Part shown: positions 1 to 64,000 of the stretch, piece after piece
How positions within the stretch are numbered: the stretch's first letter is position 1
Layout: each line of letters opens with the position of its first letter
NCBI GenBank assembly: GCA_022072165.1
Contig: JAJVIF010000001.1
Coordinates: 1,754,575-1,818,574 of the forward strand
From: a bacterium
Lineage (GTDB): Bacteria > JAJVIF01
Direction: 5' to 3'
DNA: 64,000 nucleotides
The notes under the pieces: model-generated
Database searches by the model: none
What the model was told of the DNA's origin: nothing
What the model saw: the letters and a program-made list of their open reading frames with translations, nothing else
Translations under genes and position numbers: made by a program

Positions 1-1020
1 CTGGGGATTGCCCAGGTCCTGGCCTTCCCGCTGTATGACAACTCCCGGGTCGAAGGGGTCCTGGTGATCGGACTCCCCGATGAGCGCGAGCCTGATGAAG
101 CCGCCATGCAGACCCTGGCGATCATCTGCATGGAAGTCACGCAGGCGATGACCAATGCCGAGATGCACACATCGCTGCGACGGGATCAGGAACGCCGGCT
201 GGAAGAACTGGCCCTTGCCGAGAAAATCCAGCGACGCGCGCTGGAGAAAAATCGACGGGTCGCCCTCCCCGGAGTCCGGGTGGAGTCCTACTTCCGCCCG
301 GCCCGCAGTGTCGGCGGCGACTACTACGACATCATCCGCATCGCCGGCAATCGCCTCGCGATTGTCATGGGCGATGTCTCCGGCAAAGGGATCCCCGCCG
401 CACTGACAATGATGTCGGTGCTGAACCGTGTGCAGGTCTGGACCAACGACTACCGGACCCCCGACCGGGTGCTGGAACTCCTCAACAGCTCCCTGGTGGA
501 GCCCGCCCGGGCGTTCGACGAGGTGTTGCAGTACTCCACGGCGGTCTTCGGCATCCTCGACCTGGAAACTCAGCGCTTCACCTATAGCATGGCGGGCCAC
601 GAGCGTCCCCTGCTGCTGCATACCGCGAGCAATCTGCCAATTCCCCTGGAAGGTGAGGGGTATCCCCTGGGGCTCTTTGCCGAAAGCACTTACACCGCCA
701 GGACCATTCAGCTTGCGCCCGGCGACCGTCTCATCTTCTTCACTGATGGCATCACCGACATGCGGTGCTCCGAGGGGACCCGGCTGACGCGCGATGGCTT
801 CGCCCAGCTGGTGGCGCAGGTCCACAGCGCTGATCCGGAAGACTTCCCGGCAGAGCTCATCCGGACCATCAAGGACATCGCCGGCATCGATGACAAGCTC
901 CTGGTCGATGATCAGGCGCTGGTGATCGTGGAAATCACCAACGAGCGACCGGTCGAGGACCGGCCAGTCGCAGCAGCCCAGACCCATCCACAGGGTGGCA
1001 TCCAGCCCGCCGTCTGCTAA
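1..1020 (+). CDS. SpoIIE/RsbU-type PP2C phosphatase, 5' end outside the window
   Basis: The frame is open from base 1 with no credible start, so the gene begins upstream; 339 codons are visible. The first ~50 residues resemble the end of a GAF sensor domain (GVLVIGLP), followed by a helical linker and a PP2C domain from about residue 95 to 310. Metal-site signatures are visible: SVGGDYYD, GDVSGKG, FFTDGITD and a C-terminal DDQALVIVE. Family role: Mn-dependent dephosphorylation of an anti-sigma-factor antagonist in partner switching. No antagonist (STAS) gene is in the window. Two further phosphatases of this class lie at 36849 and 43142. Confidence 0.9.
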   Translation: MGIAQVLAFPLYDNSRVEGVLVIGLPDEREPDEAAMQTLAIICMEVTQAMTNAEMHTSLRRDQERRLEELALAEKIQRRALEKNRRVALPGVRVESYFRPARSVGGDYYDIIRIAGNRLAIVMGDVSGKGIPAALTMMSVLNRVQVWTNDYRTPDRVLELLNSSLVEPARAFDEVLQYSTAVFGILDLETQRFTYSMAGHERPLLLHTASNLPIPLEGEGYPLGLFAESTYTARTIQLAPGDRLIFFTDGITDMRCSEGTRLTRDGFAQLVAQVHSADPEDFPAELIRTIKDIAGIDDKLLVDDQALVIVEITNERPVEDRPVAAAQTHPQGGIQPAVC

Positions 1021-1060
1021 CGGATCCGCCCGACGGGTGGCACAATCGTCTGACCACCCG

Positions 1061-1381
1061 ATGACCCTCACCAATCCCCTCACCTTTGCCATCAACTGGA
1101 CCCTCGCCGGGGTCTGGGCACTTATCGTGGGTGCCGCCGCCCTCCGCACTCTCGGCTACACCTTGCACAGTGTGCCGCTCACCATTTCGTTGGGGGCGGT
1201 GGGACTTCTGTTGGGCTACCACTGGTTCCCCCGGGGACTCTGGGACTTCCCCTGGTGGTCCTTCCCCTTCACGCTCTCTCCGGTGGCGGGGTACTGCTGG
1301 GCGCTTGCCATCGCCGGGATGTACCGAGGCTTCGACTGGTGGATGGCCCGGGACAACCCCGCAGGGGACACCCCCCCATGA
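1061..1381 (+). CDS. small integral membrane protein
   Basis: A 106-residue protein with about three hydrophobic helices (near residues 7-28, 36-52 and 65-90) rich in Trp and Gly. I prefer the ATG at 1061 because the longer frame starting at 995 would overlap the end of the phosphatase gene and adds a non-hydrophobic, atypical N-terminus. Its stop overlaps the next start (ATGA at 1378), so the two genes are almost certainly co-translated. I do not recognise the family; function unknown. Confidence 0.7.
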   Translation: MTLTNPLTFAINWTLAGVWALIVGAAALRTLGYTLHSVPLTISLGAVGLLLGYHWFPRGLWDFPWWSFPFTLSPVAGYCWALAIAGMYRGFDWWMARDNPAGDTPP

Positions 1382-2025
1382 GTCCGGCGACCCCGCGCCG
1401 ACCACGCCCCACACGCTCAGGCTGGCAGCAGATGCTGCTCGCGAATCCGACCCTGGTCGGCTGGGCGATCTTCATGCTGCTGATGCTGGCGGGAACCGTG
1501 AAGATCGTCATGGACCTCCCCACACCACAGGAGCGGGTGGTCCGGCAGTTCTTTGGGGCCATCCGGGATGGCGACTACCCCCGGGCGGTCGGGCATCTGG
1601 AGCATGGGAGCTTTGCATCGCTGGCGGACCAGTCCGTGATTCGGGGAGTCCCCGGAGGCACGATCTCGCTCACCGGAGCGATCGCCGATGAGCTCACCAT
1701 TCAGCAGCAGCTCCCACAGGCGCGCCTCGTGCTGTCCGAGTTTCGCTTTGACCATCTCCGGATGCAGCGGGACCGGACGCCTCATCGCAAGATCGTCAAT
1801 TTCGAGGTCGCCTTTTCAGTAACTCCTGGCGGCCGCTACCCACTGGGAGCTGCTCCTCCGAACGCCCTGCACTTTGTCCTGGATGGCCATGCCGATGTGG
1901 TCCGCAAGGGCGACGTCTGGCTGATCCACGCGCTAGACTTCCGCATCGTGCCCCAGCCCGGGACATCGGCGCAGGAGTTGCTGCGGCTGATGCAGGGAAT
2001 GACGGGCTCGCTGGAAGGACTTTGA
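1378..2025 (+). CDS. membrane-anchored protein of unknown function
   Basis: 215 residues. One hydrophobic helix near residues 26-45 follows a basic N-terminus (RRPRPTR), so the protein is probably inserted N-in with the rest outside the cytoplasm. The remaining ~165 residues have an alternating alpha/beta pattern beginning with VVRQFFGAIRDGDY, which looks like the start of an NTF2/SnoaL-like or DUF4878-like fold; that is inference from pattern only. The start overlaps the upstream stop by ATGA and acpS follows after 7 bases, so it sits in a four-gene transcription unit with 1061 and acpS. Confidence 0.65.
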   Translation: MSPATPRRPRPTRSGWQQMLLANPTLVGWAIFMLLMLAGTVKIVMDLPTPQERVVRQFFGAIRDGDYPRAVGHLEHGSFASLADQSVIRGVPGGTISLTGAIADELTIQQQLPQARLVLSEFRFDHLRMQRDRTPHRKIVNFEVAFSVTPGGRYPLGAAPPNALHFVLDGHADVVRKGDVWLIHALDFRIVPQPGTSAQELLRLMQGMTGSLEGL

Positions 2026-2032
2026 TCGCATC

Positions 2033-2419
2033 ATGCTCGTCGGCCTGGGCCTCGACATCATCGAAGTCTCCCGCATCCGACGGGTTCTCCGGACCTTTAA
2101 AGGACGTTTCCGGGACCGCATCTTTACGCCGGCTGAGATTGCCTATTGCCAGTCGAAGCCCCGTCCGAGTCTCTCGTATGCCGCACGCTGGGCTGCCAAG
2201 GAAGCGGCACTGAAAGCCCTGGGTTGCGGCTGGGACCAGGGCATTGCCTGGACCGACCTGGAGGTCGGCCACGCACCGAACGGTGCACCCACCATGACAC
2301 TTCACGGTCGGGCGGCAGAACTCTGGGCGCAATTGGGGTCACCGACAATTCATATCACTCTGACGCATACCCGTACGACTGCAGCAGCTGTAGTCATGCT
2401 CGAAGCCCGGACAGGGTAA
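2033..2419 (+). CDS. acpS: holo-[acyl-carrier-protein] synthase
   Basis: 128 residues, normal for AcpS. Transfers the 4'-phosphopantetheine arm from CoA to a serine of apo-ACP, activating it for fatty acid synthesis. Visible signatures: GLGLDIIEVSRI at the N-terminus, carrying the Mg-binding Asp, then FTPAEIAYC, and RWAAKEAALKALG with the catalytic Glu and Lys. A purine-rich GGAAGGA lies in the end of the upstream gene. Co-transcribed with the two preceding membrane-protein genes. Confidence 0.95.
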   Translation: MLVGLGLDIIEVSRIRRVLRTFKGRFRDRIFTPAEIAYCQSKPRPSLSYAARWAAKEAALKALGCGWDQGIAWTDLEVGHAPNGAPTMTLHGRAAELWAQLGSPTIHITLTHTRTTAAAVVMLEARTG

Positions 2420-2433
2420 GCTAAGCCGCAAGC

Positions 2434-3738
2434 ATGACCACGACGACTACCCCTCCCAAGCGCGCGTACCGCGCAAGCCAGTCCCTGGAACGGGAAGCCC
2501 CCATGACCGCCGCCGGCACCCGCGCCCGGCATAAGGATCAGGCCAACGAATGGGTGGCCTACACCATGGTGGTGCTGATCACCATCCTGATCGGCAATCT
2601 CGGCGAGAAAATCGCCGACCGTCGCAATGGCGTGACCCGCGAATTCCCCCCCGAGCTGGTCGCGGCCCTGGAGATGAAGGGCTCCGGTGGACGTCCGGCC
2701 ATGAACCCGGTCACGCAGGCACCCCGGGTCGCCGATGATCCCCGACGCGAAAAAGAGCTCAAAGCCACCATCGCGAAGAATCCCGAGGACCTCGGTGCAA
2801 AGAAGGCCCTGGCGGCCTACTACTACGAGACGCTTCAGGCGGATGCTGCCATTGCGCTCTATCAGCAGATCCTGAGCGAGTCACCGGATGATGTCGCCAT
2901 CATGGTCGACCTCGCGGCTATGCAGTTCGTGCAGGGTGAGACCGCCATGAGCCAGGGTGTCCTGCCGAAAGACATGGACGAGAACATGGGACCGGTCGCG
3001 GCGGTCGCGACCCTCATGGAAGCGGTGGAGGTGGATCACACCTACGCCCCCGCATTGCGGATGCTCGGCTGGGCGTACTCCCAGATCGGCCAGCGTCAGA
3101 AAGCCATCGAAGCGTATGAGCACGCCCTGGAGCACACCGAAAACTCCGGTGAGCGACATGCCCTCGAAAAGTTGATCGAACCCTTGCGTATGCAGGCCGC
3201 CGCTCCGACCGGCGCGCCAGGATCGACCCCGGAACTGAATCCCCTCACCGGCACACCGATCCTTCCCCGACAGCCGGACCTTGAGCAGGAACTGATGGAA
3301 CAGGTCCTGAATCAGCCGGACAATCCCGGTCCGCACCTCAACCTCGGGCATTACTACTACGGCATCTTCGAGCCGGCGAAGGCTGCGGATCATTACGAGA
3401 GCTATCTGAAAAAGGGCGGACTCCCGGATCCCGGTGTCCTCACGGACTACGCCACGGTTCTGAGCGAAGTCAATCTCGCCAAGGGGATCGGCATCCTCGA
3501 GAAGGTCAATCACGACCATCCCGACTTCGTGCCGGCCTGGAACAATCTCGCCTACCTGCGGCACAAGGGGGGCGATGTCGCTGGCGCAATCGCGGCCATG
3601 CAGGAAGCTCATCGCCATGCACCCCCCAGCGAGAAGGCGCGCATTGCCAGCGCTATCCGCTTGTGGGGCGGCACAGTCCCAGAAGAGCCAGCACCTCCGG
3701 CAGTCGGCGATCCGGCAGATCAGCCGTCCGAGGACTAA
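2434..3738 (+). CDS. TPR-repeat protein with a single membrane anchor
   Basis: 434 residues. A basic N-terminus is followed by one hydrophobic helix around residues 41-55 (VAYTMVVLITILIGN), then a Pro/Arg spacer and tetratricopeptide repeats in two blocks (about 110-250 and 285-410). Motifs such as DLGAKKALAAYYYETLQADAAIALYQQIL and FVPAWNNLAYLRHKGGDVAGAIAAMQEA have the TPR helix-turn-helix spacing; the two blocks are joined by a Pro/Thr linker. TPR proteins scaffold complexes; no specific partner can be named. The gene lies 14 bases after acpS and ends 15 bases from the convergent lpxK. Confidence 0.8.
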   Translation: MTTTTTPPKRAYRASQSLEREAPMTAAGTRARHKDQANEWVAYTMVVLITILIGNLGEKIADRRNGVTREFPPELVAALEMKGSGGRPAMNPVTQAPRVADDPRREKELKATIAKNPEDLGAKKALAAYYYETLQADAAIALYQQILSESPDDVAIMVDLAAMQFVQGETAMSQGVLPKDMDENMGPVAAVATLMEAVEVDHTYAPALRMLGWAYSQIGQRQKAIEAYEHALEHTENSGERHALEKLIEPLRMQAAAPTGAPGSTPELNPLTGTPILPRQPDLEQELMEQVLNQPDNPGPHLNLGHYYYGIFEPAKAADHYESYLKKGGLPDPGVLTDYATVLSEVNLAKGIGILEKVNHDHPDFVPAWNNLAYLRHKGGDVAGAIAAMQEAHRHAPPSEKARIASAIRLWGGTVPEEPAPPAVGDPADQPSED

Positions 3739-3753
3739 CTCGCCCAGATCAGA

Positions 3754-4974
3754 TCACGGGCGTTGCAGCGTAGCGGGCAGCAGGGCTCCCCAATCCGGGG
3801 GGCTCAGATCTGCAGTGAGTACCCAGCAGGGCATCTGCAACGCTTTGCGCATGGGGTGAATCTTCACCCAGTCTTTACTGCTGACCACAATGCCCTGCTG
3901 CGTGCCCCGACTCAGCAGCTGATTCCACCAGATCAGATCCGTGAGGCTATAAACGTAGTGGTCCTCATAGCGTACCGGCTGGCTGATCTGGAGTCCTGCC
4001 AGACGGCAGGTCGCTTCAAAGGCTTCCGGATTTCCCAGCGCTGTCACCGGCATCAGGTGCTGCGGCAATGCAGGATCTTCCAGCGCGGGGAGGTCGGGAC
4101 GCGCCAGCGGATAGAGGGATGCCGCTGGACTCGGTGACTTCTGCAACGGATCAGCGATCGGATCCGGCGACTGGAGTCCCGCCTCATGGGGATGCCAGAC
4201 CCGTTCCAGATGCGGTGCCTGCACCGGCACATCGACGATGGGCAGCGACTCCGGAATGTGTCGCCGGATTTCGTCGAGCACCCAGTCCCGATGCACATGG
4301 ACTCCCTGCCGGGGGAGCTCCAGGAGTGGAATCAGATTCCCCTTGGTAAGCAGGATCGCCGAGGCCCGTCTCAGAGAAGAGGGAGGCTCCCGCAGGAAGC
4401 CATACGCTTCCGCGCCACCAGCACCAAACGGATTCGTGGCATCGATCAGCACCAGATCAGCATCACGCTGCAGCGTCCGGTACTGAAACCCATCATCCAG
4501 CACCAGACAGTCCGCGAGTCCCCGATCCAGCAGCATCTGGCCCAGCTGCTCCCGCTTCATCCCCGCCGCGACCGGCACCCCCGCGGATTTCAGCGCATGA
4601 GCCAGGAGTTGCGCTTCTTCCCCCACAGCGGCCAGGGGCTGCAGCACACGGATGCCATCCGACACGAGGACCCCAGTGCGACGTCGGCTCCCGCCGTGCC
4701 CCGCCGCGATGACACCCGGTCGGTGGCCCGCCTCATGGAGCCAGCGGACGAGACTCAGGATCAACGGCGTTTTTCCGGTCCCGCCGAAGGTGATGTTGCC
4801 AAGGGAAATCACAGGCACCGTCAGTTGCACCGGCTGCGTGGCGTACCGGCTCAGACGCCGTGCGTTCCACACGGCGTACTGACTCCCCAGCCAGGGTCGC
4901 AGACCCAGGAGCAGCTGGCTGTAGAGGCTCTGATTATCCGGGCTGATGGTCCGGCGGTCGTGCGGTGTGGCCAT
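3754..4974 (-). CDS. lpxK: tetraacyldisaccharide 4'-kinase
   Basis: Phosphorylates the 4' position of the lipid A disaccharide precursor at the inner membrane, the sixth step of lipid A synthesis. Signatures: SLGNITFGGTGKTP (Walker A, residues ~58-70) and LVLDDGFQYRTLQRD. At 406 residues it is longer than typical LpxK (about 320-350), owing mainly to a Pro-rich insertion around residues 255-310. The presence of lpxK indicates a lipopolysaccharide-type outer membrane. No other lpx gene is nearby. The start codon lies 11 nt from a CATAAT hexamer and there is no clear ribosome-binding site. Confidence 0.93.
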   Translation of the reverse strand: MATPHDRRTISPDNQSLYSQLLLGLRPWLGSQYAVWNARRLSRYATQPVQLTVPVISLGNITFGGTGKTPLILSLVRWLHEAGHRPGVIAAGHGGSRRRTGVLVSDGIRVLQPLAAVGEEAQLLAHALKSAGVPVAAGMKREQLGQMLLDRGLADCLVLDDGFQYRTLQRDADLVLIDATNPFGAGGAEAYGFLREPPSSLRRASAILLTKGNLIPLLELPRQGVHVHRDWVLDEIRRHIPESLPIVDVPVQAPHLERVWHPHEAGLQSPDPIADPLQKSPSPAASLYPLARPDLPALEDPALPQHLMPVTALGNPEAFEATCRLAGLQISQPVRYEDHYVYSLTDLIWWNQLLSRGTQQGIVVSSKDWVKIHPMRKALQMPCWVLTADLSPPDWGALLPATLQRP

Positions 4975-4985
4975 CGATACGCGGC

Positions 4986-4991
4986 ATTATG
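4986..4991 (-). promoter_or_regulatory. -10-like element of lpxK
   Basis: CATAAT on the minus strand, 11 nt before the lpxK ATG, would give a leader of only about five nucleotides. Divergent from the promoter of the M60 peptidase gene; the whole intergenic space is 55 bases. Confidence 0.45.
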
Positions 4992-5017
4992 GCAGGGCTT
5001 CTTCGGGCGACTACCGG

Positions 5018-5023
5018 TACCAT
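5018..5023 (+). promoter_or_regulatory. leaderless -10 element of the M60 peptidase gene
   Basis: TACCAT followed by six bases and the ATG at 5030, so transcription would begin at or next to the start codon. No Shine-Dalgarno sequence precedes this ATG. Confidence 0.5.
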
Positions 5024-5029
5024 GCGTCG

Positions 5030-6445
5030 ATGACCTTCCGATCCGTCCTCTCCCGTGTTCCTGTCATCTGCGTGTTGTTGGCCAGCTTTTGGCTCGCCAC
5101 CCTGTCGGTGGCAACGGCTGAGACCAGTGCGGCAGAGATCGTCAGAGCGGCCGCCAACGCTGAACGGAACACCTGGCTGGCCCTGCCATCCGAAGCACGG
5201 TTACCGCATCCCGACGCCACCCGGTTTCCCGGTGCGGTCCCCGACAATGCACCACGCACCACGCAGACCATCACGCTGCGCGGTCCCTTCATCGGGTGGC
5301 GCGCCAATCGTCCGTGGTGGGAAGCCACGGGCACCTACGCCCCTCCAGGAGCGCTCATCACGGTGTGTATTCCCCCATCGCAGGTCGACCTCGGACTGGC
5401 GCTGCGAATCGGTGCACATCACGACACCACTGACCTGTCGCGCTTCCCGTTTCCCCGGACTCCGGTCGATCTCACCTGCACCACACCCCTGGATCAGTCC
5501 GAGGTGACGCTCGCCAATCCCTTCGGCGGGCCCATTTATATTGAGATTCCAAATGGTCTGCAGGAAGAAGTCCTCAGTTTCGAATTTGCAGGCAGCATCG
5601 AGGCGCCATACTTCAGGCTCGGAGAATCCAACCCTGACACCTGGCTGTCGGTCCGCGATGCCCCAGCCCCCTGGGCGGAACTCCGCTCGCCCCACATCGC
5701 TCTCACTGTCCCGTCAGCGGAGGTCCGGGCGCTTGAAGATCCGGCGGCCCTCATGGCGCAATGGGAGCGCATCGCGGGGTGGGTCCGTGACCTGGGACAG
5801 GGAACACCCTACGCCGAGCGACTGGTGTACGACCCCGGCATCAGCGCAGGCTACATGCACAGTGGCTATCCCATCATTTGTGCTGGTGGACTGGACCAGA
5901 TGCTTCAGATCGAGCGTCTGCAGCAGGGTGATCTCTGGGGCTTCGTTCACGAACTCGGGCATAACCAGCAGTACGGCGGCTGGACACCCAAAGGCCAGGG
6001 GGAAGTCACCTGCAACTGGTTTCCCGTCTATGTCCTCGACCAGCTGGGGGTGCGTGGGGATGTCCGGAGCGCCGACACCCGGGACTTTCCGTCACCGCTC
6101 CCAAGGGGCACGATCGGGAGCCAGAATCCCGGCGGCGATGGCTTCTTCGTAGCGCTCCGCTTTTGGCGACAAATCAAAGAGACCTTTGGCTGGGAGCCGT
6201 TTCGTCAGTTTCTCGCCACGATGAGGGATCCCAGCTACCAATCTCCAGCATCCAATGAGGCTAAGTGGGACGCAATGCTGCTCCTCTTCTCGCAGGCCTG
6301 TCAGCGGGATCTGACACCGCACTTCGACGCCTGGGGCGCGGAGCATTCCGACGCTGGTCGTGTTGCAGTCGGAGCGCTCCAACTGGAGCCCTGGATCGCC
6401 CCCGATGCGCCGGGACAAAGTCCGGCGGTCGAATCGGTGGAATGA
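5030..6445 (+). CDS. secreted M60-like (enhancin-type) zinc metallopeptidase
   Basis: 471 residues with a signal peptide (hydrophobic stretch ~8-26, cleavage probably after VATAE-like AxA region near residue 31). The gluzincin zinc site is HELGH at residues 307-311 with a third ligand candidate Glu at about 325 (GQGEV), matching HEXGH(8-28)E of the M60/enhancin family. Such enzymes cleave glycoproteins, often mucin-like substrates, outside the cell; here the substrate is unknown. The N-terminal half (residues 60-230) resembles the beta-rich domain that accompanies M60 catalytic domains. ATG 5030 is chosen over 4946 because it directly begins the signal peptide and lies six bases after TACCAT. 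Confidence 0.82.
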   Translation: MTFRSVLSRVPVICVLLASFWLATLSVATAETSAAEIVRAAANAERNTWLALPSEARLPHPDATRFPGAVPDNAPRTTQTITLRGPFIGWRANRPWWEATGTYAPPGALITVCIPPSQVDLGLALRIGAHHDTTDLSRFPFPRTPVDLTCTTPLDQSEVTLANPFGGPIYIEIPNGLQEEVLSFEFAGSIEAPYFRLGESNPDTWLSVRDAPAPWAELRSPHIALTVPSAEVRALEDPAALMAQWERIAGWVRDLGQGTPYAERLVYDPGISAGYMHSGYPIICAGGLDQMLQIERLQQGDLWGFVHELGHNQQYGGWTPKGQGEVTCNWFPVYVLDQLGVRGDVRSADTRDFPSPLPRGTIGSQNPGGDGFFVALRFWRQIKETFGWEPFRQFLATMRDPSYQSPASNEAKWDAMLLLFSQACQRDLTPHFDAWGAEHSDAGRVAVGALQLEPWIAPDAPGQSPAVESVE

Positions 6446-6448
6446 CCT

Positions 6449-7288
6449 CTAGTCGCCCCAGCTGGAACCAGAACTCGCAGGCTTCCCGAAGATTCGTCGC
6501 ACCGGCGGTGCTTCTTCCTCGTATTCATCTTCATCGGCTTTGACCAGGGCATCCTGCACTGGCGTCGCGGGGGTGAAGAGCTCCGCCTCCGTCCGGTTCA
6601 GCAACAGCGCCAGGAGACGAGCTTCCACCGGGGAGGGGTCCACGACCCCCGCTTCGATACGCAGGAGTCGGGGCAAGGGGATTGCCGTATCGGTGGCGAG
6701 CTGTGGTGTCGAGTACCCCGACGCCACCCGAATCTCGTGAAAGGGAATGTCCCGGGGAGCCCGCTCAGGCTCTGCCGGGCTCATGGCCGCAGCGGTCCTG
6801 GCTCCCTGCGACTCTAACGGAGCGGCACCACCCCAGATGTCTGGATGGATTTCTTCAGGATTGCAGCGGAGCGCTTCCGCGAGCCGTTGCCAGGTCCGGG
6901 GCAATGCTGATCGGAGGCCTTTCTCCAGTGCGGAGATCGTGGCCGGCGCGACGCCACTCTTGTCGCTGAGTTCCAGTTGCGAAAAATCGCGCTTGATGCG
7001 CATGTTCCGCAACAGGCGTCCGCTTTCCCTGAGGTCCTCACTGGCCGGAGTTCGACGCGCCCGCAGACGCGGAGTACCTGCTCCTACTACTTTCAACTCC
7101 TCGGCATCAAACAGCTCTTCCACCTGGCAGTTCAATGCCGCAGCGATCCGTTGTTGAATCGCAGGACTCACGGTCCGACGTCCGGTTTCAAGCGCACTGA
7201 TGACGGCCTGCTGGGTATCAGCAGCCCGGGCCAGTTCCCCCTGCGTCATCCCCCGACGAGTGCGCATCGCGCGGACTGAGTTCGACAT
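6449..7288 (-). CDS. protein with three XRE-type helix-turn-helix domains
   Basis: 279 residues. Two clear XRE/Cro-like DNA-binding domains are at ~4-60 (MTQGELARAADTQQAVISALE) and ~88-142 (FSQLELSDKSGVAPATISALE), and a weaker third at ~188-245 (YSTPQLATDTAIPLPRLLRIE). The domains are joined by Pro/Ala linkers and the C-terminus is acidic. No ligand or metal domain is visible, so it may bind an extended or repeated operator. It sits immediately downstream of the sigma factor gene 7309-8739 with 20 bases between, on the same strand. No Shine-Dalgarno is visible before the ATG, which hints at coupling to the sigma gene. Confidence 0.78.
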   Translation of the reverse strand: MSNSVRAMRTRRGMTQGELARAADTQQAVISALETGRRTVSPAIQQRIAAALNCQVEELFDAEELKVVGAGTPRLRARRTPASEDLRESGRLLRNMRIKRDFSQLELSDKSGVAPATISALEKGLRSALPRTWQRLAEALRCNPEEIHPDIWGGAAPLESQGARTAAAMSPAEPERAPRDIPFHEIRVASGYSTPQLATDTAIPLPRLLRIEAGVVDPSPVEARLLALLLNRTEAELFTPATPVQDALVKADEDEYEEEAPPVRRIFGKPASSGSSWGD

Positions 7289-7308
7289 GGCGGGAGGAGT
7301 GCTCGCTT

Positions 7309-8739
7309 TCAGCCTGGGTAGGTCGCTGCGGGAACTCTACGGTATTTCTGCTGGTAAGTCCGGAGCTTTGTTAGCGCAGTCAGCCGAATCCTGGCCAGTT
7401 CGGGCATGGTCATCTCCCGCCAGGGGCCTTTGAGCTTTTCCAGTGGTGTAGCTGCCGCTCCATCGAGCCCATAGTGGCGGATCAATAGTGACTGTTCTAT
7501 GAGTGTTAGCTCGCCCTGAACATCGGGATCAGCCAGAAGTTCCTGAAGGATGTGACGCGGAAGCTCAGGCAGCGGGACATAGACCCCGCGTTCCTGCGCA
7601 CTGACTTGATGGGAGTAGTAGGCTGGTTTGGCTGGCTTCGGCTTGGGGAGCGCTATCTTACGCTGTGGTGCGGCCGTAGTCACTGGTTGAGCCTCGTAAA
7701 GCGCCATCTGTGACTTAGCATGGGCTCGAAGAGTGTCGAGCGCTTTCTTTTCAATCTGACGGATGCGCTCCCGGGTCACCCCAAAGTGACGTCCAAGCTC
7801 ATCCAGAGTCCACTTTTTCTCGTCGAGGAGTCCAAAGTGAAGCGCGATCACTCGCTGCTCCCGCTCATCCAGCAGGTTTAACTGCTCCCAGATCCAGTGT
7901 GTCTCCTCCTGGGCATCGATCAGTTCTTCCGGCGTGGGATGAGTCGACACCGGCCAGCACTCACCACAGGTTAGTGGCCCGTAAACAAAGAGCTCTGCCG
8001 CTGGAGACTCTGATTCATACCAGGGCTCCACTTCTTGCTGCGAAAGCGGATCATCTAAGAGTACTTCGAGAGAGCTGATACCGGACTCCCCGCGCAGCAT
8101 GCCGATCAGGACTTCCGGAGTAATGTGCATTTTTCGTGCCTGAGAACTGATTTCCTCGGAAACAGAAACTCCTGACAGCCATGCTTTCCGCAGGCGGCTG
8201 AATTTTTCCAGTGCATGCACCGGCAGCCGTATCAACTCCCTATTGTTAGCGATATACCTCGTAATGCTCTGACGAATCCACCAGCTAGCATAGGTCGAGA
8301 ATTTGGCTCCTTTAGTGGGATCGAACTTTTGCACCGCTCGCATGAGGCCAAAAACACCCTCCATGCAAAGGTCCTCCAACGGAAGTCCACCCCAGAGATG
8401 CTTTCTGGCAGTCCACATCACCAATCGCAGATTAGCGAGGATGATTCTTTCCCGGGCTCGTGCCAACTCAGCCCTTGAACTGGCATTGTGGAGCATCCAA
8501 AACAGGTGGCGTTCATTCGCAGCACTGAGCAAGGGTACACTTTGCCAGCAACGGCGGAGATACGCCTCAGGACAGTCCAGCGCTTCGGCTTCTGTTCTTA
8601 GCTGAGACGCAGTTATCTCACCAGTAATTCGCCGCCGCCGCCTTGGTTTATGCCTGACTTTTGGCTCCATGGCATATACCCGGGCATTCGGAAACAACTG
8701 CCGCAGCAAGGGATCTAACGATGGTGGAGCACTTGGCAT
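7309..8739 (-). CDS. sigma-70 family factor with a C-terminal extension
   Basis: 476 residues. Region 2 (about 90-190) carries FSTYASWWIRQSITRYIANNRELIRLPVH, close to primary-type sigma factors, and region 4 (~300-355) ends in GVTRERIRQIEKKALDTLR. Between them region 3 is poorly conserved with an insertion around 235-275 containing a CGEC motif. After region 4 there is a ~115-residue extension in which LLIRHYGLDG and ARIRLTALTKLR look like a decayed second region 4. I choose the ATG at 8739, not 8802, because GAGGAG stands 7 nt before it. Local base composition is visibly less GC-rich than the neighbours, suggesting acquisition or relaxed selection. Confidence 0.85.
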   Translation of the reverse strand: MPSAPPSLDPLLRQLFPNARVYAMEPKVRHKPRRRRRITGEITASQLRTEAEALDCPEAYLRRCWQSVPLLSAANERHLFWMLHNASSRAELARARERIILANLRLVMWTARKHLWGGLPLEDLCMEGVFGLMRAVQKFDPTKGAKFSTYASWWIRQSITRYIANNRELIRLPVHALEKFSRLRKAWLSGVSVSEEISSQARKMHITPEVLIGMLRGESGISSLEVLLDDPLSQQEVEPWYESESPAAELFVYGPLTCGECWPVSTHPTPEELIDAQEETHWIWEQLNLLDEREQRVIALHFGLLDEKKWTLDELGRHFGVTRERIRQIEKKALDTLRAHAKSQMALYEAQPVTTAAPQRKIALPKPKPAKPAYYSHQVSAQERGVYVPLPELPRHILQELLADPDVQGELTLIEQSLLIRHYGLDGAAATPLEKLKGPWREMTMPELARIRLTALTKLRTYQQKYRRVPAATYPG

Positions 8740-8779
8740 AAGCACACTCCTCGGGGTAGTTCTCAGTTCCATGCTCTGC

Positions 8780-8785
8780 ATTATA
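8780..8785 (-). promoter_or_regulatory. -10 element (TATAAT) of the sigma factor gene 7309-8739
   Basis: A consensus TATAAT on the minus strand gives a leader of about 34 nt carrying GAGGAG before the ATG at 8739. No good -35 hexamer is found 16-18 bases upstream. Confidence 0.55.
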
Positions 8786-8835
8786 CGCGAAATGCACGGC
8801 ATATCCGGCCTTGATGGGGCCGATAAAAGGAAAGA

Positions 8836-10464
8836 TCACTCCTGACTCAGGAAAGCCTGCATGACCTGCCCCAGCTCGGAGTTCTTGATCTTGTTCATCG
8901 CCCGGTTCCGCACCTGACGCACCCGCTCCCGGGTGATCCCTTCCATCCGGCCGATATCGTCCAGCGTCCGGACCTCCGCCCCATCCAGGCCGTAGCACAT
9001 GCTGAGCACCCGACGCTCCCGGTCATCCAGCAGCGCCAGTGCCTGCCGCAACGTGGTGTCGCGGATGTTCGACAGCGCCCGTTCTTCCGGTGGCTGCATT
9101 TCGGCGTCGGCAATGATCTCTTTCAGGCTGTTGCCATCCTCATCACCAGCGATGGGCGAATCGAGCGACAAGGTCTTGCGCGAAATCTGCTGCAACTCAA
9201 TCGCTTTCTCCAGATCGATCCCCATGGCATCCGCGATCGCCTGGAGCGGTACCTCCGCCCCTTCGTACTCCCGCTGGAGCTGCGCCTGAATCTTCGCGAA
9301 CTTGTTGATGGTGTCGACCACATACACCGGCTTGCGGACCAGGGACCCCTGGTCGGCGATGATCCGGCTAAGGCGCTGACGAATCCACCAGCTGGAGTAG
9401 GTTGAGAACTTCCAGCCGAGGTCGGGATCGAACTTCTCCACTGCCTTGATCAGCCCGATGGTCCCCTCCTGCAGCAGGTCGAGGAAATCGACACCCCGGT
9501 TGGTGTACTTCTTCGCGGTCGCCACCACGAGACGCATGTTCGCCTTGATGAGCTTCTCTTTGGCCCGCTCGACTTCCCGCGGATCCGTGGAGTACTTCAC
9601 GGTCATCGCCAGATGCCGCTCTTCCGGGAGGGTCAGGAGATTCACCCGCCCGACGTCTTTCAGGAAGAGCTTGACGCTGTCCTCTGATACTTCCTCTTCG
9701 TCGATGCGGGGACGGGGCTGGCGCGGTCCACCTGCCACCGCTTCATGCCGTGCCTTGCGCGACTGTTCCAGGCTCTCCTTGAGCGTTGGGATCGGGCGCT
9801 TCCCCTCGGACAGCAGTTGTGCGATCTGGCCAGTCGGCCCTTTCACGGTCTGGGCATATTCCGGACGGGGCTTCTTCGGAGCCGGCGCAGGCTCGGCAGC
9901 TGGAGGTGTTGCCTTCGTCGACTTCGTCGCTTTCTTCGCGGGAACAGTGGTCGCGGGAGCTTTCGCGGCGGGATCCGTCTGTTTGGTCACGACCTTCGCA
10001 GCTGGCTTTGCCGGTGTTTTGGCTGCGACCTTCGCCGCAGTCCTTGCCGGAGTTTTCGTCGTTGTCGCAGGAGTCTTCGCTGAAGCGGCGGGCTTTGACT
10101 TTGTGGCTGCCGGGGTGGCCGCGGTCCTGGGAGTTGTCTTTTTCGCGGCAGGCGCGGGAGCGGTCCTTTTGGCAACTGCCTTCGTAGCACCCGCCTGCTT
10201 CACGGCTGCTGGCTTAGTAGCTGCAGGCTTCGCAGGGGACGCTTTCGCGGCAGGCTTCGACGCGGCTGCGCTGGCAGGCTTCTTTGTGGCTGGAGTCACG
10301 TTGCGAGGCGTGGATTTTTTCGCGGTGACCGCGGCGGCGTCATCAGCATTCGTCCCGCTCTTCTTCGCGGCACGCTTAGGCGCAGCCTGTGGGGCATCGG
10401 TGGTCCGGGGCCGACGTGGCGTCTGCCCCTTGGGAGTCCCTGGTGTTTTTTTCGCAGTCGCCAC
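8836..10464 (-). CDS. RpoD-like sigma factor with a histone-H1-like N-terminal tail
   Basis: 542 residues with GTG start. Residues 1-200 are almost only Ala, Lys, Pro and Thr in repeats such as AAKKTP and PAAK, like histone H1 or bacterial AlgP/Hc1 tails. The sigma part follows: region 1.2 near 259-295, region 2 near 300-375 (FSTYSSWWIRQRLSRIIADQ), region 3 near 385-460 and region 4 near 475-530 (GITRERVRQVRNRAMNKIK). Region 2.4/3 deviates from housekeeping sigma: SLVRKPVYVVDTINK instead of RIPVHMxETINK. It is probably either the organism's divergent primary sigma or a group-2 factor; the window cannot decide. The tail would bind DNA non-specifically if expressed. Confidence 0.9.
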   Translation of the reverse strand: MATAKKTPGTPKGQTPRRPRTTDAPQAAPKRAAKKSGTNADDAAAVTAKKSTPRNVTPATKKPASAAASKPAAKASPAKPAATKPAAVKQAGATKAVAKRTAPAPAAKKTTPRTAATPAATKSKPAASAKTPATTTKTPARTAAKVAAKTPAKPAAKVVTKQTDPAAKAPATTVPAKKATKSTKATPPAAEPAPAPKKPRPEYAQTVKGPTGQIAQLLSEGKRPIPTLKESLEQSRKARHEAVAGGPRQPRPRIDEEEVSEDSVKLFLKDVGRVNLLTLPEERHLAMTVKYSTDPREVERAKEKLIKANMRLVVATAKKYTNRGVDFLDLLQEGTIGLIKAVEKFDPDLGWKFSTYSSWWIRQRLSRIIADQGSLVRKPVYVVDTINKFAKIQAQLQREYEGAEVPLQAIADAMGIDLEKAIELQQISRKTLSLDSPIAGDEDGNSLKEIIADAEMQPPEERALSNIRDTTLRQALALLDDRERRVLSMCYGLDGAEVRTLDDIGRMEGITRERVRQVRNRAMNKIKNSELGQVMQAFLSQE

Positions 10465-10503
10465 GCTTGTGCCTCACAGGAAGAAGTCGCCGGGGATTAT
10501 CCC

Positions 10504-11106
10504 TTATCCCAACACCGGGAGCCCGCAGAGTTCCCGGACAAACCAGCGATGGATGCGGGGATCCCCCACCACCTCCGGGTGGAAGGTGCTGGCGAGGAGC
10601 TTCCCCTGACGTACGACCACCGGGTCTGCCCCCAGGCTCGCCATGGTTTCCACGCCTCCCCCGAGGCTGACAAACTTCGGTGCCCGGATGAAGTGCGCAT
10701 GCAGGGGGACCGCATCGCCGAAGCCTTCCATGGGGATATCGGCCTCAAACGACGCCACCTGCCGGCCGTAGGCGTTGCGCTCGATGACGACATCCAGGAC
10801 GCCCAGGTTCTGTTGCCGCGTGGGGAGCACCTCCCGCGCCAGGAGAATCGCCCCCATGCAGGTGCCGTAGGCCGGCAACCCGGCGTTGAGTGCGGTGGTC
10901 AGTGGCTCCCACCAGCCGAGGCGATCAAAGTGCCGGAGCAGGGTGGTGCTCTCCCCACCAGGCAGGACCAGCCCCGCGAGGCCCGGCAGATCGGCGGGGA
11001 GCCGGACCATCCGGACCGGGACACCCAGCGACTCCAGCACTTTTGTGTGCTGCTCCACATTGCCCTGGAGCGCCAGGACTCCGATGGGGGAGGCGGTCGT
11101 GGTCAC
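10504..11106 (-). CDS. pdxT: pyridoxal 5'-phosphate synthase glutaminase subunit
   Basis: 200 residues, normal for PdxT. Hydrolyses glutamine and channels ammonia to PdxS for de novo PLP synthesis. Signatures of the class I amidotransferase triad: GVLALQGN at the N-terminus, LPGGEST, GTCMGAILL with the nucleophilic Cys, ERNAYGRQ, and STFHPEV with the His-Glu pair. The partner pdxS, usually adjacent, is not in the window. Start is GTG at 11106 with no Shine-Dalgarno; TACACT lies seven bases upstream, suggesting a leaderless message. Confidence 0.95.
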   Translation of the reverse strand: MTTTASPIGVLALQGNVEQHTKVLESLGVPVRMVRLPADLPGLAGLVLPGGESTTLLRHFDRLGWWEPLTTALNAGLPAYGTCMGAILLAREVLPTRQQNLGVLDVVIERNAYGRQVASFEADIPMEGFGDAVPLHAHFIRAPKFVSLGGGVETMASLGADPVVVRQGKLLASTFHPEVVGDPRIHRWFVRELCGLPVLG

Positions 11107-11113
11107 GGGCGGG

Positions 11114-11119
11114 AGTGTA
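11114..11119 (-). promoter_or_regulatory. leaderless -10 element of pdxT
   Basis: TACACT on the minus strand, seven bases before the GTG, with TTGGGC 18 bases further upstream as a possible -35. Confidence 0.55.
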
Positions 11120-11231
11120 CCGGCCAGGGCCTGTTGCGCCCAACAGGAGTGTGTACAATGCCGTCGGCCCGGCGGCTCCGCACACGACTGACGGATATCG
11201 GAGTCGATGCGTCGCCGGGACCGGAGATGGT

Positions 11232-11687
11232 ATGCGGACGCTCCTCAGCCTCGTCATAGCCCTGCTGCTCTTCGGCGCCTACACCGGCGCTGTCACTGTG
11301 TTGCATCAGGTGCTTCCATTTGGGTACTGGCTCGCGATTCCCCTGTTAGGACTCGGAGCACTTGGCGCAGGCTGGGTGGCGGGATGGAACGGGCGGGATG
11401 CTTTCAGTGGCATTGCCAGCGGGGTCCTGACCGCGCTGGCACTCTGGTTTGTCGATCAGCACTCCACGGTCTGGGCGACGACGGTCTTTCATGCTCCACT
11501 GAACACGCTGAACAGCGATGAGGTCCTCCTCGGACTCTCCCTGACGTTGTTTGGCTTTCTGCAGGGTGCCCGATGGGGGGAAGTCGCGAGTCTGCGTCAG
11601 TTGCGTCATTCGCTGCATCAGGCGGCGGGTGTCGCGCCAGGGACCGGTCCCTGGCCCATCGATCCTCCACCGGGGGACTTTTCCTGA
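11232..11687 (+). CDS. integral membrane protein of unknown function
   Basis: 151 residues with about four hydrophobic helices (residues ~5-28, 33-50, 58-78 and 95-110) and a short polar C-terminal tail. GGAG five bases before the ATG supports the start. A TACAAT hexamer at 11154-11159 may be its -10. No family recognised. Next gene follows after 78 bases on the same strand. Confidence 0.65.
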   Translation: MRTLLSLVIALLLFGAYTGAVTVLHQVLPFGYWLAIPLLGLGALGAGWVAGWNGRDAFSGIASGVLTALALWFVDQHSTVWATTVFHAPLNTLNSDEVLLGLSLTLFGFLQGARWGEVASLRQLRHSLHQAAGVAPGTGPWPIDPPPGDFS

Positions 11688-11765
11688 CAGTCATGGTCGG
11701 TCACAGCAGACCAGGGTCGCCCGACTCCTGGTGCTGGCTGCCTGTCTCAACGAAAGAGCCTTGCA

Positions 11766-12500
11766 ATGCGCACTCTGGAGTCCCCGCTGTGGGGACGTCT
11801 TGGCGAGGCGGAAGCCGCGCTGCTGAATCAGGTCCGGTCCCGTCGTAACCGACGGGAGTCGTATCGTCGGATGCTGGAAGACGCCCTCTTCCTGCAGCAA
11901 CTGTATGAGCCCGAAGAGACCCCGGTGGAACATGTCATCGACCAGGACCTCCAGCGCGAAATCCTGCAGTGGCTACAGGCAGTCTCGCCCCGAATCCCCT
12001 TTGGTATCCCGACCCGTCAAATCATCCCCCGCGATGAAGAGACCCTGGAAATCATCCTGCTGGATCTCCGGGGGCAGGCACCACCCCGGGCTCTCGCGGC
12101 CCTGACCAGGGCAGCGGAGGATCTCCAGCAGGCACGGCAGGTCCTCGGACTCGCGGTCGTGCACGGGACATCGGCGCAGACGGACATGCTCCAGCTCACG
12201 ATTCATCGATGGCTCAACAGTCAGGGGCGCGCCGCACATCTGCAGGCCGCCCCGAGCAGTAACGGCACCATCCTCGCGTTTGACACGCAACGACTCGGCG
12301 CGCTGACACCCGCTGCCGCGCCACCCGTGCCGCTCGCGCTGGAGGTCGCCACCTTGCGGGAATTGCTGACCATCAGTGGAGGGAACCCGGATCAGGTCCG
12401 GGTCCCCTCGGCCACCGGCGGCTTTTACATGAACGATGACACCGAGCGCCCCAAGAAGAAGCGGCGGCATCGCGGTCGGGGGAGTCGCCACGGGCGATGA
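11766..12500 (+). CDS. Smr-like domain protein with a basic C-terminal tail
   Basis: 244 residues. Residues ~90-180 resemble the Smr (MutS2 C-terminal) nuclease-like domain: IILLDLRGQAPPRALAAL corresponds to the LDLHG entry motif and GLAVVHGTSAQTDMLQLTI to the HGKGTG turn, but the KG of that turn is replaced by TS. The residues usually linked to nicking activity are therefore altered. The C-terminus ends in a Lys/Arg cluster (RPKKKRRHRGRGSRHGR) typical of nucleic-acid binding. The N-terminal 85 residues are helical and unassigned. It may be a nucleic-acid binder rather than a nuclease. Confidence 0.6.
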   Translation: MRTLESPLWGRLGEAEAALLNQVRSRRNRRESYRRMLEDALFLQQLYEPEETPVEHVIDQDLQREILQWLQAVSPRIPFGIPTRQIIPRDEETLEIILLDLRGQAPPRALAALTRAAEDLQQARQVLGLAVVHGTSAQTDMLQLTIHRWLNSQGRAAHLQAAPSSNGTILAFDTQRLGALTPAAAPPVPLALEVATLRELLTISGGNPDQVRVPSATGGFYMNDDTERPKKKRRHRGRGSRHGR

Positions 12501-12525
12501 GACGGCTGGCCCCCCGGAATGGCGC

Positions 12526-12554
12526 TTGTTCCACCAGAAAATTAGCGGTATAGT
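12526..12554 (+). promoter_or_regulatory. promoter of the cold-shock gene
   Basis: TTGTTC (12526-12531), a 17-base spacer and TATAGT (12549-12554). The predicted leader is about 35 nt and contains GAGGAGG twelve bases before the GTG start. Confidence 0.7.
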
Positions 12555-12593
12555 GCTCGTTCTGCACCAACGCCGAGGAGGACGCCAAGGGTC

Positions 12594-12821
12594 GTGGAAG
12601 AAGGCAACGTCAAGTGGTTTGATACCGACAAGGGCTACGGGTTCATCACCAGCCCCGGCGGCGAGGACGTCTTCGTCCATTTCACCGCCATTCCCGGGGA
12701 GGGCTACCGTGTCCTGAATCAGGGCGACAAGGTCCGCTTCGATAAGGTCCAGGGGCAGAAGGGGCCACAGGCCCGCAATGTCATGAGCTACAGCGCTCGC
12801 CGACTCTTCAAGCGCCTCTAA
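12594..12821 (+). CDS. cold-shock domain protein
   Basis: 75 residues, GTG start. A single CSD OB-fold with both RNA-binding motifs: GYGFIT (RNP1-like) and VFVHF (RNP2), preceded by [11 protein letters not shown]. Binds single-stranded nucleic acid and acts as RNA chaperone or antiterminator. A short C-terminal extension ([10 protein letters not shown]) is basic. It is a monocistronic unit with its own consensus promoter and a strong terminator. Confidence 0.93.
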
Positions 12822-12868
12822 GCCTGACACGCCCACACCAGCCCCGCTGGTCCGCAAGACTGACACGG

Positions 12869-12898
12869 CGGACGCTCCCAACAGGGAGCGTCCGTTTT
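12869..12898 (+). terminator. Rho-independent terminator of the cold-shock gene
   Basis: An 11-bp perfect stem (CGGACGCTCCC with its complement), four-base loop AACA, followed by TTTT. Confidence 0.85.
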
Positions 12899-12968
12899 GC
12901 ATTCCTCCCGCTCCTGACCGCGTATCATGGAGCAGGCCTCGTGACTTCCCGAAGGGACCCCCTGCTGC

Positions 12969-14720
12969 ATGGCCACCAAAGTGACCGATCCGTTCGACCC
13001 CACCCTCCTCGATGAGCCGGAAGGCGCGGCCTTCCGGCTGACCAGCATCGAACGCCACCTGGTGGATCAGGGCCTCATCGACCTCCCCGGCCTCCGGGTC
13101 CATCAGGTCCGGGCTATGGAGCGGGGCGTCCCGATCGAAGAACAGCTCCTCGATGCCGATGCGGTTCCCGAAAGCGCAATCCTCGCCTACAAGGCCGAAA
13201 AATTGGGTGTGGATTACATCGATCTGGAGGGGCTGGAAATCGACCCCGCCATCGCCACCCTCCTCCCACAGGAGTTCTGCCTGACCCAGCGGGTCTTTCC
13301 TGTCCAGCTCGATGGCAACACCCTGGCAGTCGCCATGGTGGCCCCCGGTGACCGGGCCATCCGTGACCGGATCCTCAGTACGACCGGACATAAGGTGAAA
13401 CCCCTCCTGGCGACCCGGGGCAGTGTCGCCAAGAAGCTCTTCGAGTACTCCGCCCACTTTCGCCGACGCCAGATCGATCACCTGCTGAAGACAGTCGAGA
13501 ACCAGGACACGGGCCTCTCCCGTCGCCTGGGGCTTGAGATTGCTTCCATTCGGGATGTCGCCACCCAGGCCCCGATTGTGAAGACGGTCAATCTGCTGAT
13601 TCTCAAAGCCCTCCAGATGAACGCATCCGACATCCACCTTGAGCCGACCCGTGATGAACTCCGGGTCCGATTCCGGATCGATGGCGTCCTGCAAACGGTC
13701 CAGCCGATCCCGCTCGACCGGGCGGAGCAGCTCATCAGCCGCATCAAGATTCTGTGCGACATGAACATCGCGGACCGTCGCCTCCCCCAGGATGGGCACT
13801 TTCAGGTCCGGATTGAAGGCGAGGAAATCGACTTTCGCGTGGTGGTCACCCCGACCATCAATGGCGAAAAGGCGGTGCTTCGGATTCTCAACCGGAACAA
13901 CGTGGTCCTGGATCTGAAGTACCTCGGCTTCCACCCGGAGTTGCTGGAGTCCCTCCGGCCCCATCTGGAAAAGCCCAACGGCATCATCGTCATCACCGGC
14001 CCCACCGGGTCCGGGAAAACAACCACCCTGTACTCTGCCTTGCGCTCGCTCAATTTTGTGGAGCGCAACATTACGACCGTCGAGAATCCAGTGGAATACC
14101 GGATGGACGAGGTCACGCAGATTCAGGTCCACACCGACATCGGCCTGACCTTCGAGCATGTCCTCCGCTCGGTCCTCCGCCAGGACCCCGACATCATCCT
14201 CATCGGCGAGATCCGTGACCTGGAGACCGCCCGCATCGCGATCCAGGCCTCGCAAACCGGTCACCTGGTCTTCGCGACCCTGCACACCAACGATGCCCCC
14301 TCAGCAATGACCCGCCTGCTGGACCTCGGGGCGGAACCGTATCTCCTGGCATCGACTATTCGCTGCGTCCTCTCCCAGCGACTGGTCCGCAAAATCTGCC
14401 GTTTCTGCAAAACCGAGTACGAGCCCGAGGCGGTTTACCTCGCACGGCACGGCCTGACCCTTGATCCTCCGCAAACGACCCTCGCATATGGTCGCGGCTG
14501 TCAGCACTGCTTCAAGAGCGGCTTCCAGGGGCGCATCGCGATGGGCGAGCTCATGGTGATTACTGACCGGGCCAGTGAGCTCATCATGGCCCGCGCCAAC
14601 GCCCGGCAGATTCGGACGCAGGCGCTGGCCGATGGCATGATCCCGCTCACTTCCCAGGGCTACCGCCTGGTGAAGGAGCATGTCACGACCCCGGAAGAAG
14701 TGGAACTCCACGGCGCTTAA
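12969..14720 (+). CDS. PilB/GspE-type secretion ATPase
   Basis: 583 residues. Powers assembly of a type IV pilus or type II secretion pseudopilus at the inner membrane. An MshEN/T2SSE N-terminal domain (~40-190) precedes the ATPase core with Walker A GPTGSGKTTT near residue 344, Asp box and Walker B DPDIILIGEIRD near 406, and a tetracysteine zinc site (CRFC near 476 and CQHC near 510), as in PilB/GspE. No pilC, pilT or prepilin gene is adjacent, so pilus versus secretion cannot be decided. The gene is alone between the cold-shock gene and a convergent operon. Confidence 0.92.
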   Translation: MATKVTDPFDPTLLDEPEGAAFRLTSIERHLVDQGLIDLPGLRVHQVRAMERGVPIEEQLLDADAVPESAILAYKAEKLGVDYIDLEGLEIDPAIATLLPQEFCLTQRVFPVQLDGNTLAVAMVAPGDRAIRDRILSTTGHKVKPLLATRGSVAKKLFEYSAHFRRRQIDHLLKTVENQDTGLSRRLGLEIASIRDVATQAPIVKTVNLLILKALQMNASDIHLEPTRDELRVRFRIDGVLQTVQPIPLDRAEQLISRIKILCDMNIADRRLPQDGHFQVRIEGEEIDFRVVVTPTINGEKAVLRILNRNNVVLDLKYLGFHPELLESLRPHLEKPNGIIVITGPTGSGKTTTLYSALRSLNFVERNITTVENPVEYRMDEVTQIQVHTDIGLTFEHVLRSVLRQDPDIILIGEIRDLETARIAIQASQTGHLVFATLHTNDAPSAMTRLLDLGAEPYLLASTIRCVLSQRLVRKICRFCKTEYEPEAVYLARHGLTLDPPQTTLAYGRGCQHCFKSGFQGRIAMGELMVITDRASELIMARANARQIRTQALADGMIPLTSQGYRLVKEHVTTPEEVELHGA

Positions 14721-14725
14721 AGCGC

Positions 14726-15424
14726 TCAGGCAGCCCGGGCAGCCGCCGTTCCCTCCTCCACGATCTGCCCATCCCGCATCTGGATGATCCGGTCCGCTTC
14801 GGCGGCCATGAGCCGGTCGTGCGTCACCATGCAGATCGTGACATTCCGTTCGTTGCAGAGCTGCCGGAACAGCTGCATCAGTTCCAGCCCGGTAGCGCTG
14901 TCGAGATTCCCCGTCGGCTCATCCGCAAGGAGCAGCATCGGTTGATGCACCAGCGCCCGGGCGATGGCCACCCGCTGGCGCTGCCCCCCGGAGAGTTCCC
15001 GGGGTAGATGCTGCGCCCGATCTGCCAGATCCACCGCCGTCAGCAATTCCTGGAGCCCTTCCCGTCGTACCGGCGCTCCCCCAAAGAGACCTGGCAGCGC
15101 GATGTTCTCGGCGACTGTCAGGGTCGGGACCAGGTGAAACTCCTGGAAGATGAAGCCGATGCGATCCCGGCGCAGACGTCGCCGCCCTTCCTCGCCAAGA
15201 CGGGTGACATCCGCCCCCGCGATTTCACAGCGACCCGCAGTCGGGCGATCCATCGTGCCGAGTATGTGCAGCAGGGTCGATTTCCCGCTCCCCGACGGTC
15301 CCATCAGGGCGACAAACTCACCGGCCTCGATGGTCAGGTCCACCCCCCGCAATGCATGGATGGTCTCTGCTGGCATCTGAAAGACCCGGGTCAGTCCCTC
15401 ACACAGCACCACTGGTGTCGTCAT
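14726..15424 (-). CDS. ABC transporter ATP-binding protein, MacB/LolD type
   Basis: 232 residues with Walker A GPSGSGKST, Q-loop FQEFHLVPTLT, signature LSGGQRQRVAIARAL, Walker B LLLADEPTGNLDS and the H-loop THD. FQEFHL and the MacB/LolD-like length place it with mechanotransmission exporters that work in the periplasm without moving substrate through the membrane. It is the last gene of the operon running from about 19391; only two bases separate it from the permease gene. Confidence 0.93.
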   Translation of the reverse strand: MTTPVVLCEGLTRVFQMPAETIHALRGVDLTIEAGEFVALMGPSGSGKSTLLHILGTMDRPTAGRCEIAGADVTRLGEEGRRRLRRDRIGFIFQEFHLVPTLTVAENIALPGLFGGAPVRREGLQELLTAVDLADRAQHLPRELSGGQRQRVAIARALVHQPMLLLADEPTGNLDSATGLELMQLFRQLCNERNVTICMVTHDRLMAAEADRIIQMRDGQIVEEGTAAARAA

Positions 15425-15426
15425 GG

Positions 15427-16611
15427 CTATTCCCCTTTCCTGATGGCATCGATCGGATTCAGCAGCGACGCGCGCCAGCCCGGCCAGGTCCCCCCGAGCA
15501 GTCCCACCAGCACTGCGCCGCCCAGGGAGAGCAGCATGATTTGCGGGGTAATCGCCACGAGGGAACCGCTCGGCGCAAAGGGCATCACCTGTTTGATGCC
15601 GCTTTCCACCAGCGAGGTCCCGCCAAAGGCCAGGCCGATGCCCACCACGCCCCCCAGCAGCGCGATGATCAGCGTCTCCAGCCAGATGCTCTGAAAGACA
15701 TCCCAGCGCGATGCTCCCAGCGCCCGGAAGACTCCGATCTCGGTGGTGCGCTCAAAGACCGCCATCAGGATCGTGTTGGTGAGCCCCAGCAGCGCCACCA
15801 GCATGGCCACAATCGCGATGGCGTACACCAGCACTTCCGCTGTGCTCACCAGACGAAGGATCGTGCCTTCTACTTGTGCCAGCGTCACTACCTGGATGTT
15901 CGGGATGTCGAAGACCGCATCGACAAAATCTGGCAGCGTCTTGAGGTCCTTGAGCTTGACCCCGATACCGGTGATCTGCCCGGGCTTGTCGAACAGTTCC
16001 TGGGCCTTGGCAAGAGGCAGGAAGGTGGTGCCATCGTCTTCGGTGCCGGTCCGGGCCAGCACGCCGGCGACCACCATGACCCGGTCGAGGGATTCGATGT
16101 ACATCTCATCCCCGGCCTTTCGTGACTCCAGTTCTGCGGCCTCGTAGCCCAGGATGACTTCATCGGCGTCAGGCGCTGAGAACCACCGCGACCCATCTTC
16201 GACAAACTTCAGCCACGGCTTCAGGTCGAGGAAGGTCTCATCGATGCCGTAGAAGAGCTGCATCCGGCCATCCTCAGTGAAACCAGCCTGCATGAGGAGC
16301 GGCGTTTGCGAGGCGATGAACTCCCCTCCAAGTGCGGCGATCTCCCCCAGCGCCACGTCATCGATGTAGTACGGGATATCGCCTCCCTTCATCAGCAGCG
16401 TCGCCGCTTCATAGGGACACCCCTTCGCTGTCACCAGGACCTCGTAGCCCATGTTCGCGAGGTCTGCCTGCAGCGCCTTGCGGTAGCCCACGTTGAATCC
16501 CAGCAGGCTGACCAGGACCGCAATGGTGAGCGCGACCCCGCCGATGGTGAGACCGCTCCGGATCGGCTGCCGCAGCAGATTGCGGAGCGAGAGTTGCCAG
16601 AAACTGGTCAT
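15427..16611 (-). CDS. MacB/FtsX-type ABC permease
   Basis: 394 residues: one N-terminal helix (~18-42), a ~200-residue periplasmic domain and three C-terminal helices (about 268-292, 318-342, 358-380), the FtsX/MacB topology. The segment GCPYEAATLLMKGG in the periplasmic part is conspicuous; I recall similar GCPY motifs in permeases from metal-linked envelope operons, but this is memory-based inference. The C-terminal WRASLLNPIDAIRKGE is the usual coupling region for MacB-type permeases. Its start overlaps the upstream lipoprotein stop by ATGA. Confidence 0.9.
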   Translation of the reverse strand: MTSFWQLSLRNLLRQPIRSGLTIGGVALTIAVLVSLLGFNVGYRKALQADLANMGYEVLVTAKGCPYEAATLLMKGGDIPYYIDDVALGEIAALGGEFIASQTPLLMQAGFTEDGRMQLFYGIDETFLDLKPWLKFVEDGSRWFSAPDADEVILGYEAAELESRKAGDEMYIESLDRVMVVAGVLARTGTEDDGTTFLPLAKAQELFDKPGQITGIGVKLKDLKTLPDFVDAVFDIPNIQVVTLAQVEGTILRLVSTAEVLVYAIAIVAMLVALLGLTNTILMAVFERTTEIGVFRALGASRWDVFQSIWLETLIIALLGGVVGIGLAFGGTSLVESGIKQVMPFAPSGSLVAITPQIMLLSLGGAVLVGLLGGTWPGWRASLLNPIDAIRKGE

Positions 16612-17015
16612 GACAGCACCACCCCCTTGCCCATCACTTTCCAGCTGCTGTTGTCGCGCTTCAGTGTCCCGGTGATGACTCCTGTCTTTCCGGCACTGTC
16701 TTTGGGAATCGTGAAGATGGCTCCCATTTGCAGGTCAATGTAGAGTTTGCCTTCCGCGGCATTCTCTGCGTCTTCCAGATAAAACCAGCACCCCATGTCC
16801 TGGCAGACCTGGCCTAGGCGTCCTGAGACAGTCACCTGCTGATCTTCGAGTGATGCGGCCTGTTCCAGCAGCGTGTGGACCGGCATAGGTGTTGCCGTCA
16901 CTGCCGCCCCGTAGCTGCGGGGTTCGGCGGCCTGCGTTTTGCCACCAGTGCTGCAGGCGGCCAGAACCAGCACGCCAAGCAGCAGCATTACCATGACCGA
17001 GCGACTCGTTGTCAT
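16608..17015 (-). CDS. OB-like lipoprotein (copy 1 of a pair)
   Basis: 135 residues with lipoprotein signal peptide and lipobox LAAC at residues 18-21. The mature part matches the DUF4920-like pattern: a VTVSGRLGQVC core, DMGCWFYL, then IYIDL-like strand, FTIPKDSAGK and KVMGKGVVLS. The two Cys around the GCW motif could bind metal or form a disulfide. Its mature domain is a paralogue of that in the neighbouring gene 17012-17647. Position between the FMN-binding-like protein and the ABC permease suggests a periplasmic accessory subunit. Confidence 0.8.
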   Translation of the reverse strand: MTTSRSVMVMLLLGVLVLAACSTGGKTQAAEPRSYGAAVTATPMPVHTLLEQAASLEDQQVTVSGRLGQVCQDMGCWFYLEDAENAAEGKLYIDLQMGAIFTIPKDSAGKTGVITGTLKRDNSSWKVMGKGVVLS

Positions 17016-17647
17016 GACAGCACCACCCCCCGCCCGATCAGCTTCCAGCCGTTGTTGTTTTTCGCTACCCGGCCCTGTACCACCGCCCGCTTGCCGGCGC
17101 TCGTGTTCGGAATCGTGAAGACCGCGCCACCCTGCAGGTCGATGTAGATCTTCACGGGTTGTCCGGACTCCGTCCGGGCGTCGGGATCGGTCAGGAAGAA
17201 CCAGCAGCCCATGTCGCAGACATGTCCGAGCACCCCTTCCAGCGTCACGATTTCTCCTTCCAGTGCGGTCGCCTGTTCAAGGAACGTCTGGACCGCCATT
17301 GGCGTGCCGGTAACTTCTCCGCCGTAAGGCGTCCCTTCGCGCTTCACCGGTGTCCCGGTCGGCTTCTGACTCGTTGACTTCGATGGTGGTGAAGGCGGAT
17401 CCGCCTGCGCTTGGGGCTCGTCAGTGGCGGGCGGTGTCGCTGCTGGTTCGGGCACGGTGGCCGGCGCATCACTTCCCGCTGCCGCAGGCGCTGGATCGGG
17501 TGCCCCAAGGTCACTGGGAGCCGACATCTCCCGGGCAGGCAGAGTCTCCCTGACCGGCACGCCCTCTGAAGCATCTGGCTTCGCATTCTGCTGACACCCT
17601 GTGAGGAGTACCAGTCCGAGTGTCAGAATCAGGAATTTCGTGCTCAT
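17012..17647 (-). CDS. OB-like lipoprotein (copy 2 of a pair) with Pro/Ala spacer
   Basis: 211 residues; lipobox LLTGC near residues 14-18. Residues ~20-105 are a Pro/Ala/Glu-rich spacer, and the last ~100 residues are the same domain as in the adjacent gene: VTLEGVLGHVC, DMGCWFFL, FTIPNTSAGK and KLIGRGVVLS. Because the genes are adjacent and overlap by four bases, a tandem duplication is likely; the long spacer would let this copy reach farther from the membrane. Confidence 0.8.
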   Translation of the reverse strand: MSTKFLILTLGLVLLTGCQQNAKPDASEGVPVRETLPAREMSAPSDLGAPDPAPAAAGSDAPATVPEPAATPPATDEPQAQADPPSPPSKSTSQKPTGTPVKREGTPYGGEVTGTPMAVQTFLEQATALEGEIVTLEGVLGHVCDMGCWFFLTDPDARTESGQPVKIYIDLQGGAVFTIPNTSAGKRAVVQGRVAKNNNGWKLIGRGVVLS

Positions 17648-18312
17648 ACAGCACCTCCGGCAGTGGAGGCCCAGCGCTGAAGCCCGGCACCCCCCTGGTA
17701 GTAATGATCAAAAAGCATGAGGACCTTCTTGAGCCCCCAAAGGGTCTCGGTGAGATCCGTTTGCGCCTCCGGTGATGGAGCCGTGATCCCCTGGACCTTC
17801 ACCGCCTTTGACGGTTCTGTAGGCCAGTGACGAAAGTCATCGAGCGACAAGCCCTCGAACTGGCGGAGAAACGAGGGGTCTTTGAGCTGCTGGCTGTAGG
17901 GCGCAGAGAGCCGCTGGTAGTAGATGGAGCGAATCTTGCCCTGCGGGTCGGTGATGGCGATGACCTGCAGACTGCCGTACTTCCCCTTCTGGGTCGCCCC
18001 AAAGAGGTAGCCCGTCAGTTCCTTGCCCTGCAGGACCGGATAGAACGCGTGCTGGATGTCGTACTCCGCGTACGTGTCCAGTCCGCGTCCATAGAGCTTT
18101 TCAAAGCGGGTCCGAAAGGCCGGACCGCCCTGCGCCTGCACCGATTTGAACTCCGTGCGGTATCCCGATGATGTGGGGAACGCCTTGCGGACATCCCGAT
18201 CCGGGTCGTTCAGACTGCATGAGACAGCGGCGTGGGCAGGGGCCATGAAGAGTGTTGCGAGGAGTAACAGGCTCAGGGTCGGCAGCCAGCGCATTCGCGA
18301 GTGAAAGGTCAT
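17644..18312 (-). CDS. exported FMN-binding-domain-like protein
   Basis: 222 residues with signal peptide (hydrophobic segment, then AHAAVSC). The body has the pattern of FMN-binding (NqrC/RnfG/NosR-like) domains: VRKAFPTSSGYR, YPVLQGKELTGYLFGATQKGKYGSLQVIAITDPQGKI. These domains carry covalent flavin on Thr in RnfG/NqrC, but the SxxTx motif is not obvious here, so cofactor binding is uncertain. The ATG at 18312 is chosen over 18336 because GGGAGGA stands eight bases before it. Part of the overlapping operon; likely periplasmic redox partner. Confidence 0.65.
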   Translation of the reverse strand: MTFHSRMRWLPTLSLLLLATLFMAPAHAAVSCSLNDPDRDVRKAFPTSSGYRTEFKSVQAQGGPAFRTRFEKLYGRGLDTYAEYDIQHAFYPVLQGKELTGYLFGATQKGKYGSLQVIAITDPQGKIRSIYYQRLSAPYSQQLKDPSFLRQFEGLSLDDFRHWPTEPSKAVKVQGITAPSPEAQTDLTETLWGLKKVLMLFDHYYQGGAGLQRWASTAGGAV

Positions 18313-18332
18313 GACAGAGGTCCTCCCGGAAC

Positions 18333-19391
18333 TCAAAGTCCGAAGTAATACAGCTGAAACAGGAGGCGCTCCTCAGGATCGCCGGTGATGGTGTCGAAGG
18401 CGTAGCCGGCCAGGAGCCGGGCCGTGAGGGCGGGGTTGATGCGGTAGCTCGCCTGTCCCGACAGTTCGATGAAGTCGTCCTGCAGGTCTGGCGACCGCCA
18501 GACCCTTTCGCCCTGCAGCGCCCAGGTCCAGCGCTCATGACGCAGTGGCTGATACTCCCAGCGGAGCCAGAGACTTCCCATCAGGTCGCCGTCATCGGTC
18601 CCCACCGACCCTTCCGCGTACCAGGTCGTCTCCCCGTCCCATCGGGTGTAATCCCCACCGATCCGCAGGATGTCCATCGCCTCAGGCAGCCCACCTGATG
18701 TCAGCGACATCCCGTCATGCTCCTCGTGCGGATCGTTGCGCGGCACATACTCCCCGTGACTCCCGGGGACGACTCGTCCGGCAGCGAGGGATATCCCCCA
18801 GGCGTCCCCGTCGCCGCCCCGGGGCGATCCGACTCGTCCCGCCAGCAGCCAGCTGTCGTTACTGCGTTGAGGCAGTTGTTCTGAGAAGTCGCCGGTCAGG
18901 AGCGCGAGGCGGTAATCCACGGCATCGAGTTGCCCGTGCATGGCCGTGCCCCAGCTCCAGAGATCGCCGATGTTGTGATGACCGTTGGACTGCAGCAGGG
19001 TCCCGTGGGTGTCCAGCACCGGCTCCAGGCCGTAGGGGATCTCAAACTTTCCAACTTGCCAGTTCGCCCGCCCCTGATCGCCCCGCAGGCTGAACCAGAG
19101 GGACATCAGGTCCGGATCCAGCCGGTCATGCTCCGGGTCGAAGTAGACCCGCGCCTGGAGCCCTGCGGTCGCCCAGTCGCCCCCTTCGCCGGAGAACTTG
19201 TAAAGCCAGTCGATACCGGCGCTCGTCTGGGGATGCGACCGCATCAGGTCGAAGTCGCCGTTATAGAGCCCGCCACTCAGGATGAACTCCCGGTAGAGCA
19301 CCTGCGTATCACTCCACGCCGCACTCGCCGACAGCACCAGCACAAGGGGGACCGACAGGCAGAGACTTCGCCAGCGGTGATGTCTTTGCAT
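18333..19391 (-). CDS. outer-membrane beta-barrel (porin-like) protein
   Basis: 352 residues with signal peptide ending near SASAAWS. The mature chain alternates hydrophobic and polar residues in amphipathic strands (WATAGLQARVYF, MSLWFSLRGD, WYAEGSVG, LMGSLWLRWEY) and ends with LLFQLYYFGL, an aromatic C-terminal strand as used by BAM substrates. WQVGKFEIPYGLEP resembles phosphate-selective porin O/P-type proteins. Good Shine-Dalgarno AAAGGAAG. First gene of the overlapping operon; it would give the system an outer-membrane route. Confidence 0.78.
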   Translation of the reverse strand: MQRHHRWRSLCLSVPLVLVLSASAAWSDTQVLYREFILSGGLYNGDFDLMRSHPQTSAGIDWLYKFSGEGGDWATAGLQARVYFDPEHDRLDPDLMSLWFSLRGDQGRANWQVGKFEIPYGLEPVLDTHGTLLQSNGHHNIGDLWSWGTAMHGQLDAVDYRLALLTGDFSEQLPQRSNDSWLLAGRVGSPRGGDGDAWGISLAAGRVVPGSHGEYVPRNDPHEEHDGMSLTSGGLPEAMDILRIGGDYTRWDGETTWYAEGSVGTDDGDLMGSLWLRWEYQPLRHERWTWALQGERVWRSPDLQDDFIELSGQASYRINPALTARLLAGYAFDTITGDPEERLLFQLYYFGL

Positions 19392-19528
19392 AACTCACGC
19401 TTCCTTTCAGGCCAGGGCTGCCTGGAGCATGGCTTCAGCGGTCAGCGCACACAGAGGCACAGCCGCAATAGCCACCCCACAGGGCAGCAGAAGGTCCCGA
19501 TCACGGGGCACACGTTGGCCCCAGGAAG

Positions 19529-19960
19529 CTAGAAAGCAGGCGGGATAACGAGGGTGCGGGGAGCCAACTGGTCCAGCATGACCGGCTCCGCAAACAACAT
19601 ATGGTGATTCGGCGTCACAGTGAGAAGCCCAGTCGCCGGGAGCACTGGCGTGGCAGGGGTCACCATCGGGCAGCAGCACTTGCGCCCTCCCTGTCCGGCA
19701 GGACAGTGGGACCCTGGCTCTTCAGGCGATTGCTCATCAGTCGTGCTCGCAGACTCAGGCACGCTGCAGCAGTCTGACACTGATGGCGCTGACTCTTCGA
19801 CCGACTCATGGGTCTGCCCAAAGTGAAGCGATTGCATCGGGCAGCTCTCGACGACCGGGGCATAGGCCCAAACTACGCTCCCCATCCCCCAGAGCAACAG
19901 CGCTATGCACTGGACGAGAGCCAGCGGACGCCGATACTGTTGGACGAGTCGCCGAAGCAT
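19529..19960 (-). CDS. exported Cys-rich protein, possible metal-sensing leader of the operon
   Basis: 143 residues with an N-terminal hydrophobic helix (~16-34) then a low-complexity region holding CPMQ, DCCSVPE, HCPAG and KCCCP: about eight Cys and several His. The layout, small exported Cys-rich protein before a metal-efflux operon, resembles CopL-like proteins, but sequence identity cannot be judged. A promoter (TTGAGG, 17 bases, TAGAAT) ends six bases before the ATG; an AAGGAGG sits inside that promoter spacer. The porin gene starts 137 bases downstream with its own Shine-Dalgarno. Confidence 0.65.
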   Translation of the reverse strand: MLRRLVQQYRRPLALVQCIALLLWGMGSVVWAYAPVVESCPMQSLHFGQTHESVEESAPSVSDCCSVPESASTTDEQSPEEPGSHCPAGQGGRKCCCPMVTPATPVLPATGLLTVTPNHHMLFAEPVMLDQLAPRTLVIPPAF

Positions 19961-19966
19961 GATCTA

Positions 19967-19995
19967 ATTCTACCCTCCTTCTTGTGGGACCTCAA
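19967..19995 (-). promoter_or_regulatory. promoter of the Cys-rich gene and probably of the metal/redox operon
   Basis: On the minus strand TTGAGG (19990-19995), 17-base spacer, TAGAAT (19967-19972), then six bases and the ATG at 19960. Divergent from the HxlR promoter 56 bases away, which would let the regulator control both. Confidence 0.65.
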
Positions 19996-20051
19996 GGACG
20001 GGACAAAGTTCAGGCTCCCCTCATGCCCCCTGAGATGTGGCGCTTTCCCCC

Positions 20052-20079
20052 TTGACCTGTTCCACATCTATGGTATCTT
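20052..20079 (+). promoter_or_regulatory. promoter of the HxlR-family regulator
   Basis: TTGACC (20052-20057), 16-base spacer and TATCTT (20074-20079). The leader holds an inverted pair CACCAGC and GCTGGTG, the second copy touching the GGAGGTGA ribosome-binding site, so the leader could fold over it. Confidence 0.65.
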
Positions 20080-20128
20080 TACGGCACCAGCACCACCAAG
20101 AGGGGGCTATCGCTGGTGGAGGTGACAC

Positions 20129-20572
20129 ATGCCTAAAGAAACTAAGTTCTGCATCGAAGGGACCGCCTGCCCCGTCCAGCGGACCCTCGCGGTGATTGGG
20201 GATAAATGGACGGTCCTCATCCTGCATCAGCTCATGGATCGCGGCACCCTCCGTTTCGGTGAGTTGCGACGGGTCCTGCCGGGCATTACCCAGAAAGTCC
20301 TGACCAAACAGCTCCGGACCCTGGAGCAGGATGGCCTGGTCGCACGACAGGTCTATGCGGAGGTCCCGCCCCGGGTGGAGTACACCCTGACTGACCTCGG
20401 CTGGACGCTCGAAGGAGTCTTCCAGTGCATGGCCGCCTGGGGCCTGAAGTACGCCGATGAGGTGGCGGACAACCGCAAGTCCGCGATCATGGGGATCCCC
20501 CGGGAATCGACCCCAGCCGCCAAAGGACGTCAGCGACCGGTCCATGAGCCTAGCACGGCCATCGCCGCCTAG
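20129..20572 (+). CDS. HxlR-family transcriptional regulator
   Basis: 147 residues; winged helix of the HxlR type, with CPVQRTLAVIGDKWTVLILHQL, LRFGELRRVLPGITQKVLTKQLRTLEQDGLV and a wing VPPRVEYTLTDLG. HxlR proteins act as dimers responding to reactive electrophiles or redox cues, often through the N-terminal Cys of the CPV motif, which is present (and a second Cys seven residues earlier). A C-terminal tail of ~35 polar residues is extra. Its divergent position to the Cys-rich/porin/ABC operon makes that operon its likely target. Confidence 0.88.
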   Translation: MPKETKFCIEGTACPVQRTLAVIGDKWTVLILHQLMDRGTLRFGELRRVLPGITQKVLTKQLRTLEQDGLVARQVYAEVPPRVEYTLTDLGWTLEGVFQCMAAWGLKYADEVADNRKSAIMGIPRESTPAAKGRQRPVHEPSTAIAA

Positions 20573-20601
20573 GGCACACGCACGAAGCTGCGAGTCTGCA
20601 C

Positions 20602-20624
20602 ACCCGCCGGAGGTCCCGGCGGGT
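20602..20624 (+). terminator. terminator hairpin after the HxlR gene
   Basis: Nine-bp stem ACCCGCCGG with its complement and loop AGGTC; the downstream tract is only moderately T-rich (GCTCTATGTTTG). Confidence 0.6.
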
Positions 20625-20659
20625 GCTCTATGTTTGTGGGACTCCCCACGCCCCTTTGC

Positions 20660-20665
20660 TACCCT
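20660..20665 (+). promoter_or_regulatory. leaderless -10 element of the mutase gene
   Basis: TACCCT, six bases, then the ATG at 20672; no Shine-Dalgarno is present. Confidence 0.5.
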
Positions 20666-20671
20666 CCGTGT

Positions 20672-22345
20672 ATGTCCGCACGCATCGATTCCGACGCTCT
20701 CGCCCGGTACAAAGCCGCCCTGGCAGCTGGAAGCCAGCGCCAGGAAGTCTTCACCACGCCGGGGGGACGAAAGCTCCACGCCGCCAACTTTGACATCGAC
20801 CTGGAGCGCCTCCCGGACGAGCAGCAGACCGCCACCGAGCTTCCCGGCGAGTTTCCTTTCACCCGGGGAATCCATCCGGGGATGTACCGCAGCCGCCTCT
20901 GGACCATGCGCCAGTACGCCGGCTTCGGCGATGCCGACAGCACCAACGCCCGGTATCGCTATCTCCTGGCGCATGGACAGTCCGGGCTGAGTGTGGCGTT
21001 TGATCTCCCGACACAGCTCGGCCTCGATTCTGATCATCCACTCGCCTGCGGGGAGGTCGGACGCACCGGAGTCGCCATCGACTCCATCGAGGATATGCGC
21101 CGTCTCTTCGCCAGCATCGACCTCGGCAAAGTCTCCACCTCCATGACCATCAATGCGCCGGCGACTGTCCTGCTGGCGCTGTATATCGCGGTCGCCGATG
21201 AGCAGGGGGTCCCCCGGGATCAGCTGCGCGGCACGATCCAGAACGACATCCTGAAGGAGTATGTCGCCCGGGGCACCTACATTTACCCAGTCGAACCCTC
21301 GATGTTCCTGGTGACCGACTCCTTTCGCTTCTGCAACGAGCAGGTCCCCCGCTGGAACCCGATCTCCATCAGCGGGTACCACATCCGGGAGGCCGGCGCG
21401 ACTGCGGCGCAGGAACTCGCGTTCACCTTCAGTCATGGCTGCGCCTATGTGGGGGCCGCCCTCGCTGCCGGACTCGAACTGGAAACCTTCGCCAAAACCC
21501 TCAGCTTCTTCTTTAATGGTCACAATCACTTTTTGGAGGAAGTCGCAAAGTTCCGTGCGGCACGCCGTATCTGGGCGCATCTAATGCGCGACAAATTCGG
21601 TGCGACCTCCGATGAGGCCTGTCGCTGCCGGTTCCATACACAAACGGCCGGGTCGATGCTCACGGCCGAAGAGCCGCTGAACAACATCATCCGGGTCACC
21701 CTCCAGGCCCTGGCAGCGGTCTTGGGAGGCACCCAGTCACTGCATACCAACGGCTACGACGAAGCCCTGGCATTGCCGACCGAAGCCTCCGCCCGGATCG
21801 CCCTGCGGACCCAGCAGATCATTGCTGCCGAGTCCGGCGTGGTCGACATCGTGGACCCCATCGGCGGGAGCTACACCATCGAGATCCTTACCGCGCAGCT
21901 GGAGGACGACGTGCAGTCGTACTTCGGCGAGGTTGCCCAACGGGGGGGCGCGGTCCAGTGTGTCCGGGATGGGTACTTCCAGCGGGAGATTCAGCGATCG
22001 GCCTATCAGTGGCAACGGGAAGTGGAGACCGGAGCACGGCAGGTGGTGGGCGTCAACGCCTATCGCCAGGAGGCCATCAGTGCCGGGGCCAGCGACACCG
22101 CGCATCTCTTGCGCGTTGATCCCGCCCTCGAACAGGCGCAGTGCGACCGGGTCCGCGACCTGCGGGCACGTCGCGATGCCAGGGCCGCAGCCGCCGCACT
22201 GGAAGTGGTGCGACAGACTGCCCTGACTCGGGGTCCGATGGTGGAGACCTTCATCGATGCCGTCAAAGCGAACTGTACCGTCGGCGAAATCTGCGGCGTA
22301 CTGCGCGAGGTCTTCGGCGAGCATCAGGAGCAGGTCACGCTATAA
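20672..22345 (+). CDS. methylmalonyl-CoA mutase, large (catalytic) subunit
   Basis: 557 residues: the TIM-barrel catalytic domain only, without the C-terminal B12-binding domain, as in two-subunit acyl-CoA mutases. Key segments: [68 protein letters not shown] and [14 protein letters not shown]. The Tyr in RQYAG and the Arg in ARGTYI correspond to residues that favour methylmalonyl-CoA over isobutyryl-CoA (Phe/Gln there), so succinyl-/methylmalonyl-CoA interconversion is most likely. The small B12-binding subunit, epimerase and MeaB chaperone are not in the window. Ends overlapping the convergent next gene by 11 bases. Confidence 0.9.
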
Positions 22346-23294
22346 CCGATGGCCCCACTTCATCCCGCAGACGCTCCACCAGTTGCGGCATCGTCAGCCA
22401 GATCAGTGGACGCCCAGTCAGTCGGCAGTACTCCATGATGAAGAGCAGATTGTTCACGACCGCCTCCGCTGCGAAGGCGACCAGCGGGAAGGCGTCCGCC
22501 ACCTCCGGCGGCACATCCAGTGTCTCCACCGGATGCATCAGAGCGATGAGCAGATCCTGAGTCGGCAACCAGGCTTCCATCGCGGGCTGCAGACATTCCG
22601 GCAAGAATCCGAGATTCAGATAGCGTTCCCGTGGAGCTACATCGGTTGGTCCCTGCACCGGCAACATGGAAAAGGGAATCTCCCACAGCGCAGCGGGATC
22701 GGTCGCGACCGGCTGCTGATAATCGTCGGGGTCCGGCTGATACGGCATCCGTGGAATCCGCGACCAGTCATGCGCTGGTGGATCGGTGCGTCGACGCCCC
22801 GGCAGGGCCGTACAATCGGCGGCGAACCCGAGGTCCCGCAAGGTTGCCATGAGCAGCGGGGTCATGTGCGCTTCCCCGACCCGGGACACCGACACTCGCA
22901 GCGGCAAGGTCGCGAGGCGACGCCCCGCCGACAGCATCATGGCGGCATTGGCGACATCATCGGTCTGTGCTTCCCAGCGCCCTTCGCTCAGGCGATAGCA
23001 GTGCGGATGAAAGCCGATGGCATCCCCGGCCTGCTCCCAGGCCATGAGGAGCGGCAGCCACTCCTCGAAGCAGGCCAGCGGGTCCCCCAGGGTCGCCCCG
23101 ATCTGGTTGTCCGCCCGGACAAACCAGGTAACCCGCCCGGCATCCGCCGTGACCCGTCGCACCAGTCGCTGCAGTAGTCCCGCCTGGTCAAAAATCGCCT
23201 GCCATCGTTGCCGATCCCCATGCTCGGCAAGGGGACCGTTGCAGCAGTCGGCGGTGAGGACCAGCGTGAGTGGACGGAGTGGTTCTACAGCCAT
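22335..23294 (-). CDS. polysaccharide-deacetylase-fold (NodB-like) protein
   Basis: 319 residues. The layout matches the glycoside hydrolase/deacetylase beta-barrel used by polysaccharide deacetylase families: [12 protein letters not shown] at strand 1, [23 protein letters not shown] (with the His pair typical of the metal site) and later LMHPVET. The classic TFDD motif is replaced by LTADCC, so catalytic competence is uncertain; similar proteins are seen as uncharacterised polysaccharide-related enzymes. No signal peptide is visible, so it acts in the cytoplasm. Divergent from 23342 with only 47 bases between starts. Confidence 0.65.
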
Positions 23295-23302
23295 GACACC
23301 AG

Positions 23303-23308
23303 AGCGTA
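23303..23308 (-). promoter_or_regulatory. -10-like element of the deacetylase-fold gene
   Basis: TACGCT on the minus strand, eight bases before the ATG at 23294; no Shine-Dalgarno. Confidence 0.4.
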
Positions 23309-23331
23309 GCAGGCTTGCTCCATAGCGCTTC

Positions 23332-23337
23332 TATAAT
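23332..23337 (+). promoter_or_regulatory. consensus -10 element abutting the start of 23342
   Basis: TATAAT then four bases and the ATG at 23342; the transcript would begin at or just before the A of the start codon. No Shine-Dalgarno is possible. No -35 at 16-18 bases. Confidence 0.6.
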
Positions 23338-23341
23338 TGCT

Positions 23342-24973
23342 ATGCCCGTGAGCGAGACACCAACTCCCACCCCTGATCCTCCCAAGCCACTTGCCCCGGT
23401 GGAGCGCCGCGCTTCGGGATTGCTGCAGGCCCTCAGGCGACATCCGGAAGATGAGGACCCCGCCCAGGTCGCACAGTTCAGCACCACCTTGGTCATGGTC
23501 TGCATCGGGGTCATCGGCGCGACCGGCACGATGCTCTCCATTAGCTCCCAGCGTGATCGTCCCCTCCCCCATACCGACTTCCTGATCGCGTCGCTGATTT
23601 TGGGGGCCCTCAGCCTGGTGCTGATCCTGCTGTCGCTGGCGCAGCTCCGACTCGGGCAACAGTTGCTGGTGACTTTTCGACGGGCAGCGCTGAGTGCCTG
23701 CATTTTCTCGCTGGTCCCGCTCCTGCTGTTTGCAGGACTCAACTTCGCCCAGCGCGACTCCACCGCCAATCAGGCCGCGGACCTCTTTCGGGTCACGCTC
23801 GACCCTTCGATCGCCCGGGACCTGCCACGCACCGTGACCCCCGATCCGGAGTTCCAGGCCATGCTCCGGGGCAACAGTCTGAAGCCGCCGATCAGTGACT
23901 TCGGTGGCCCGATTCTGGAACGCCGCACGTCCCCGCTCGCCGGTCTGGCACGACGTGTCGCGCAGCCGATGTTCAGCGCCGGCGGTTCGCTCCCCGGTCC
24001 CAAAGAAGTCGAGGCCGAGATCAAGCAGCGTCTCGTCCCGGAGCTCCTGGCGGTCCGGCAGGAACTGAACGATCACCATCACGGGTCCAAATACAGCACG
24101 GTGCTGGTCGAGCCCTGGACCACTCCGGAGCTCTACGAGTTTCAGTACTACATCTATGGCGATGATGCCCGAGTGGCCGCCTGGCAAAGCGAAGAGGAGA
24201 GCGACTACCTCCCCCTCTTCCACGAATGGCTCCGGGGTCTGCTCACCCGTTTCATTCTGCAGACCCACGAGCAGCCCCTGGGTGCCGGACTCGCTCAGGG
24301 AGATGCGCAAGTCTGGCAGACCACCTTCGACACCTGGTTTTTCGAGCATTACCTGCCTCCCCCATCGACCCAATTTGCCCTGGGCATCCTGACACTACCC
24401 CTGACGCCTCCAACAACAGATGCCTATTCAGCCCCCTCGCCAGCGCTGGTGTCGGTCCTCACCGGGTCAGATTCGATCCATCAGGATCCCTACAACTTCT
24501 GGCTCGCTCCCCGCTTCTATCTGAAGCTCGGTCCGCTTACCCAGGAGGTGTTGCAGGGCGCCTTGATGACCAGCATCGATGGCACGACCACCAGCGCTGG
24601 CATCGAACGGCGTATCGTGCAAACCCTGCTCTTCAACTTCATTGGAGCAGGGAGTGCCATCCGGGAACTCCATCAGGCTTCGCGCACGGCATTGCCGGCA
24701 GTCGATCCGCAAACCGAACCCGAACTCTATGACTTCTTCGTCTGGCTCTCTCAGGACCCGCTGACCACCGAGCAATGGCAGCGCTCCGACACAGACCATG
24801 CCGCGCCTCTCCTGTTGAGCTGGCTGGTGCAGTTACATACGCGCTTTGCCCTCTACATCACTGAGGACCCTGACCGCCTGTCCCGCTTTAAGCAGTTCAC
24901 TGCCGATGAATGGCACGATGCCTACGCCACCTGGTTCCTGGAGCATCACGCTTCCACGATGCAGCAACCCTGA
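23342..24973 (+). CDS. membrane protein with a duplicated C-terminal domain
   Basis: 543 residues. About three hydrophobic helices occur in the first 135 residues (near 45-65, 80-102, 112-130). The rest is soluble and appears internally duplicated: ELYEFQYYIYGDD..W..LFHEWLRGLLTRFIL..TWFFEHY around 260-335 parallels ELYDFFVWLSQDP..W..LLLSWLVQLHTRFAL..TWFLEHH around 460-535, each preceded by a LVPEL/LLFNF..ELxDH/ELHQ helix. No family recognised. The start is fixed by TATAAT four bases upstream and by a good fit to the hydrophobicity pattern. Confidence 0.7.
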   Translation: MPVSETPTPTPDPPKPLAPVERRASGLLQALRRHPEDEDPAQVAQFSTTLVMVCIGVIGATGTMLSISSQRDRPLPHTDFLIASLILGALSLVLILLSLAQLRLGQQLLVTFRRAALSACIFSLVPLLLFAGLNFAQRDSTANQAADLFRVTLDPSIARDLPRTVTPDPEFQAMLRGNSLKPPISDFGGPILERRTSPLAGLARRVAQPMFSAGGSLPGPKEVEAEIKQRLVPELLAVRQELNDHHHGSKYSTVLVEPWTTPELYEFQYYIYGDDARVAAWQSEEESDYLPLFHEWLRGLLTRFILQTHEQPLGAGLAQGDAQVWQTTFDTWFFEHYLPPPSTQFALGILTLPLTPPTTDAYSAPSPALVSVLTGSDSIHQDPYNFWLAPRFYLKLGPLTQEVLQGALMTSIDGTTTSAGIERRIVQTLLFNFIGAGSAIRELHQASRTALPAVDPQTEPELYDFFVWLSQDPLTTEQWQRSDTDHAAPLLLSWLVQLHTRFALYITEDPDRLSRFKQFTADEWHDAYATWFLEHHASTMQQP

Positions 24974-24976
24974 CCT

Positions 24977-26425
24977 CTATACGCCTGATTCGGCAGCCGA
25001 TGGGAGTCGTGGCGTCAGACCCAGCGACTGTTCCAGCCAGTGAGCGATCCCGAAAAGCCGGGCATCCTGAAGCCGCCCGGACATCAGGTGCATCCCGATC
25101 GGCAGGCCGTCTTCGCTCCATCCCACTGGCAGACTCAGCGCCGGGACTCCGGTGAGATTCGCCGGGATGGTGAAGAGGTCGTTGAGGTACATCGCTACCG
25201 GGTCATCCAGCTTGGCTCCCAGTGCGAAAGGCATCGTGGGAGTTGTGGGGGTCAGGATCACGTCAACCTGCTCAAAAAAGGTTGCGAACTGCTGCTGCAA
25301 CAACGTCCGCACCTGACTGGCTTTCCCATAGTACGCATCAAAGTAGCCCGCCGAGAGGACGAAGGTTCCCAGCAGGATGCGTCGCGTGACTTCGGGGCCA
25401 AAGCCCCTGGTCCGGACCGCCGCGTAGTACTCCGGCAGCCCTGCATGGGCATCGACTGAGGTCGGCCCGAACCGGATACCGTCATACCGAGCCAGATTGC
25501 TGGAGGCTTCGGCTGGCGCCAGGATGTAGTAGACCCCCACCGCCTGTTCCAGCAATGGGCACTGGAGCGTGACGATCTCGGCACCGGCAGCGGCCAGGCG
25601 ATCCCGGGTCGCTTCATAGGCGGCCCGTACGGTGGGGTCTATTCCAGAAGTCGCTTCAACCTCGGCAAACAGCCCAACCCGTGCACCCCGCAGATCGGTC
25701 TGCCCCCAGAGGCTCGCTTCCAGTGGCGCGGGTGCGGGAAGGGTCGTGGCATCCCGGGGATCGGGACCCGCCATGACTTCATACAGCCGAGCTGCGTCAC
25801 GGACAGTCCGGGTGAAGGTCGCCGGATGATCGAGGCTGGAAGCGAAAGCGACCAGCCCATAGCGCGAGTACCGCCCATACGAAGGCTTGAAGCCCACCAG
25901 TCCTGTGAAGGCTGCTGGCTGACGCACGGAGCCGCCGGTATCGGACCCCAGGGCGAACGTCGCCATCCCTGCCGCCACTGCCGCCGCGCTCCCTCCAGAA
26001 GAGCCCCCCGCTGTCCGGGAGGGATCCCAGGGATTCCGGGTGACTCCATAAGCACCATGTTCGGTGGAAGAGCCCATCGCAAACTCATCAAGATTCGTTT
26101 TCCCGACACACGACGCTCCCGCAGCCAGCAGGCGCTCTACCACAGTCGCGGTGTACGCAGGCCGGAATCCGTCCAGGATGCGGGACGCGCAGGTGCATTG
26201 GCTTCCGGCCAGCGCGAAGTTGTCCTTCAGCGCAAAGAAGCTGCCGATGAGTGGTCCGCTGGGGGCGCCGGTCCAGGGATGGTCGTAGCGACTCTCCAGA
26301 TAGGCATGGACCACTGGCTCGAGCGCGCGGAACTGCGTGGCATACGACGCCAGGATCGCGTCGGGGATGTCCCCCCCTTCCACCCGATCGCGCAACTGTT
26401 CCAGATCATCGAAGACTCGCATCAT
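24977..26425 (-). CDS. gatA: Asp-tRNA(Asn)/Glu-tRNA(Gln) amidotransferase subunit A
   Basis: 482 residues, normal GatA length. Amidase-signature enzyme that releases ammonia from glutamine for transamidation of misacylated tRNA. The Ser-cisSer-Lys triad is visible: Lys in FALKDNFAL, cis-Ser in the TAGGSSGGSAAAVAAG loop, and the nucleophile Ser in GSDTGGSVRQPA. PTTPTMPFALG is also typical. It follows gatC by two bases. gatB is not in the window. Confidence 0.95.
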   Translation of the reverse strand: MMRVFDDLEQLRDRVEGGDIPDAILASYATQFRALEPVVHAYLESRYDHPWTGAPSGPLIGSFFALKDNFALAGSQCTCASRILDGFRPAYTATVVERLLAAGASCVGKTNLDEFAMGSSTEHGAYGVTRNPWDPSRTAGGSSGGSAAAVAAGMATFALGSDTGGSVRQPAAFTGLVGFKPSYGRYSRYGLVAFASSLDHPATFTRTVRDAARLYEVMAGPDPRDATTLPAPAPLEASLWGQTDLRGARVGLFAEVEATSGIDPTVRAAYEATRDRLAAAGAEIVTLQCPLLEQAVGVYYILAPAEASSNLARYDGIRFGPTSVDAHAGLPEYYAAVRTRGFGPEVTRRILLGTFVLSAGYFDAYYGKASQVRTLLQQQFATFFEQVDVILTPTTPTMPFALGAKLDDPVAMYLNDLFTIPANLTGVPALSLPVGWSEDGLPIGMHLMSGRLQDARLFGIAHWLEQSLGLTPRLPSAAESGV

Positions 26426-26427
26426 CG

Positions 26428-26751
26428 CTATCCCTCCTCCCCGGCAGACCCTTTGAGGACCCGGGGAACTGAGAGGTATTCGTGGTCTCGTCGTGCAGAT
26501 GGCGCCAGGGCCGAGTCGGTCGACAGCGATGGCACCGGCGTATCGGGACGGGGTGTCAGGGTGAGGTCCGGGAAGCTTGCCAGGACCGCCTCGATCGCGG
26601 AGGTGTCGACATTCCGGAGTCCTTCAAAGAGGACAAGCACATTCTCCAGTTGCCCGGCGTAGGACTCCAGGGCATCCGGGGGGATGTCGAGCCGCGCGAG
26701 ATGCGCCAGATGGGCGAGGTCGTCCGGGGTCAGGGCCACAGGTGCGGTCAT
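26428..26751 (-). CDS. gatC: Asp-tRNA(Asn)/Glu-tRNA(Gln) amidotransferase subunit C
   Basis: 107 residues. Small subunit that clamps GatA to GatB. N-terminal LTPDDLAHLAHLARLDI and LENVLVLFEGLRNVDTSAIE are characteristic; the segment PRPDTPVPS precedes the conserved REDxx-like end, here weak. ATG 26751 is preferred to 26814 because CATAAT lies seven bases upstream and the extra residues are not GatC-like. Divergent from the aminotransferase at 26800. Confidence 0.9.
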   Translation of the reverse strand: MTAPVALTPDDLAHLAHLARLDIPPDALESYAGQLENVLVLFEGLRNVDTSAIEAVLASFPDLTLTPRPDTPVPSLSTDSALAPSARRDHEYLSVPRVLKGSAGEEG

Positions 26752-26758
26752 GTCGGCG

Positions 26759-26764
26759 ATTATG
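26759..26764 (-). promoter_or_regulatory. leaderless -10 element of gatCA
   Basis: CATAAT on the minus strand, seven bases before the gatC ATG. Confidence 0.5.
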
Positions 26765-26799
26765 CACCGCCCCCGTGCTATCGTCCCTACTGAAGGCCC

Positions 26800-28029
26800 A
26801 TGTCTGTCAGCCACCCCTACGATGCCGATGGCGATCTCCCGCTGCCGCCTCTCCCGCAGCGCGCCTCCGCGCTCGACATCTCATCGGTGGTCTCGGTCGA
26901 ACTCCAGGCGGATGTCGCCGACCCCCTGTGTGTCACCTTTCAGGCGGCGAGCTGTCATTTCGCCGGCCGTGGAGCAGCCGCCCTTCTGGCCCTCTGTCAG
27001 GCCCTGAACGAAACGGGCGGCGAGGTGCTGATCCCATCGCTGGTCTGCCCCAGTGTCCCGCTGGCGATCATGCTCGGCGGACTGGTGCCGGTCTTTTGCG
27101 ATGTCCTCCCCGGCGATGCCACCATCAATCCCGCCGCTGCCGCCGCCGCGATTACACCGAAAACGGTCGCGATCGTCGCGGTCCATCTCTACGGGCATCC
27201 CTGTGACCTCACCGCGCTGCGGGCACTGGCGGATCAGCATCATCTGCTCCTCATCGAAGACTGCGCCCAATCCATAGGGCAACTTTCTGATGATATCTGG
27301 CTCGGCAGAGTCGGCGATGCCGCCCTCCTGAGTTTTCATCCTTCGAAGATTCTTCCAGCTGCCGGAGGTGGTGCCCTCCTCCTGCGCGAGGGGGCGGCAG
27401 ACCTTGCACCCCGGGTCGCCCATGCGATCCATGCGTTTCCTGATGAATCACCGCTGACCACGGAGCAGAACACCGACCTGGTGCGTCGGGGCAACGCCAT
27501 CCTCAACACGGCCCGCCTCGACCCCTCGTATGCCTCGCGGTACCGGACCCTCATGGGGGATCTGGCGGCCGGGATTCCCTCGCAGATTTCCATCCCGCAG
27601 TTGCAGGGCATCCATCGGGAATGGGACACCCTGGATCGCATCATCCCGGAGCGCGAGTTGCGGGCACGTCGGTATCACGCGCTCCTCAACGACCCCCGAC
27701 TCCTCCATCCTGAACTCCGGGGCAGTGCGTTGCCCCTCTTCCGCTACACCCTCCGCCCGACCATCGAGGGCGAAGCTGGCATCTGGCTTACCTGGCATCT
27801 GACGGCTGCATTGCGTCAAGCCGGACTCCACGCCTCGAATCTCTACTACCCGGCCCATTGGCTCTTTGGCGAGGAAGTCGCATTGCCGGTGGCCGAGATG
27901 CTGGGACGTCGGGTGATTAATCTGTGGCTGGATCGCAGCGCTGATGCGGAGTCTATGCTGCTGACCCGACGGGTCATTACACGGGTCTTGCAGCGGTCGG
28001 GCAGCTATCGCGAGCCGGTTTTTGCCTGA
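26800..28029 (+). CDS. DegT/DnrJ/EryC1/StrS-type PLP-dependent aminotransferase
   Basis: 409 residues. PLP-binding features of the sugar aminotransferase family: GRGAAALLALCQAL (phosphate cup), EVLIPSLVCPSVPLAIML, VAIVAVHLYGHPCDL, LLLIEDCAQSIG (the Asp that pairs with the pyridine nitrogen) and LLSFHPSKILPAAGGGALL with the Schiff-base Lys in SK. Family members install amino groups on nucleotide-linked sugars; here neither nucleotide-sugar enzymes nor glycosyltransferases are neighbours, so the substrate is unknown. Divergent from gatC. Confidence 0.88.
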   Translation: MSVSHPYDADGDLPLPPLPQRASALDISSVVSVELQADVADPLCVTFQAASCHFAGRGAAALLALCQALNETGGEVLIPSLVCPSVPLAIMLGGLVPVFCDVLPGDATINPAAAAAAITPKTVAIVAVHLYGHPCDLTALRALADQHHLLLIEDCAQSIGQLSDDIWLGRVGDAALLSFHPSKILPAAGGGALLLREGAADLAPRVAHAIHAFPDESPLTTEQNTDLVRRGNAILNTARLDPSYASRYRTLMGDLAAGIPSQISIPQLQGIHREWDTLDRIIPERELRARRYHALLNDPRLLHPELRGSALPLFRYTLRPTIEGEAGIWLTWHLTAALRQAGLHASNLYYPAHWLFGEEVALPVAEMLGRRVINLWLDRSADAESMLLTRRVITRVLQRSGSYREPVFA

Positions 28030-28115
28030 CCGCCGAGTCCTGAAGCGCCTGACCGGCCTCGTCCAAAGTGGAGGGAAAATTTTTGGTACTACGCGCGGTC
28101 ATACGTCGGCTTGCA

Positions 28116-28124
28116 TGGTATAAA
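28116..28124 (+). promoter_or_regulatory. extended -10 element before a candidate small RNA
   Basis: TG, one base, TATAAA forms an extended -10 in a stretch with no coding frame of interest; there is no -35 at the usual distance. Transcription would start near 28131. Confidence 0.5.
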
Positions 28125-28130
28125 TCCCTC

Positions 28131-28265
28131 AGGCCACTCCGGTGGCGAACAGCAACCAGAGCGCATCGGTGCTAAAGCTACCTCTAGAGCGAGAGAGTGC
28201 ACGAGCGCGGAGATCGAGAGAGCGCAGCGGGATGAACTTCGGTTCATCCCGCTGTCTATTTTTGT
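28131..28265 (+). ncRNA. candidate small RNA between two convergent genes
   Basis: About 130 bases lacking an open frame, with an extended -10 just before it, a 5' hairpin GCCAC-TCCG-GTGGC (28133-28146), an A/G-rich middle with a CTCTAGAG palindrome, and a strong terminator at the 3' end. The segment CTCAGG..hairpin..GAACAGCAACCAG distantly recalls the helix-8 surroundings of SRP RNA, but the GGAA loop and long pairing arms are absent. It could also be the 3' untranslated region of the aminotransferase gene ending at 28029. I cannot name it. Confidence 0.4.
28225..28265 (+). terminator. strong Rho-independent terminator with UUCG loop
   Basis: 13-bp perfect stem (CAGCGGGATGAAC and complement) capped by TTCG, followed by GTCTATTTTTG. 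It terminates the candidate small RNA or the 26800 gene. Confidence 0.9.
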
Positions 28266-28317
28266 GCGGTGCAAGATGGAGAAGGTCGGCGGACCAACGC
28301 CCTGTCTGCGTGACAGC

Positions 28318-29535
28318 TTAGCCGGGGAAAAACTCGCGGATGAGAGCGTCCATAGCATTGGGGACCGGCGGACGCAACAGCGGACCAGCCAGCGCATCAC
28401 GCAGGAACCGCGCGACCGGTGTATGAGGGCCATAGCTCCGGCCACCCGCCAGCATCGACATCTGCGTCGCGGTCTCCACCGAAGTCCGGGTCACGAAGGT
28501 CTTCACATGCTGGCAGCGCTTCCCGTAGTCCGGCGCAGGGGGCCAGCTCTCAGCCCGGGCGACCGAGTCCAGGAAACCAGCGGCGGCTTCCTGACGCAAC
28601 ATACATTCGGCGAAGGTCACGCGCCCGAACTCGAACTCCCCGGCCGCTTCCTGCGCATGAAGCAGGGCGCCCTCGCCGACTCCGCCAAACACTGCCGCGA
28701 AAAGCAGGGTCGACCAGTGACGGGCATTAAGTCCGGTGAGACATCCGGGATAGCCGAAAACCGCAGCAGCCGGTGCATCTGACAGCGTCAGCCCCACACT
28801 CGCGGTCGTCCGCATTCCCAGCGCCTGCCATTTGTCATCGACTTCCACACCAGTCGCATCGCGGGCGACAAAGAAGCCTTCGATTTGTCGGCCATCAGCG
28901 TTGTGGACCCGGGCAGCACACAGGAAGTAGTCCGCGTCGGGACCGATGGTCGCGAAGGACTTGCGACCACTGAGCCGGATCACACCCTGTTCATCGACCC
29001 GGGCGATCGTCTGGGTGTTCGCCAGTTCGCCGCCACTCCCGGGCTCAGAATTCGCCACCGCCAGGATTTGCCCGCGACGTACCTGCTCTGCGATCCAGCG
29101 CTGACCGATGCGCAGGGCATCCCGGGACTCTTCCGGGACACATGCTGACGGAATCGTGGTGGTCGCGGCATTCCCCAGGGGCATGGCCATCGCGAGGGCT
29201 GTCGCGGGAGCTACCCGGGCCAGACTCCGGATCCCCTCAGCGACCTGCCAGAGCGGGACACCCCATCCCCCCAGTTCCCGGGGAATCGGGGCGGCGAGCA
29301 GGCCAATCTGGCGAAACTCATCGAGGGTGGTGATCGGGATGCGGATACTCCCGCTCCGGTCCGCTTCGGCTTCCCGTTGCGCCCACGTCGGTGCGTGGAG
29401 GGCGATCTCATCGAGAAACTGCGACAGGGGCGGCAGCACCGGTTCGCCCACCGTAATTGGTGAGATCCGGGCCGCTCCGGCGACTGGATTGCGGGAAAAA
29501 TGCTCGATGCTGGCGTCACGTTGTGTCTGGGGCAT
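28318..29535 (-). CDS. acyl-CoA dehydrogenase-family flavoprotein
   Basis: 405 residues. Matches the acyl-CoA dehydrogenase fold: N-terminal helical region with LDEFRQIGLLAAPIPRELGGWG, middle beta domain with ILAVANSEPGSGGELANTQTIARVDEQGVIRLSGRKSFATIGPDADYF, and a C-terminal helical domain. No clear catalytic Glu motif is visible, so it may belong to the DszC/hydroxylase-like branch that uses reduced flavin. ATG 29535 is chosen; AGAGGA stands about 12 bases upstream. A longer frame to 29688 would overlap the divergent gene at 29668. Confidence 0.82.
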   Translation of the reverse strand: MPQTQRDASIEHFSRNPVAGAARISPITVGEPVLPPLSQFLDEIALHAPTWAQREAEADRSGSIRIPITTLDEFRQIGLLAAPIPRELGGWGVPLWQVAEGIRSLARVAPATALAMAMPLGNAATTTIPSACVPEESRDALRIGQRWIAEQVRRGQILAVANSEPGSGGELANTQTIARVDEQGVIRLSGRKSFATIGPDADYFLCAARVHNADGRQIEGFFVARDATGVEVDDKWQALGMRTTASVGLTLSDAPAAAVFGYPGCLTGLNARHWSTLLFAAVFGGVGEGALLHAQEAAGEFEFGRVTFAECMLRQEAAAGFLDSVARAESWPPAPDYGKRCQHVKTFVTRTSVETATQMSMLAGGRSYGPHTPVARFLRDALAGPLLRPPVPNAMDALIREFFPG

Positions 29536-29655
29536 GAGCTTCTGGGTCCTCTCAGGGAGGCAGTACGCCGCCGGCTCCCCTTGGTACCCTTTGATGTACC
29601 GAATCGACAATCCGTAGTGCAACCCCTCAGCAGGCCGAAAGTCACTTTTCCTGTG

Positions 29656-29661
29656 CACAAT
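29656..29661 (+). promoter_or_regulatory. leaderless -10 element of 29668
   Basis: CACAAT, six bases, then ATG at 29668; no Shine-Dalgarno. Confidence 0.45.
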
Positions 29662-29667
29662 GCCCCT

Positions 29668-30309
29668 ATGTCCGAGACCGAGACCCACACTGCCACCTGT
29701 CCCCTCTGCGCTCAGGTCCAGGACCTTTCACAGGAGTTGCGTCTGGCCTGGGTGACTGCCGACTGGAAAGCTGGACAGGATGCCAGTCAGCATGAGCCGC
29801 ACGAAGCGTGGGTCCCGGTTTGTGAGGAATGCGCGACCCGGGCGACCACGTTCCGTGTCACCTACCCCGTGGAACTCCGTCAGCACGAACAGGGCGCACT
29901 CCGGCTGGTCATCACCTTCGGCATCACACTGGCATTGCTCATCGCGATCCTGATCTCAGGACGGGGGCTGGTCAATTCCGATCCCCTGACCGTCAAGCTC
30001 CTGTTCGCCGCCGGGTGGTTCGCCTTTGGCATCGGACTCATCCTGACGCTGCTTCAGTTCTCGAAGTTCCTGGCCTTTGAGCTGGGGGGACGTCATCCCT
30101 GGTCGGGACCCTGGCTCGAAAAGCGGTTTGCGCAGCTCCTCGCACTGCCGACCGGCGACCAGGCGCCTTACTGGTGGCAGATCCGGCTGCTGGAAAGCCT
30201 TCAGGTCCGGACACGTCCACTCCCCACCCCGCCGGTGACAAGCATCGATCCCCTGGCTCCGGTCACCATATCCATCTTCCCGACCCTCGGCACTGACCCG
30301 ACTCCCTGA
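29668..30309 (+). CDS. membrane protein with an N-terminal CxxC/CxxC zinc-ribbon-like motif
   Basis: 213 residues. The N-terminus holds two Cys pairs, CPLC (about residue 11) and CEEC (about 52), as in a zinc ribbon, followed by two hydrophobic helices (near 83-103 and 114-137) and a polar C-terminus rich in Pro/Thr. The layout suggests a membrane protein with a cytoplasmic metal-binding head; no family recognised. Confidence 0.65.
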   Translation: MSETETHTATCPLCAQVQDLSQELRLAWVTADWKAGQDASQHEPHEAWVPVCEECATRATTFRVTYPVELRQHEQGALRLVITFGITLALLIAILISGRGLVNSDPLTVKLLFAAGWFAFGIGLILTLLQFSKFLAFELGGRHPWSGPWLEKRFAQLLALPTGDQAPYWWQIRLLESLQVRTRPLPTPPVTSIDPLAPVTISIFPTLGTDPTP

Positions 30310-30336
30310 GCTGTCGCTCGCTTGTGCCGGATCAAT

Positions 30337-30370
30337 AAAAGTCCCGGCCTGCTGCGAGCGAGCAGCAGGC
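30337..30370 (-). terminator. distal copy of the duplicated terminator
   Basis: On the minus strand a nine-bp stem with loop TCGCTC is followed by CGGGACTTTTATTG. Second copy of the hairpin found at 30445. Confidence 0.7.
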
Positions 30371-30434
30371 TCCGCTTGACGCTCGCGGCAAGCGCTGGTT
30401 AAAAAGCAAAGTCGCTTGCGACAAGCACTGGATC

Positions 30435-30472
30435 AAAAAAGGCCTGGCCTGCTGCGAGCGAGCAGCAGGCCA
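30435..30472 (-). terminator. recA terminator
   Basis: On the minus strand an 11-bp stem (TGGCCTGCTGC and complement) with six-base loop is followed by AGGCCTTTTTTG. It lies 54 bases after the recA stop. Confidence 0.85.
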
Positions 30473-30525
30473 GAGCCAGAGCACCAGTCCTGGTGGTTCT
30501 GTAACGATCAGACCTGACCAGTGAC

Positions 30526-31668
<1,143 letters not shown>

Positions 31669-31699
31669 GGTGCTGAGTCCTTTCAGTGCGAGTTCGCAC

Positions 31700-31728
31700 A
31701 TACTACTAAACAAATGTGGGGCTTTCAA
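31700..31728 (-). promoter_or_regulatory. recA promoter
   Basis: On the minus strand TTGAAA (31723-31728), 17-base spacer, TAGTAT (31700-31705), giving a leader of about 25 nt with AAAGGA. The spacing and the position exclude the more upstream ATG at 31728 as a start. Confidence 0.75.
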
Positions 31729-31952
31729 CCGCCCCTCGCCTCGCCCCTCGCGGGCCCCCAGGCTCCGGCGTCCTTCCTGACACTAGGATTAAACCCCAGC
31801 TTGAGGCCTGTTGACGGCCCTAATAGGGCCTTTAGCAGGGAAGTGTCGAGGAAAGTCGGTTTTCGACCGCGCGACAGCAGAGTGATGCCGCAGCCGCTCC
31901 GGATTCCGCGGGCGGGGGCGCAGATTTTTCCGCCCCGCCAGCACCACCGGAC

Positions 31953-32549
31953 CTACTCCATCGATGGCAACTCCGCGCTGGCGGGATTCACCGACGGCAT
32001 CGGCGCTGCAAAGGGCACCCGCAGCAACTCGGTATAGGACGCTCCCGCCGGGCCCAGATGGCTCTCGTACATCACCACCGACTGGCAGGTCCAGCGATAC
32101 GCCTCTTCCGCTTCTTCATCGTTCATATGCTCCAGCGGATTGCCGCCCTCCCGGACCCGGGCAATGGTGATGTGCGGATTGATCGCTTTCCCCGTCGCGG
32201 GCAGCCCCAATTCCGCGGCTAACTGCCGCACCGCGAGCCCCAGGGCGATGAGTGTTTCTCGTCCGGTAATCACCGGCACCACGATCGCCGAAGGAAATGC
32301 CGCAACACCGCCGATTTCGATCAGGAAGGGCGTCTGGCTGGCGGCGATCGGCTGCAGGCCAGCGCCCAGGGTCGCGACCTGGGGCGGTGTCAGATCGCCG
32401 AAGAAATGGAGCGTGATGTGGAAGAGCTCGGGCTTGACGACCTTCAGCGATCGCGGCTGACGCAGCAGGCTCCCCTGATACAGCGCAAGCTCCCGTTTGA
32501 GGGTCATCGGGAGGGGGACTGCCACGAAGATGCGTTGCGTCTCGCTCAT
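31953..32549 (-). CDS. thpR: RNA 2',3'-cyclic phosphodiesterase (2H phosphoesterase)
   Basis: 198 residues. Two HxTx motifs define the 2H family active site: HITL in FHITLHFFGDL and HITI in NPHITIARVREGG. N-terminal RIFVAVPLP matches ThpR/LigT. Acts on 2',3'-cyclic phosphate RNA ends and ligates tRNA halves in vitro. ATG 32549 shares its A with the cinA stop (TGATG), so the two are translationally coupled. The 284-base stretch between this gene and recA holds the recA promoter and minor hairpins but no further gene. Confidence 0.92.
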   Translation of the reverse strand: MSETQRIFVAVPLPMTLKRELALYQGSLLRQPRSLKVVKPELFHITLHFFGDLTPPQVATLGAGLQPIAASQTPFLIEIGGVAAFPSAIVVPVITGRETLIALGLAVRQLAAELGLPATGKAINPHITIARVREGGNPLEHMNDEEAEEAYRWTCQSVVMYESHLGPAGASYTELLRVPFAAPMPSVNPASAELPSME

Positions 32550-33055
32550 CAGCGACCGTCTCGTTCCGCCATGAAGTTGAGGTAGTCCTGCAACAGTTCG
32601 CAGCCAGCCAGCAGCGCTCCCCAACGCACCGCTGCGCGATCCCCAGCGATCTCCCGGTGTTCGGTCATGATCCCCACCGGGCCGACCACGCTCCACCAGA
32701 TGGTTCCCACGGGCGCGTCGCCCTCGGCGGTCGGTCCCGCATTGCCGGTCACGGCCATCCCGAGGCTGGCTCCGAGGCGTTCCCGGATTCCTCCAGCCAG
32801 CGCAGTGCTGGTGGCGGCACTGACAGTCCCTTCAGTCGCCAGCATTTCAGCGGTGATCCCGGTCAGCTCGATTTTCGCCGTGGGGGTGTAAACCACCGCT
32901 CCCCCCAGGAGCATCTGCGAAGCTCCCGGAATCGCAGTGCAGAGCTGACAGAATCCCCCGCCGGTGACACTTTCGGCGACCGCCAGGGTCAGACCCCGCC
33001 GGGCAGCATCAGCCAAGGCAGCGGCGATCAGCGGCTCCAGGGAGGTGGTGTCCAT
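32549..33055 (-). CDS. pncC: nicotinamide-nucleotide amidase, CinA C-terminal type
   Basis: 168 residues, stand-alone CinA C-terminal domain. Deamidates NMN to NaMN in pyridine-nucleotide recycling. Motifs: LAVAESVTGGGFCQ (Ser/Thr-Gly-Gly site; the usual Cys of SCTGG is Val), VVYTPTAKIEL and GMAVTGNAGPTAEG. Note that cinA near recA is common in other bacteria. Leaderless start: TACAAT seven bases before the ATG. Confidence 0.92.
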   Translation of the reverse strand: MDTTSLEPLIAAALADAARRGLTLAVAESVTGGGFCQLCTAIPGASQMLLGGAVVYTPTAKIELTGITAEMLATEGTVSAATSTALAGGIRERLGASLGMAVTGNAGPTAEGDAPVGTIWWSVVGPVGIMTEHREIAGDRAAVRWGALLAGCELLQDYLNFMAERDGR

Positions 33056-33062
33056 TAGCCTG

Positions 33063-33068
33063 ATTGTA
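33063..33068 (-). promoter_or_regulatory. leaderless -10 element of the pncC-thpR operon
   Basis: TACAAT on the minus strand, seven bases before ATG 33055. Confidence 0.55.
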
Positions 33069-33094
33069 GAGGCGACCGCCAGCGCAGTCCGGTG

Positions 33095-34489
33095 CTACTG
33101 CATCGACCGGATAGTCCGGCGTCCGACCTTCGCCAGGACTCGTCCAGTCTGCGACCCATCCGCCAGCTCACCATAGAGATCGTAGTCATCCGCCTCGGTC
33201 ATCCGGACCTTTACAAAAGCCCCTGCCGGTGTCTGCGCCAGGTCGCCCGGAAAGTAAACCAGGCCATCGACCTCCGGGGAGTCCCGCTCCGTGCGGCCAT
33301 AGAGGAGCCCGGCATCGACTTCAGTCGCCCCCTCTACCACGACATCCCAGGTGGACCCCACGAGCCCCTCATGGATCTCCCGGGAGATGTCCGCCTGCAT
33401 GGCCATCACGGTCTCCAGTCGGGACTGTGCGACCTCCGGTTCCACCGGGTCCGGCAGATCGTGGCTCGCGGTCCCCTCTTCATCGGAAAAGCGAAAGCAG
33501 GTGAGTTTGTCGATCCGGCTCTCGGCCTGAAACTCCAGCAGCTCCTGAAAATCAATCTCCCGCTCCCCGGGAAAGCCGACAAGGAATGTGGTGCGGAAGG
33601 TCAGACGGTCCTCGAAGATCGCCCGCATCTCCCGCAGCATGGCCCGGATGTCGTGCTTCCAGCCCCGACGCATCAGCCGCAACACATGCGGCGAGACATG
33701 CTGGAGAGGCATGTCCAGGTAGTTGCAGACTTTCGGCAACTGGGCCATGGTCCGCAGGAGGTCCGGACGGACTTCATCGGGATAGAGATAGTGCACCCGG
33801 ATCCAGCGCAGCGCTTCGATCGTGGAGAGTTCCTTCAGCAACCAGCTGAGGGAAGGCTGCCCTGGCAGGTCCCGACCATAAGCGCTCGTGTCCTGACTGA
33901 TCAAAAGGAGTTCTTTCACCCCCTGGTCGGCCAGCCGCTGGGCCTCCTGGAGCAGCGCCATGGGATGCCGACTCTTCAGCTTGCCGCGGATCATGGGGAT
34001 CGCACAAAAGGCGCAGGTGTGGTCACAGCCTTCAGCGATCTTGAGGTAGGCGTAGTGACGCGGCGTGGTGGTCACCCGCAGCGTGAGGTCATCGGTGAGC
34101 CACGACCCCCGACCCGCCAGAGGTGAGACGTCTAGCCCCTCGATGGCCTGGATGATCTCGCCGAAGTTCTCGACCCCCAGCCAGCCATCGACCTCCGGAA
34201 TCTCCGCCTGCAGTTCCCCCGGATAGCGCTGGGTCAGACAGCCGGTGACGTAGACCCGCTTCCCGGCGGCATCCTCTTTCAGGGCACATGCTTCGAGGAT
34301 GGTCTGGATCGACTCTTTCTTTGCGTCCTCAATGAATCCACAGGTGTTGATCACGACGATGTCGGCATCGGCCGCTTCCGGCACAAAGCGATACCCCGCG
34401 CGCTGGAAAAGCCCCAGCATGACCTCGGAGTCCACGGTGTTTTTGGCGCAGCCCAGCGTGATGAGGGCGACGGAGGGCGTGTTGGCCAT
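33095..34489 (-). CDS. rimO: ribosomal protein S12 methylthiotransferase
   Basis: 464 residues. Adds a methylthio group to an Asp of ribosomal protein S12. Domain order: N-terminal UPF0004 domain with LITLGCAKNTVDSEVM, radical SAM domain with the cluster motif CDHTCAFC, and a C-terminal TRAM domain ending with VKVRMTEADDYDLYGEL. LGCAKNxVDSE distinguishes RimO from MiaB. Start preceded by TAGAAT at six bases and no Shine-Dalgarno. Confidence 0.95.
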   Translation of the reverse strand: MANTPSVALITLGCAKNTVDSEVMLGLFQRAGYRFVPEAADADIVVINTCGFIEDAKKESIQTILEACALKEDAAGKRVYVTGCLTQRYPGELQAEIPEVDGWLGVENFGEIIQAIEGLDVSPLAGRGSWLTDDLTLRVTTTPRHYAYLKIAEGCDHTCAFCAIPMIRGKLKSRHPMALLQEAQRLADQGVKELLLISQDTSAYGRDLPGQPSLSWLLKELSTIEALRWIRVHYLYPDEVRPDLLRTMAQLPKVCNYLDMPLQHVSPHVLRLMRRGWKHDIRAMLREMRAIFEDRLTFRTTFLVGFPGEREIDFQELLEFQAESRIDKLTCFRFSDEEGTASHDLPDPVEPEVAQSRLETVMAMQADISREIHEGLVGSTWDVVVEGATEVDAGLLYGRTERDSPEVDGLVYFPGDLAQTPAGAFVKVRMTEADDYDLYGELADGSQTGRVLAKVGRRTIRSMQ

Positions 34490-34495
34490 GGTCCG

Positions 34496-34501
34496 ATTCT
34501 A
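34496..34501 (-). promoter_or_regulatory. leaderless -10 element of rimO
   Basis: TAGAAT on the minus strand, six bases before ATG 34489. Confidence 0.55.
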
Positions 34502-34515
34502 TCTGGCTTCCAGCA

Positions 34516-35109
34516 TCAGCGAACAGGGGGCAAGGAGGCGGCAGTTCGACGCTGGAGCGCCAGGACGATAATGCCCGCCACCAGCGTGATGGCCGACGTG
34601 GCCAGTCCGATGAGCATGAGACTCACACCACCGAACACCAGTCCCAGGATTTTCGGTCCCAGCGCTTCATTCACAGCCATGACCCAGGGTCCGGGACCAT
34701 CAGCCGGCGCCACCTGCACCGTGATGGTGTAGCTCCCAGCCGCCGGAAAGCGGACATCCATCAGTGCCTGCCCCTCGTAGGAGCCGACCGAATAACTCCC
34801 CCCGATCGTGGCCTGGACCGGCACCGGAGCCCCGGTGGCATCCGTGACCTGCACCTGCAGGCTCGCGGGAGCCCGGGGTGCCAGGTGGATCGTGCCGTTG
34901 ATGAGCGAAGTCGTTTCGTGAAAGAGGGTGTAGGTGCCCGGGGAGGCGATCTGGACCGTCCGGACTCCCGGGACTGTGAAGCGTTGCGCGCCTGCCGCCA
35001 TCCCCTGCAGTTGCGTGAAGATGAGGAAGATGAACCCAGCGATGGTTGCCAGGCCGGTCAGCCCGCTCACCAGCAGCAGTCCACAGCCAAGGGGGGCTCG
35101 TCGCCACAT
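34516..35109 (-). CDS. membrane protein with an extracytoplasmic beta domain
   Basis: 197 residues. One hydrophobic helix near 7-36, a beta-rich domain (~40-145) containing TVQIASPGTYTLFHE and FPAAGSYTITVQVAP, and a second long hydrophobic helix (~155-185). The strand pattern resembles an Ig-like or emp24/PPC-type domain, but I do not recognise the family. ATG 35109 is preferred because TATCCT is six bases upstream; the longer frame adds a basic non-membrane tail. Confidence 0.65.
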   Translation of the reverse strand: MWRRAPLGCGLLLVSGLTGLATIAGFIFLIFTQLQGMAAGAQRFTVPGVRTVQIASPGTYTLFHETTSLINGTIHLAPRAPASLQVQVTDATGAPVPVQATIGGSYSVGSYEGQALMDVRFPAAGSYTITVQVAPADGPGPWVMAVNEALGPKILGLVFGGVSLMLIGLATSAITLVAGIIVLALQRRTAASLPPVR

Positions 35110-35115
35110 GCCGGA

Positions 35116-35121
35116 AGGATA
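35116..35121 (-). promoter_or_regulatory. leaderless -10 element of 34516-35109
   Basis: TATCCT on the minus strand, six bases before the ATG. Confidence 0.45.
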
Positions 35122-35164
35122 CGGCGGCTGCCGGGAAAAGTCCGGACGCCTGTGAGTCTGTCGA

Positions 35165-35201
35165 CAAAGAAACAACACCGCTCCCCGGGGTCGGGGAGCG
35201 G
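35165..35201 (-). terminator. terminator of the small-lipoprotein operon
   Basis: Nine-bp stem CCGCTCCCC and complement with a six-base loop, followed on the minus strand by TGTTGTTTCTTTG. Confidence 0.75.
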
Positions 35202-35235
35202 CAGGGAAGACTTCAGGGGTCGATGGCGGGGTCGA

Positions 35236-35637
35236 CTACTTCTTGAGTCCGAGGGTCAGCGGGGTGATGGCGATCTTGGTCTGATCCCCGCCCGACTCGA
35301 TGTCGACCTCGATCTCCTTGTTAAACACGACGATGTGGCGCTTGCCGTTGACATCATTCCGGGTGGGGTTCGGCAGCTTGCCCATGTACCACTCGGCGAT
35401 CTTCTCCGGCGTGTCTGGATGGAGATAGATGCGGTTGTTGTCGGGATAGAACTGGGTCCAGTTGGGGTACTTGAGGTCCTCGGGAATCTCCCAGGGGATC
35501 ACGTTTTCACTGGAGTCGAACTGCTGCTTCGGGAGCCCACCAGCACCCTTTTCGCTGGTCGCGTGCTGCTGGCCGCCGCACCCGTGGAGCAGGAGCGCAC
35601 TCACGAGGAATAGGAGGATGACGAATGTCTTCTGCAT
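35236..35637 (-). CDS. small lipoprotein, paralogue of 35710-36135
   Basis: 133 residues from ATG 35637 (an ATG at 35661 is also possible). Lipobox LLHGC near residues 16-20. The mature part has GGLPKQQF, IPWEIPEDLKYPNW, then a helix PEKIAEWYMGKLPN and three predicted strands. The same order occurs in the next gene (GGLPTNQV, VPPELLYPGA, VDTVDTWIRANLPG), so the two are tandem paralogues. A predicted fold of one helix packed on a small sheet, with a lipidated N-terminus; function unknown. Confidence 0.7.
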   Translation of the reverse strand: MQKTFVILLFLVSALLLHGCGGQQHATSEKGAGGLPKQQFDSSENVIPWEIPEDLKYPNWTQFYPDNNRIYLHPDTPEKIAEWYMGKLPNPTRNDVNGKRHIVVFNKEIEVDIESGGDQTKIAITPLTLGLKK

Positions 35638-35709
35638 GAGGTGCTGCACACCTGCCTTCATGGGATGTGACCGTACTACTCGACTGACCAGCCTGCGCCA
35701 AGCCCGGGG

Positions 35710-36135
35710 TTACCGGGCCCGCAGGTACTTGTTGGACATGTAGCGAATGACGCCCTGTCCCCCGTTGTCGTATAGCTCCAGGGTCCACTCGGTCCCCCGA
35801 AACGTACGAAACTTCTTGTTGTCTTCGTCGATGGGCGTAGCCCCTGGCAGATTAGCCCGGATCCACGTATCCACCGTATCAACCGAAGCCGACGTCTGAT
35901 AGAAGAACGGACGCCCTTCGATTTCTGTGGCACCGGGGTAGAGGAGCTCCGGCGGAACCGCCAGGGCTACGCCGGCATTCCCGGCCCCTTCGCCGACCTG
36001 ATTCGTCGGCAGTCCCCCTTTCCCCACCACGCCAGTCCGGGGCTTCGCTGTACTGCATCCCCCCACGAGGAGGAGACCCAGCAGACCGGCCAGCCACCGT
36101 ACGGCGTACATGCGGCGCATCAGACTATTCGCCAC
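35710..36135 (-). CDS. small lipoprotein, paralogue of 35236-35637
   Basis: 141 residues, or 136 if the in-frame ATG at 36120 is used. Lipobox LVGGC around residues 23-27. Mature segment as in its neighbour: GGLPTNQV, VPPELLYPGA, TVDTWIRANLPG and a C-terminal RTFRGTEWTLELYDNGGQGVIRYM. Its start overlaps the end of the upstream lipoprotein gene by 11 bases. Confidence 0.7.
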   Translation of the reverse strand: MANSLMRRMYAVRWLAGLLGLLLVGGCSTAKPRTGVVGKGGLPTNQVGEGAGNAGVALAVPPELLYPGATEIEGRPFFYQTSASVDTVDTWIRANLPGATPIDEDNKKFRTFRGTEWTLELYDNGGQGVIRYMSNKYLRAR

Positions 36136-36331
36136 CTTCTGGTGGAGCCGTGTCGCCGACCGGCTGGTCTACCGGTCCGCTGCTGCCATCACCCTCATTG
36201 CCTTCCGCCGTTTTGGCTTCCTGCTGCTGCTGAGGGCTCAGCCGGGGATTTTCTTTCGGGAAATTGCTGGGACCGCACCCAAGCATCCACACGGCGGTGG
36301 TGATGGCGAGTCCAAGGACGAGTCGTCGCAT
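36125..36331 (-). CDS. very small lipoprotein
   Basis: 68 residues. Signal peptide with lipobox MLGC near residues 16-19 and a disordered Gln/Glu/Gly/Pro-rich tail of ~48 residues. ATG 36331 has GGGAGG seven bases upstream. First gene of the three-lipoprotein operon; overlaps the next gene by 11 bases. A TACAAT hexamer on the minus strand at 36412-36417 may be the promoter -10 of the operon. Confidence 0.65.
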   Translation of the reverse strand: MRRLVLGLAITTAVWMLGCGPSNFPKENPRLSPQQQQEAKTAEGNEGDGSSGPVDQPVGDTAPPEGGE

Positions 36332-36450
36332 ACGTCGGCCTCCCGCGGGGGGGTCTAATAACACGGCAGCGGACGGTCATGCGACCGCCCGGCCTGGTGT
36401 CGACTCACCGCATTGTACTCAAACATTACACAGAACAACCGGCAGGCCGG

Positions 36451-36852
36451 TCACACCCGGGTCCGGGTCCCCTTATGGGTCTGGGGCCGGGCGATTTCCG
36501 CCACCGTCACATTCACGGCTTCGACCCCGCAGCCGGTGGTTTCCCGGACCTGCCGCGCCACCGCCCGCCGGACCTTCTCCACCAGGACCGGAATCGGTGT
36601 GCCGTATTCCACGCTCACCGCGACATCGATCGTCAGGTGGGTCCCCTCCGGATCCACGGCAATCGCCGGGTCGCGATCTTCCAGACGGAGCCACTGGCGG
36701 ACCGGACGCCAGGGATCCGGCACTGGTCCCGCTTCCCGGACACCGGGGACCTGGACTGCAGCGGCTTCGGCGATCCCCTGCACCACCTTCCGGGTGAGGG
36801 CCAGACTGCCGGTCAGTTTGGGGGTAGTGGGGTGTGAACCACTCGGGGTCAT
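36451..36852 (-). CDS. Asp23/Gls24-family envelope-stress protein
   Basis: 133 residues. Matches the Asp23 (DUF322) pattern: LALTRKVVQGIAEAAAVQVPGV, then strands ending AIAVDPEGTHLTIDVAVSVEYGTPIPVLVEKVRRAVARQVRETTGCGVEAVNVTVAEI. In Firmicutes such proteins are membrane-associated and stress- or sigma-B-controlled; in a Gram-negative context the role is unclear. It overlaps the upstream phosphatase gene by ATGA, so phosphatase and Asp23 protein are co-translated, linking it to the partner-switching network. Confidence 0.88.
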   Translation of the reverse strand: MTPSGSHPTTPKLTGSLALTRKVVQGIAEAAAVQVPGVREAGPVPDPWRPVRQWLRLEDRDPAIAVDPEGTHLTIDVAVSVEYGTPIPVLVEKVRRAVARQVRETTGCGVEAVNVTVAEIARPQTHKGTRTRV

Positions 36853-38750
36853 GATGCGGTCTCCTCGGCTGTGTGAATTGCAGGCAGCGCCCGCAAGAGA
36901 ATCAGGGTGAGATCGTCGTGTTGCGGCTGCCCGGCGGTGAACTCCTGATGCGCCGCCAGGATCGCCTCCAGCAGTTCTGCCGCTGGACGATCACCGTACT
37001 GGCGCAGCAACTGGCGAATCCGGTCAAAGCCAAACTGCTCCCGGGCACCGTTCATGCCTTCAGGTAAACCATCGGTGAAGATCAGCGCCACATCGCCCGG
37101 AGCCATGCGGACCCGCTCGGGCGAAAACGTGGTGTCCTCCATGACCCCCAGCAGCATCCCATCGGCATCCACCTGCACCAGCTCCTGGGACTCCTGACGC
37201 CAGAGCAGCATCGGATCATGTCCGGCGTTCCAGCACTCGAGGTCCCCGGTCTGGGAGTCGAGATCGACGTGGTAGAGCGTCACGAAACGGTCCGGCGGTG
37301 TGGCATCGGCCAGGACATTGTTCAGCAGCTGCATCATTTCGCCATTCGACAACTGCAGCCGCTGGGCCGCCTGCATCAGGAACCGGGACCCAGCCATCAG
37401 GAGCCCGGCCGGGACGCCCTTGCCGCTCACATCGCCGATCGTGGCATGGAGGTGGTCGCCATTCCGGTACAGATGGTAGAAGTCGCCACCCAGTTCCTTC
37501 GCCGAGGTGTTCAGCGCCAGGACTTCAAAGCCCGGTACCTGTGGACTTTCGCTCGGCAGCAGCCCCATCTGGATGTCCCGGGCCACCGAGACCTGCATTT
37601 CCAGCTCTCTCGACAGTAGCAGCCGTCGATGCCGCAGGCTGTTATCGAGGTAGCTCGCCGCGATGTCGCTCATCACCTGGGTGAAGCGCTCGCCTCCCAG
37701 CCCCGGGAAGTCGGCATCCAGCAGCGCCACGACACCCACCACGCCATCGCTGCCTATGAGCGGAAAGCCGAGGAACGTGTGGCAGACTTGGGTCTCCAGC
37801 GCCGGAGCAGGCGGTCCCTCCGGTTCCGGCAGTTTGGCGAGCAGCAATGGCTCTTCCAGCCAGACCATCTGCCGACTGGTGCTGGTCTGCTGCCAGAAGA
37901 GCTTTTCCCCATCCACGGAAAAGCGCTGTGCCAGTTCCGGTGGGAGACCGATCTGGTGCGTTTTCAGCAGCTGCCCCTGGCCATCAAGCTCCCAGAAAAT
38001 GCCCCGGTCGACTTTTGCAAAGTCGAGGAGGATCAACAGATACTGCAGGCAAAAGTCGGGGTCATCCACCTGCCGAAAGAGGCTGATCATTTCCCGCACC
38101 GCGCGGTACCGCTGCTCCATGTCCGCATGCAACTGCGCGTTGCGCTGGATGAGTTGTGGCATCACCAGGCAGTTTTCAGCGTTGGCACAGACCGCAGCGA
38201 GCGCGGCTGCTGAGATTTGCAGCGGATTGGGCGTATGAAACAGATACCAGCCATGCACCAGTTCCGTATGCTGACTCCGAACCGCGATCCACTCGCCCCC
38301 TGAAGGCTCATCCCCCCGCAGGTGCCGTCGATTCCAGAGCACGGTGTTCCGCAGTCGACGCTGTAATCCACTTTCGGGCTGAAAGATCGCCGAGGCCTCG
38401 ATGGTCAGTTCGTCGCCCAGTAACGTGGTTCCCGCACTGCAGGCGACTCCGTAGGCTGTTTCCTGATCGAAGTCGACAAAGGCGGCGAGGTCGAGTTGCA
38501 GCAGGTCTCCCAGAATGGTCAGCATCTGCTTGAGTGTGAATTCGTACTCGCTGGCGGTCCGGGCGAGCGGCTCAAACCGAAAGACCGCATTGATCAGCAA
38601 CAACTGCTCTTCCGGTGACAGCAGCGTCGGATCTTCGACACGACCCTCTTCGGTGACCAGCCGGGCTCGCGCTCCTGGCGCGGTGTAACCCGTCGTGGTC
38701 TGCCCCGCAGCCGCCGGGTCCGCTGCGGTGTGAAGAGTGTCGGGTCCCAC
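36849..38750 (-). CDS. GAF-PP2C (SpoIIE/RsbU-type) phosphatase
   Basis: 633 residues, GTG start with AGGAGG ten bases upstream. One GAF-like region spans ~75-225 and a second ~245-375; a PP2C domain follows from ~405 to the end with RDIQMGLLPSE, ELGGDFYHLYR, GDVSGKGVPAGLLMAG, LIFTDGLPEGMN and QHDDLTLIL. Small-molecule or redox signals sensed by the GAF domains would control dephosphorylation of an anti-sigma antagonist. Cys residues are few. Followed by the co-translated Asp23 protein. Confidence 0.92.
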   Translation of the reverse strand: MGPDTLHTAADPAAAGQTTTGYTAPGARARLVTEEGRVEDPTLLSPEEQLLLINAVFRFEPLARTASEYEFTLKQMLTILGDLLQLDLAAFVDFDQETAYGVACSAGTTLLGDELTIEASAIFQPESGLQRRLRNTVLWNRRHLRGDEPSGGEWIAVRSQHTELVHGWYLFHTPNPLQISAAALAAVCANAENCLVMPQLIQRNAQLHADMEQRYRAVREMISLFRQVDDPDFCLQYLLILLDFAKVDRGIFWELDGQGQLLKTHQIGLPPELAQRFSVDGEKLFWQQTSTSRQMVWLEEPLLLAKLPEPEGPPAPALETQVCHTFLGFPLIGSDGVVGVVALLDADFPGLGGERFTQVMSDIAASYLDNSLRHRRLLLSRELEMQVSVARDIQMGLLPSESPQVPGFEVLALNTSAKELGGDFYHLYRNGDHLHATIGDVSGKGVPAGLLMAGSRFLMQAAQRLQLSNGEMMQLLNNVLADATPPDRFVTLYHVDLDSQTGDLECWNAGHDPMLLWRQESQELVQVDADGMLLGVMEDTTFSPERVRMAPGDVALIFTDGLPEGMNGAREQFGFDRIRQLLRQYGDRPAAELLEAILAAHQEFTAGQPQHDDLTLILLRALPAIHTAEETAS

Positions 38751-38883
38751 GCGGTCGCTGCCTCCTGGTGCCCGGTCTGCATCGCTCTCGTGCAGGTTGG
38801 ACAGCCTCGGAATTAGCGTCGGGTGGGTCCCTCGCTCAGGACTTCATCAGTCTTAATCAGTATCGACTCCGGCTTATGTCGCC

Positions 38884-41800
38884 TCAGGCCGACGCGCCCG
38901 CCGACGCCCCGGCGAGATACTCCCCCAACGCCGACGCCGCATCGACACCGGTTCGACGTCCATCTTCCAGTGCGGTCAGCAACGCCCGGGCCGTGTCGAG
39001 GCTCGTGACGCAGGGAATACGGCGCATCACCGAAGCCCGGCGAATCAGGCGTGCTTCCTCCTCGATTCGTCGATCGGGGCCAGGCGTGTTTATCAAAAAG
39101 CTCACGATCCCCTCGCGGATCAGATCCACCGGGTTTTTATGACCCTCGCTGATTTTCGGGACCGCCTGCACCGGTAACCCTGCCTGCTGGAGAAAGGTCG
39201 CCGTCCCACCGGTCGCGTACAGGGTGTACCCCAGGGCGGCAAAGCGCTCGGCGATGTTCACAGCCTCCGGTTTATCGCGATCCGCCACCGTAATCAGGAC
39301 GCCCCCTTCCGGTACCAGGTGGGTCCCGGCAGAGAGGAATGCTTTCCGCAGCGCCTGTCCATAAGTTGCCGCGAGCCCCATGACCTCGCCCGTGCTCTTC
39401 ATTTCCGGACCCAGATGGACATCGAGCTGATCGATTTTCTCGAAACTGAAGACCGGGGCTTTGATTGCCACCAGCGGCTGCTCCGGCAACAGGCCGGTGG
39501 GGAGTCCCTGTTCCGCCAGGCTCTGCCCCAACATGCACCGGGTCGCGGCCTGCACCATGTTGATGCCAGTGACTTTCGAGAGGAACGGCACGGTCCGGCT
39601 CGCCCGGGGATTCGCCTCCAGGCACCAGACGTCATCCTGATAAATGATGAACTGCACGTTCAGCAGCCCCACCACTCCCAGCGCCTGACAGAGCTTTGTG
39701 GCGAGACTGGTGACCCGTTCCTGCTCTTCGGGGGAAACCGTCTGGGGCGGATAGACCGCCATGCTGTCGCCGGAGTGGATCCCGGCCCGTTCGACATGCT
39801 CCATGATGCCGGGAATGAGAATGGCACCGGTGTGGTCGGCGATGCAGTCAACCTCCACTTCCTTCCCCCCCAGGAAGTGATCCACCAGGACCGGGTATTC
39901 ATGTAAGTAGCGGAGGTGGAATGCGGGATGCCGACGCAATTCTTCTTCGGTGTAGACAATTTCCATGGCACGTCCGCCTAACACAAACGAGGGCCGCACC
40001 ACGACGGGGTATCCCACCTGCTCGGCGGCATGGACCGCCGCTTCCACATCCCGCACCGCCGCCCCGGCTGGTCGCGGTACGCCGATCCGCTCCACCAGGG
40101 CATCAAACAGCTCCCGGTCCTCGGCGGCTTCGAGACTGCTTACAGGCGTCCCGAGGATGGGCCAGCCCCGGTCGGCCAGCGGACGCGCCAGATTTAGCGC
40201 GGTCTGTCCGCCAAACTGCACGATGACTCCCCGGGCTCCGGCCGCCTCAAGCGCGTTGTGGACATGCTCCACAGTCAGGGGCTCAAAGTAGAGCGCATCG
40301 GCGGTGTCGAAATCAGTGGAAACCGTTTCGGGATTGTTGTTAATGATTACTGCCCGCTCACCAGCTCCGCGCAGGGCTTTGACGGCATGGACTGAGCAGT
40401 AGTCGAACTCGATCCCCTGCCCGATCCGGATCGGCCCTGACCCCAGCACCACCAGACTTGACCCCGGCGGATCAGCAGGCTGGTCCGACGCTTCACCCGC
40501 CACAGAGTAGTAGTAGGGGGTCGTGGCCTCGAACTCGGCGGCGCAGGTATCGACATACCGGAAGCTCCGCGGCAACTGGGCCTGATGCAGGACCGCTTCC
40601 ACTTCCGACACCGACAGGCGGGCGTAGTTGGCGATCCGCTCCACCGGAAAACCCGCACGATAGGCCCGGCGAATCGCGTTCTCCGAAGCCCCTTCGGGAT
40701 CACCTAATTCGGCTTCCAGCTGGCTGATGCGCTCAAAGGTCGCGAGGAAGAAGCGATCGACACCGGAGAGGCTGTGCACCTGCTCCAGGGAGTAGCCCCG
40801 CTTGAAGGCTTCAAAAATTGCGAAGATGCGTTCGTCGGTGGCGTTGCGGAGCAGATTCTCCAGGGCGGGACCCGAGAGGTCCTTGACGGTGCTCAGATAG
40901 AGCCAGTCCCGGGGCGTTTCCAACGATGCCAGGGCTTTGCAGAACGCACCGACCAGCGACCGGTCGATCGCCATGACCTCGCCGGTAGCCTTCATCTGCG
41001 GTCCCAGGGTCCGGTCGGCAAAGTCGAACTTGTCGAAGGGCCACCGGGGAATCTTGACGACCACATAGTCCAGGGCCGGCTCGAAGGCCGCCGATGTCTG
41101 ACCGGTCACCTGGTTGCGCAGCTCGGGCAGCGTAGACCCCACTGCGATCTTGGCGGCGATTTTCGCGATGGGATAGCCAGTGGCTTTGGAGGCCAGAGCC
41201 GAGGAGCGCGAGAGTCGCGGATTCACTTCGATGACGTAGTAGTTGAAGCTCTCCGGGTCGAGAGCGAACTGGACATTGCAGGCCCCCTCGACTCCCAGGG
41301 ACCGGATGATCCGGATCGCCGCGCTCCGGAGCTGCTGGTATTCCTTATCTGAGAGGGTCTGCGAGGGGGCGACCACGATGGAGTCACCGGTGTGGACTCC
41401 CATCGGGTCGATGTTCTCCATGTTGCAAATGACAATGCAGTTGTCGGCCCCATCCCGCACTACTTCGTACTCGAGTTCTTTCCAGCCCAGCAGCGAACGC
41501 TCCAGCAACACCTGTCCGATGGGTGACGCCTTGATGCCGCCCCCGGCGATTCGCTCCAGCTCCGTGGCGTTGTACGCCACCCCGCCGCCGGTCCCCCCCA
41601 GCGTGAAAGCTGGCCGGACAATGAGCGGAAAGCCGAGCTCCTCTGCAACCGCCAGGGCGGTACTCACCGACTCCACAATGTGACTCACCGGTACCGGCTC
41701 GCCGATCTGCTGCATCAGCTGCTTAAAGAGCGCCCGGTCTTCTGCAACTTTGATCGTTTGGGTGGTGGTCCCCATCAGGCGGATGCCGAGCTGATCGAGA

Positions 41801-42120
41801 ATGCCCGATTGCTGCAGGTCCATGGCGACATTCAGCCCCACCTGCCCCCCCAGGGTCGGCAGCAGACCATCCGGGCGTTCTTTTTCCAGGACCGGAATCA
41901 GCGCCTCGGCCAGCAGGGGCTCGAAGTAAATCGCGTCTGCCATGTCCGGATCCGTCTGGATGGTCGCGGGATTTGAGTTGACGAGGATGGTCCGGAGTCC
42001 CTCCTCGCGCAGGGCTTTGAGGGCCTGGGTCCCGGCATAATCGAATTCCGCCGCCTGCCCGATGATGATGGGGCCGGAACCGATGACCAGCACACTGGAG
42101 AGGCCGGGAAGCAGGGGCAT
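38884..42120 (-). CDS. carB: carbamoyl-phosphate synthase large subunit
   Basis: 1078 residues, normal CarB length. Makes carbamoyl phosphate for arginine and pyrimidine synthesis. Order: N-terminal synthetase half (VLVIGSGPIIIGQAAEFDYAG), oligomerisation domain, second synthetase half (VLGSGPIRIGQGIEFDYCSVHA) and the C-terminal MGS-like allosteric domain (LGYTLYATGGTATFLQQAG). carA is not adjacent. ATG 42120 is chosen over 42168 since the latter would overlap the CobW gene. It follows the CobW gene by five bases. Confidence 0.97.
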   Translation of the reverse strand: MPLLPGLSSVLVIGSGPIIIGQAAEFDYAGTQALKALREEGLRTILVNSNPATIQTDPDMADAIYFEPLLAEALIPVLEKERPDGLLPTLGGQVGLNVAMDLQQSGILDQLGIRLMGTTTQTIKVAEDRALFKQLMQQIGEPVPVSHIVESVSTALAVAEELGFPLIVRPAFTLGGTGGGVAYNATELERIAGGGIKASPIGQVLLERSLLGWKELEYEVVRDGADNCIVICNMENIDPMGVHTGDSIVVAPSQTLSDKEYQQLRSAAIRIIRSLGVEGACNVQFALDPESFNYYVIEVNPRLSRSSALASKATGYPIAKIAAKIAVGSTLPELRNQVTGQTSAAFEPALDYVVVKIPRWPFDKFDFADRTLGPQMKATGEVMAIDRSLVGAFCKALASLETPRDWLYLSTVKDLSGPALENLLRNATDERIFAIFEAFKRGYSLEQVHSLSGVDRFFLATFERISQLEAELGDPEGASENAIRRAYRAGFPVERIANYARLSVSEVEAVLHQAQLPRSFRYVDTCAAEFEATTPYYYSVAGEASDQPADPPGSSLVVLGSGPIRIGQGIEFDYCSVHAVKALRGAGERAVIINNNPETVSTDFDTADALYFEPLTVEHVHNALEAAGARGVIVQFGGQTALNLARPLADRGWPILGTPVSSLEAAEDRELFDALVERIGVPRPAGAAVRDVEAAVHAAEQVGYPVVVRPSFVLGGRAMEIVYTEEELRRHPAFHLRYLHEYPVLVDHFLGGKEVEVDCIADHTGAILIPGIMEHVERAGIHSGDSMAVYPPQTVSPEEQERVTSLATKLCQALGVVGLLNVQFIIYQDDVWCLEANPRASRTVPFLSKVTGINMVQAATRCMLGQSLAEQGLPTGLLPEQPLVAIKAPVFSFEKIDQLDVHLGPEMKSTGEVMGLAATYGQALRKAFLSAGTHLVPEGGVLITVADRDKPEAVNIAERFAALGYTLYATGGTATFLQQAGLPVQAVPKISEGHKNPVDLIREGIVSFLINTPGPDRRIEEEARLIRRASVMRRIPCVTSLDTARALLTALEDGRRTGVDAASALGEYLAGASAGASA

Positions 42121-42125
42121 GGACG

Positions 42126-43040
42126 TTAGTCTCGCGCGGCGGGATAGGTGCCACGGCCATGGTGCCACAAGTCGCCCGCGACTCCCGGACCAATCAGGAT
42201 CAGTCCCGCTGCAGCCCCCGGATCACCGGGCCAGGGATAGCGACGCCGGTCGCGCCCAACCCCCTGGACTACCCACCATTCGGGGCGGTCATCCAGCTGC
42301 ACAAAGCCCTTGATCCGAAACACATCCTCCGGTAATCCCTGCAGCCATACATCGAAATCGGCAGCTCTCGCCATTGATGGCTGGAGATGTATCGCCTGCC
42401 ATCCCAGAGGGGTCACTTTGCCGACAGGCAGCTTTCGCGACTTCGGCAGCTCCGCAGCCCAGGCCGCCGCGATCGACGCGACCCCGGTCCCATGACTCAC
42501 CGGCGCGATCGGTCCCCGGATGCCCAGCTGCCTCAGTTCCCGGACTTCTTCCCCCAGTTCCACCGATGACCGTTCTCCGGCGTGCGTCAGCAGGACCCCA
42601 TCCGCCAGGAGGAGTTGCTGTGCCCAGAGTCGCGCGACTTCCGGGTCCTCCACCGGCGAGGTCCCCTGCGCGGTGACCCCCAGCAGTTGCAGCGGACCGC
42701 AGCGCGCCAGGACATCCGGCACCAGGAGTCCTTCGAGGAGGCCTGCGGGATCCGCCAGTCCCGACGGCTCGATGTAGACCACCTCGGCTCCCGCATCCAG
42801 CAGTGCAATCAGCCCCAGCAACAGGTCATCCTGCAGCGAGCAGCAGAGGCAGCCATCGACCAGCGTGACGACCTGCGCGGCGGTCTCCAACAGGACCGCA
42901 TCGATCCCGAGGCTCCCAAAATCGTTCAGCAGCAGGCCGGGCTGTCGCCCTGCTTCCCGGTCCGCTGCCAGGAGCGCTCGCAGGCAGGTGGTTTTCCCGG
43001 CACCGAGGAAGCCGGTGAGCAGACAGACAGGGATGGGCAT
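42126..43040 (-). CDS. CobW/COG0523-family GTPase, metallochaperone-like
   Basis: 304 residues. Family of G3E GTPases that deliver metals. Walker A LTGFLGAGKTTC, the metal-binding GCLCCSL (CxCC), YIEPSGLADPAGLL and a CobW_C-like C-terminal domain ending with LILIGPGVAGDLWHHG. The preserved CxCC makes Zn (or other soft metal) handling plausible; no cobalamin gene is adjacent. Co-transcribed with carB. ATG 43040 has CACAAT six bases upstream; a longer frame to 43097 is not needed for the family start. Confidence 0.88.
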   Translation of the reverse strand: MPIPVCLLTGFLGAGKTTCLRALLAADREAGRQPGLLLNDFGSLGIDAVLLETAAQVVTLVDGCLCCSLQDDLLLGLIALLDAGAEVVYIEPSGLADPAGLLEGLLVPDVLARCGPLQLLGVTAQGTSPVEDPEVARLWAQQLLLADGVLLTHAGERSSVELGEEVRELRQLGIRGPIAPVSHGTGVASIAAAWAAELPKSRKLPVGKVTPLGWQAIHLQPSMARAADFDVWLQGLPEDVFRIKGFVQLDDRPEWWVVQGVGRDRRRYPWPGDPGAAAGLILIGPGVAGDLWHHGRGTYPAARD

Positions 43041-43046
43041 GTCTGC

Positions 43047-43052
43047 ATTGTG
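43047..43052 (-). promoter_or_regulatory. leaderless -10 element of the CobW-carB operon
   Basis: CACAAT on the minus strand, six bases before ATG 43040. Confidence 0.45.
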
Positions 43053-43141
43053 CGTGACCAGGGCAGACCCTGCCGCTTCCGCGCCTGGTGGGGTCACAGT
43101 CCGGACCCCCGGGGCGACACTCCTATAGAGACCACAGCGTA

Positions 43142-46100
43142 ATGACTACGACTCCCCGCGTCACATCGACCATCGGTCGACCGGGCAGCATCGCCTTCCT
43201 CGCCATTTTCGGGGCGGTCGCGATGTTGCTGTACGGCGCGGTCCTGTTTAGCAAGGCCATGAGCCGGTCGGTGGTGGAGATTGCGCTGAAGGTCGCGACC
43301 ACCGACCAGTTAAATGCCGCGACCTTTCTTGCGAAGGAACTCGGGGATAACCAGAACGCTACTGGGGAGGAATCATCGACACCGTTGATGATCATCCACA
43401 GTCCGGCTGATGTTTATCGCGAAACTTTTGACAATTTCACGGTTCGTCACGGCATCCGCGCTTATGTCGTCAACGCACGCTCCCATGCGCCGGTCCTCGA
43501 AGGCGCGCCGCCGCTCCCGGTCGAAGCCCCGATTCTGGTCCCTCGGGCGCTACGCTCGGTCTATGGCGATCTCACCCTGAGTCAGGCCATCGCCCTTCGT
43601 CGCAAGCTCCAGGGGACTGTCACGACCGACCACGGGCGGCAGCTGGTGACCCTGGTGCCGATTCAGGGCACCACCGACCTCGTGGTGATTTATCGCCCGG
43701 AAGCCCCGATTCTCACGGCAGCAGAAGAACTGACGCAGCGATTTACCGGCTATCTCCTCGCGGCTTTCACGATCGTCCTCATTCTGTTCGCGCTCTTCAT
43801 GCGGACCATCACCCGCCCCTTGCGCGACCTCACGCTGGCGGTCCAGGAGATGGGCTCCGGCGCACTCGATCAGACCGTCGTGGTCCCCCGGGGATCCGAA
43901 GTTAGTCTGCTGGCGGAAGCGTTCAATCAGATGTCGCGGGAACTGCGGGTGAAGTATCGTGAACTGGCGGCCACGACGCGCCGGCTGGAAGACTCCAACG
44001 ACCGGTATCGCCAGGTCCTGGTGGACTACGAGCGACAAAACACCGAGCTGTCGATTCTCAACACCCTGGTGTTCGAGGCTTCGCGCACCGACATCACCGA
44101 CCGCAATCTCGACTTCCTCACCAACGCGATGCAGCGGAGCTATGGGCTCCTCGTGGTGGCCATTTTCGAATACCACCCGCGGCACGGCTGGGACCTGCTG
44201 CACGCATCCGATCCCCTTTTCGAAACCTGCAACTTCGCCGAAGGGGGCCTGCTCGCCGACCTCCAGCAGCTCGCCCGGCACAAGAAGCTCCACCTGGCGA
44301 GTGCCCGACGCATTGGTGAGTCCCGGGGATCCTCCTACAGCCAGTCCTTCGCCAGTGTCCCGATGTGCATCGTGCCGGTGACTGTGCAGGGAGCGCTGGA
44401 AGCAGCCTTTGTGTTGGTGGCACCGAGGCAACGCGACTTCTCACGCGCCGCCCTGGCGCGGTACACCCGCCTCACGCAGCAGCTGGGCATCCTCTTCCAT
44501 AAGGACAAACTCCTGCGGGAGACGCAGCGTCGGCGAGAGCAACTGGAAAAGATCAACAGCCTCGGTGCCGCGCTGCTCAGCGACCTCGACTTTGACAGCC
44601 TCGTTCCCCGGATGCTGCACGAGCTCTCTACAGCCCTGAACGCTGACCAGGCGCTCCTCTGCCTGCAGGAAGACCACGAACTGCGACCGGTCATGGCGGT
44701 CGATGCCACGGGCGAGGTCCCGCCCTTTCTCCATAGTCAGGAGCGGACCTGGAACGCCCAGGTTATCGCCACCGGCGAGCCGCTCCTGGTGGGCGAGTAC
44801 CCCCGTCTGGAACTCTGGACTCCCGATGAAGAGGCCCCGATCCTGGCACGGGCAAGTCGATTCCAGTCGTTTCTCGCCCTCCCGATCAGCCAGGGAAATG
44901 CCGTCACCGGGGTCCTGGTGTTTCTGGCGGAGCAACCCCATACGTTCGATCAGGATGACATCCAGTTCCTGATCACCTTCGCCAATCAGCTCGCGGCCGC
45001 GATCCTCAATGCTCGCCTGTTCCAGGAAATCAGCCGGCGCGATGACCGGCGCAATGTCCAGCTTGCAACCGCCAAGCAGTTTCAGGCAGACCGCATCCCG
45101 ATGCTCTATGAGGATGAGGGGATCGAAGCCCTGGCCTCGCTCCTCCCCGCCGAAGAACTCGCCGGCGACTTCTTCGATGTCTTCCGGCTGTCGCCCAACA
45201 TCACTGGACTGGTAATCGGCGATGTCGCCTCCAAGGGGGTCGCGGCGAGTCTCCTCACCTTCTCCATGCTCTCGATTTTCCGGAACTACGCCACCGCCAT
45301 GCGCCCGCCAGCAAAGGTGATGGAACTGACCAATGACACAGTCCGGGCACAACTCAAAGGCGACTTCTGGTTCGTCACGGCCTTCTACGCCCGCATCAAC
45401 CACATGGACATGACCATGACCTACTGCAAGGCAGGTCATGTGATGCCCGTCCTCTACCACGCTGACACCGGTACCTGTGAGCTCCTGGATGGCGAGGGGC
45501 TGCCGCTGGGGATTCTCGATGGCGAGGAGTATGACGGTGGCCAGGTGGACCTCGCGCCGGGCGATCGCCTGGTCTTCTACACCGATGGGGTCACCGAGCT
45601 CAAGAACGCCCGCAATCAGCAGTTCGGGGTCGAGCGCCTCTGCGAAATTGTCGCGGCCAACGGCCATGAATCCCCGGCGCGTTTGAAAGAAGCCATCCTC
45701 GAGGCCCTCGACGCCTGGGGACCCGGCGCTGGGCGCGATGACATCCTCCTCGCGACTGTCGGCATTCAGGAAAAGCTCGGCATTGCCATGGAAATCACCT
45801 ACGAGGAGATGGAGGAAGTCATCGACAAGATCATGTCCGAGATCCGGAGCTTCCCGGTGGATGCCACCACTCTCTATGCGGTCCGGCTCGCCCTCAACGA
45901 AACCATCGCCAATGCCTGGATGCACGGCAATCAGGGCGATGCCACCGCCCCGATCTGGATCACTTACCGGGTCACCAGCAGCTACTTCTCCCTCCAGGTC
46001 CGGGATGGAGGACGGGGCTTTGATTACGAAAATCTCCCCGACCCCACGGTGCCGGATAACCTGATCCGGACTCACGGTCGCGGCATCTTTCTCATGCGGC

Positions 46101-46273
46101 AGCTCATGGACGATCTGGAATTCAACGAAGCCGGGAACGAAATCCGGGTCCGGAAGTACTTCACGTTTCAGACTGTCCAGGATGCGGTCGCAGCCCTGCA
46201 GCAGGCGAACGCCCAGGTCGCAGAGTCCGAGGACCCCGCGGTCCTGCGGGCCCTCTATGGCGGCGTGGAATAA
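43142..46273 (+). CDS. multidomain sensor: HAMP-GAF-GAF-PP2C-anti-sigma kinase fusion
   Basis: 1043 residues. TM1 at ~16-36, a ~165-residue extracytoplasmic domain, TM2 at ~203-220, HAMP to ~275, GAF ~316-450, GAF ~490-635, SpoIIE-type PP2C ~659-865 (ELAGDFFDVFR, GDVASKGVAASL, VFYTDGVTEL, GRDDILLATV) and an RsbW-like HATPase_c domain ~883-1010 (LALNETIANAWMHGN, VRDGGRGFD, GRGIFLMRQL). The same polypeptide therefore carries both the phosphatase and the kinase activity of a partner-switching module. Between PP2C and HATPase there is no STAS domain. A TATAGA hexamer is 12 bases before the ATG. The end overlaps the convergent thioesterase gene by 19 bases. Confidence 0.93.
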   Translation: MTTTPRVTSTIGRPGSIAFLAIFGAVAMLLYGAVLFSKAMSRSVVEIALKVATTDQLNAATFLAKELGDNQNATGEESSTPLMIIHSPADVYRETFDNFTVRHGIRAYVVNARSHAPVLEGAPPLPVEAPILVPRALRSVYGDLTLSQAIALRRKLQGTVTTDHGRQLVTLVPIQGTTDLVVIYRPEAPILTAAEELTQRFTGYLLAAFTIVLILFALFMRTITRPLRDLTLAVQEMGSGALDQTVVVPRGSEVSLLAEAFNQMSRELRVKYRELAATTRRLEDSNDRYRQVLVDYERQNTELSILNTLVFEASRTDITDRNLDFLTNAMQRSYGLLVVAIFEYHPRHGWDLLHASDPLFETCNFAEGGLLADLQQLARHKKLHLASARRIGESRGSSYSQSFASVPMCIVPVTVQGALEAAFVLVAPRQRDFSRAALARYTRLTQQLGILFHKDKLLRETQRRREQLEKINSLGAALLSDLDFDSLVPRMLHELSTALNADQALLCLQEDHELRPVMAVDATGEVPPFLHSQERTWNAQVIATGEPLLVGEYPRLELWTPDEEAPILARASRFQSFLALPISQGNAVTGVLVFLAEQPHTFDQDDIQFLITFANQLAAAILNARLFQEISRRDDRRNVQLATAKQFQADRIPMLYEDEGIEALASLLPAEELAGDFFDVFRLSPNITGLVIGDVASKGVAASLLTFSMLSIFRNYATAMRPPAKVMELTNDTVRAQLKGDFWFVTAFYARINHMDMTMTYCKAGHVMPVLYHADTGTCELLDGEGLPLGILDGEEYDGGQVDLAPGDRLVFYTDGVTELKNARNQQFGVERLCEIVAANGHESPARLKEAILEALDAWGPGAGRDDILLATVGIQEKLGIAMEITYEEMEEVIDKIMSEIRSFPVDATTLYAVRLALNETIANAWMHGNQGDATAPIWITYRVTSSYFSLQVRDGGRGFDYENLPDPTVPDNLIRTHGRGIFLMRQLMDDLEFNEAGNEIRVRKYFTFQTVQDAVAALQQANAQVAESEDPAVLRALYGGVE

Positions 46274-46677
46274 GGGCCGGTCAGCAGCGCCTGGCGCAGG
46301 TCGGCTGGCATCCGGACCGGTGACCCGCTCGTCAGTTCAATAAAGCCGCCAGTTTGCTCCGCCTCGGCATAGACTCTGACGGGATCCTGGGGATCCACAA
46401 ATCGCTCCTGCAGAGTCCACTTGCTCCCCCCCACTTCCTGCGGCCAGAGCCAGAGCGCAATCGGATCGCCTAATCGCAATGGGCGACGATAGTCGATGGT
46501 GGTCCGCCGCAGGACCGGCGCGAGTCCCGCCGCAATACAGCGTTCCAGGGGCCAGGGAGTCGCGGCGAGCCATGCCCCACGCCCCTGCTCCAGCCAGCGG
46601 ATGTAGGCGTTGTTGTTGGCGATCTGCGCCGGATCGAAGTCATAGAACGCGGGTGTCAGGGGGAGGACCAGGGGCAT
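46255..46677 (-). CDS. hotdog-fold acyl-CoA thioesterase (4HBT/YbgC type)
   Basis: 140 residues. Hotdog pattern FYDFDPAQIANNNAYIRWLEQGRGAWLA with the Asp and the Asn-Asn replacing the usual H-N pair, then RRTTIDYRRPLRLGDPIALWLW. The nucleophile-orienting Asp is present, but the N-H-x-x-Y motif is NNNAY. Probable substrate: a short acyl-CoA; unknown. Starts nine bases after the UPF0210 gene, so co-transcribed. Confidence 0.8.
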   Translation of the reverse strand: MPLVLPLTPAFYDFDPAQIANNNAYIRWLEQGRGAWLAATPWPLERCIAAGLAPVLRRTTIDYRRPLRLGDPIALWLWPQEVGGSKWTLQERFVDPQDPVRVYAEAEQTGGFIELTSGSPVRMPADLRQALLTGPYSTPP

Positions 46678-46686
46678 GGGACTGCG

Positions 46687-48048
46687 CTAGTTTGTCATGC
46701 CCTGAATGGGGGGCGGGATCCGCCCCTTGCGATGAATGAACGCCGCACTCGACTCCGGATGCACGGCCATGATCGGTGCGGTCCCCAGGAGCCCGCCGAA
46801 CTCCACCGAGTCGCCTTCCCTTTTCCCCGGAGCCGGAATGATCCGGACCGCCGTCGTCTTGTTGTTGATCATCCCGATCGCCAGTTCATCGGCAATGATG
46901 GCGCTCAGAGTCTCCGCTGGCGTGTCCCCCGGCACCGCGATCATGTCGAGCCCGACACAACAGACCGACGTCATCGCTTCCAGCTTGTCGAGGGTCAGGA
47001 CCCCCCGCTCCGCCGCCTGAATCATGTGGGCATCCTCACTCACCGGGATGAACGCCCCGCTCATCCCCCCGACCGCGCTGGAGGCCATCGCGCCCCCCTT
47101 CTTGACCGCATCATTCAGCAGGGCGAGTGCGGCAGTGGAACCGTGGGTCCCCGCGCAGGCGAGCCCCATCGCGCCCAGGATGTCGCCGACCGAGTCCCCG
47201 GGCAGAGGGGTCGGGGCCAGACTGATGTCCACCACGCCAAACGGGACCTCGAGTTCTTCCGCTACGGCTCGTCCGATTAGTTCCCCCGCCCGGGTGATTT
47301 TGAACGCGGTCCGCTTGATGCTCTCGGCCAGGACCGTGAAGTCCGCCTCGGGCAACTGCTCAATGACATGCCGCACGACGCCCGGTCCGGAGATCCCGAC
47401 ATTGATGACCGCTTCCGGCTCGCCGATGCCATGCTGCGCCCCGGCCATGAAGGGATTGTCCTGGGGCGCGTTGCAGAAGACTGCGAATTTGCCGCAGGCG
47501 AGCCCCCCACGGTCGGCGGTCCGGGCGGCCATCTCTTTAATGAGTTCGCCCAGCCAGGCGACCGCTGTCATGTTGATGCCGGCTTTGGTGCTGGCGGCAT
47601 TCACCGACCCGCACATCCGCTCCGTCGTGCTCATGGCGCTGGGGAGCGAGGCAATGAGGCGCTGATCCCCCCGGGTCATCCCCTTTTCCACATGGGCGGT
47701 GTAGCCACCGATGAAATCGATCCCCAGTTCCCGGGCGGCCCGATCAATCGCGTGGGCGATGGGGGTGGGGTCTTCGGACTCCAGGGCATCACAGAGCAAC
47801 GCCACCGGCGTGAGGGCAATCCGCTTGTTGACAATCGGAATGCCGTACCGCGCCTCGACCCGTCGGGCCGCCGGAATCAGGGGGGTGCCGGCCCGCATAA
47901 TCCGGTCATAGACCGCATCCGCCACCCGGCCAACATCGCTGCCGGCGCAACTGCGAAGGGAGACGCCGAGGGTCGTCGTCCGGATGTCGAGCGCTTCTAG
48001 CGCCACCATCCGGAGGGTCTCGATGATTTCGTCGAAGGCGTAGGGCAT
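46687..48048 (-). CDS. UPF0210/DUF711-family protein
   Basis: 453 residues, full length for the family. Conserved blocks: [110 protein letters not shown] and [34 protein letters not shown]. Structurally the family is related to pyruvate formate-lyase/ribonucleotide reductase barrels, but no catalytic role is known to me. ATG 48048 lies 11 bases after TACACT. Operon with the thioesterase. Confidence 0.9.
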
Positions 48049-48120
48049 GGCCGAAGCAGAGTGTAGCGGAAAGTCTCGACGGAACTGCGGCATATCAGGC
48101 GAGCGCTTTGTGCCCCGGTC

Positions 48121-48152
48121 TCAATGAAAGACCTCCCGGAGTGGGAGGTCTT
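48121..48152 (-). terminator. terminator of the lipoprotein gene 48190-49365
   Basis: Ten-bp stem AAGACCTCCC and complement with loop GGAGT; on the minus strand followed by TTTCATTGA. It is almost symmetric and could also serve the plus strand. Confidence 0.75.
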
Positions 48153-48189
48153 CGTGCGTCACCGGTGCTGTTGGGACATCCGTCGGGGG

Positions 48190-49365
48190 CTACTCACCGT
48201 TGCCCCGACCAGCGGTCGAGAGCGCTCCGGCCTGACTGGTGGTGGACTCTCCCGGGTGTGTTCCGGGGTCAGCGCTCCCCGCAACATGGCCTGGAGTCTC
48301 CGTCTCCCCGGGCAACACAACCCGCAGGAGGTCGGTCCACCCGGCTTCATCCTCGGGGCCGCCGTCCAGGTAGGTCCCCGTAAACTTGCCTTCCGCCGGG
48401 ATGAACTGATACTGGTACACCATGACATCTGCGGCAGGCAGCGTCGGTTTCAGCAGGAAGCGGAGGGTCGCTCCATCGCGGTAGACCTGGACGGCAAATG
48501 CGGCCTGATGCTCAGGCGCGTACCGATTCGCTGGCCAGTGCTGGAGATTTGGAAAGCGCCACCCCTGCTCCTGACAGAGCGCTGACCAGTCGGTTGGCAA
48601 CGCACCGTGACGGTCAATGTAGGCGGTGATCATGTTCCAGACTTGCGTCTGCATTTGCAGCACCCGCCGTTCGCTAAGTTGCTGCGTCGCGAAGAGGAAC
48701 ACATTGCCGCCAATCTCTGGTGCCAGGCCGCCAGCATCCGGACCGATCAGGCCATGCTGCAGTCGGTCCGCGCGCTGCGCCAGATACTCCGGATAGGTTT
48801 CGCTCACCGGCTGACCTGGGAGCACCGGATTGTCCCCGATGACCTTTTTCCAGTCGTTGCGATACGTGAAGACTGGACGGAAGTGCGTGGGATCAGGATT
48901 CAGTGCCGTGGTCGTAAATCCCTCCTGATCCCAGCTGACACCGATCGCTCCCGGAGGTGGCAGCGAATCCGCCTGCAGTTCAATGACCGGGATTGGCTGA
49001 CCATCCAAACCCACGGGCTCGCGCCAGAGGAGTCCTGCCTTGAATAGCGACTCTCTGTCGGGGGGCGGCGCGCCATGGACGAAGTACCAGGAGTAGATCG
49101 CGATGCGCAAATCCTGCGTGACCCCAAACAGGCGATTACTCATGTGTGACGCCGGATCACCATCGATGAGGCGTTGAATCTGGCTGTCGGGCCGAACCCG
49201 CCAGGCTTCCCGCGCCGTACTCGACAGTTGCGGCGCTGCCGCCGTGTCTCTGCTCCTGCCTTCCAGCGCAGGACCCTGGCAGCCGAGGCTCAACAGGCTG
49301 ACGCTCAGCGTCCAGATCAGCCATGGCAGGCTGGGAGCCGCGTTGCGTGTAATGTGCTTCAGCAT
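48190..49365 (-). CDS. large lipoprotein of unknown function
   Basis: 391 residues. Signal peptide and lipobox SLGC near residues 26-29; AGGAGGACT stands eight bases before ATG 49365. The mature part is helical and aromatic-rich with SNRLFGVTQDLRIAIYSWYFVHG, NVFLFATQQL and a Gly/Pro/Ser-rich end (PGTHPGESTTSQAGA). The stretch LRIAIYSWYFVHGAPPP.RESLFKAGLL resembles the hydrophilic body of type II-secretion pseudopilin-like proteins, but I do not recognise a family. It follows the Cys-rich gene by 20 bases. Confidence 0.7.
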   Translation of the reverse strand: MLKHITRNAAPSLPWLIWTLSVSLLSLGCQGPALEGRSRDTAAAPQLSSTAREAWRVRPDSQIQRLIDGDPASHMSNRLFGVTQDLRIAIYSWYFVHGAPPPDRESLFKAGLLWREPVGLDGQPIPVIELQADSLPPPGAIGVSWDQEGFTTTALNPDPTHFRPVFTYRNDWKKVIGDNPVLPGQPVSETYPEYLAQRADRLQHGLIGPDAGGLAPEIGGNVFLFATQQLSERRVLQMQTQVWNMITAYIDRHGALPTDWSALCQEQGWRFPNLQHWPANRYAPEHQAAFAVQVYRDGATLRFLLKPTLPAADVMVYQYQFIPAEGKFTGTYLDGGPEDEAGWTDLLRVVLPGETETPGHVAGSADPGTHPGESTTSQAGALSTAGRGNGE

Positions 49366-49385
49366 GGGGGAGTCCTCCTGAGGTA

Positions 49386-49832
49386 TTAAGAACAACCGCA
49401 CTGAGGTGCGTTGCAGTCAGCGGTACTGGAAAATGACCGTGGGCACTGATCAAGATCACACTGCAGCAGGTCTGAAGTACAGTCAGGATCAGCAGGATCG
49501 GGCGTGTAACTCACGCTGCAGCTTCCACTGAGGACCGGATCTCCGCAATCCATACCGTTCCAGCCGGGTCCAGTGCACAGATTGAACAGATTGCTGCACT
49601 TGAAGGTCTGGATTGTCCCCGAAGAGGTCCAATCAGCCATTACGGTGCAATTGTAGCCCCAACCGCAGTCCGCCTGGCAGGTGGAGTTTGGTGGGCAGAC
49701 TGCAAGTTTCCAGCAGCAATCCCAGGCATTTGCGGGGGTGGTGATGACGGTAGTGTCGAGGATCATCAGGCAGAGCAGCAGGGGCCACATCAGGATGTGG
49801 GCTGCTCCTTTGCATGGGCTGCTCCTTTGCAT
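49386..49832 (-). CDS. secreted Cys-rich protein expressed from a repeated start region
   Basis: 148 residues from ATG 49832. Positively charged start (MQRSSPCKGAAH), hydrophobic core LMWPLLLCLMIL and cleavage likely after TTPANA, then a mature domain of ~105 residues with 16 Cys, e.g. WDCCWKL, CPPNSTC, CQADCGWGYNC, CSNLFNLC, CDLDQCP. Such density implies several disulfides; no family recognised. A longer frame to 50042 is rejected because the strong promoter lies inside it. AAAGGAG six bases before ATG 49832; ATG 49790 is an in-frame alternative but its Shine-Dalgarno is 14 bases away. Confidence 0.75.
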   Translation of the reverse strand: MQRSSPCKGAAHILMWPLLLCLMILDTTVITTPANAWDCCWKLAVCPPNSTCQADCGWGYNCTVMADWTSSGTIQTFKCSNLFNLCTGPGWNGMDCGDPVLSGSCSVSYTPDPADPDCTSDLLQCDLDQCPRSFSSTADCNAPQCGCS

Positions 49833-49865
49833 GGGCTGCTCCTTTGCATGGGCTGCTCCTTTGCA
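49798..49865 (-). repeat. four perfect 17-bp repeats, each a Shine-Dalgarno plus ATG
   Basis: On the minus strand the unit TGCAAAGGAGCAGCCCA occurs four times without mismatch. At each junction CCC-ATG-CAAAGGAG forms: AAAGGAG then six bases then ATG. ATGs fall at 49849, 49832 and 49815, all with ideal spacing, in three different frames because 17 is not a multiple of three; a fourth ATG at 49866 lacks a Shine-Dalgarno. Only 49832 reads into the Cys-rich protein; the frame from 49849 ends at TGATG overlapping ATG 49790. Confidence 0.92.
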
Positions 49866-49917
49866 TGACGCATCAGTCACGCCATCGAAGCAGTTCTGTG
49901 TTTGTCGGAATACCCGC

Positions 49918-49946
49918 ACTATACGCTCCTGCTTCTCATCTGTCAA
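49918..49946 (-). promoter_or_regulatory. consensus sigma-70 promoter of the Cys-rich gene
   Basis: TTGACA (49941-49946), 17-base spacer, TATAGT (49918-49923) on the minus strand: the best promoter match in the window. The leader is about 65-80 nt and ends in the repeated initiation region. Confidence 0.85.
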
Positions 49947-50052
49947 GACCCGATAGATGCACCTCGCATGTAACAATCTGGGGTCGTTGGGACTGTACAT
50001 TTTCCGGACGCTCATTTTGAATGGCTGCACGGAAGCCAACATCTACGACTGC

Positions 50053-50089
50053 TTCAAAAACAACAGGACCTCTGGTGACAGAGGTCCTG
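50053..50089 (-). terminator. terminator of the binding-protein gene
   Basis: Perfect 11-bp stem CAGGACCTCTG and complement with loop GTGA (plus-strand reading), followed on the minus strand by TTGTTTTTGAAG. Confidence 0.85.
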
Positions 50090-50121
50090 CTGACTCGTGT
50101 AGCGATGGAACCGGGCAGCGG

Positions 50122-51546
50122 CTAGCCGCCGCCCATCCCGGTGGAGGTCCCGCTCCCCGGGGCCGTGGTGGTCATCCCACCTGCCGGGGCATCGGTGGTG
50201 GTCCCATCCTCGTTGATAGTCGAGGGGGCATCCGCCGGAGCTGGTGGAGGAGCCGGAGCTGCGGGGGCTTCCCCCTTGAGGACCAGCATGGCGTACCGCG
50301 CGATCATCTGCCCCTGGAACGTGTCCAGATAGCAGGCCCGGAAGACATACTCCTCGTTCGTGACATCCGGATTGGTGCTCGCCGGCGAGATCATCGGAAT
50401 CTTGTTCTCCTGCGCGATGGGAGCCATCGCCAGGGAGTTCTTCGAGGCGACCTCCCCCAGGAGCGCAACTACTTTCTGCTCCGCGATCAGCTTCTTGGCA
50501 GCATTGGCGGCCCCGGTGGGCGTGGACTGGTCATCCTGCGAGACGAGTACCAGCTTCACCCCCGGCCCCAGCAGCTGCTTCGCGTTGATCTCTTCGACCG
50601 CGAGCATGGTGCCGTTGTTGGACGCCGCCCCGAAGGACGCGACCTCGCCGGTCATGGCCACGACCTGCCCGACTTTGATCTCTTTCGGGAGATTCCCCGC
50701 CGAAGCGGGCGCCTCCATCGCCGGTGCGACTGCATCGCCGCCGGTGACGGGATTGCCATTCTTGTCGACCCGTCCGGCCAGTACCCGCTGCCCGTTCTCG
50801 ATCTTAATGATCACCATCCCCTTCTGCGGGTCGCCCTTTTTATCGAGGGTGATTGCGCCGGTGAGTCCCGGCAGATCGGTCGTCGCTGCGATGGCATCCC
50901 GCAGGGCGGGCCCGTCGGTGGTGCCGGCGCGACGCAGGGCATCGGCGATCATCAGCGCGGAGTCATATCCCAGGGCCGCCATGGCATCGGGGAACATGTT
51001 GTACTTCGCCTGGTAGGCCTTCACAAACGCCTGGACCACCGGCGAGGGATCACTTTCCACATAGTGCGTGGTGAAGTAGGTCCCTTCCACGGCCTTGCCC
51101 CCCTTCTGAAGGAGCTCCGGCATATCCCAGCCATCGCCGCCGATCATCAGGGCGCTGAGGCCCTCCGCCCGGGCATCCCGGATGATCAGGGCGGTGTCCG
51201 TGGCATAGCCCGGCAGGAACAGGACCTGCGGATTCTTCGCCTTGATCTTGACCAGCAGCGAACGGAAGTCGGTGTCCCCGGCGGCATAGGCCAGGGTTTC
51301 GACAATCTCGCCGCCATTGCCGGTCCACTCCGCCGTGATGGCATCTTTCAGCCCCTCGGAGTAGGCATTGGTCTGGTCATACAGGATGGCGCCGGTGAGG
51401 GCCGCGGGAGTCGTGGTCCCCTCTTTGGTGGTCCCGGTCGCCTGACCGCCACCGGCCGGTGCCTGCTGCTGCCCTCCCCCACCGCCACACCCGAAGAGCG
51501 TGAGGCTCAGTAACAGACTGGTGCAGGTGTAAACGAGTCGTCGCAT
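50122..51546 (-). CDS. circularly permuted LivJ/LivK-type periplasmic binding protein, lipoprotein
   Basis: 474 residues, lipobox LFGC at 17-20, then Gly/Gln/Thr linker to ~49. Residues ~51-262 are the C-terminal lobe of Peripla_BP_6 proteins (TGAILYDQTNAYSEGL, GDTDF, FLPGYATDTALI, IGGDGWDMPELL, FPDAMAALGYDSALMIADALRRAG, MVIIKIENGQR). A ~28-residue linker leads to residues ~289-425, which are the normal N-terminal lobe (IKVGQVVAMTGEVASFG, SQDDQSTP, ALLGEVASKNSLAMAPIAQ, IPMISPASTNPDVT, YVFRACYLDTFQGQMIARYAM). Normally ARYA..L leads directly into KVAILYD; here that junction has become both termini. Tail 426-474 is Pro/Thr/Gly-rich. No Liv permease or ATPase is nearby. Confidence 0.88.
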   Translation of the reverse strand: MRRLVYTCTSLLLSLTLFGCGGGGGQQQAPAGGGQATGTTKEGTTTPAALTGAILYDQTNAYSEGLKDAITAEWTGNGGEIVETLAYAAGDTDFRSLLVKIKAKNPQVLFLPGYATDTALIIRDARAEGLSALMIGGDGWDMPELLQKGGKAVEGTYFTTHYVESDPSPVVQAFVKAYQAKYNMFPDAMAALGYDSALMIADALRRAGTTDGPALRDAIAATTDLPGLTGAITLDKKGDPQKGMVIIKIENGQRVLAGRVDKNGNPVTGGDAVAPAMEAPASAGNLPKEIKVGQVVAMTGEVASFGAASNNGTMLAVEEINAKQLLGPGVKLVLVSQDDQSTPTGAANAAKKLIAEQKVVALLGEVASKNSLAMAPIAQENKIPMISPASTNPDVTNEEYVFRACYLDTFQGQMIARYAMLVLKGEAPAAPAPPPAPADAPSTINEDGTTTDAPAGGMTTTAPGSGTSTGMGGG

Positions 51547-51717
51547 ACCTGGCGATACCTCCGCGGGTCCTGTCAGCCCACCTCATGCGCGCTGGCGGGA
51601 CCGGTTTTCTCGCCGGCTTACAGCGCCGCCACTACCTGCGCGGCCCTGCTGCCGGGAACAGGGCATTATAGGCTTGCAATAAACACCCTCGTACTCGCCA
51701 TCATCAGGAGCCCTCCC

Positions 51718-52080
51718 ATGCCAGCCTCTCTTCCCGAGCCCCAGCTCACCGACCAGCTCCGGGCTGCCCTGGAGCCCCACTACGACAAGGAGAAATCGAT
51801 GTTCGGCTGTCGGGTCTTCTGGGTCGCCGGCCTGATGGCGGCGTATGTGGATGGTCCCCAGGTGGTCTTGCGTCTGGACCCGACGACTGCCGCCGAGCTG
51901 GTGAAGCGACGGATCGCGCACTACTGCGCCGCCGGGGAGGCGGTCGAGCATGTCACGCAGTACGTCATCTTCACGACGGAAACTACCGCTCGGGGGGACT
52001 GGCAGATGCACATCGCGGGGTGTGTGGCCTATGTCCGGTCGCTGCCACCACCGAAACCGAAACGCTCATCCCGCCAGTAA
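51718..52080 (+). CDS. TfoX N-terminal-domain-like protein
   Basis: 120 residues. KSMFGCRVFWVAGLMAAYVDGPQVVLRLDPTTAAELV matches the TfoX/Sxy N-terminal domain (MFGG.GF...G.MFA.....L.L). Such proteins occur as competence regulators or stand-alone unknowns. The end is Pro/Lys/Ser-rich. AGGAG seven to eight bases upstream supports the ATG; the gene stands between a divergent binding-protein gene and tRNA-Leu. Confidence 0.72.
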   Translation: MPASLPEPQLTDQLRAALEPHYDKEKSMFGCRVFWVAGLMAAYVDGPQVVLRLDPTTAAELVKRRIAHYCAAGEAVEHVTQYVIFTTETTARGDWQMHIAGCVAYVRSLPPPKPKRSSRQ

Positions 52081-52124
52081 CAGGTTGCGTATACTCCCCA
52101 TGGCTGTCGCGCAAGGGTCCTGAC

Positions 52125-52205
52125 GCCGGAGTGGCGGAATGGTAGACGCAGCGGACTCAAAATCCGCCGCCGCGAGGTGTGAGGGTTCGAGTCCCTCCTC
52201 CGGCA
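52125..52205 (+). tRNA. tRNA-Leu (anticodon CAA)
   Basis: Class II tRNA: acceptor GCCGGAG pairs with CTCCGGC, discriminator A, no encoded CCA. The anticodon stem GCGGA/TCCGC encloses loop CTCAAAA with anticodon CAA, decoding UUG. The variable arm CGCC-GCGA-GGTG and T arm GAGGG-TTCGAGT-CCCTC are visible, as is D-loop GGTAGACGC. Confidence 0.95.
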
Positions 52206-52216
52206 GGCCCTGCGAC

Positions 52217-52239
52217 GTCAGCGCCCAATCAGCGCTGAC
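52217..52239. terminator. hairpin between tRNA-Leu and the convergent lipoprotein gene
   Basis: Eight-bp stem GTCAGCGC and complement with seven-base loop CCAATCA, just after the tRNA and at the 3' end of the gene 52239-55001; no T tract on either strand, so termination strength is uncertain. Confidence 0.45.
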
Positions 52240-55001
52240 TACCAGGAATTGTCGTTATAGAGCTTCACGATCCCCACATCCGCGATGTCGTTGGGAGCCG
52301 TGATCGTCGCCACCTGCGGACCAGGTCGGACATCCAGTGTCCCGTTGAACTCCAGGGCGTAGGCGAACGTGTCGTCCGGACCACCGGTGAGGGCCTGAAC
52401 CTTGTTGACGTTGGGACTCACCAGGAGTTCATGCCAGAGCGCCAGCCCGGTAGCGTCATCCATGCGCAGATAAAAGCCCTGGGTGGTGGTCGCATTCATG
52501 TTGATACCAGCAAACGCCGTGTTGAAGCTGGTTTGTCCGCCCGCCAGCAGGTCTCCCCCACTCCCAGGGATCCAGGCCAACCCTGAGATTTCACTGAGAC
52601 CCGCGATGTGCTGCATCACTTGCGACCAGCGATACGCGCCGCCGGCGGTCAGACTCAGGACAAAGCCATGGTAAGAATCATCGGGGAGTGAAAGCTGTCC
52701 TGTACCAAAATCGATATCGTCCGTGCACCGCCCACCGACCGCCAGCACCCCGCCAAAGCCGACTGCCAGACTGGCGACGGTATCCCCCAGTCGCCCGCCG
52801 AACGTCCGATCCCAGACATGTGCGCCAGTGGTCCCATCGTAGCGGGCCACGAAGATATCGCTCCCACCAGAGGCTGTCCGGACACCGCCACCAAAGTCTG
52901 TCGGACCCAGGTAGTAGCCCGCAGCAACGGGCGATCCGGAGGGGAGCGTCACCATTTTGACCGGCTCCACAGAGATGCCGGACGTGTCAATGCGGGTTCC
53001 CCAGACGCCACTGTTGAACTGATTCACTTTCACGATGTAGCCATCGTACGGATTCGCCGGCACAGTCACGGGCGCAATGGTGATGGGCGCTGATGCCAGG
53101 CCTCCGACGAAGAAGCCGTTATCAGCTCCCGACGATGAGACACTGGCGGCAGTGTCAATGCCGGTTGAACCGCCGGTGGTCAGCTGCGCTGGCGTTCCAT
53201 CAGCATCGATCTGGAAGAGAAAGATGTCTGAGCCCTCCGGCACATAGGTCGTGCCGAACGCGGTCATTTCCGCGCTGAAGTCACCGACCACCATGGCTGC
53301 CAGTCCATCGGGACGCAGGGCAATTCCACCAATGTTGTCCCAGTCCGTGCTCCCCCAGGTTTGATCCCAGCGATACGAACCATCAGCACCGTACTGCGCC
53401 AGGAAGCAATCCAGGCCGCCGAAGCCAGGGCGGGATCCACCACCCAAATCAATGCTGTCGAAGTAGACTCCGGCCACCCAGACCCGCCCGGTGGCATCCA
53501 CGGCCATGCCCCGGACGTTTTCGGTGTTGCTACCACGAATCACATTTGCCCAGCCACTTCCCTGTGGTCCATCCACGGAGACCGGCATCACCTGATAGGT
53601 CACGGCCTTCGGCGCATCCGAGGAGAGCGGCACCAGGTCCGCATCGAGCGGGATGGTCCCCGCTTCGGCGGTATTCGGGTCGACCATCCGGACCATGGCA
53701 GTCTTGACGCCCCGGGTATCTGCCGGGCGACCTGTGCGGCTGATGTCGGTGACATAGAAGAGGTGATCTCCGGCGATGCCGGAATCCGGACCGGCATCGC
53801 CCCCATAGGCGGTGTCGTCATCGGTCGGTACCGCAGTGAGGAAATCGGCATGTCCGGGACCTTCCAGGGCTGGACAGCTCCAGGAGACGACGATGCTGCC
53901 GACTTCCACTTCCGGCACTTTGCTGACAATCGGCTCGTCGGCCAGCGGGGTGGTGGTCGTTTCCGCGGCATAGTCCCAGTCCCGGACATGGAACCGGAAG
54001 GATGTAGTTGAGAAGACTCCCGCCTTCAGGGGCGTGGTTTGCCCCAGGAACGTGACTTTCGAGACATCCAGTGCACCGTGGGGATAGCGATATCCGAATT
54101 CATTCAGGACATCTGGCGGCGCGGCTGGAAGCCGATGCGTGACACCCGGCGTGGCGGACTTGGGGTCCATGTACCGCGCGATCACGGCCACATCCAGTGA
54201 GAGCACGCTGCCGGCAGCCAGGCTGGCAAGATCCAGCTGCAGCACACCCTTCACACCCTGTCCCTGATGCAGGACATCGAACCCGGTCCAGAAGACCGTG
54301 TCGGCTACCTGCCAGCCGACAGCGGGATCAAAGTTCCCCTGTGGATTTCCGGCGTTGCTGATGTTGGTGTGGTCAGCAGCATTGAACCGGCTCACCATCC
54401 GTCCATCATCAGCAATCAGGATGTACGGAAAGGTGTTTGCGGTGTATCCCGGCAGCTGCAGCAGGCCCCCCGGACTCCAGTAGGCATCGGCATTGCGTAC
54501 CAGGCTGGTGTTTGCGACCACGGTCCCGAGGCCATCACCGAAGTAGGTGTTGTTGGTTGCAGAAGGAACATCCGCGAGGAACATCAGATAGCCCGAAAAG
54601 CTCAGATCGGCTCGGTTTGACACAGACGAGGTCTCGAAAGGATGCAGAAAGGTGTAGCGCAGCTCGAGAAACTCCCCTGCACGACGAATCGAATCGATGG
54701 TCAGATGGCGCGGCTGCAGGAAGTTGTTGAGGGGCAACGTGAAGCGACTGTCATTGTCCTGCGCCGTGCGGCTGACACTGACCAGGTCGCTGGTCGCCAC
54801 CAGCGTCTCCGGATCAATCTCCCAGCGATAGATCGCCGGCGCGGTCATCATGGTCCCGTCCGCCATCAGGTAGCTGCTGCCAGTCGACGGCACAGCCTGC
54901 ACCGGGACTCCAGCAGGAGCGGTTGGCGTCGCGCCGGTGCATCCCGGACCGGCGAGCAGCCCTCCGAGCAGGGTCATCCAGAGCACACGACGTCGGTCCA
55001 T
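52239..55001 (-). CDS. large lipoprotein with beta-propeller-like SBBP repeats
   Basis: 920 residues. ATG 55001 is preceded by AGGAGGA; lipobox LAGPGC near residues 15-20. Residues ~30-490 contain a beta-rich domain akin to those of the PKD lipoproteins further on (FHVRDWDY, VSWSCPAL), and residues ~490-910 hold repeated propeller blades: WVAGVYFDSIDLGGGS, FLAQYGADGSYRWDQTWGS, VVGDFSAEM, IFVARYDGTTGAHVWDRTFGG, VGGRCTDDIDFGTG, AYRWSQVM. These resemble seven-bladed SBBP repeats. Likely an extracellular binding or display protein. Confidence 0.8.
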   Translation of the reverse strand: MDRRRVLWMTLLGGLLAGPGCTGATPTAPAGVPVQAVPSTGSSYLMADGTMMTAPAIYRWEIDPETLVATSDLVSVSRTAQDNDSRFTLPLNNFLQPRHLTIDSIRRAGEFLELRYTFLHPFETSSVSNRADLSFSGYLMFLADVPSATNNTYFGDGLGTVVANTSLVRNADAYWSPGGLLQLPGYTANTFPYILIADDGRMVSRFNAADHTNISNAGNPQGNFDPAVGWQVADTVFWTGFDVLHQGQGVKGVLQLDLASLAAGSVLSLDVAVIARYMDPKSATPGVTHRLPAAPPDVLNEFGYRYPHGALDVSKVTFLGQTTPLKAGVFSTTSFRFHVRDWDYAAETTTTPLADEPIVSKVPEVEVGSIVVSWSCPALEGPGHADFLTAVPTDDDTAYGGDAGPDSGIAGDHLFYVTDISRTGRPADTRGVKTAMVRMVDPNTAEAGTIPLDADLVPLSSDAPKAVTYQVMPVSVDGPQGSGWANVIRGSNTENVRGMAVDATGRVWVAGVYFDSIDLGGGSRPGFGGLDCFLAQYGADGSYRWDQTWGSTDWDNIGGIALRPDGLAAMVVGDFSAEMTAFGTTYVPEGSDIFLFQIDADGTPAQLTTGGSTGIDTAASVSSSGADNGFFVGGLASAPITIAPVTVPANPYDGYIVKVNQFNSGVWGTRIDTSGISVEPVKMVTLPSGSPVAAGYYLGPTDFGGGVRTASGGSDIFVARYDGTTGAHVWDRTFGGRLGDTVASLAVGFGGVLAVGGRCTDDIDFGTGQLSLPDDSYHGFVLSLTAGGAYRWSQVMQHIAGLSEISGLAWIPGSGGDLLAGGQTSFNTAFAGINMNATTTQGFYLRMDDATGLALWHELLVSPNVNKVQALTGGPDDTFAYALEFNGTLDVRPGPQVATITAPNDIADVGIVKLYNDNSW

Positions 55002-55182
55002 GACACGTTCCTCCTGACAGGCAGCCTTCCACCAGTAAGCGGGAATGACTGCAGAAGCCATACTGCGCACGCTTGAATACAGGCATCATGCCACACCAAA
55101 TCCACCGCGAAAGTCCATTTTCAGGGGTACACTGGGGATACTCATTACGGTCCTGCGCGTCGCGATCACCCTGGAGCGTCTT

Positions 55183-56865
55183 ATGTTGCCCCCCGCCCCG
55201 TACCTCCCCTGGCTCCTTGCTGCTGCCCTGCTCCTGACCGGATGTCTGCAGGCGGCTACGACTCCCGACGCGCCATCTGCTGCCACGGCGACCGACACGA
55301 CCGTGGAAAACACCTTTCCCTGGCTCGCAGCAGAAGTGGAGATTCGCGCGACGGGGCCAGACCTCCAGGCGACCCTGACCCCCTTGCGGACCCTCACGGC
55401 CGAGCCTCCCCTCGGTGCCCGTGCCGTGGTCGATGCCATGGGGTATCTCGCAGGACCCCTTGCCTGTTACGACTGCCTGAAAGTCCTGCGGGTCGCACGC
55501 CCCGACCCCGAGCGGGTCGCCGTCATGTTTGGCCTCTCTCATCCTTTCAGTGCGTCTTCAGGACGCTGGGACCTGCATCTGTTCGATGTCCGGGGGCATC
55601 TGGCAGGGTCGCAGAGCAGCTGGGCCTTTCCCGGCACCATGATCGATTTGGGCGGCCCCGCCCCCGAAGCCGCTCGGGCCGAACTTATCCCGCTGGAGAA
55701 TCCGGATGGATACACGTCGTTTGTGGATGGCGTCGTAGTTCCCGCGCTTGGCCTGCCACGCACCCAGGTGAATCTCCGGCCCTATAAGCTCTTTTGGGAA
55801 GACTTCAGCAACGGCAACTGGAGCACCAGCAATCCGGGGGGGTTCGCCAGTCTGACCGCCCCGCGCGGACGCAATGTTTTTCCGGTCGGCGGCACGATGG
55901 CGGATCCCCGGGGCCAGACGACTTACACCTTCCATTTTCCTGATGGCATCCCGGCGACGGTTCGCTTTCTGCTGACTCTGGATGTCAGCTACACCATGGT
56001 GCGACCCACTGCTGATCCACTCTCATCGCGATACCTGCTTCCCTATGGAAATCAGCTCGCCGCGATCCGCATGGCACCGACCATCGTCTCCAATGAACTC
56101 CAGGCGGGTGATCCCCAGAGCCAGGCAGTTGTGGAAATCCGGGTCACTGACTGGCAGACCCTGGGGGATGCGCTGGAGAATCCGCTGGAGTGGGACTTCG
56201 CGACCGCCCTGCTCGATGAGATCCCCCGGGACTCCGAGCCCCAGAATCTCCGCTTCGAAGCCCCGGGACTCCTCACCAGCCCGATTGTCCGGACCCGGGT
56301 CAGTCGGGATGGCGGAACCGGGACCCCGACCGATCCCTTCCTCTGGCGGCAGACCATCCGCAATGAGCTGGCGGCTCCGGAGGGGACTTATTACCTGCTG
56401 ATGGTGGCCCGGGACAGCATGGCGGCCTATCCGAACGAGTTCCCCTGGGTGGTGGAACGCTCCGGACGCACCCTGAGTCCATGGAAAGACTTCGCCACCT
56501 ACCAGGTGGTGCCGCTGCAGGTGACCACCCCCACGAATCTCTCACCACTGGCAGAGCTGGTGGCGGACCGCACGGAGATTCAGACAGGGGAATCGGTCCA
56601 GTTTTGTCCCGGACCTGGGACGTTTGATCCGGATGGCACCATCGTCCTGTGGGAGTATGACTACGACTTCAATCCCGCCGATCCCGGCAGCTTTACCCCC
56701 GAGGACACCAGGACCGCCGCGGACCCCGATCAGTGTGTCGACCACATTTTCACCACCTTCGGGACCCCGAATCAGATCATATACACCGTCGGGATGCGGG
56801 TCACCGATGATGGCACCCCGCCACGGCAGGGCTTTGCCTGGACCCGGATCACGGTGAATCCGTAA
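55183..56865 (+). CDS. lipoprotein with one PKD-like domain (PKD lipoprotein family)
   Basis: 560 residues. Lipobox LLTGC near residues 16-20; GGAG six bases before ATG 55183. The N-terminal body has ACYDCLKVLRVARPDPERVAVMFGLSHPF, WDLHLFDVRGHL and RPYKLFWEDFS, each closely matched in 58901-62284. The C-terminus (~455-560) is a PKD-like domain (VQFCPGPGTFDPDGTIVLWEYDYDF, VTDDGTP). It lacks the jellyroll-like C-terminal domain of its larger relatives. Divergent from 52239-55001 with 181 bases between. Confidence 0.8.
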   Translation: MLPPAPYLPWLLAAALLLTGCLQAATTPDAPSAATATDTTVENTFPWLAAEVEIRATGPDLQATLTPLRTLTAEPPLGARAVVDAMGYLAGPLACYDCLKVLRVARPDPERVAVMFGLSHPFSASSGRWDLHLFDVRGHLAGSQSSWAFPGTMIDLGGPAPEAARAELIPLENPDGYTSFVDGVVVPALGLPRTQVNLRPYKLFWEDFSNGNWSTSNPGGFASLTAPRGRNVFPVGGTMADPRGQTTYTFHFPDGIPATVRFLLTLDVSYTMVRPTADPLSSRYLLPYGNQLAAIRMAPTIVSNELQAGDPQSQAVVEIRVTDWQTLGDALENPLEWDFATALLDEIPRDSEPQNLRFEAPGLLTSPIVRTRVSRDGGTGTPTDPFLWRQTIRNELAAPEGTYYLLMVARDSMAAYPNEFPWVVERSGRTLSPWKDFATYQVVPLQVTTPTNLSPLAELVADRTEIQTGESVQFCPGPGTFDPDGTIVLWEYDYDFNPADPGSFTPEDTRTAADPDQCVDHIFTTFGTPNQIIYTVGMRVTDDGTPPRQGFAWTRITVNP

Positions 56866-57030
56866 TCTGAAGTCCGCCAGGGACTCACAACAGAGAGCTG
56901 CCAGATTCGGGCGAGCGGATTTTCCTGCATTCGACCGGCGGTCGTAGTGGCCCCCCTCTGGTAGACTCCCTTTTGCCGGTCTAAAGAGGCCTGACGGCCT
57001 GATGCCGGGGATTCCAGTCCAGGGGCGCTC

Positions 57031-57264
57031 ATGCCACACATCATCTGCGAACCCTGTGTGGGGGTGCAGCACGGGAAATGCGCCGAGGTCTGTCCGACAG
57101 ACTCCATTCATCCGGCCGGTGATCAGTTCATGATCAATCCCGAAACCTGCATCGACTGCGCGTCCTGCGCCTTCGAGTGCCCGACCCAGGCGATCTATCA
57201 GGACGAGGATGTCCCGGCCCGCTGGGAGGAATACATCCAGAAGAACGCTGACTTTTACAAGTAG
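57031..57264 (+). CDS. 7Fe-type ferredoxin (copy 1)
   Basis: 77 residues. Cluster motifs CEPCVGVQHGKCAEVCP and CIDCASCAFECP. The first has the spacing of the 3Fe-4S/4Fe-4S site of thermophile-type ferredoxins, the second is a full CxxCxxCxxxCP. A C-terminal VPARWEEYIQKNADFYK tail matches the family. Soluble one-electron carrier. A TAGACT hexamer at 56962-56967 could be its -10. The paralogue lies convergently at 57465-57701. Confidence 0.93.
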   Translation: MPHIICEPCVGVQHGKCAEVCPTDSIHPAGDQFMINPETCIDCASCAFECPTQAIYQDEDVPARWEEYIQKNADFYK

Positions 57265-57302
57265 CGTTCCAGCCCAACACTCATCCCATTCCAGGGATAC
57301 CG

Positions 57303-57341
57303 ACGCGCCGCCAGGGAGACCCGGCGGCGCGTTGCTGTTTT
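57303..57341 (+). terminator. terminator of the plus-strand ferredoxin gene
   Basis: Ten-bp stem ACGCGCCGCC and complement, ten-base loop, then TGCTGTTTTTTG. Confidence 0.85.
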
Positions 57342-57384
57342 TGCCCAGCACGCCAACGCGTCAGGACTGGCACCAGAAATACGC

Positions 57385-57413
57385 AGCGCCCACCCGGTGG
57401 ACGAGTGGGCGCT
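57385..57413 (-). terminator. hairpin downstream of the minus-strand ferredoxin gene
   Basis: Nine-bp stem AGCGCCCAC and complement with an 11-base loop, 52 bases after the stop at 57465; the minus-strand tail GCGTATTTC is only weakly T-rich. Confidence 0.6.
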
Positions 57414-57464
57414 ACAGACCCGGCGCAATGCCGGTCTCTCTCTCCTGGACGGGGAACGACTGGT

Positions 57465-57701
57465 CTATTTCTTGAAGAAGGCCGCGTTTTCCTCGATGAA
57501 GTGCTTCCACTCCTCCGGGACATCATCTTCCGTAAAGATCGCCAGGACCGGGCAGGCATCGATGCAGGCGCCGCAGTCGATGCAGGTCTCAGGATCGATG
57601 TACAGCATCCGGTCGTCGCCGTGGATGCAGTCCACAGGGCAGACATCGACACAGGCGGTGTCCTTGACACCGATGCAGGGCTCGCAGATGACGTGGGTCA
57701 T
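57465..57701 (-). CDS. 7Fe-type ferredoxin (copy 2)
   Basis: 78 residues. CEPCIGVKDTACVDVCPVDCI and CIDCGACIDACPVLAI with the tail VPEEWKHFIEENAAFFKK: the canonical form of this ferredoxin. Compared with copy 1 it has an additional Cys after CP (PVDC), the usual position of the fourth ligand set. The two copies face each other with ~200 bases between, so they arose by an inverted duplication or have been kept as isoforms. Confidence 0.94.
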   Translation of the reverse strand: MTHVICEPCIGVKDTACVDVCPVDCIHGDDRMLYIDPETCIDCGACIDACPVLAIFTEDDVPEEWKHFIEENAAFFKK

Positions 57702-57834
57702 GGTTCTTCAGGTCTTTCATGAGCGCCGCTACTCGGGCGCGGACTCGGTGAACAGGAGCATTCTATTGACTGGAGGGCGTGGGGACCAGAGACGGTGCCC
57801 GATTTTCGCTAATTGATATTGCGTCGCAAGTGCA

Positions 57835-58797
57835 TCATAACTCCCCCGCCCCCCAACTCCGCTCCACCACCCCCTCCGCCCCCACCCGCACCACCAGATT
57901 CGTCGAGGTCAGCGCATACGTCGCCCCGTTGAACACTTTCACCCGCACCGGCGAGTACCGCCGCCCCCTTTGCGGGTCCGACAAAAAGTGACGCCACTCC
58001 AGTGATGCCAGGCTCGAAAAGAGATACAGCGCTCCGGAATAGCTGCTCCCGGTCCCGGACTGGTGATCCACAAAGAGAAGCTTCCCTTCAGGCAGCACCG
58101 CCAGGTCTGTGATGGTCCCCATGGCATCGGCCTTCGCGACTGTCAGCTGACCAGTGCGGTCTCCACCCGCCGAGTACCGCGTGAGTGTCCGCAACAGGCC
58201 CTCTACTCCCGGCTGATCCGCGACCAGATAAAACGTCCCATCGGAGGCCACGGCGATGGCAGTACTCCAGTGCAGCTTCGCCGTGGTGGCAGCATCCAGG
58301 GCGATCTCGTCGATAAAGTCCCCCCAGGTGCTGAAGCGGAGCACTGCCTCGCGCCCCAGATCGAGCACATAGAGCTGACCGAGATCATCGAGGCCGAAGT
58401 CCACCGGCTGCCGCATCTCGCCCCGGTCGAATCCCCGGGTCCCCCAGCGACGAAGCACCTGTCCATGGCTGTTGAAAACGATGATGGAAGGACCAAACTG
58501 ATCGAGGACATAGCAGTTGCCCGCCGCATCGGTCAGCAGTTCCACCGGAGCCAGGAGTGTATCGGGCTGCTGAGGTTCTTCCGTCCCGGCACTCTTCAGC
58601 CACTTGCCGTTCCAGTCCAGGATCGCGAGCTTCTGATCCTCACTGGGCTGCAGCAGATAGATGACTTCTTCGGTCAGTGCGAAGCCCCGCTTCTGTGCCA
58701 TGGCTGCTTCGGCGGCAGATGGCCAGAGGACCCCACCGACCAACGTTAGACACCAAAAGAAGATCGCGCTCCGCCACAGAGGCTGTTCGTCCCGCAT
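57835..58797 (-). CDS. exported NHL-like beta-propeller protein
   Basis: 320 residues with signal peptide (hydrophobic ~10-28, AEAA). About six blades with the NHL rhythm: LLTDAAGNCYVLDQFGPSIIVFNSHGQVLRRWG, VDFGLDDLGQLYVLDLGREAVLRFS, IAVASDGTFYLVAD, LAVLPEGKLLFVDHQSG. Probably a periplasmic or surface ligand- or protein-binding scaffold. GTGAGGG immediately before the ATG at 58797 acts as ribosome-binding site. No partner is visible. Confidence 0.75.
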   Translation of the reverse strand: MRDEQPLWRSAIFFWCLTLVGGVLWPSAAEAAMAQKRGFALTEEVIYLLQPSEDQKLAILDWNGKWLKSAGTEEPQQPDTLLAPVELLTDAAGNCYVLDQFGPSIIVFNSHGQVLRRWGTRGFDRGEMRQPVDFGLDDLGQLYVLDLGREAVLRFSTWGDFIDEIALDAATTAKLHWSTAIAVASDGTFYLVADQPGVEGLLRTLTRYSAGGDRTGQLTVAKADAMGTITDLAVLPEGKLLFVDHQSGTGSSYSGALYLFSSLASLEWRHFLSDPQRGRRYSPVRVKVFNGATYALTSTNLVVRVGAEGVVERSWGAGEL

Positions 58798-58837
58798 CCC
58801 TCACCCTCGCTTCCTGCTTGCTGAGAGACAAGCGTAC

Positions 58838-58873
58838 ACAACAAACAGGGACAGGAGCGAACTCCTGTCCCTG
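58838..58873 (-). terminator. terminator of the PKD lipoprotein operon
   Basis: Twelve-bp stem CAGGGACAGGAG and complement with loop CGAA, then on the minus strand TTTGTTGTG. Confidence 0.85.
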
Positions 58874-58900
58874 CGCTCCCAAAGTCAGTTGTCCCGGAGG

Positions 58901-61900
58901 CTACTCCTCCACCACCGCGATGCGGTCGATGCGCCAGCCCCGGCTCCGCCGGTGGTTGATGCTGGTATCGGTGAGGGCTTCCAGGTTCTGCATACACTCG
59001 ATGCAGGGGGGATAGAGGGTGGTGCCCACGGGCTGGGTGCGACAGCCCGGGTTGTCCTTTTTCTTCGAGGCGAAGCGGAACTCCAGCACGACCGACTGCC
59101 CCTTCCAGGGCGACAGGTCGAAGCGGCTGTCGATCCACTGCGAATCCTGCGGATTCACCTTCCAGCCACCGACCGCATTGCTGTCGGGGACCACCGGCCG
59201 CCGATCCGCCACACTGTTGGTGTAGCTGACCCCCGAGAAGCCCTTGTCGACACCTGCCTGATAGTTGGTCTGCAGCCAGTTGTTGGTTTCCACAAAGGGC
59301 TCCATGAAGAAGAGCGAGGTCATCTCCCAGCGATAGCCGATGGCGTTATTGAAAGTCGCCCAGAAGGGCTCTGAGGCCTGCGGACCGGTGACATCCAGCC
59401 GGGTCGCGGTCGGTCCGGGGACCCCACCTGGAGCCGGGCGGACCCAGACAGTGCCGCCGTCGTAGTGCGTGACCTTCCCCGGATTCGGCATCGGGGCCCA
59501 GGTGAAAGGACTGGTCCCTCCTGGAGCAACCCCATCCACTTCATATTCGAGGTCGGTCTGGAACCAGTGATGCAGGTCGAGGTAAGTGCTGCCAGGATGG
59601 GCGTTTAGCGGGATCACCGGGGTCCGGATGGCGTAGATCGCATCCGACCAGTACCGGTTGTCCTGCCCATCGCCCGCGGTGGAACCAGATTCTTCCAGGG
59701 CCCGGAACGTGGTGTTGCCGGGGTAGTCGAAGTTCCCGATGTTGGTCACGATGCCCCAGGTGGAACCGGTGGGCGGGGCGTTGTAGGAGCTGGGCGGGTC
59801 ATTGGAATATGTCTTGGAGCTGGCACAGGGCGGAATTGGACCCCGCTCCAGGCCATTGGCAGCCCCCAGGATACTGAATCCCAGGTTACTGAGCGTATCC
59901 GCCGGATCCTCGAAGTCCCAGACCGGCTCCGGGCTCAGGCCACGGACGGTGATGTTGATGTCATCCAGACCGGTCAGCCCCGGCGTACCGTTGTCCGTGA
60001 CGCGCAAACCCGCGCGATACACCACATCGACGGTCGTGATGTTCGAGTAGATGTGGGTCACCGACTCCGTGGTGGTCTTGCTGGTGTCAGGGGTGAAATT
60101 CGCCGGATTGCCATCCCAGTCGAAGTCGTACTCATAAAGCACGATGCTGCCATCGGGATCCGTGGTGCCCGGTCCCGGCCAGAAGGTGACGGTCTGCCCA
60201 CCAAAGATCGTCGTGGGATTCGCCAACAATTCAGCCACAGGCGGCTGATTCGGCGGAGTCGGCTTGATCGTGATAAGCAGGCCATCGGTGGCGGTCAGCG
60301 CAGGCGTACCGTTGTCTGTCACCCGGAGGCCGGCGGTCACCTGGAGGTCGGTCGTGCCGGGATTGGCGTAGGTATGCGGCACCGGGGTTGCATCGGTCTT
60401 CGTGACATCGGCGGTAAAGTTCGCCGGATTGCCATCCCAGTCGAAGTCATACTCCCACTGCACGATGCTGCCATCGGGATCCGAAGTCCCGGGACCAGGG
60501 AAGAGGGTAATCTCTACACCGGTCATCGGATTCGCGTTGCTCGCCGCGAGGTCCGCCACTGGCGGCTCGTTAGTGAAGGGAGCGATGGTGATTTCGACAC
60601 TGTCGATGTCCATGAGGGCCGGCGCACCGTTGTCCGTCACACGCATCGCGACTGTCACCACGACCGGGTCTTCCCCGGGATTCGTGAAGGTCGTAGTGGC
60701 GCACTTGCTGGCATCCGCGGGCGTCCGGATGGCATCCGCCGAGAAGTTCGCCGGGTTGCCATCCCAGTCGTAGTCATACTCCCACTTGATGATCTGCCCA
60801 TCGGGGTCCTGCGTCAGCGGACCGGGGCAAAACTCAACGGTCCCGCCCGTCGGAACGGTGGACCGACTGGGCACGATCTGCGCCACCGGCGGCAGATTGG
60901 GGATGACCCCCACCGACACCGGGAAGATCTGATAGGTGTTGTAGTCGTGGTGCGACGAGTTGATGGTGTAGGTGTCGCGGTTCAGCGCGGTCGGACCATC
61001 AGCCGCCAGGGTCGCATCATCGGTCGCCCGGATGATGCCCCAGTAGTTGCCCGCCGGCGCGGAGGCCTCGTTCTGCAGCACGATGTCAAAGCGATACGGG
61101 TCGCTCGGCTTGCCGGACCCGCCCACTTTCGTCGCCGGATTAATAGTCTTCGGCGCACTCAGGACGCCGGGCACATGCAGGATCAGGTTCGCCAGGTCGC
61201 TCTTGTAGGCGATGTCGTTCAGCGCGGCAGTGGCGGGATCGAATCCCAGTTGCGGCGGTTCCAGTCCCGCCTGCCAGTCTCCAACCCGCACATTCAGCGT
61301 GATGCTGGAGCTCGCGAGTCCCTCCAGCAGTGCGCCTGAGGTAATGCTCGTGCTGAGCACCACCGGTGCTGCCTGGTTAAACAACGGCATGAAGTACTTC
61401 GGCGTCAGCCGCGTCTCCCGGATCGCCGACTGCCCGTAGGAGGCATCCACCATGAAGAGGAACGACAGGCTCGTCTCGCCCGGCACTAGCGCGAGGTCAT
61501 ACGTCGCGGTGGCCCGGTTGTCGCTGCCGGAGCCCGCCATGGGGAAGACATTGTGGCCCCGGGGCTGCTCAACATTCGACCAGCCTGTGGCATTGGCTGC
61601 ATTCACGTTGCCCGTCGAGAAATCTTTCCAGAAGAGCTTGTAGGGTCGGGTGTTGCCCGGCACGTTGAGTCCCAGGAACCCCTCCACCACGCTGTCGAAC
61701 AGGTTCGAGTAGCCATCCGCGTTGAGCACCAGACCCGGATTCGTGCTGACGGCCTGAGAACCGGTCGGAAACTCGGCGTTCACCCCCGGGAAGGCTGTCA
61801 CACCGCGACCGGTAATCAGATGTCCGCGAACATCGAAGACATGCAAATCTTTGCGGGCCGCAGTGGACTTGAACGGATGCGCCAGCCTAAAGGTCACGGC

Positions 61901-62284
61901 GACCGTGGTCGCGTCCTTCAGCTTGATGCCATCGACCTGCAGACAGTCGCCGCAGGGGGCCGACCGCAGGACGGTCGTGATGTCCACATCGTAGGTGTCC
62001 CCGATCGCCTCGGCAGTCCGGATCGGATGGAGCTCCGCCTCCAGCGATTCCCCCGCACTGACCTGTAGTTCGTACATCCCGATCATCCCCGCGCCCGCTT
62101 TCATCGTGCCGGCGAATTCATGGGTGATCTGCGGATCAAGCGACGGGATCACCGGCGACTCGGGGACCGACGCCGGCGCGGCCGGTGTCGTGCCGCCTCC
62201 CGAGTTACAGGCTGCCAGCAGCAGGGCCAGTCCGGAGACCAGCCAGCCAGTGCGCAGGGTGACGAGCGAATGTTGCGAGCCCAT
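58901..62284 (-). CDS. giant lipoprotein with three PKD-like domains and a jellyroll-like end
   Basis: 1127 residues. Lipobox LLAAC near residues 23-26. N-terminal beta domain (~40-460) paralogous to 55183 (DITTVLRSAPCGDCLQV, DLHVFDVRGHL, RPYKLFWKDFS, VGDWQ). Three PKD-like domains follow (~470-760) with near-identical cores such as WEYDFDWDGNPANF and VTDNGTP. The last ~350 residues begin VWDFEDPADTLSNLGFSILG and contain LDLHHWFQTDLEY and a Cys pair CIECMQNLEAL, suggesting a binding jellyroll. Coding repeats at 60097-60133, 60417-60456 and 60743-60782 are near-identical in DNA. Confidence 0.85.
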   Translation of the reverse strand: MGSQHSLVTLRTGWLVSGLALLLAACNSGGGTTPAAPASVPESPVIPSLDPQITHEFAGTMKAGAGMIGMYELQVSAGESLEAELHPIRTAEAIGDTYDVDITTVLRSAPCGDCLQVDGIKLKDATTVAVTFRLAHPFKSTAARKDLHVFDVRGHLITGRGVTAFPGVNAEFPTGSQAVSTNPGLVLNADGYSNLFDSVVEGFLGLNVPGNTRPYKLFWKDFSTGNVNAANATGWSNVEQPRGHNVFPMAGSGSDNRATATYDLALVPGETSLSFLFMVDASYGQSAIRETRLTPKYFMPLFNQAAPVVLSTSITSGALLEGLASSSITLNVRVGDWQAGLEPPQLGFDPATAALNDIAYKSDLANLILHVPGVLSAPKTINPATKVGGSGKPSDPYRFDIVLQNEASAPAGNYWGIIRATDDATLAADGPTALNRDTYTINSSHHDYNTYQIFPVSVGVIPNLPPVAQIVPSRSTVPTGGTVEFCPGPLTQDPDGQIIKWEYDYDWDGNPANFSADAIRTPADASKCATTTFTNPGEDPVVVTVAMRVTDNGAPALMDIDSVEITIAPFTNEPPVADLAASNANPMTGVEITLFPGPGTSDPDGSIVQWEYDFDWDGNPANFTADVTKTDATPVPHTYANPGTTDLQVTAGLRVTDNGTPALTATDGLLITIKPTPPNQPPVAELLANPTTIFGGQTVTFWPGPGTTDPDGSIVLYEYDFDWDGNPANFTPDTSKTTTESVTHIYSNITTVDVVYRAGLRVTDNGTPGLTGLDDINITVRGLSPEPVWDFEDPADTLSNLGFSILGAANGLERGPIPPCASSKTYSNDPPSSYNAPPTGSTWGIVTNIGNFDYPGNTTFRALEESGSTAGDGQDNRYWSDAIYAIRTPVIPLNAHPGSTYLDLHHWFQTDLEYEVDGVAPGGTSPFTWAPMPNPGKVTHYDGGTVWVRPAPGGVPGPTATRLDVTGPQASEPFWATFNNAIGYRWEMTSLFFMEPFVETNNWLQTNYQAGVDKGFSGVSYTNSVADRRPVVPDSNAVGGWKVNPQDSQWIDSRFDLSPWKGQSVVLEFRFASKKKDNPGCRTQPVGTTLYPPCIECMQNLEALTDTSINHRRSRGWRIDRIAVVEE
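60097..60782. repeat. near-identical DNA repeats encoding PKD-domain cores
   Basis: A ~38-base stretch encoding the PKD core occurs three times (60097-60133, 60417-60456, 60743-60782) with few mismatches, spaced about 325 bases apart, that is, one domain apart. It indicates recent domain duplication inside the gene. Confidence 0.8.
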
Positions 62285-62287
62285 GGA

Positions 62288-64000
62288 TCAGGGTTCCTCC
62301 ACGATTGCGATGCGATCGACGCGCCAGCCGCGGCTGATGCGGTAACTGGGAGAAGACGGGAGCAGAGCTTCCAGATTCTGGTTGCAGCCCAGGCACGGCG
62401 GCCCGACCAGGTTGCTGCAACCGGTGTTGACGTTAGATTTAGAGCGGAAGTGGAGTTCCAGATAGATCTCCTGCGTCGCCCAGGGGGTCAGGTCGAACCG
62501 CGAGTTGATCCAGGTCGGCGCGGCAGCGTTGGTACTCCACCCCCCCGATGCTGCGCCATTCACCACGACCGGTTCTTTGTTAGATACCGTGCTGTCATAG
62601 CTCACTGCACAAAAGCCCTTGTCGGTGCCGGCAGTCCAGTTGGTCAGACACCAGTTCGGAACCTGCGTATTCAGAATGTTAAAGCCGATAGCGTTCTCAA
62701 AGGTCCGCCAGAAGGGATGCGTCACGCTGCTCTGCTGCGCCGGAATGGGATCCAGACGCACCGGTGGTCCGGTGGGGACCCCACCCGGCGCGGGCTGCAC
62801 AAAAAGCGCGGCCCCGTCATACCCAAACCAGCGACCCGGTTGCGGCAGGCCGTTGACCCAGAACGAGAGGTCGAACTGGAACCAGTGATGCAGGTCGAGA
62901 TAGAAGGACTGGCTGGTGGACGGCAGGGCGATGAGCGGAGTCCGGATCGCCTGCCGGACGTGGGTGTAGTACCGCTGATCGATACCCGCAGCAGAAGTGG
63001 ACCCACTCTCTTCCAGCGCCCGACTCGTCGTGTTCCCGGGGTACGCCGGATTCCCGATCCCCGCTACTAACCCCCAGGTCGTATTCGCCGGAAGCACGCT
63101 GTTACAGGCCGCTGGAGGGGCCTGCAAGAAGCCATTGGTCCCCAGCAGCGTGAAGCCGAGGCTGCTCAGGGAGTCCGCAGGATTTTCAAAGTCCCAGACC
63201 GGCAGGGTGGAGGGCGGCGACACGGTGAGGGTGTCGAAATCGATGGCGCTCAGCGCTGGCGCGCCGTTGTCGGTCACCCGCATCGCGACATGCACGGTCA
63301 GCGCTCCCGGCCCCGGATTCGTAAAGGACTGACTCACCGGCACGCCGGTGGTGTTGCTGGCATCGGGGGTGAAATCGAGGGGCATTCCGGGGTCGTAGTC
63401 GAAGTCGTACTCGAAGAGTGTGATCAGCCCATCAGGATCGAGAGTCCCGGGACCCGGCTGGAACTGAACCGACGCGCCACTCGCCGGTGTCAGCGTTGAG
63501 GACATTAGATCCGCGATCGGTGCCTGGTTGCTGCTCGCTGACACAGACAGCGACACCGCGGCATAGGTGGCGTAGTCATCAAACGCGGGCGTCGAAAGAT
63601 CCCGGTTCAGCGCCACCGGCCCGCTGCTGTTCTCCAGGTCATCCACCACCCGCACAATCGCCAGATAGTCGCCGGCCGCCGCGTTCAGCTGATTCGTGAT
63701 GGAAAACAGATAGGTGAAGGGATCCCCCGGTACGCCGCTGCCGGTTCGCAGCGACCCCGGCTGAGTGATTGGGGCACTCAGCAGGCCGGGGACATGCAGC
63801 ATCACCTGCCGGACATCACTGGCGGCAGGCAGCGCATTGAGCGGACTGGCCGAGGGATCAAAGCCGGGGTCCGCCACAGTCGCCCCCTGCCAGTCATAGA
63901 CCTCCACCTGCAGCAGCGCATCGCTCAGCGGCTGCCCCGCCACCAGATTGTTGGTCAGCAGGGCGGTCTCAACTTTCCAGGCTTCCGCCCGACTGAAGAG
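62288..64000 (-). CDS. PKD lipoprotein family member, N-terminal end outside the window
   Basis: 571 codons visible; open to the window end on the minus strand, so the signal peptide and start are missing. Visible parts mirror the neighbour: ALLQVEVYDWQG, one PKD-like domain (VQFQPGPGTLDPDGLITLFEYDFDY, VTDNGAPAL), then the C-terminal domain VWDFENPADSLSSLGFTLLG, FYLDLHHWFQFDLSFWVNG and CLGCNQNLEALLPS. The gene ends four bases before the start of 58901-62284, so the two are operonic tandem paralogues. Confidence 0.83.
   Translation of the reverse strand, partial: LFSRAEAWKVETALLTNNLVAGQPLSDALLQVEVYDWQGATVADPGFDPSASPLNALPAASDVRQVMLHVPGLLSAPITQPGSLRTGSGVPGDPFTYLFSITNQLNAAAGDYLAIVRVVDDLENSSGPVALNRDLSTPAFDDYATYAAVSLSVSASSNQAPIADLMSSTLTPASGASVQFQPGPGTLDPDGLITLFEYDFDYDPGMPLDFTPDASNTTGVPVSQSFTNPGPGALTVHVAMRVTDNGAPALSAIDFDTLTVSPPSTLPVWDFENPADSLSSLGFTLLGTNGFLQAPPAACNSVLPANTTWGLVAGIGNPAYPGNTTSRALEESGSTSAAGIDQRYYTHVRQAIRTPLIALPSTSQSFYLDLHHWFQFDLSFWVNGLPQPGRWFGYDGAALFVQPAPGGVPTGPPVRLDPIPAQQSSVTHPFWRTFENAIGFNILNTQVPNWCLTNWTAGTDKGFCAVSYDSTVSNKEPVVVNGAASGGWSTNAAAPTWINSRFDLTPWATQEIYLELHFRSKSNVNTGCSNLVGPPCLGCNQNLEALLPSSPSYRISRGWRVDRIAIVEEP

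Follow-up and report, generated by a model that had tools for sequence, protein, structure and literature searches.

In Haemophilus influenzae, the 7-bp ATCTTTC repeats of hmw1A and hmw2A are placed in the promoter and 5'UTR, and the number of units tunes expression gradually (PMC8262952). In H. influenzae hifA/hifB a (TA)n tract and in Neisseria porA a poly-G tract separate the -35 from the -10 element (PMC2651432, PMC3899988). The leaders of Moraxella catarrhalis uspA1 and uspA2 contain poly-G and (AGAT)n, respectively, and their repeat number changes expression (reviewed in PMC4679880). With modA-type repeats, the repeat number selects the productive one of two potential starts (PMC3899988). 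In marine Beggiatoaceae, short arrays of an intergenic TAACTGA repeat are found directly before start codons, over the expected ribosome-binding site (PMC4679880). The published repeat-driven phase-variation systems found in our search belong to host-associated pathogens.

Here we analysed a 64-kb stretch of DNA, called the window, from an uncultured bacterium and found a tandem array that is probably the translation-start member of a set of repeat-driven contingency loci. The whole analysis was done on one assembly with predicted promoters and starts, and the phylum was represented by four genomes, including that of the bacterium itself. The region contains the following features:

50061..50092, minus strand: terminator-like hairpin of the upstream substrate-binding-protein gene
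49918..49946, minus strand: sigma-70-type promoter TTGACA-17-TATAGT, 11 of 12 consensus positions
49798-49865, minus strand: tandem array of four perfect 17-bp units of TGCAAAGGAGCAGCCCA, found with TRF
49849-49865, 49832-49848, 49815-49831 and 49798-49814, minus strand: the array units
49386..49832, minus strand: gene of a secreted Cys-rich protein, 148 aa with 18 Cys and a CC motif after the signal peptide
48190..49365, minus strand: downstream partner, a lipoprotein gene of 391 aa with the lipobox LSLGC, from a multigene family in its own genome

No other promoter in the window, on either strand, is as good as the one at 49946-49918. Its 17-nt spacer is free of repeats, and the array does not lie between the -35 and the -10 as in the hifA/B and porA type. 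Transcription would start near 49911, which places the array at about +47 to +114 of the transcript. The terminator-like hairpin sets the predicted operon apart from the upstream substrate-binding-protein gene. In profile searches of Pfam and PDB, neither the Cys-rich protein nor the lipoprotein matched a family significantly, and the single-sequence predicted fold of the lipoprotein was uninformative (pLDDT 35).

The minus strand reads through the array as ...GCGTCA-(TGCAAAGGAGCAGCCCA)x4-CATCCTGATGTGG... With 4.1 copies, 100% matches and a score of 140 it was the top TRF array of the window, whereas the best array (period 5-40) among 100 sequences simulated from the window with a first-order Markov model reached 3.2 copies. 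It is a short perfect tandem repeat at a coding start, as in contingency loci mediated by simple sequence repeats. The genome contains no second copy of TGCAAAGGAGCAGCCCA when up to one mismatch is allowed; the unit is confined to one site, which excludes a dispersed repeat or mobile element. A coding repeat was also excluded, since the period is no multiple of three and the array overlaps the gene start. The sole other array of the window that passed the thresholds (period 1-40) is a 7-bp array, GCACCAC x 2.4, at 5249-5265.

The first-pass annotation had described four units that each supply a start module. Four perfect units are present, but they form three modules of Shine-Dalgarno (SD) sequence and ATG, because the ATG at 49866 that opens unit 1 is without an SD from the array and CATCC instead of TG comes after unit 4, which leaves the SD of that unit 14 nt from ATG 49790. 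The starts at 49849, 49832 and 49815 are each preceded by AAAGGAG and the 6-nt spacer CAGCCC and open these reading frames:

49790..49849, minus strand: 19-codon ORF from ATG 49849 at the unit 1/2 junction, its TGA overlapping ATG 49790 (TGATG)
49830..49832, minus strand: ATG where units 2 and 3 meet, sharing the frame of the Cys-rich gene and presumed to be its true start (MQRSSPCKGAAHILMWPLLLCLMIL...), with SD AAAGGAG, 6-nt spacer and basic n-region
49633..49815, minus strand: out-of-frame ORF of 60 codons from ATG 49815, overlapping the start of the Cys-rich gene

The starts cover all three frames, as had been claimed, with 49832 in the frame of the Cys-rich gene and 49815 and 49849 in the two others. 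The 49849 frame translates as MQRSSPCKGAAHAKEQPTS* (19 aa), and its stop does overlap ATG 49790 in the way first noticed. The ORF of 49815 extends to 77 codons if counted from ATG 49866. SD motifs are in use in this genome (88 of 448 ORFs versus 7 of 448 at a control position).

Translation from 49832 would give MQRSSPCKGAAH and then the hydrophobic core, and translation from 49790 a signal peptide that has no basic residues. In nine of nine compared paralogs a K or R precedes the hydrophobic core. Because translation from it yields a basic n-region, like that of each of these paralogs, 49832 is likely to be the start of the Cys-rich gene and the sole start that gives a normal signal peptide. 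ATG 49790, which had been put forward as an alternative start, is unlikely to be the main one, since the basic n-region comes with the 49832 frame only. The leader ORF thus stops over a start that is probably not the main one. Termination-reinitiation via the TGATG is nevertheless possible: ribosomes loaded at the array would make the 19-codon peptide and then begin again at 49790, and the overlap is exact, with the SD of unit 4 nearby. That the array mainly feeds such coupling is improbable, however, since 49832 has a well-spaced SD of its own, a TGATG is common by chance and the 49790 product would differ from all compared paralogs.

An array of n units contains n-1 SD-ATG junctions, which are located 25, 42, 59, 76... 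nt before ATG 49790 in the frames 1, 0, 2, 1... An SD-driven in-frame start is therefore missing at one or two units, and at least one is present from three units on. The earlier argument that one junction stays in frame when units are lost or gained holds from three units upwards. Two rough initiation models agreed that there is no in-frame SD start at n=1-2 and gave an in-frame share of about 0.05-0.46 over n=3-8. Their shares differed at n=3 (0.05 or 0.46) and at n=4 (0.16 or 0.44), so that only the qualitative statement is used here.

From this anatomy, the 17-bp array is most likely a copy-number rheostat. The constitutive-looking promoter would provide one mRNA for the Cys-rich protein and the lipoprotein. 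The unit would be a duplicated ribosome-binding and start region in which a full SD-ATG site stands at each internal junction, and since 17 mod 3 is 2, successive junctions would take up the three frames in turn. Only every third junction, at present 49832, would then start the real protein, signal peptide included, and the out-of-frame peptides of 19 and 60 codons from the other junctions would compete for ribosomes. Slippage or recombination would add or remove units and change expression. With one or two units, expression would be off or very low; with at least three, an in-frame start would always remain and the copy number would set its share. We infer that the repeat number varies in the population, alters expression and serves surface variation. 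A graded response and not a strict on/off switch is predicted above two units, because the anatomy keeps at least one in-frame start. With four 17-bp copies, the array is short and may be stable.

The window gene is one of a set of paralogous operons that, by sequence, encode a secreted Cys-rich protein and a lipoprotein. A Cys-rich paralog at C2:38979 is 30% identical and has a related lipoprotein gene next to it; its leader contains another perfect array, CCCGCTGTTA x 3.8, which begins at the end of the -10. A lipoprotein profile had about a dozen matches in the genome of the bacterium and hardly any in the three further genomes of its phylum. Across 385 genomes, 381 of them beyond this set, its other matches were weak and partial and came from G002 and G003, and the matching loci there were without an array save for a T12 tract in L011. 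Homologs searched with P0001 in 59 genomes and, in the phylum's four genomes, with the A1 profile were found in the bacterium's own genome only. The DUF711 protein of the bacterium had distant hits only, mostly in Firmicutes.

The leaders of the family contain arrays of 8 bp (L013), 9 bp (L017, L021 and L018), (AG)11.5 (L016) and (CT)10 (L019), and weaker tracts of TG in L023 and A8 in L015. The leader of a close family member, L026:4412, has no array. The repeat unit thus varies by locus among 8, 9, 10 and 17 bp and AG/CT. The products are exported or surface proteins and several such loci occur in one genome, as is typical of contingency loci. In L015, which corresponds to L027 around 5517-6100 on the minus strand, the Cys-rich frame is apparently frameshifted and the A8 tract falls within a 14-nt promoter spacer, TTGACC-14-TAAGAT; it is possibly an off or decayed copy. 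An intergenic array of 20 bp x 5.3, GC-rich, perfect and not obviously a promoter element itself, was seen at L043:4245-4350 (C1:24245).

A static role of the units was also considered, in which their GGA would bind an RNA-binding regulator of the CsrA or S1 type or the leader would fold into a structure, at a fixed copy number. The leader is predicted to fold somewhat better than shuffled sequences (z -2.45), with the first and last SDs paired with the flanking CUGCUUC and GCUGCUC and the middle SDs freer, and multi-site binding would resemble a role proposed for the TAACTGA repeats in Beggiatoaceae (PMC4679880). The sister arrays, however, are without a common unit sequence, and a common binding protein is not expected for them. 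Of the explanations weighed here, this one is the least probable.

We then applied one fixed array rule to 11 loci picked by protein homology and to a background of 800 kb of sampled genome stretches plus the window. A perfect short array in the promoter or leader was found at 8 of the 11 loci versus 5 of 558 background ORFs (Fisher p 8e-13), a background rate that is approximate as the ORF starts were called mechanically. Three second-round stretches had been picked for holding AG/TG loci; their inclusion inflates the background, so that the test errs on the conservative side. Two of the five background positives are leaders of exported Cys-rich genes (L197 and L201), and two more are divergent neighbours of those. 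At L197:16550-16590 (C1:1716550), a 10-bp x 4.1 array, GCAGGTAACG, ends 3 nt before the ATG of the exported Cys-rich protein.

The enrichment bears on a further explanation, that the 17-bp unit expanded neutrally in a slippage-prone region, with the gene working from 49832 and the other starts being noise. The copies number only four, and with respect to frame any array of at least three units still works. On the other hand, arrays of unrelated units recur ahead of the paralogs at the frequency given above, and the perfect copies suggest recent turnover. We consider neutral expansion unlikely, though the least unlikely of the alternatives, and prefer a variable start array.

The promoter spacer is a textbook site of phase variation. 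A blind search of the genome for dinucleotide tracts, which covered AG and TG, found seven loci with (AG)>=7, the same seven with (AG)>=6, and four with (TG)>=6; the pattern TTGACNNNNAGAGAGAG was badly phased and uninformative. All seven AG arrays and two of the four TG arrays begin directly after TTGAC[A/G/T] or one base on, and these nine precede exported Cys-rich proteins or Cys-rich lipoproteins. Clear promoter-spacer cases are TTGACT-17-TATAAT (L019), TTGACA-16-TATTGT (L077) and TTGACA-21-TACAAT (L073), the last with a spacer that is presumably too long. In L016, L068, L079, L082, L086 and L093 the -10 is not consensus. AG/TG arrays thus appear to fill the -35/-10 spacer, firmly at some of the loci and presumably at those with a non-consensus -10. 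L068, L073, L077, L079, L082, L086 and L093, where the array is found near position 1501 of each, directly after TTGAC, are candidate promoter-spacer contingency loci. The proteins behind some of the dinucleotide loci have no detectable relation to the window protein. A search of the phylum's three remaining genomes gave a single AG>=6 tract.

When arrays beside such genes are counted from 2.4 perfect copies or six dinucleotides upwards, they amount to at least 17 loci, at least 14 of them ahead of exported proteins with at least 11 Cys. The sister loci would act at other levels, the AG, CT and TG tracts by setting the distance between -35 and -10 and the arrays of 8-10 bp from a position on the -10 or immediately behind it. 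In the window, the array is found at the start codon, about 50 nt past the promoter, and because of this different position their mechanism is not simply transferable to it.

Differences in repeat number were found between neighbouring paralogs. The leaders of L017 and L021, adjacent on C1, match almost completely over about 370 bp save for 18 bp, which correspond to two 9-bp units, the array of L021 being the shorter. L021 (L028:6922-7845, minus strand) is a truncated Cys-rich gene fused to the lipoprotein gene, adjoins an intact paralog and is apparently a recombination product. L086 and L093, 3.5 kb apart, have TGGCACTTGACGTGTG in common, with a TG number of 12-13 versus 8-9. Since these are paralogs and not alleles, they show a change of repeat number over evolution and do not bear on switching within a population. 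The paralog arrays and the L017/L021 pair strengthen the earlier proposal that expression of the Cys-rich protein is tunable by copy number. Taken together, our results suggest that this uncultured bacterium may randomly vary its surface proteins by repeat gain and loss.

If this is true, array control over one family of secreted, disulfide-rich proteins in a G+C-rich lineage known without culture would suggest strong fluctuating selection on the surface, for which phage, predators or a host are candidate sources. The set of arrays would be a ready list of loci for metagenomic reads. The SD-ATG array would, if true, be a new route from copy number to the level of translation and not to an on/off frame. 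In the literature searched, which lies mostly outside subscription journals, no array was found that combines an SD and a start codon in one unit. We tentatively propose, with somewhat less than even confidence, that the repeat unit is a full SD-start module with a period that is no multiple of three, so that copy number splits the ribosomes among three frames, within a set of at least 17 arrays for a lineage-specific secreted Cys-rich protein/lipoprotein family in a little-known phylum.

Among the known systems, the hmw1A/hmw2A arrays share with this genome units of several bp that overlap or follow the -10 and belong to the 5'UTR of the mRNA for a surface protein, and they are most like the 8-10-bp arrays of the sister loci. 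They have 13-24 or more copies and proven variation, whereas the window array has four copies of a unit that itself carries SD and ATG, and its variation is presumed. The AG/CT and TG loci resemble hifA/hifB and porA in having the tract after the -35; they differ in the use of AG and TG and in forming a many-locus set before Cys-rich exported proteins, and the window array lies outside the spacer. As in uspA1 and uspA2, the window repeats are found between the promoter and the start codon of a surface-protein gene, but those are leader tracts for which the review (PMC4679880) mentions no SD-ATG in the unit. The Beggiatoaceae use one unit with little SD character across many unrelated genes, whereas the present genome has locus-specific units at related genes and a strong SD. 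In the modA type, the repeats are inside the gene and shift its frame; in the window array, the starts and their SDs are inside the repeats.

Follow-up and report, generated by a model that had tools for sequence, protein, structure and literature searches.

An apparently natural circular permutation of a Peripla_BP_6 lipoprotein, opened at the first crossover between its lobes

Introduction

In the LIVBP fold the polypeptide chain normally crosses between the two lobes three times. The E. coli proteins LivJ and LivK (PDB 1z15, 2liv, 1usg and 2lbp) share the Peripla_BP_6 family and the fold with the 474-aa lipoprotein described here, which keeps most of their ligand-site positions, but they have the normal lobe order, are soluble in the periplasm and are more distant from it in sequence. 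Its closest solved relative, for both lobes, is the LivK-type protein TM1135 of Thermotoga maritima (PDB 3td9; 35% identity with a sequential structural match), in which the aligned ligand-site residues are those of the lipoprotein but the lobes follow the normal order, N-lobe then C-lobe.

A precedent for a different order exists among the type I binding proteins. TpMglB-2 (Tp0684) of Treponema pallidum, published in 2016, is a naturally circularly permuted member for which glucose binding and ligand-induced closure were measured; it has relatives of the same topology, for which its authors proposed the term ‘Type Ic / Cluster Bc’ (PMC4990184). Natural permutations in which both parts are still recognisable by sequence are uncommon, and among type I binding proteins our literature search gave the TpMglB-2 group only; for LivJ/LivK-type proteins it returned engineered sensors or unrelated work and no other natural case. 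The statement in the first-pass annotation that no natural example was known thus holds for LivJ/LivK-type (Peripla_BP_6) proteins, but has to be narrowed in view of TpMglB-2 (PMC4990184). Here we describe a lipoprotein that is apparently a second natural case of a permuted type I binding protein, independent of TpMglB-2 and in another subfamily.

Results

The gene lies on the minus strand of the window (the whole stretch of DNA analysed, 64,000 nucleotides) at 50122–51546 and encodes 474 aa from an ATG start in a frame that is continuous, as had been claimed. In the direction of reading, its features are:

51557–51562, minus strand: ribosome-binding site GGAGGT, 10 nt upstream of the ATG, read directly from the sequence
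51487–51546, minus strand: predicted lipoprotein signal peptide, residues 1–20, ending in LFGC, from the translation; low pLDDT
51397–51486, minus strand: low-complexity anchor linker, residues 21–50, from the translation; pLDDT mostly low
50767–51396, minus strand: normally second segment, residues 51–260, Peripla_BP_6 137–342 (Pfam, PDB search and AlphaFold2 model), made up of C-lobe part 1, the return to the N-lobe and C-lobe part 2
50686–50766, minus strand: new linker (residues 261–287) bridging the former C- and N-termini, no family match
50275–50685, minus strand: normally first segment (N-lobe part 1), residues 288–424, Peripla_BP_6 1–130 (Pfam, PDB search and model)
50122–50274, minus strand: low-complexity C-terminal tail, residues 425–474, and stop codon, from the translation
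50061–50092, minus strand: intrinsic terminator, a 14-bp stem followed by TTTTT, just past the stop codon

The lipobox was called by eye, and Cys20 is presumably the residue to which the lipid is attached; low pLDDT over a signal peptide is expected. GC content and codon preference are similar in both lobes and the same as in the neighbouring genes. The flanking promoter and terminator context had been described as looking intact, which the terminator and the ribosome-binding site bear out, but a sigma-70 scan gave no sigma-70-like promoter upstream of the start.

Two independent searches place the lobes in the same inverted order. In Pfam, residues 51–252 correspond to positions 137–342 of the PF13458 profile and the N-lobe, further on in the chain, corresponds to positions 1–130, and the E-values of the halves taken separately (2.2e-36 and 3.7e-29) exclude chance. 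In the PDB search, residues 54–253 match residues 154–353 of the 3td9 chain, and residues 286–420 match residues 13–144. As found, in two pieces, the protein scores 221 bits against PF13458, above the curated cut-off of 31.7; its best families are Peripla_BP_6, ANF_receptor and Peripla_BP_5, and no sugar-binding family matches it at E 0.01. Rotating the sequence turns the paired matches into single collinear ones with higher scores, both for Pfam (4–342 against 1–342/343, 237.8 bits compared with 221 unrotated) and for 3td9 (15–353, 250 bits compared with 236). The inversion reported by the first-pass annotation is borne out by these searches, and its break point also proved right: aligned to the relative L005, which has the normal order, the N-lobe part reaches position 158 and the C-lobe part starts at position 163, leaving four residues between them and no overlap. 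With no residues repeated and hardly any absent, the chain has been cut cleanly where it first crosses from lobe to lobe. The linker that replaces the old ends, put at ~28 residues, comes to ~27 (261–287). Proteins of the Peripla_BP_6/HAAT type carry the N-lobe before the C-lobe, whereas here profile positions 137–342 precede positions 1–130; judged by these alignments, the lipoprotein is a permuted derivative of the family rather than an ordinary member.

For the prediction of its fold, AlphaFold2 was given the two halves of the relatives as separate, unpaired rows, and hence without any permuted sequence to follow. Half-piece alignments were scored against pairwise alignments. A plain MAFFT alignment (A1) was dropped as N-lobe pieces had landed on the C-lobe, a second (A2) was dropped as the ends of C-lobe pieces were misplaced, and in the one chosen 98% of the residues lie within three positions. 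The resulting model of the 474 residues has a mean pLDDT of 85.3 and a pTM of 0.80, with low confidence mainly at the signal, linkers and tail: pLDDT drops to 62 in block 271–280 of the new linker and to 43–51 in the C-terminal tail from about residue 451. Since tails and linkers account for ~100 residues, about a fifth of the chain, a pTM of 0.80 indicates that the two parts are confidently placed relative to each other. After the C-lobe part, the N-lobe part of the model contains all ten of its elements (five strands, five helices), which follow one another as in a control model of L005 (pTM 0.86). Foldseek, which follows chain order, matched 3td9 over 216 columns (TM 0.57) with the permuted model and over 356 columns (TM 0.82) with the normal-order control model of L005, and fewer columns are expected of a permutation in a method that keeps chain order. 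The model supports the view that a complete two-lobed type I fold is kept with its elements in rotated order and, together with the rotated alignments, supports the earlier proposal that the membrane anchor has moved to the C-lobe.

Measured against 20 normal relatives, the protein keeps 24 of the 27 positions that are invariant among them and 36 of the 41 that are nearly so (60 of 68 conserved positions in total); the two lobes are alike in this respect, and the total is within the range of similarly distant normal members. We take Trp18, Ser79, Thr102, Tyr150, Tyr202 and Glu226 to form the ligand site of the leucine-binding protein and LIVBP. In the rotated alignment Ser79, Thr102, Tyr150 and Tyr202 are kept, while Trp18 is replaced by Phe and Glu226 by Asp, which is the same set of residues as in 3td9. 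On this alignment the amino-acid ligand-site residues of the permuted protein are kept or conservatively changed, and the gene looks real and maintained, to judge by the open frame with its ribosome-binding site and terminator, the native codon usage and the conserved and ligand-site residues; we infer that it is expressed and that its product binds an amino acid.

The origin of the permutation by tandem duplication and partial loss, as first suggested, is plausible, since normal-order tandem arrays of two to five binding-protein genes of the same subfamily occur in other genomes (L041, L056, L059 and L063) and could serve as the starting point for duplication, fusion and loss of the outer parts. 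At the junctions, DNA repeats are weak and short, with none convincing. Separate trees of the two lobes place the permuted protein differently, the N-lobe beside a 20-member clade and the C-lobe farther off, in a group where it joins L014, which leaves a single-gene origin less than certain. The two halves might instead have been fused from two paralogues or donors, giving a product that would look and work alike, and for TpMglB-2, too, the authors considered a second gene as the source of the permuted part (PMC4990184). We regard such a fusion as unlikely: by tree distance the nearest sequences to both halves belong to the same subfamily and largely to the same loci (L034, L005 and L039), the discordance is weak since each half is short and the branches are long, and no other copy is left, with neither the window nor the genome holding a second copy or a flanking remnant of either half.

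The genome assembly consists of 4 contigs (99.1% complete, 0.11% contaminated), and the permuted lipoprotein is the only PF13458 (Peripla_BP_6) protein encoded in it. The liv genes are dispersed: LivH, LivM and LivG lie together on contig C2 with no binding-protein gene alongside, LivF (G000:C2:319139-319837; 59% identical to the LivF of a complete liv operon) lies ~11 kb from them, and the permuted gene is on a different contig, C1. Linkage of the binding-protein gene to LivH/M/G/F is common but not obligatory; in the relatives L005, L035 and L040 it directly precedes LivH. Because the lipoprotein is the sole PF13458 protein and the liv genes come without a linked binding protein, it probably serves the LivH-LivM-LivG-LivF importer in trans. 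It could also act as a tethered sensor or a swapped dimer, not as the importer's binding protein; the permutation may then be tolerated since docking to LivH/LivM has been lost, or the N-lobe segment of one molecule may fill in the lobe of its partner. The gene is not adjacent to any importer gene and the long flexible linker could allow exchange between molecules, but we consider such a role rather doubtful, since the genome encodes a full LivHMGF set with no binding protein linked to it and this is its sole PF13458 protein, and the monomer model is confident.

Relatives were sought in about 780 genomes. In the large tables many of them were seen by their C-lobe row alone at the E-value limits used, and the order was read for 66 ORFs; in all 66 relatives with both lobes whose sequence was inspected, suspicious spans included, the N-lobe comes first. 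A close permuted relative would be expected to give a stop-free match running from the C-lobe into the N-lobe, and every such candidate that was checked has the normal order. The possible second cases (G098, G344, G302, G272, G187, G534, G703, G546, G566 and others), suspected on account of matches running from the C-lobe into a linker or N-lobe or of unusually long open frames, are likewise of normal order. The host phylum is represented by 4 genomes in the collection, of which the other three, from the same class, are without the gene, and the plasmid collection has no record in which one place covers 80% of the permuted protein. Homologues with the same inverted order, for which the first-pass annotation had proposed a search, were thus not found in a second genome among the about 780 searched (66 ORFs order-checked), and within this sample the permuted form is a singleton.

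Its presence in one genome only and its absence from the three genomes of the same class are compatible with an assembly artefact, in which the assembler would have broken up and rejoined a gene of normal order or collapsed a repeat. This is very unlikely, however, as the gene sits inside a 1.88-Mb contig of a four-contig assembly with little contamination, neither half has a second copy in the genome, all junctions are in frame with the break at the lobe boundary and nothing duplicated or missing, and a single gene would account for the low-complexity linkers on either side together with the ribosome-binding site and the terminator. The earlier assertion that the order is not an assembly join within the gene can be upheld as a likelihood, the in-frame junctions and the long contig weighing for it and the restriction to one genome against it. 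Scarcely credible is a decaying remnant without function, for although the gene is a singleton, unlinked to importer genes and changed at several family-conserved positions, it retains conserved positions equally in both lobes and as often as similarly distant normal members do (60 of 68), its frame, ribosome-binding site and terminator are intact, and its codon preference is native.

Discussion

The reading that we prefer, with a probability of roughly 0.85, is a natural circular permutation of a solute-binding lipoprotein of the branched-chain-amino-acid type (HAAT/Peripla_BP_6) that has kept its clamp and is most likely the amino-acid carrier for a Liv importer in trans. In the proposed mechanism the chain would have been opened at the first hinge crossover and the old ends joined by the ~27-residue linker. 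The protein would still have a two-lobed clamp with its ligand site and two of the three hinge strands, and the third would be replaced by a flexible connection, namely the linker from the old C-terminus in the C-lobe to the old N-terminus in the N-lobe. The lipid anchor would now lead into the C-lobe, not the N-lobe, and the captured amino acid would be handed to the LivH-LivM-LivG-LivF importer encoded elsewhere in the genome.

TpMglB-2 and the 474-aa lipoprotein have in common a natural permutation, a lipid tether, two lobes and N-lobe strands at the C-terminal end of the chain. In other respects they differ, as TpMglB-2 belongs to the MglB group and binds glucose whereas the lipoprotein belongs to HAAT/Peripla_BP_6 (PMC4990184). 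The break in TpMglB-2 lies inside the N-lobe, with the first three strands moved and a fourth crossover (PMC4990184), while that of the lipoprotein lies exactly at the first hinge crossover, with five strands and five helices moved. The moved part of TpMglB-2 is 13% identical to EcMglB (PMC4990184), compared with about 35–56% identity to normal relatives for that of the lipoprotein. Set against the features of ‘Type Ic / Cluster Bc’, the lipoprotein has the natural permutation, but neither the break after the third strand of the N-lobe with a fourth crossover nor the sequence relation to MglB-type proteins.

At somewhat better than even odds, the HAAT/LivJ family would here have its first natural circular permutation, cut exactly at the hinge crossover and fixed as the sole binding protein of a working Liv importer. 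If so, transport by a type I binding protein can survive both the loss of one covalent hinge strand out of three and the transfer of the membrane anchor to the other lobe. As the cut falls at the hinge on which opening and closing depend, the protein allows one to ask, in a natural setting, whether clamp motion and permease docking require all three hinge strands to be continuous. Both natural cases are lipid-tethered and have N-lobe strands at the end of the chain; this is relevant to the idea of the TpMglB-2 authors that the permutation is an adaptation to tethering (PMC4990184). Sensor engineers permute such proteins deliberately, and the first hinge crossover appears as a site that evolution has accepted. 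For annotation there is a warning, in that order-dependent searches see permuted proteins as two fragments.

Several observations concern the neighbourhood of the two loci. LivH (L049:6770-8260; G000:C2:303769-305259) is 496 aa long, compared with about 300 in relatives, with a ~185-residue insertion, apparently in part extracytoplasmic, that follows the first transmembrane region; the long LivH might relate to the unusual binding protein. Between LivH and LivM lies a 260-aa ORF (L049:8257-9039) with one apparent transmembrane segment, a coiled coil and no Pfam match. Near the permuted gene, a cysteine-rich ORF without a Pfam match (49386–50042, minus strand) contains a 17-bp tandem repeat (TGGGCTGCTCCTTTGCA, ~4 copies) at window positions 49781–49865. 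By inspection, a SpoIIE-type phosphatase gene (L049:11071-13131) directly follows LivG, and the window itself has at 43088–46273 what looks like another large regulator with a SpoIIE-type phosphatase domain.
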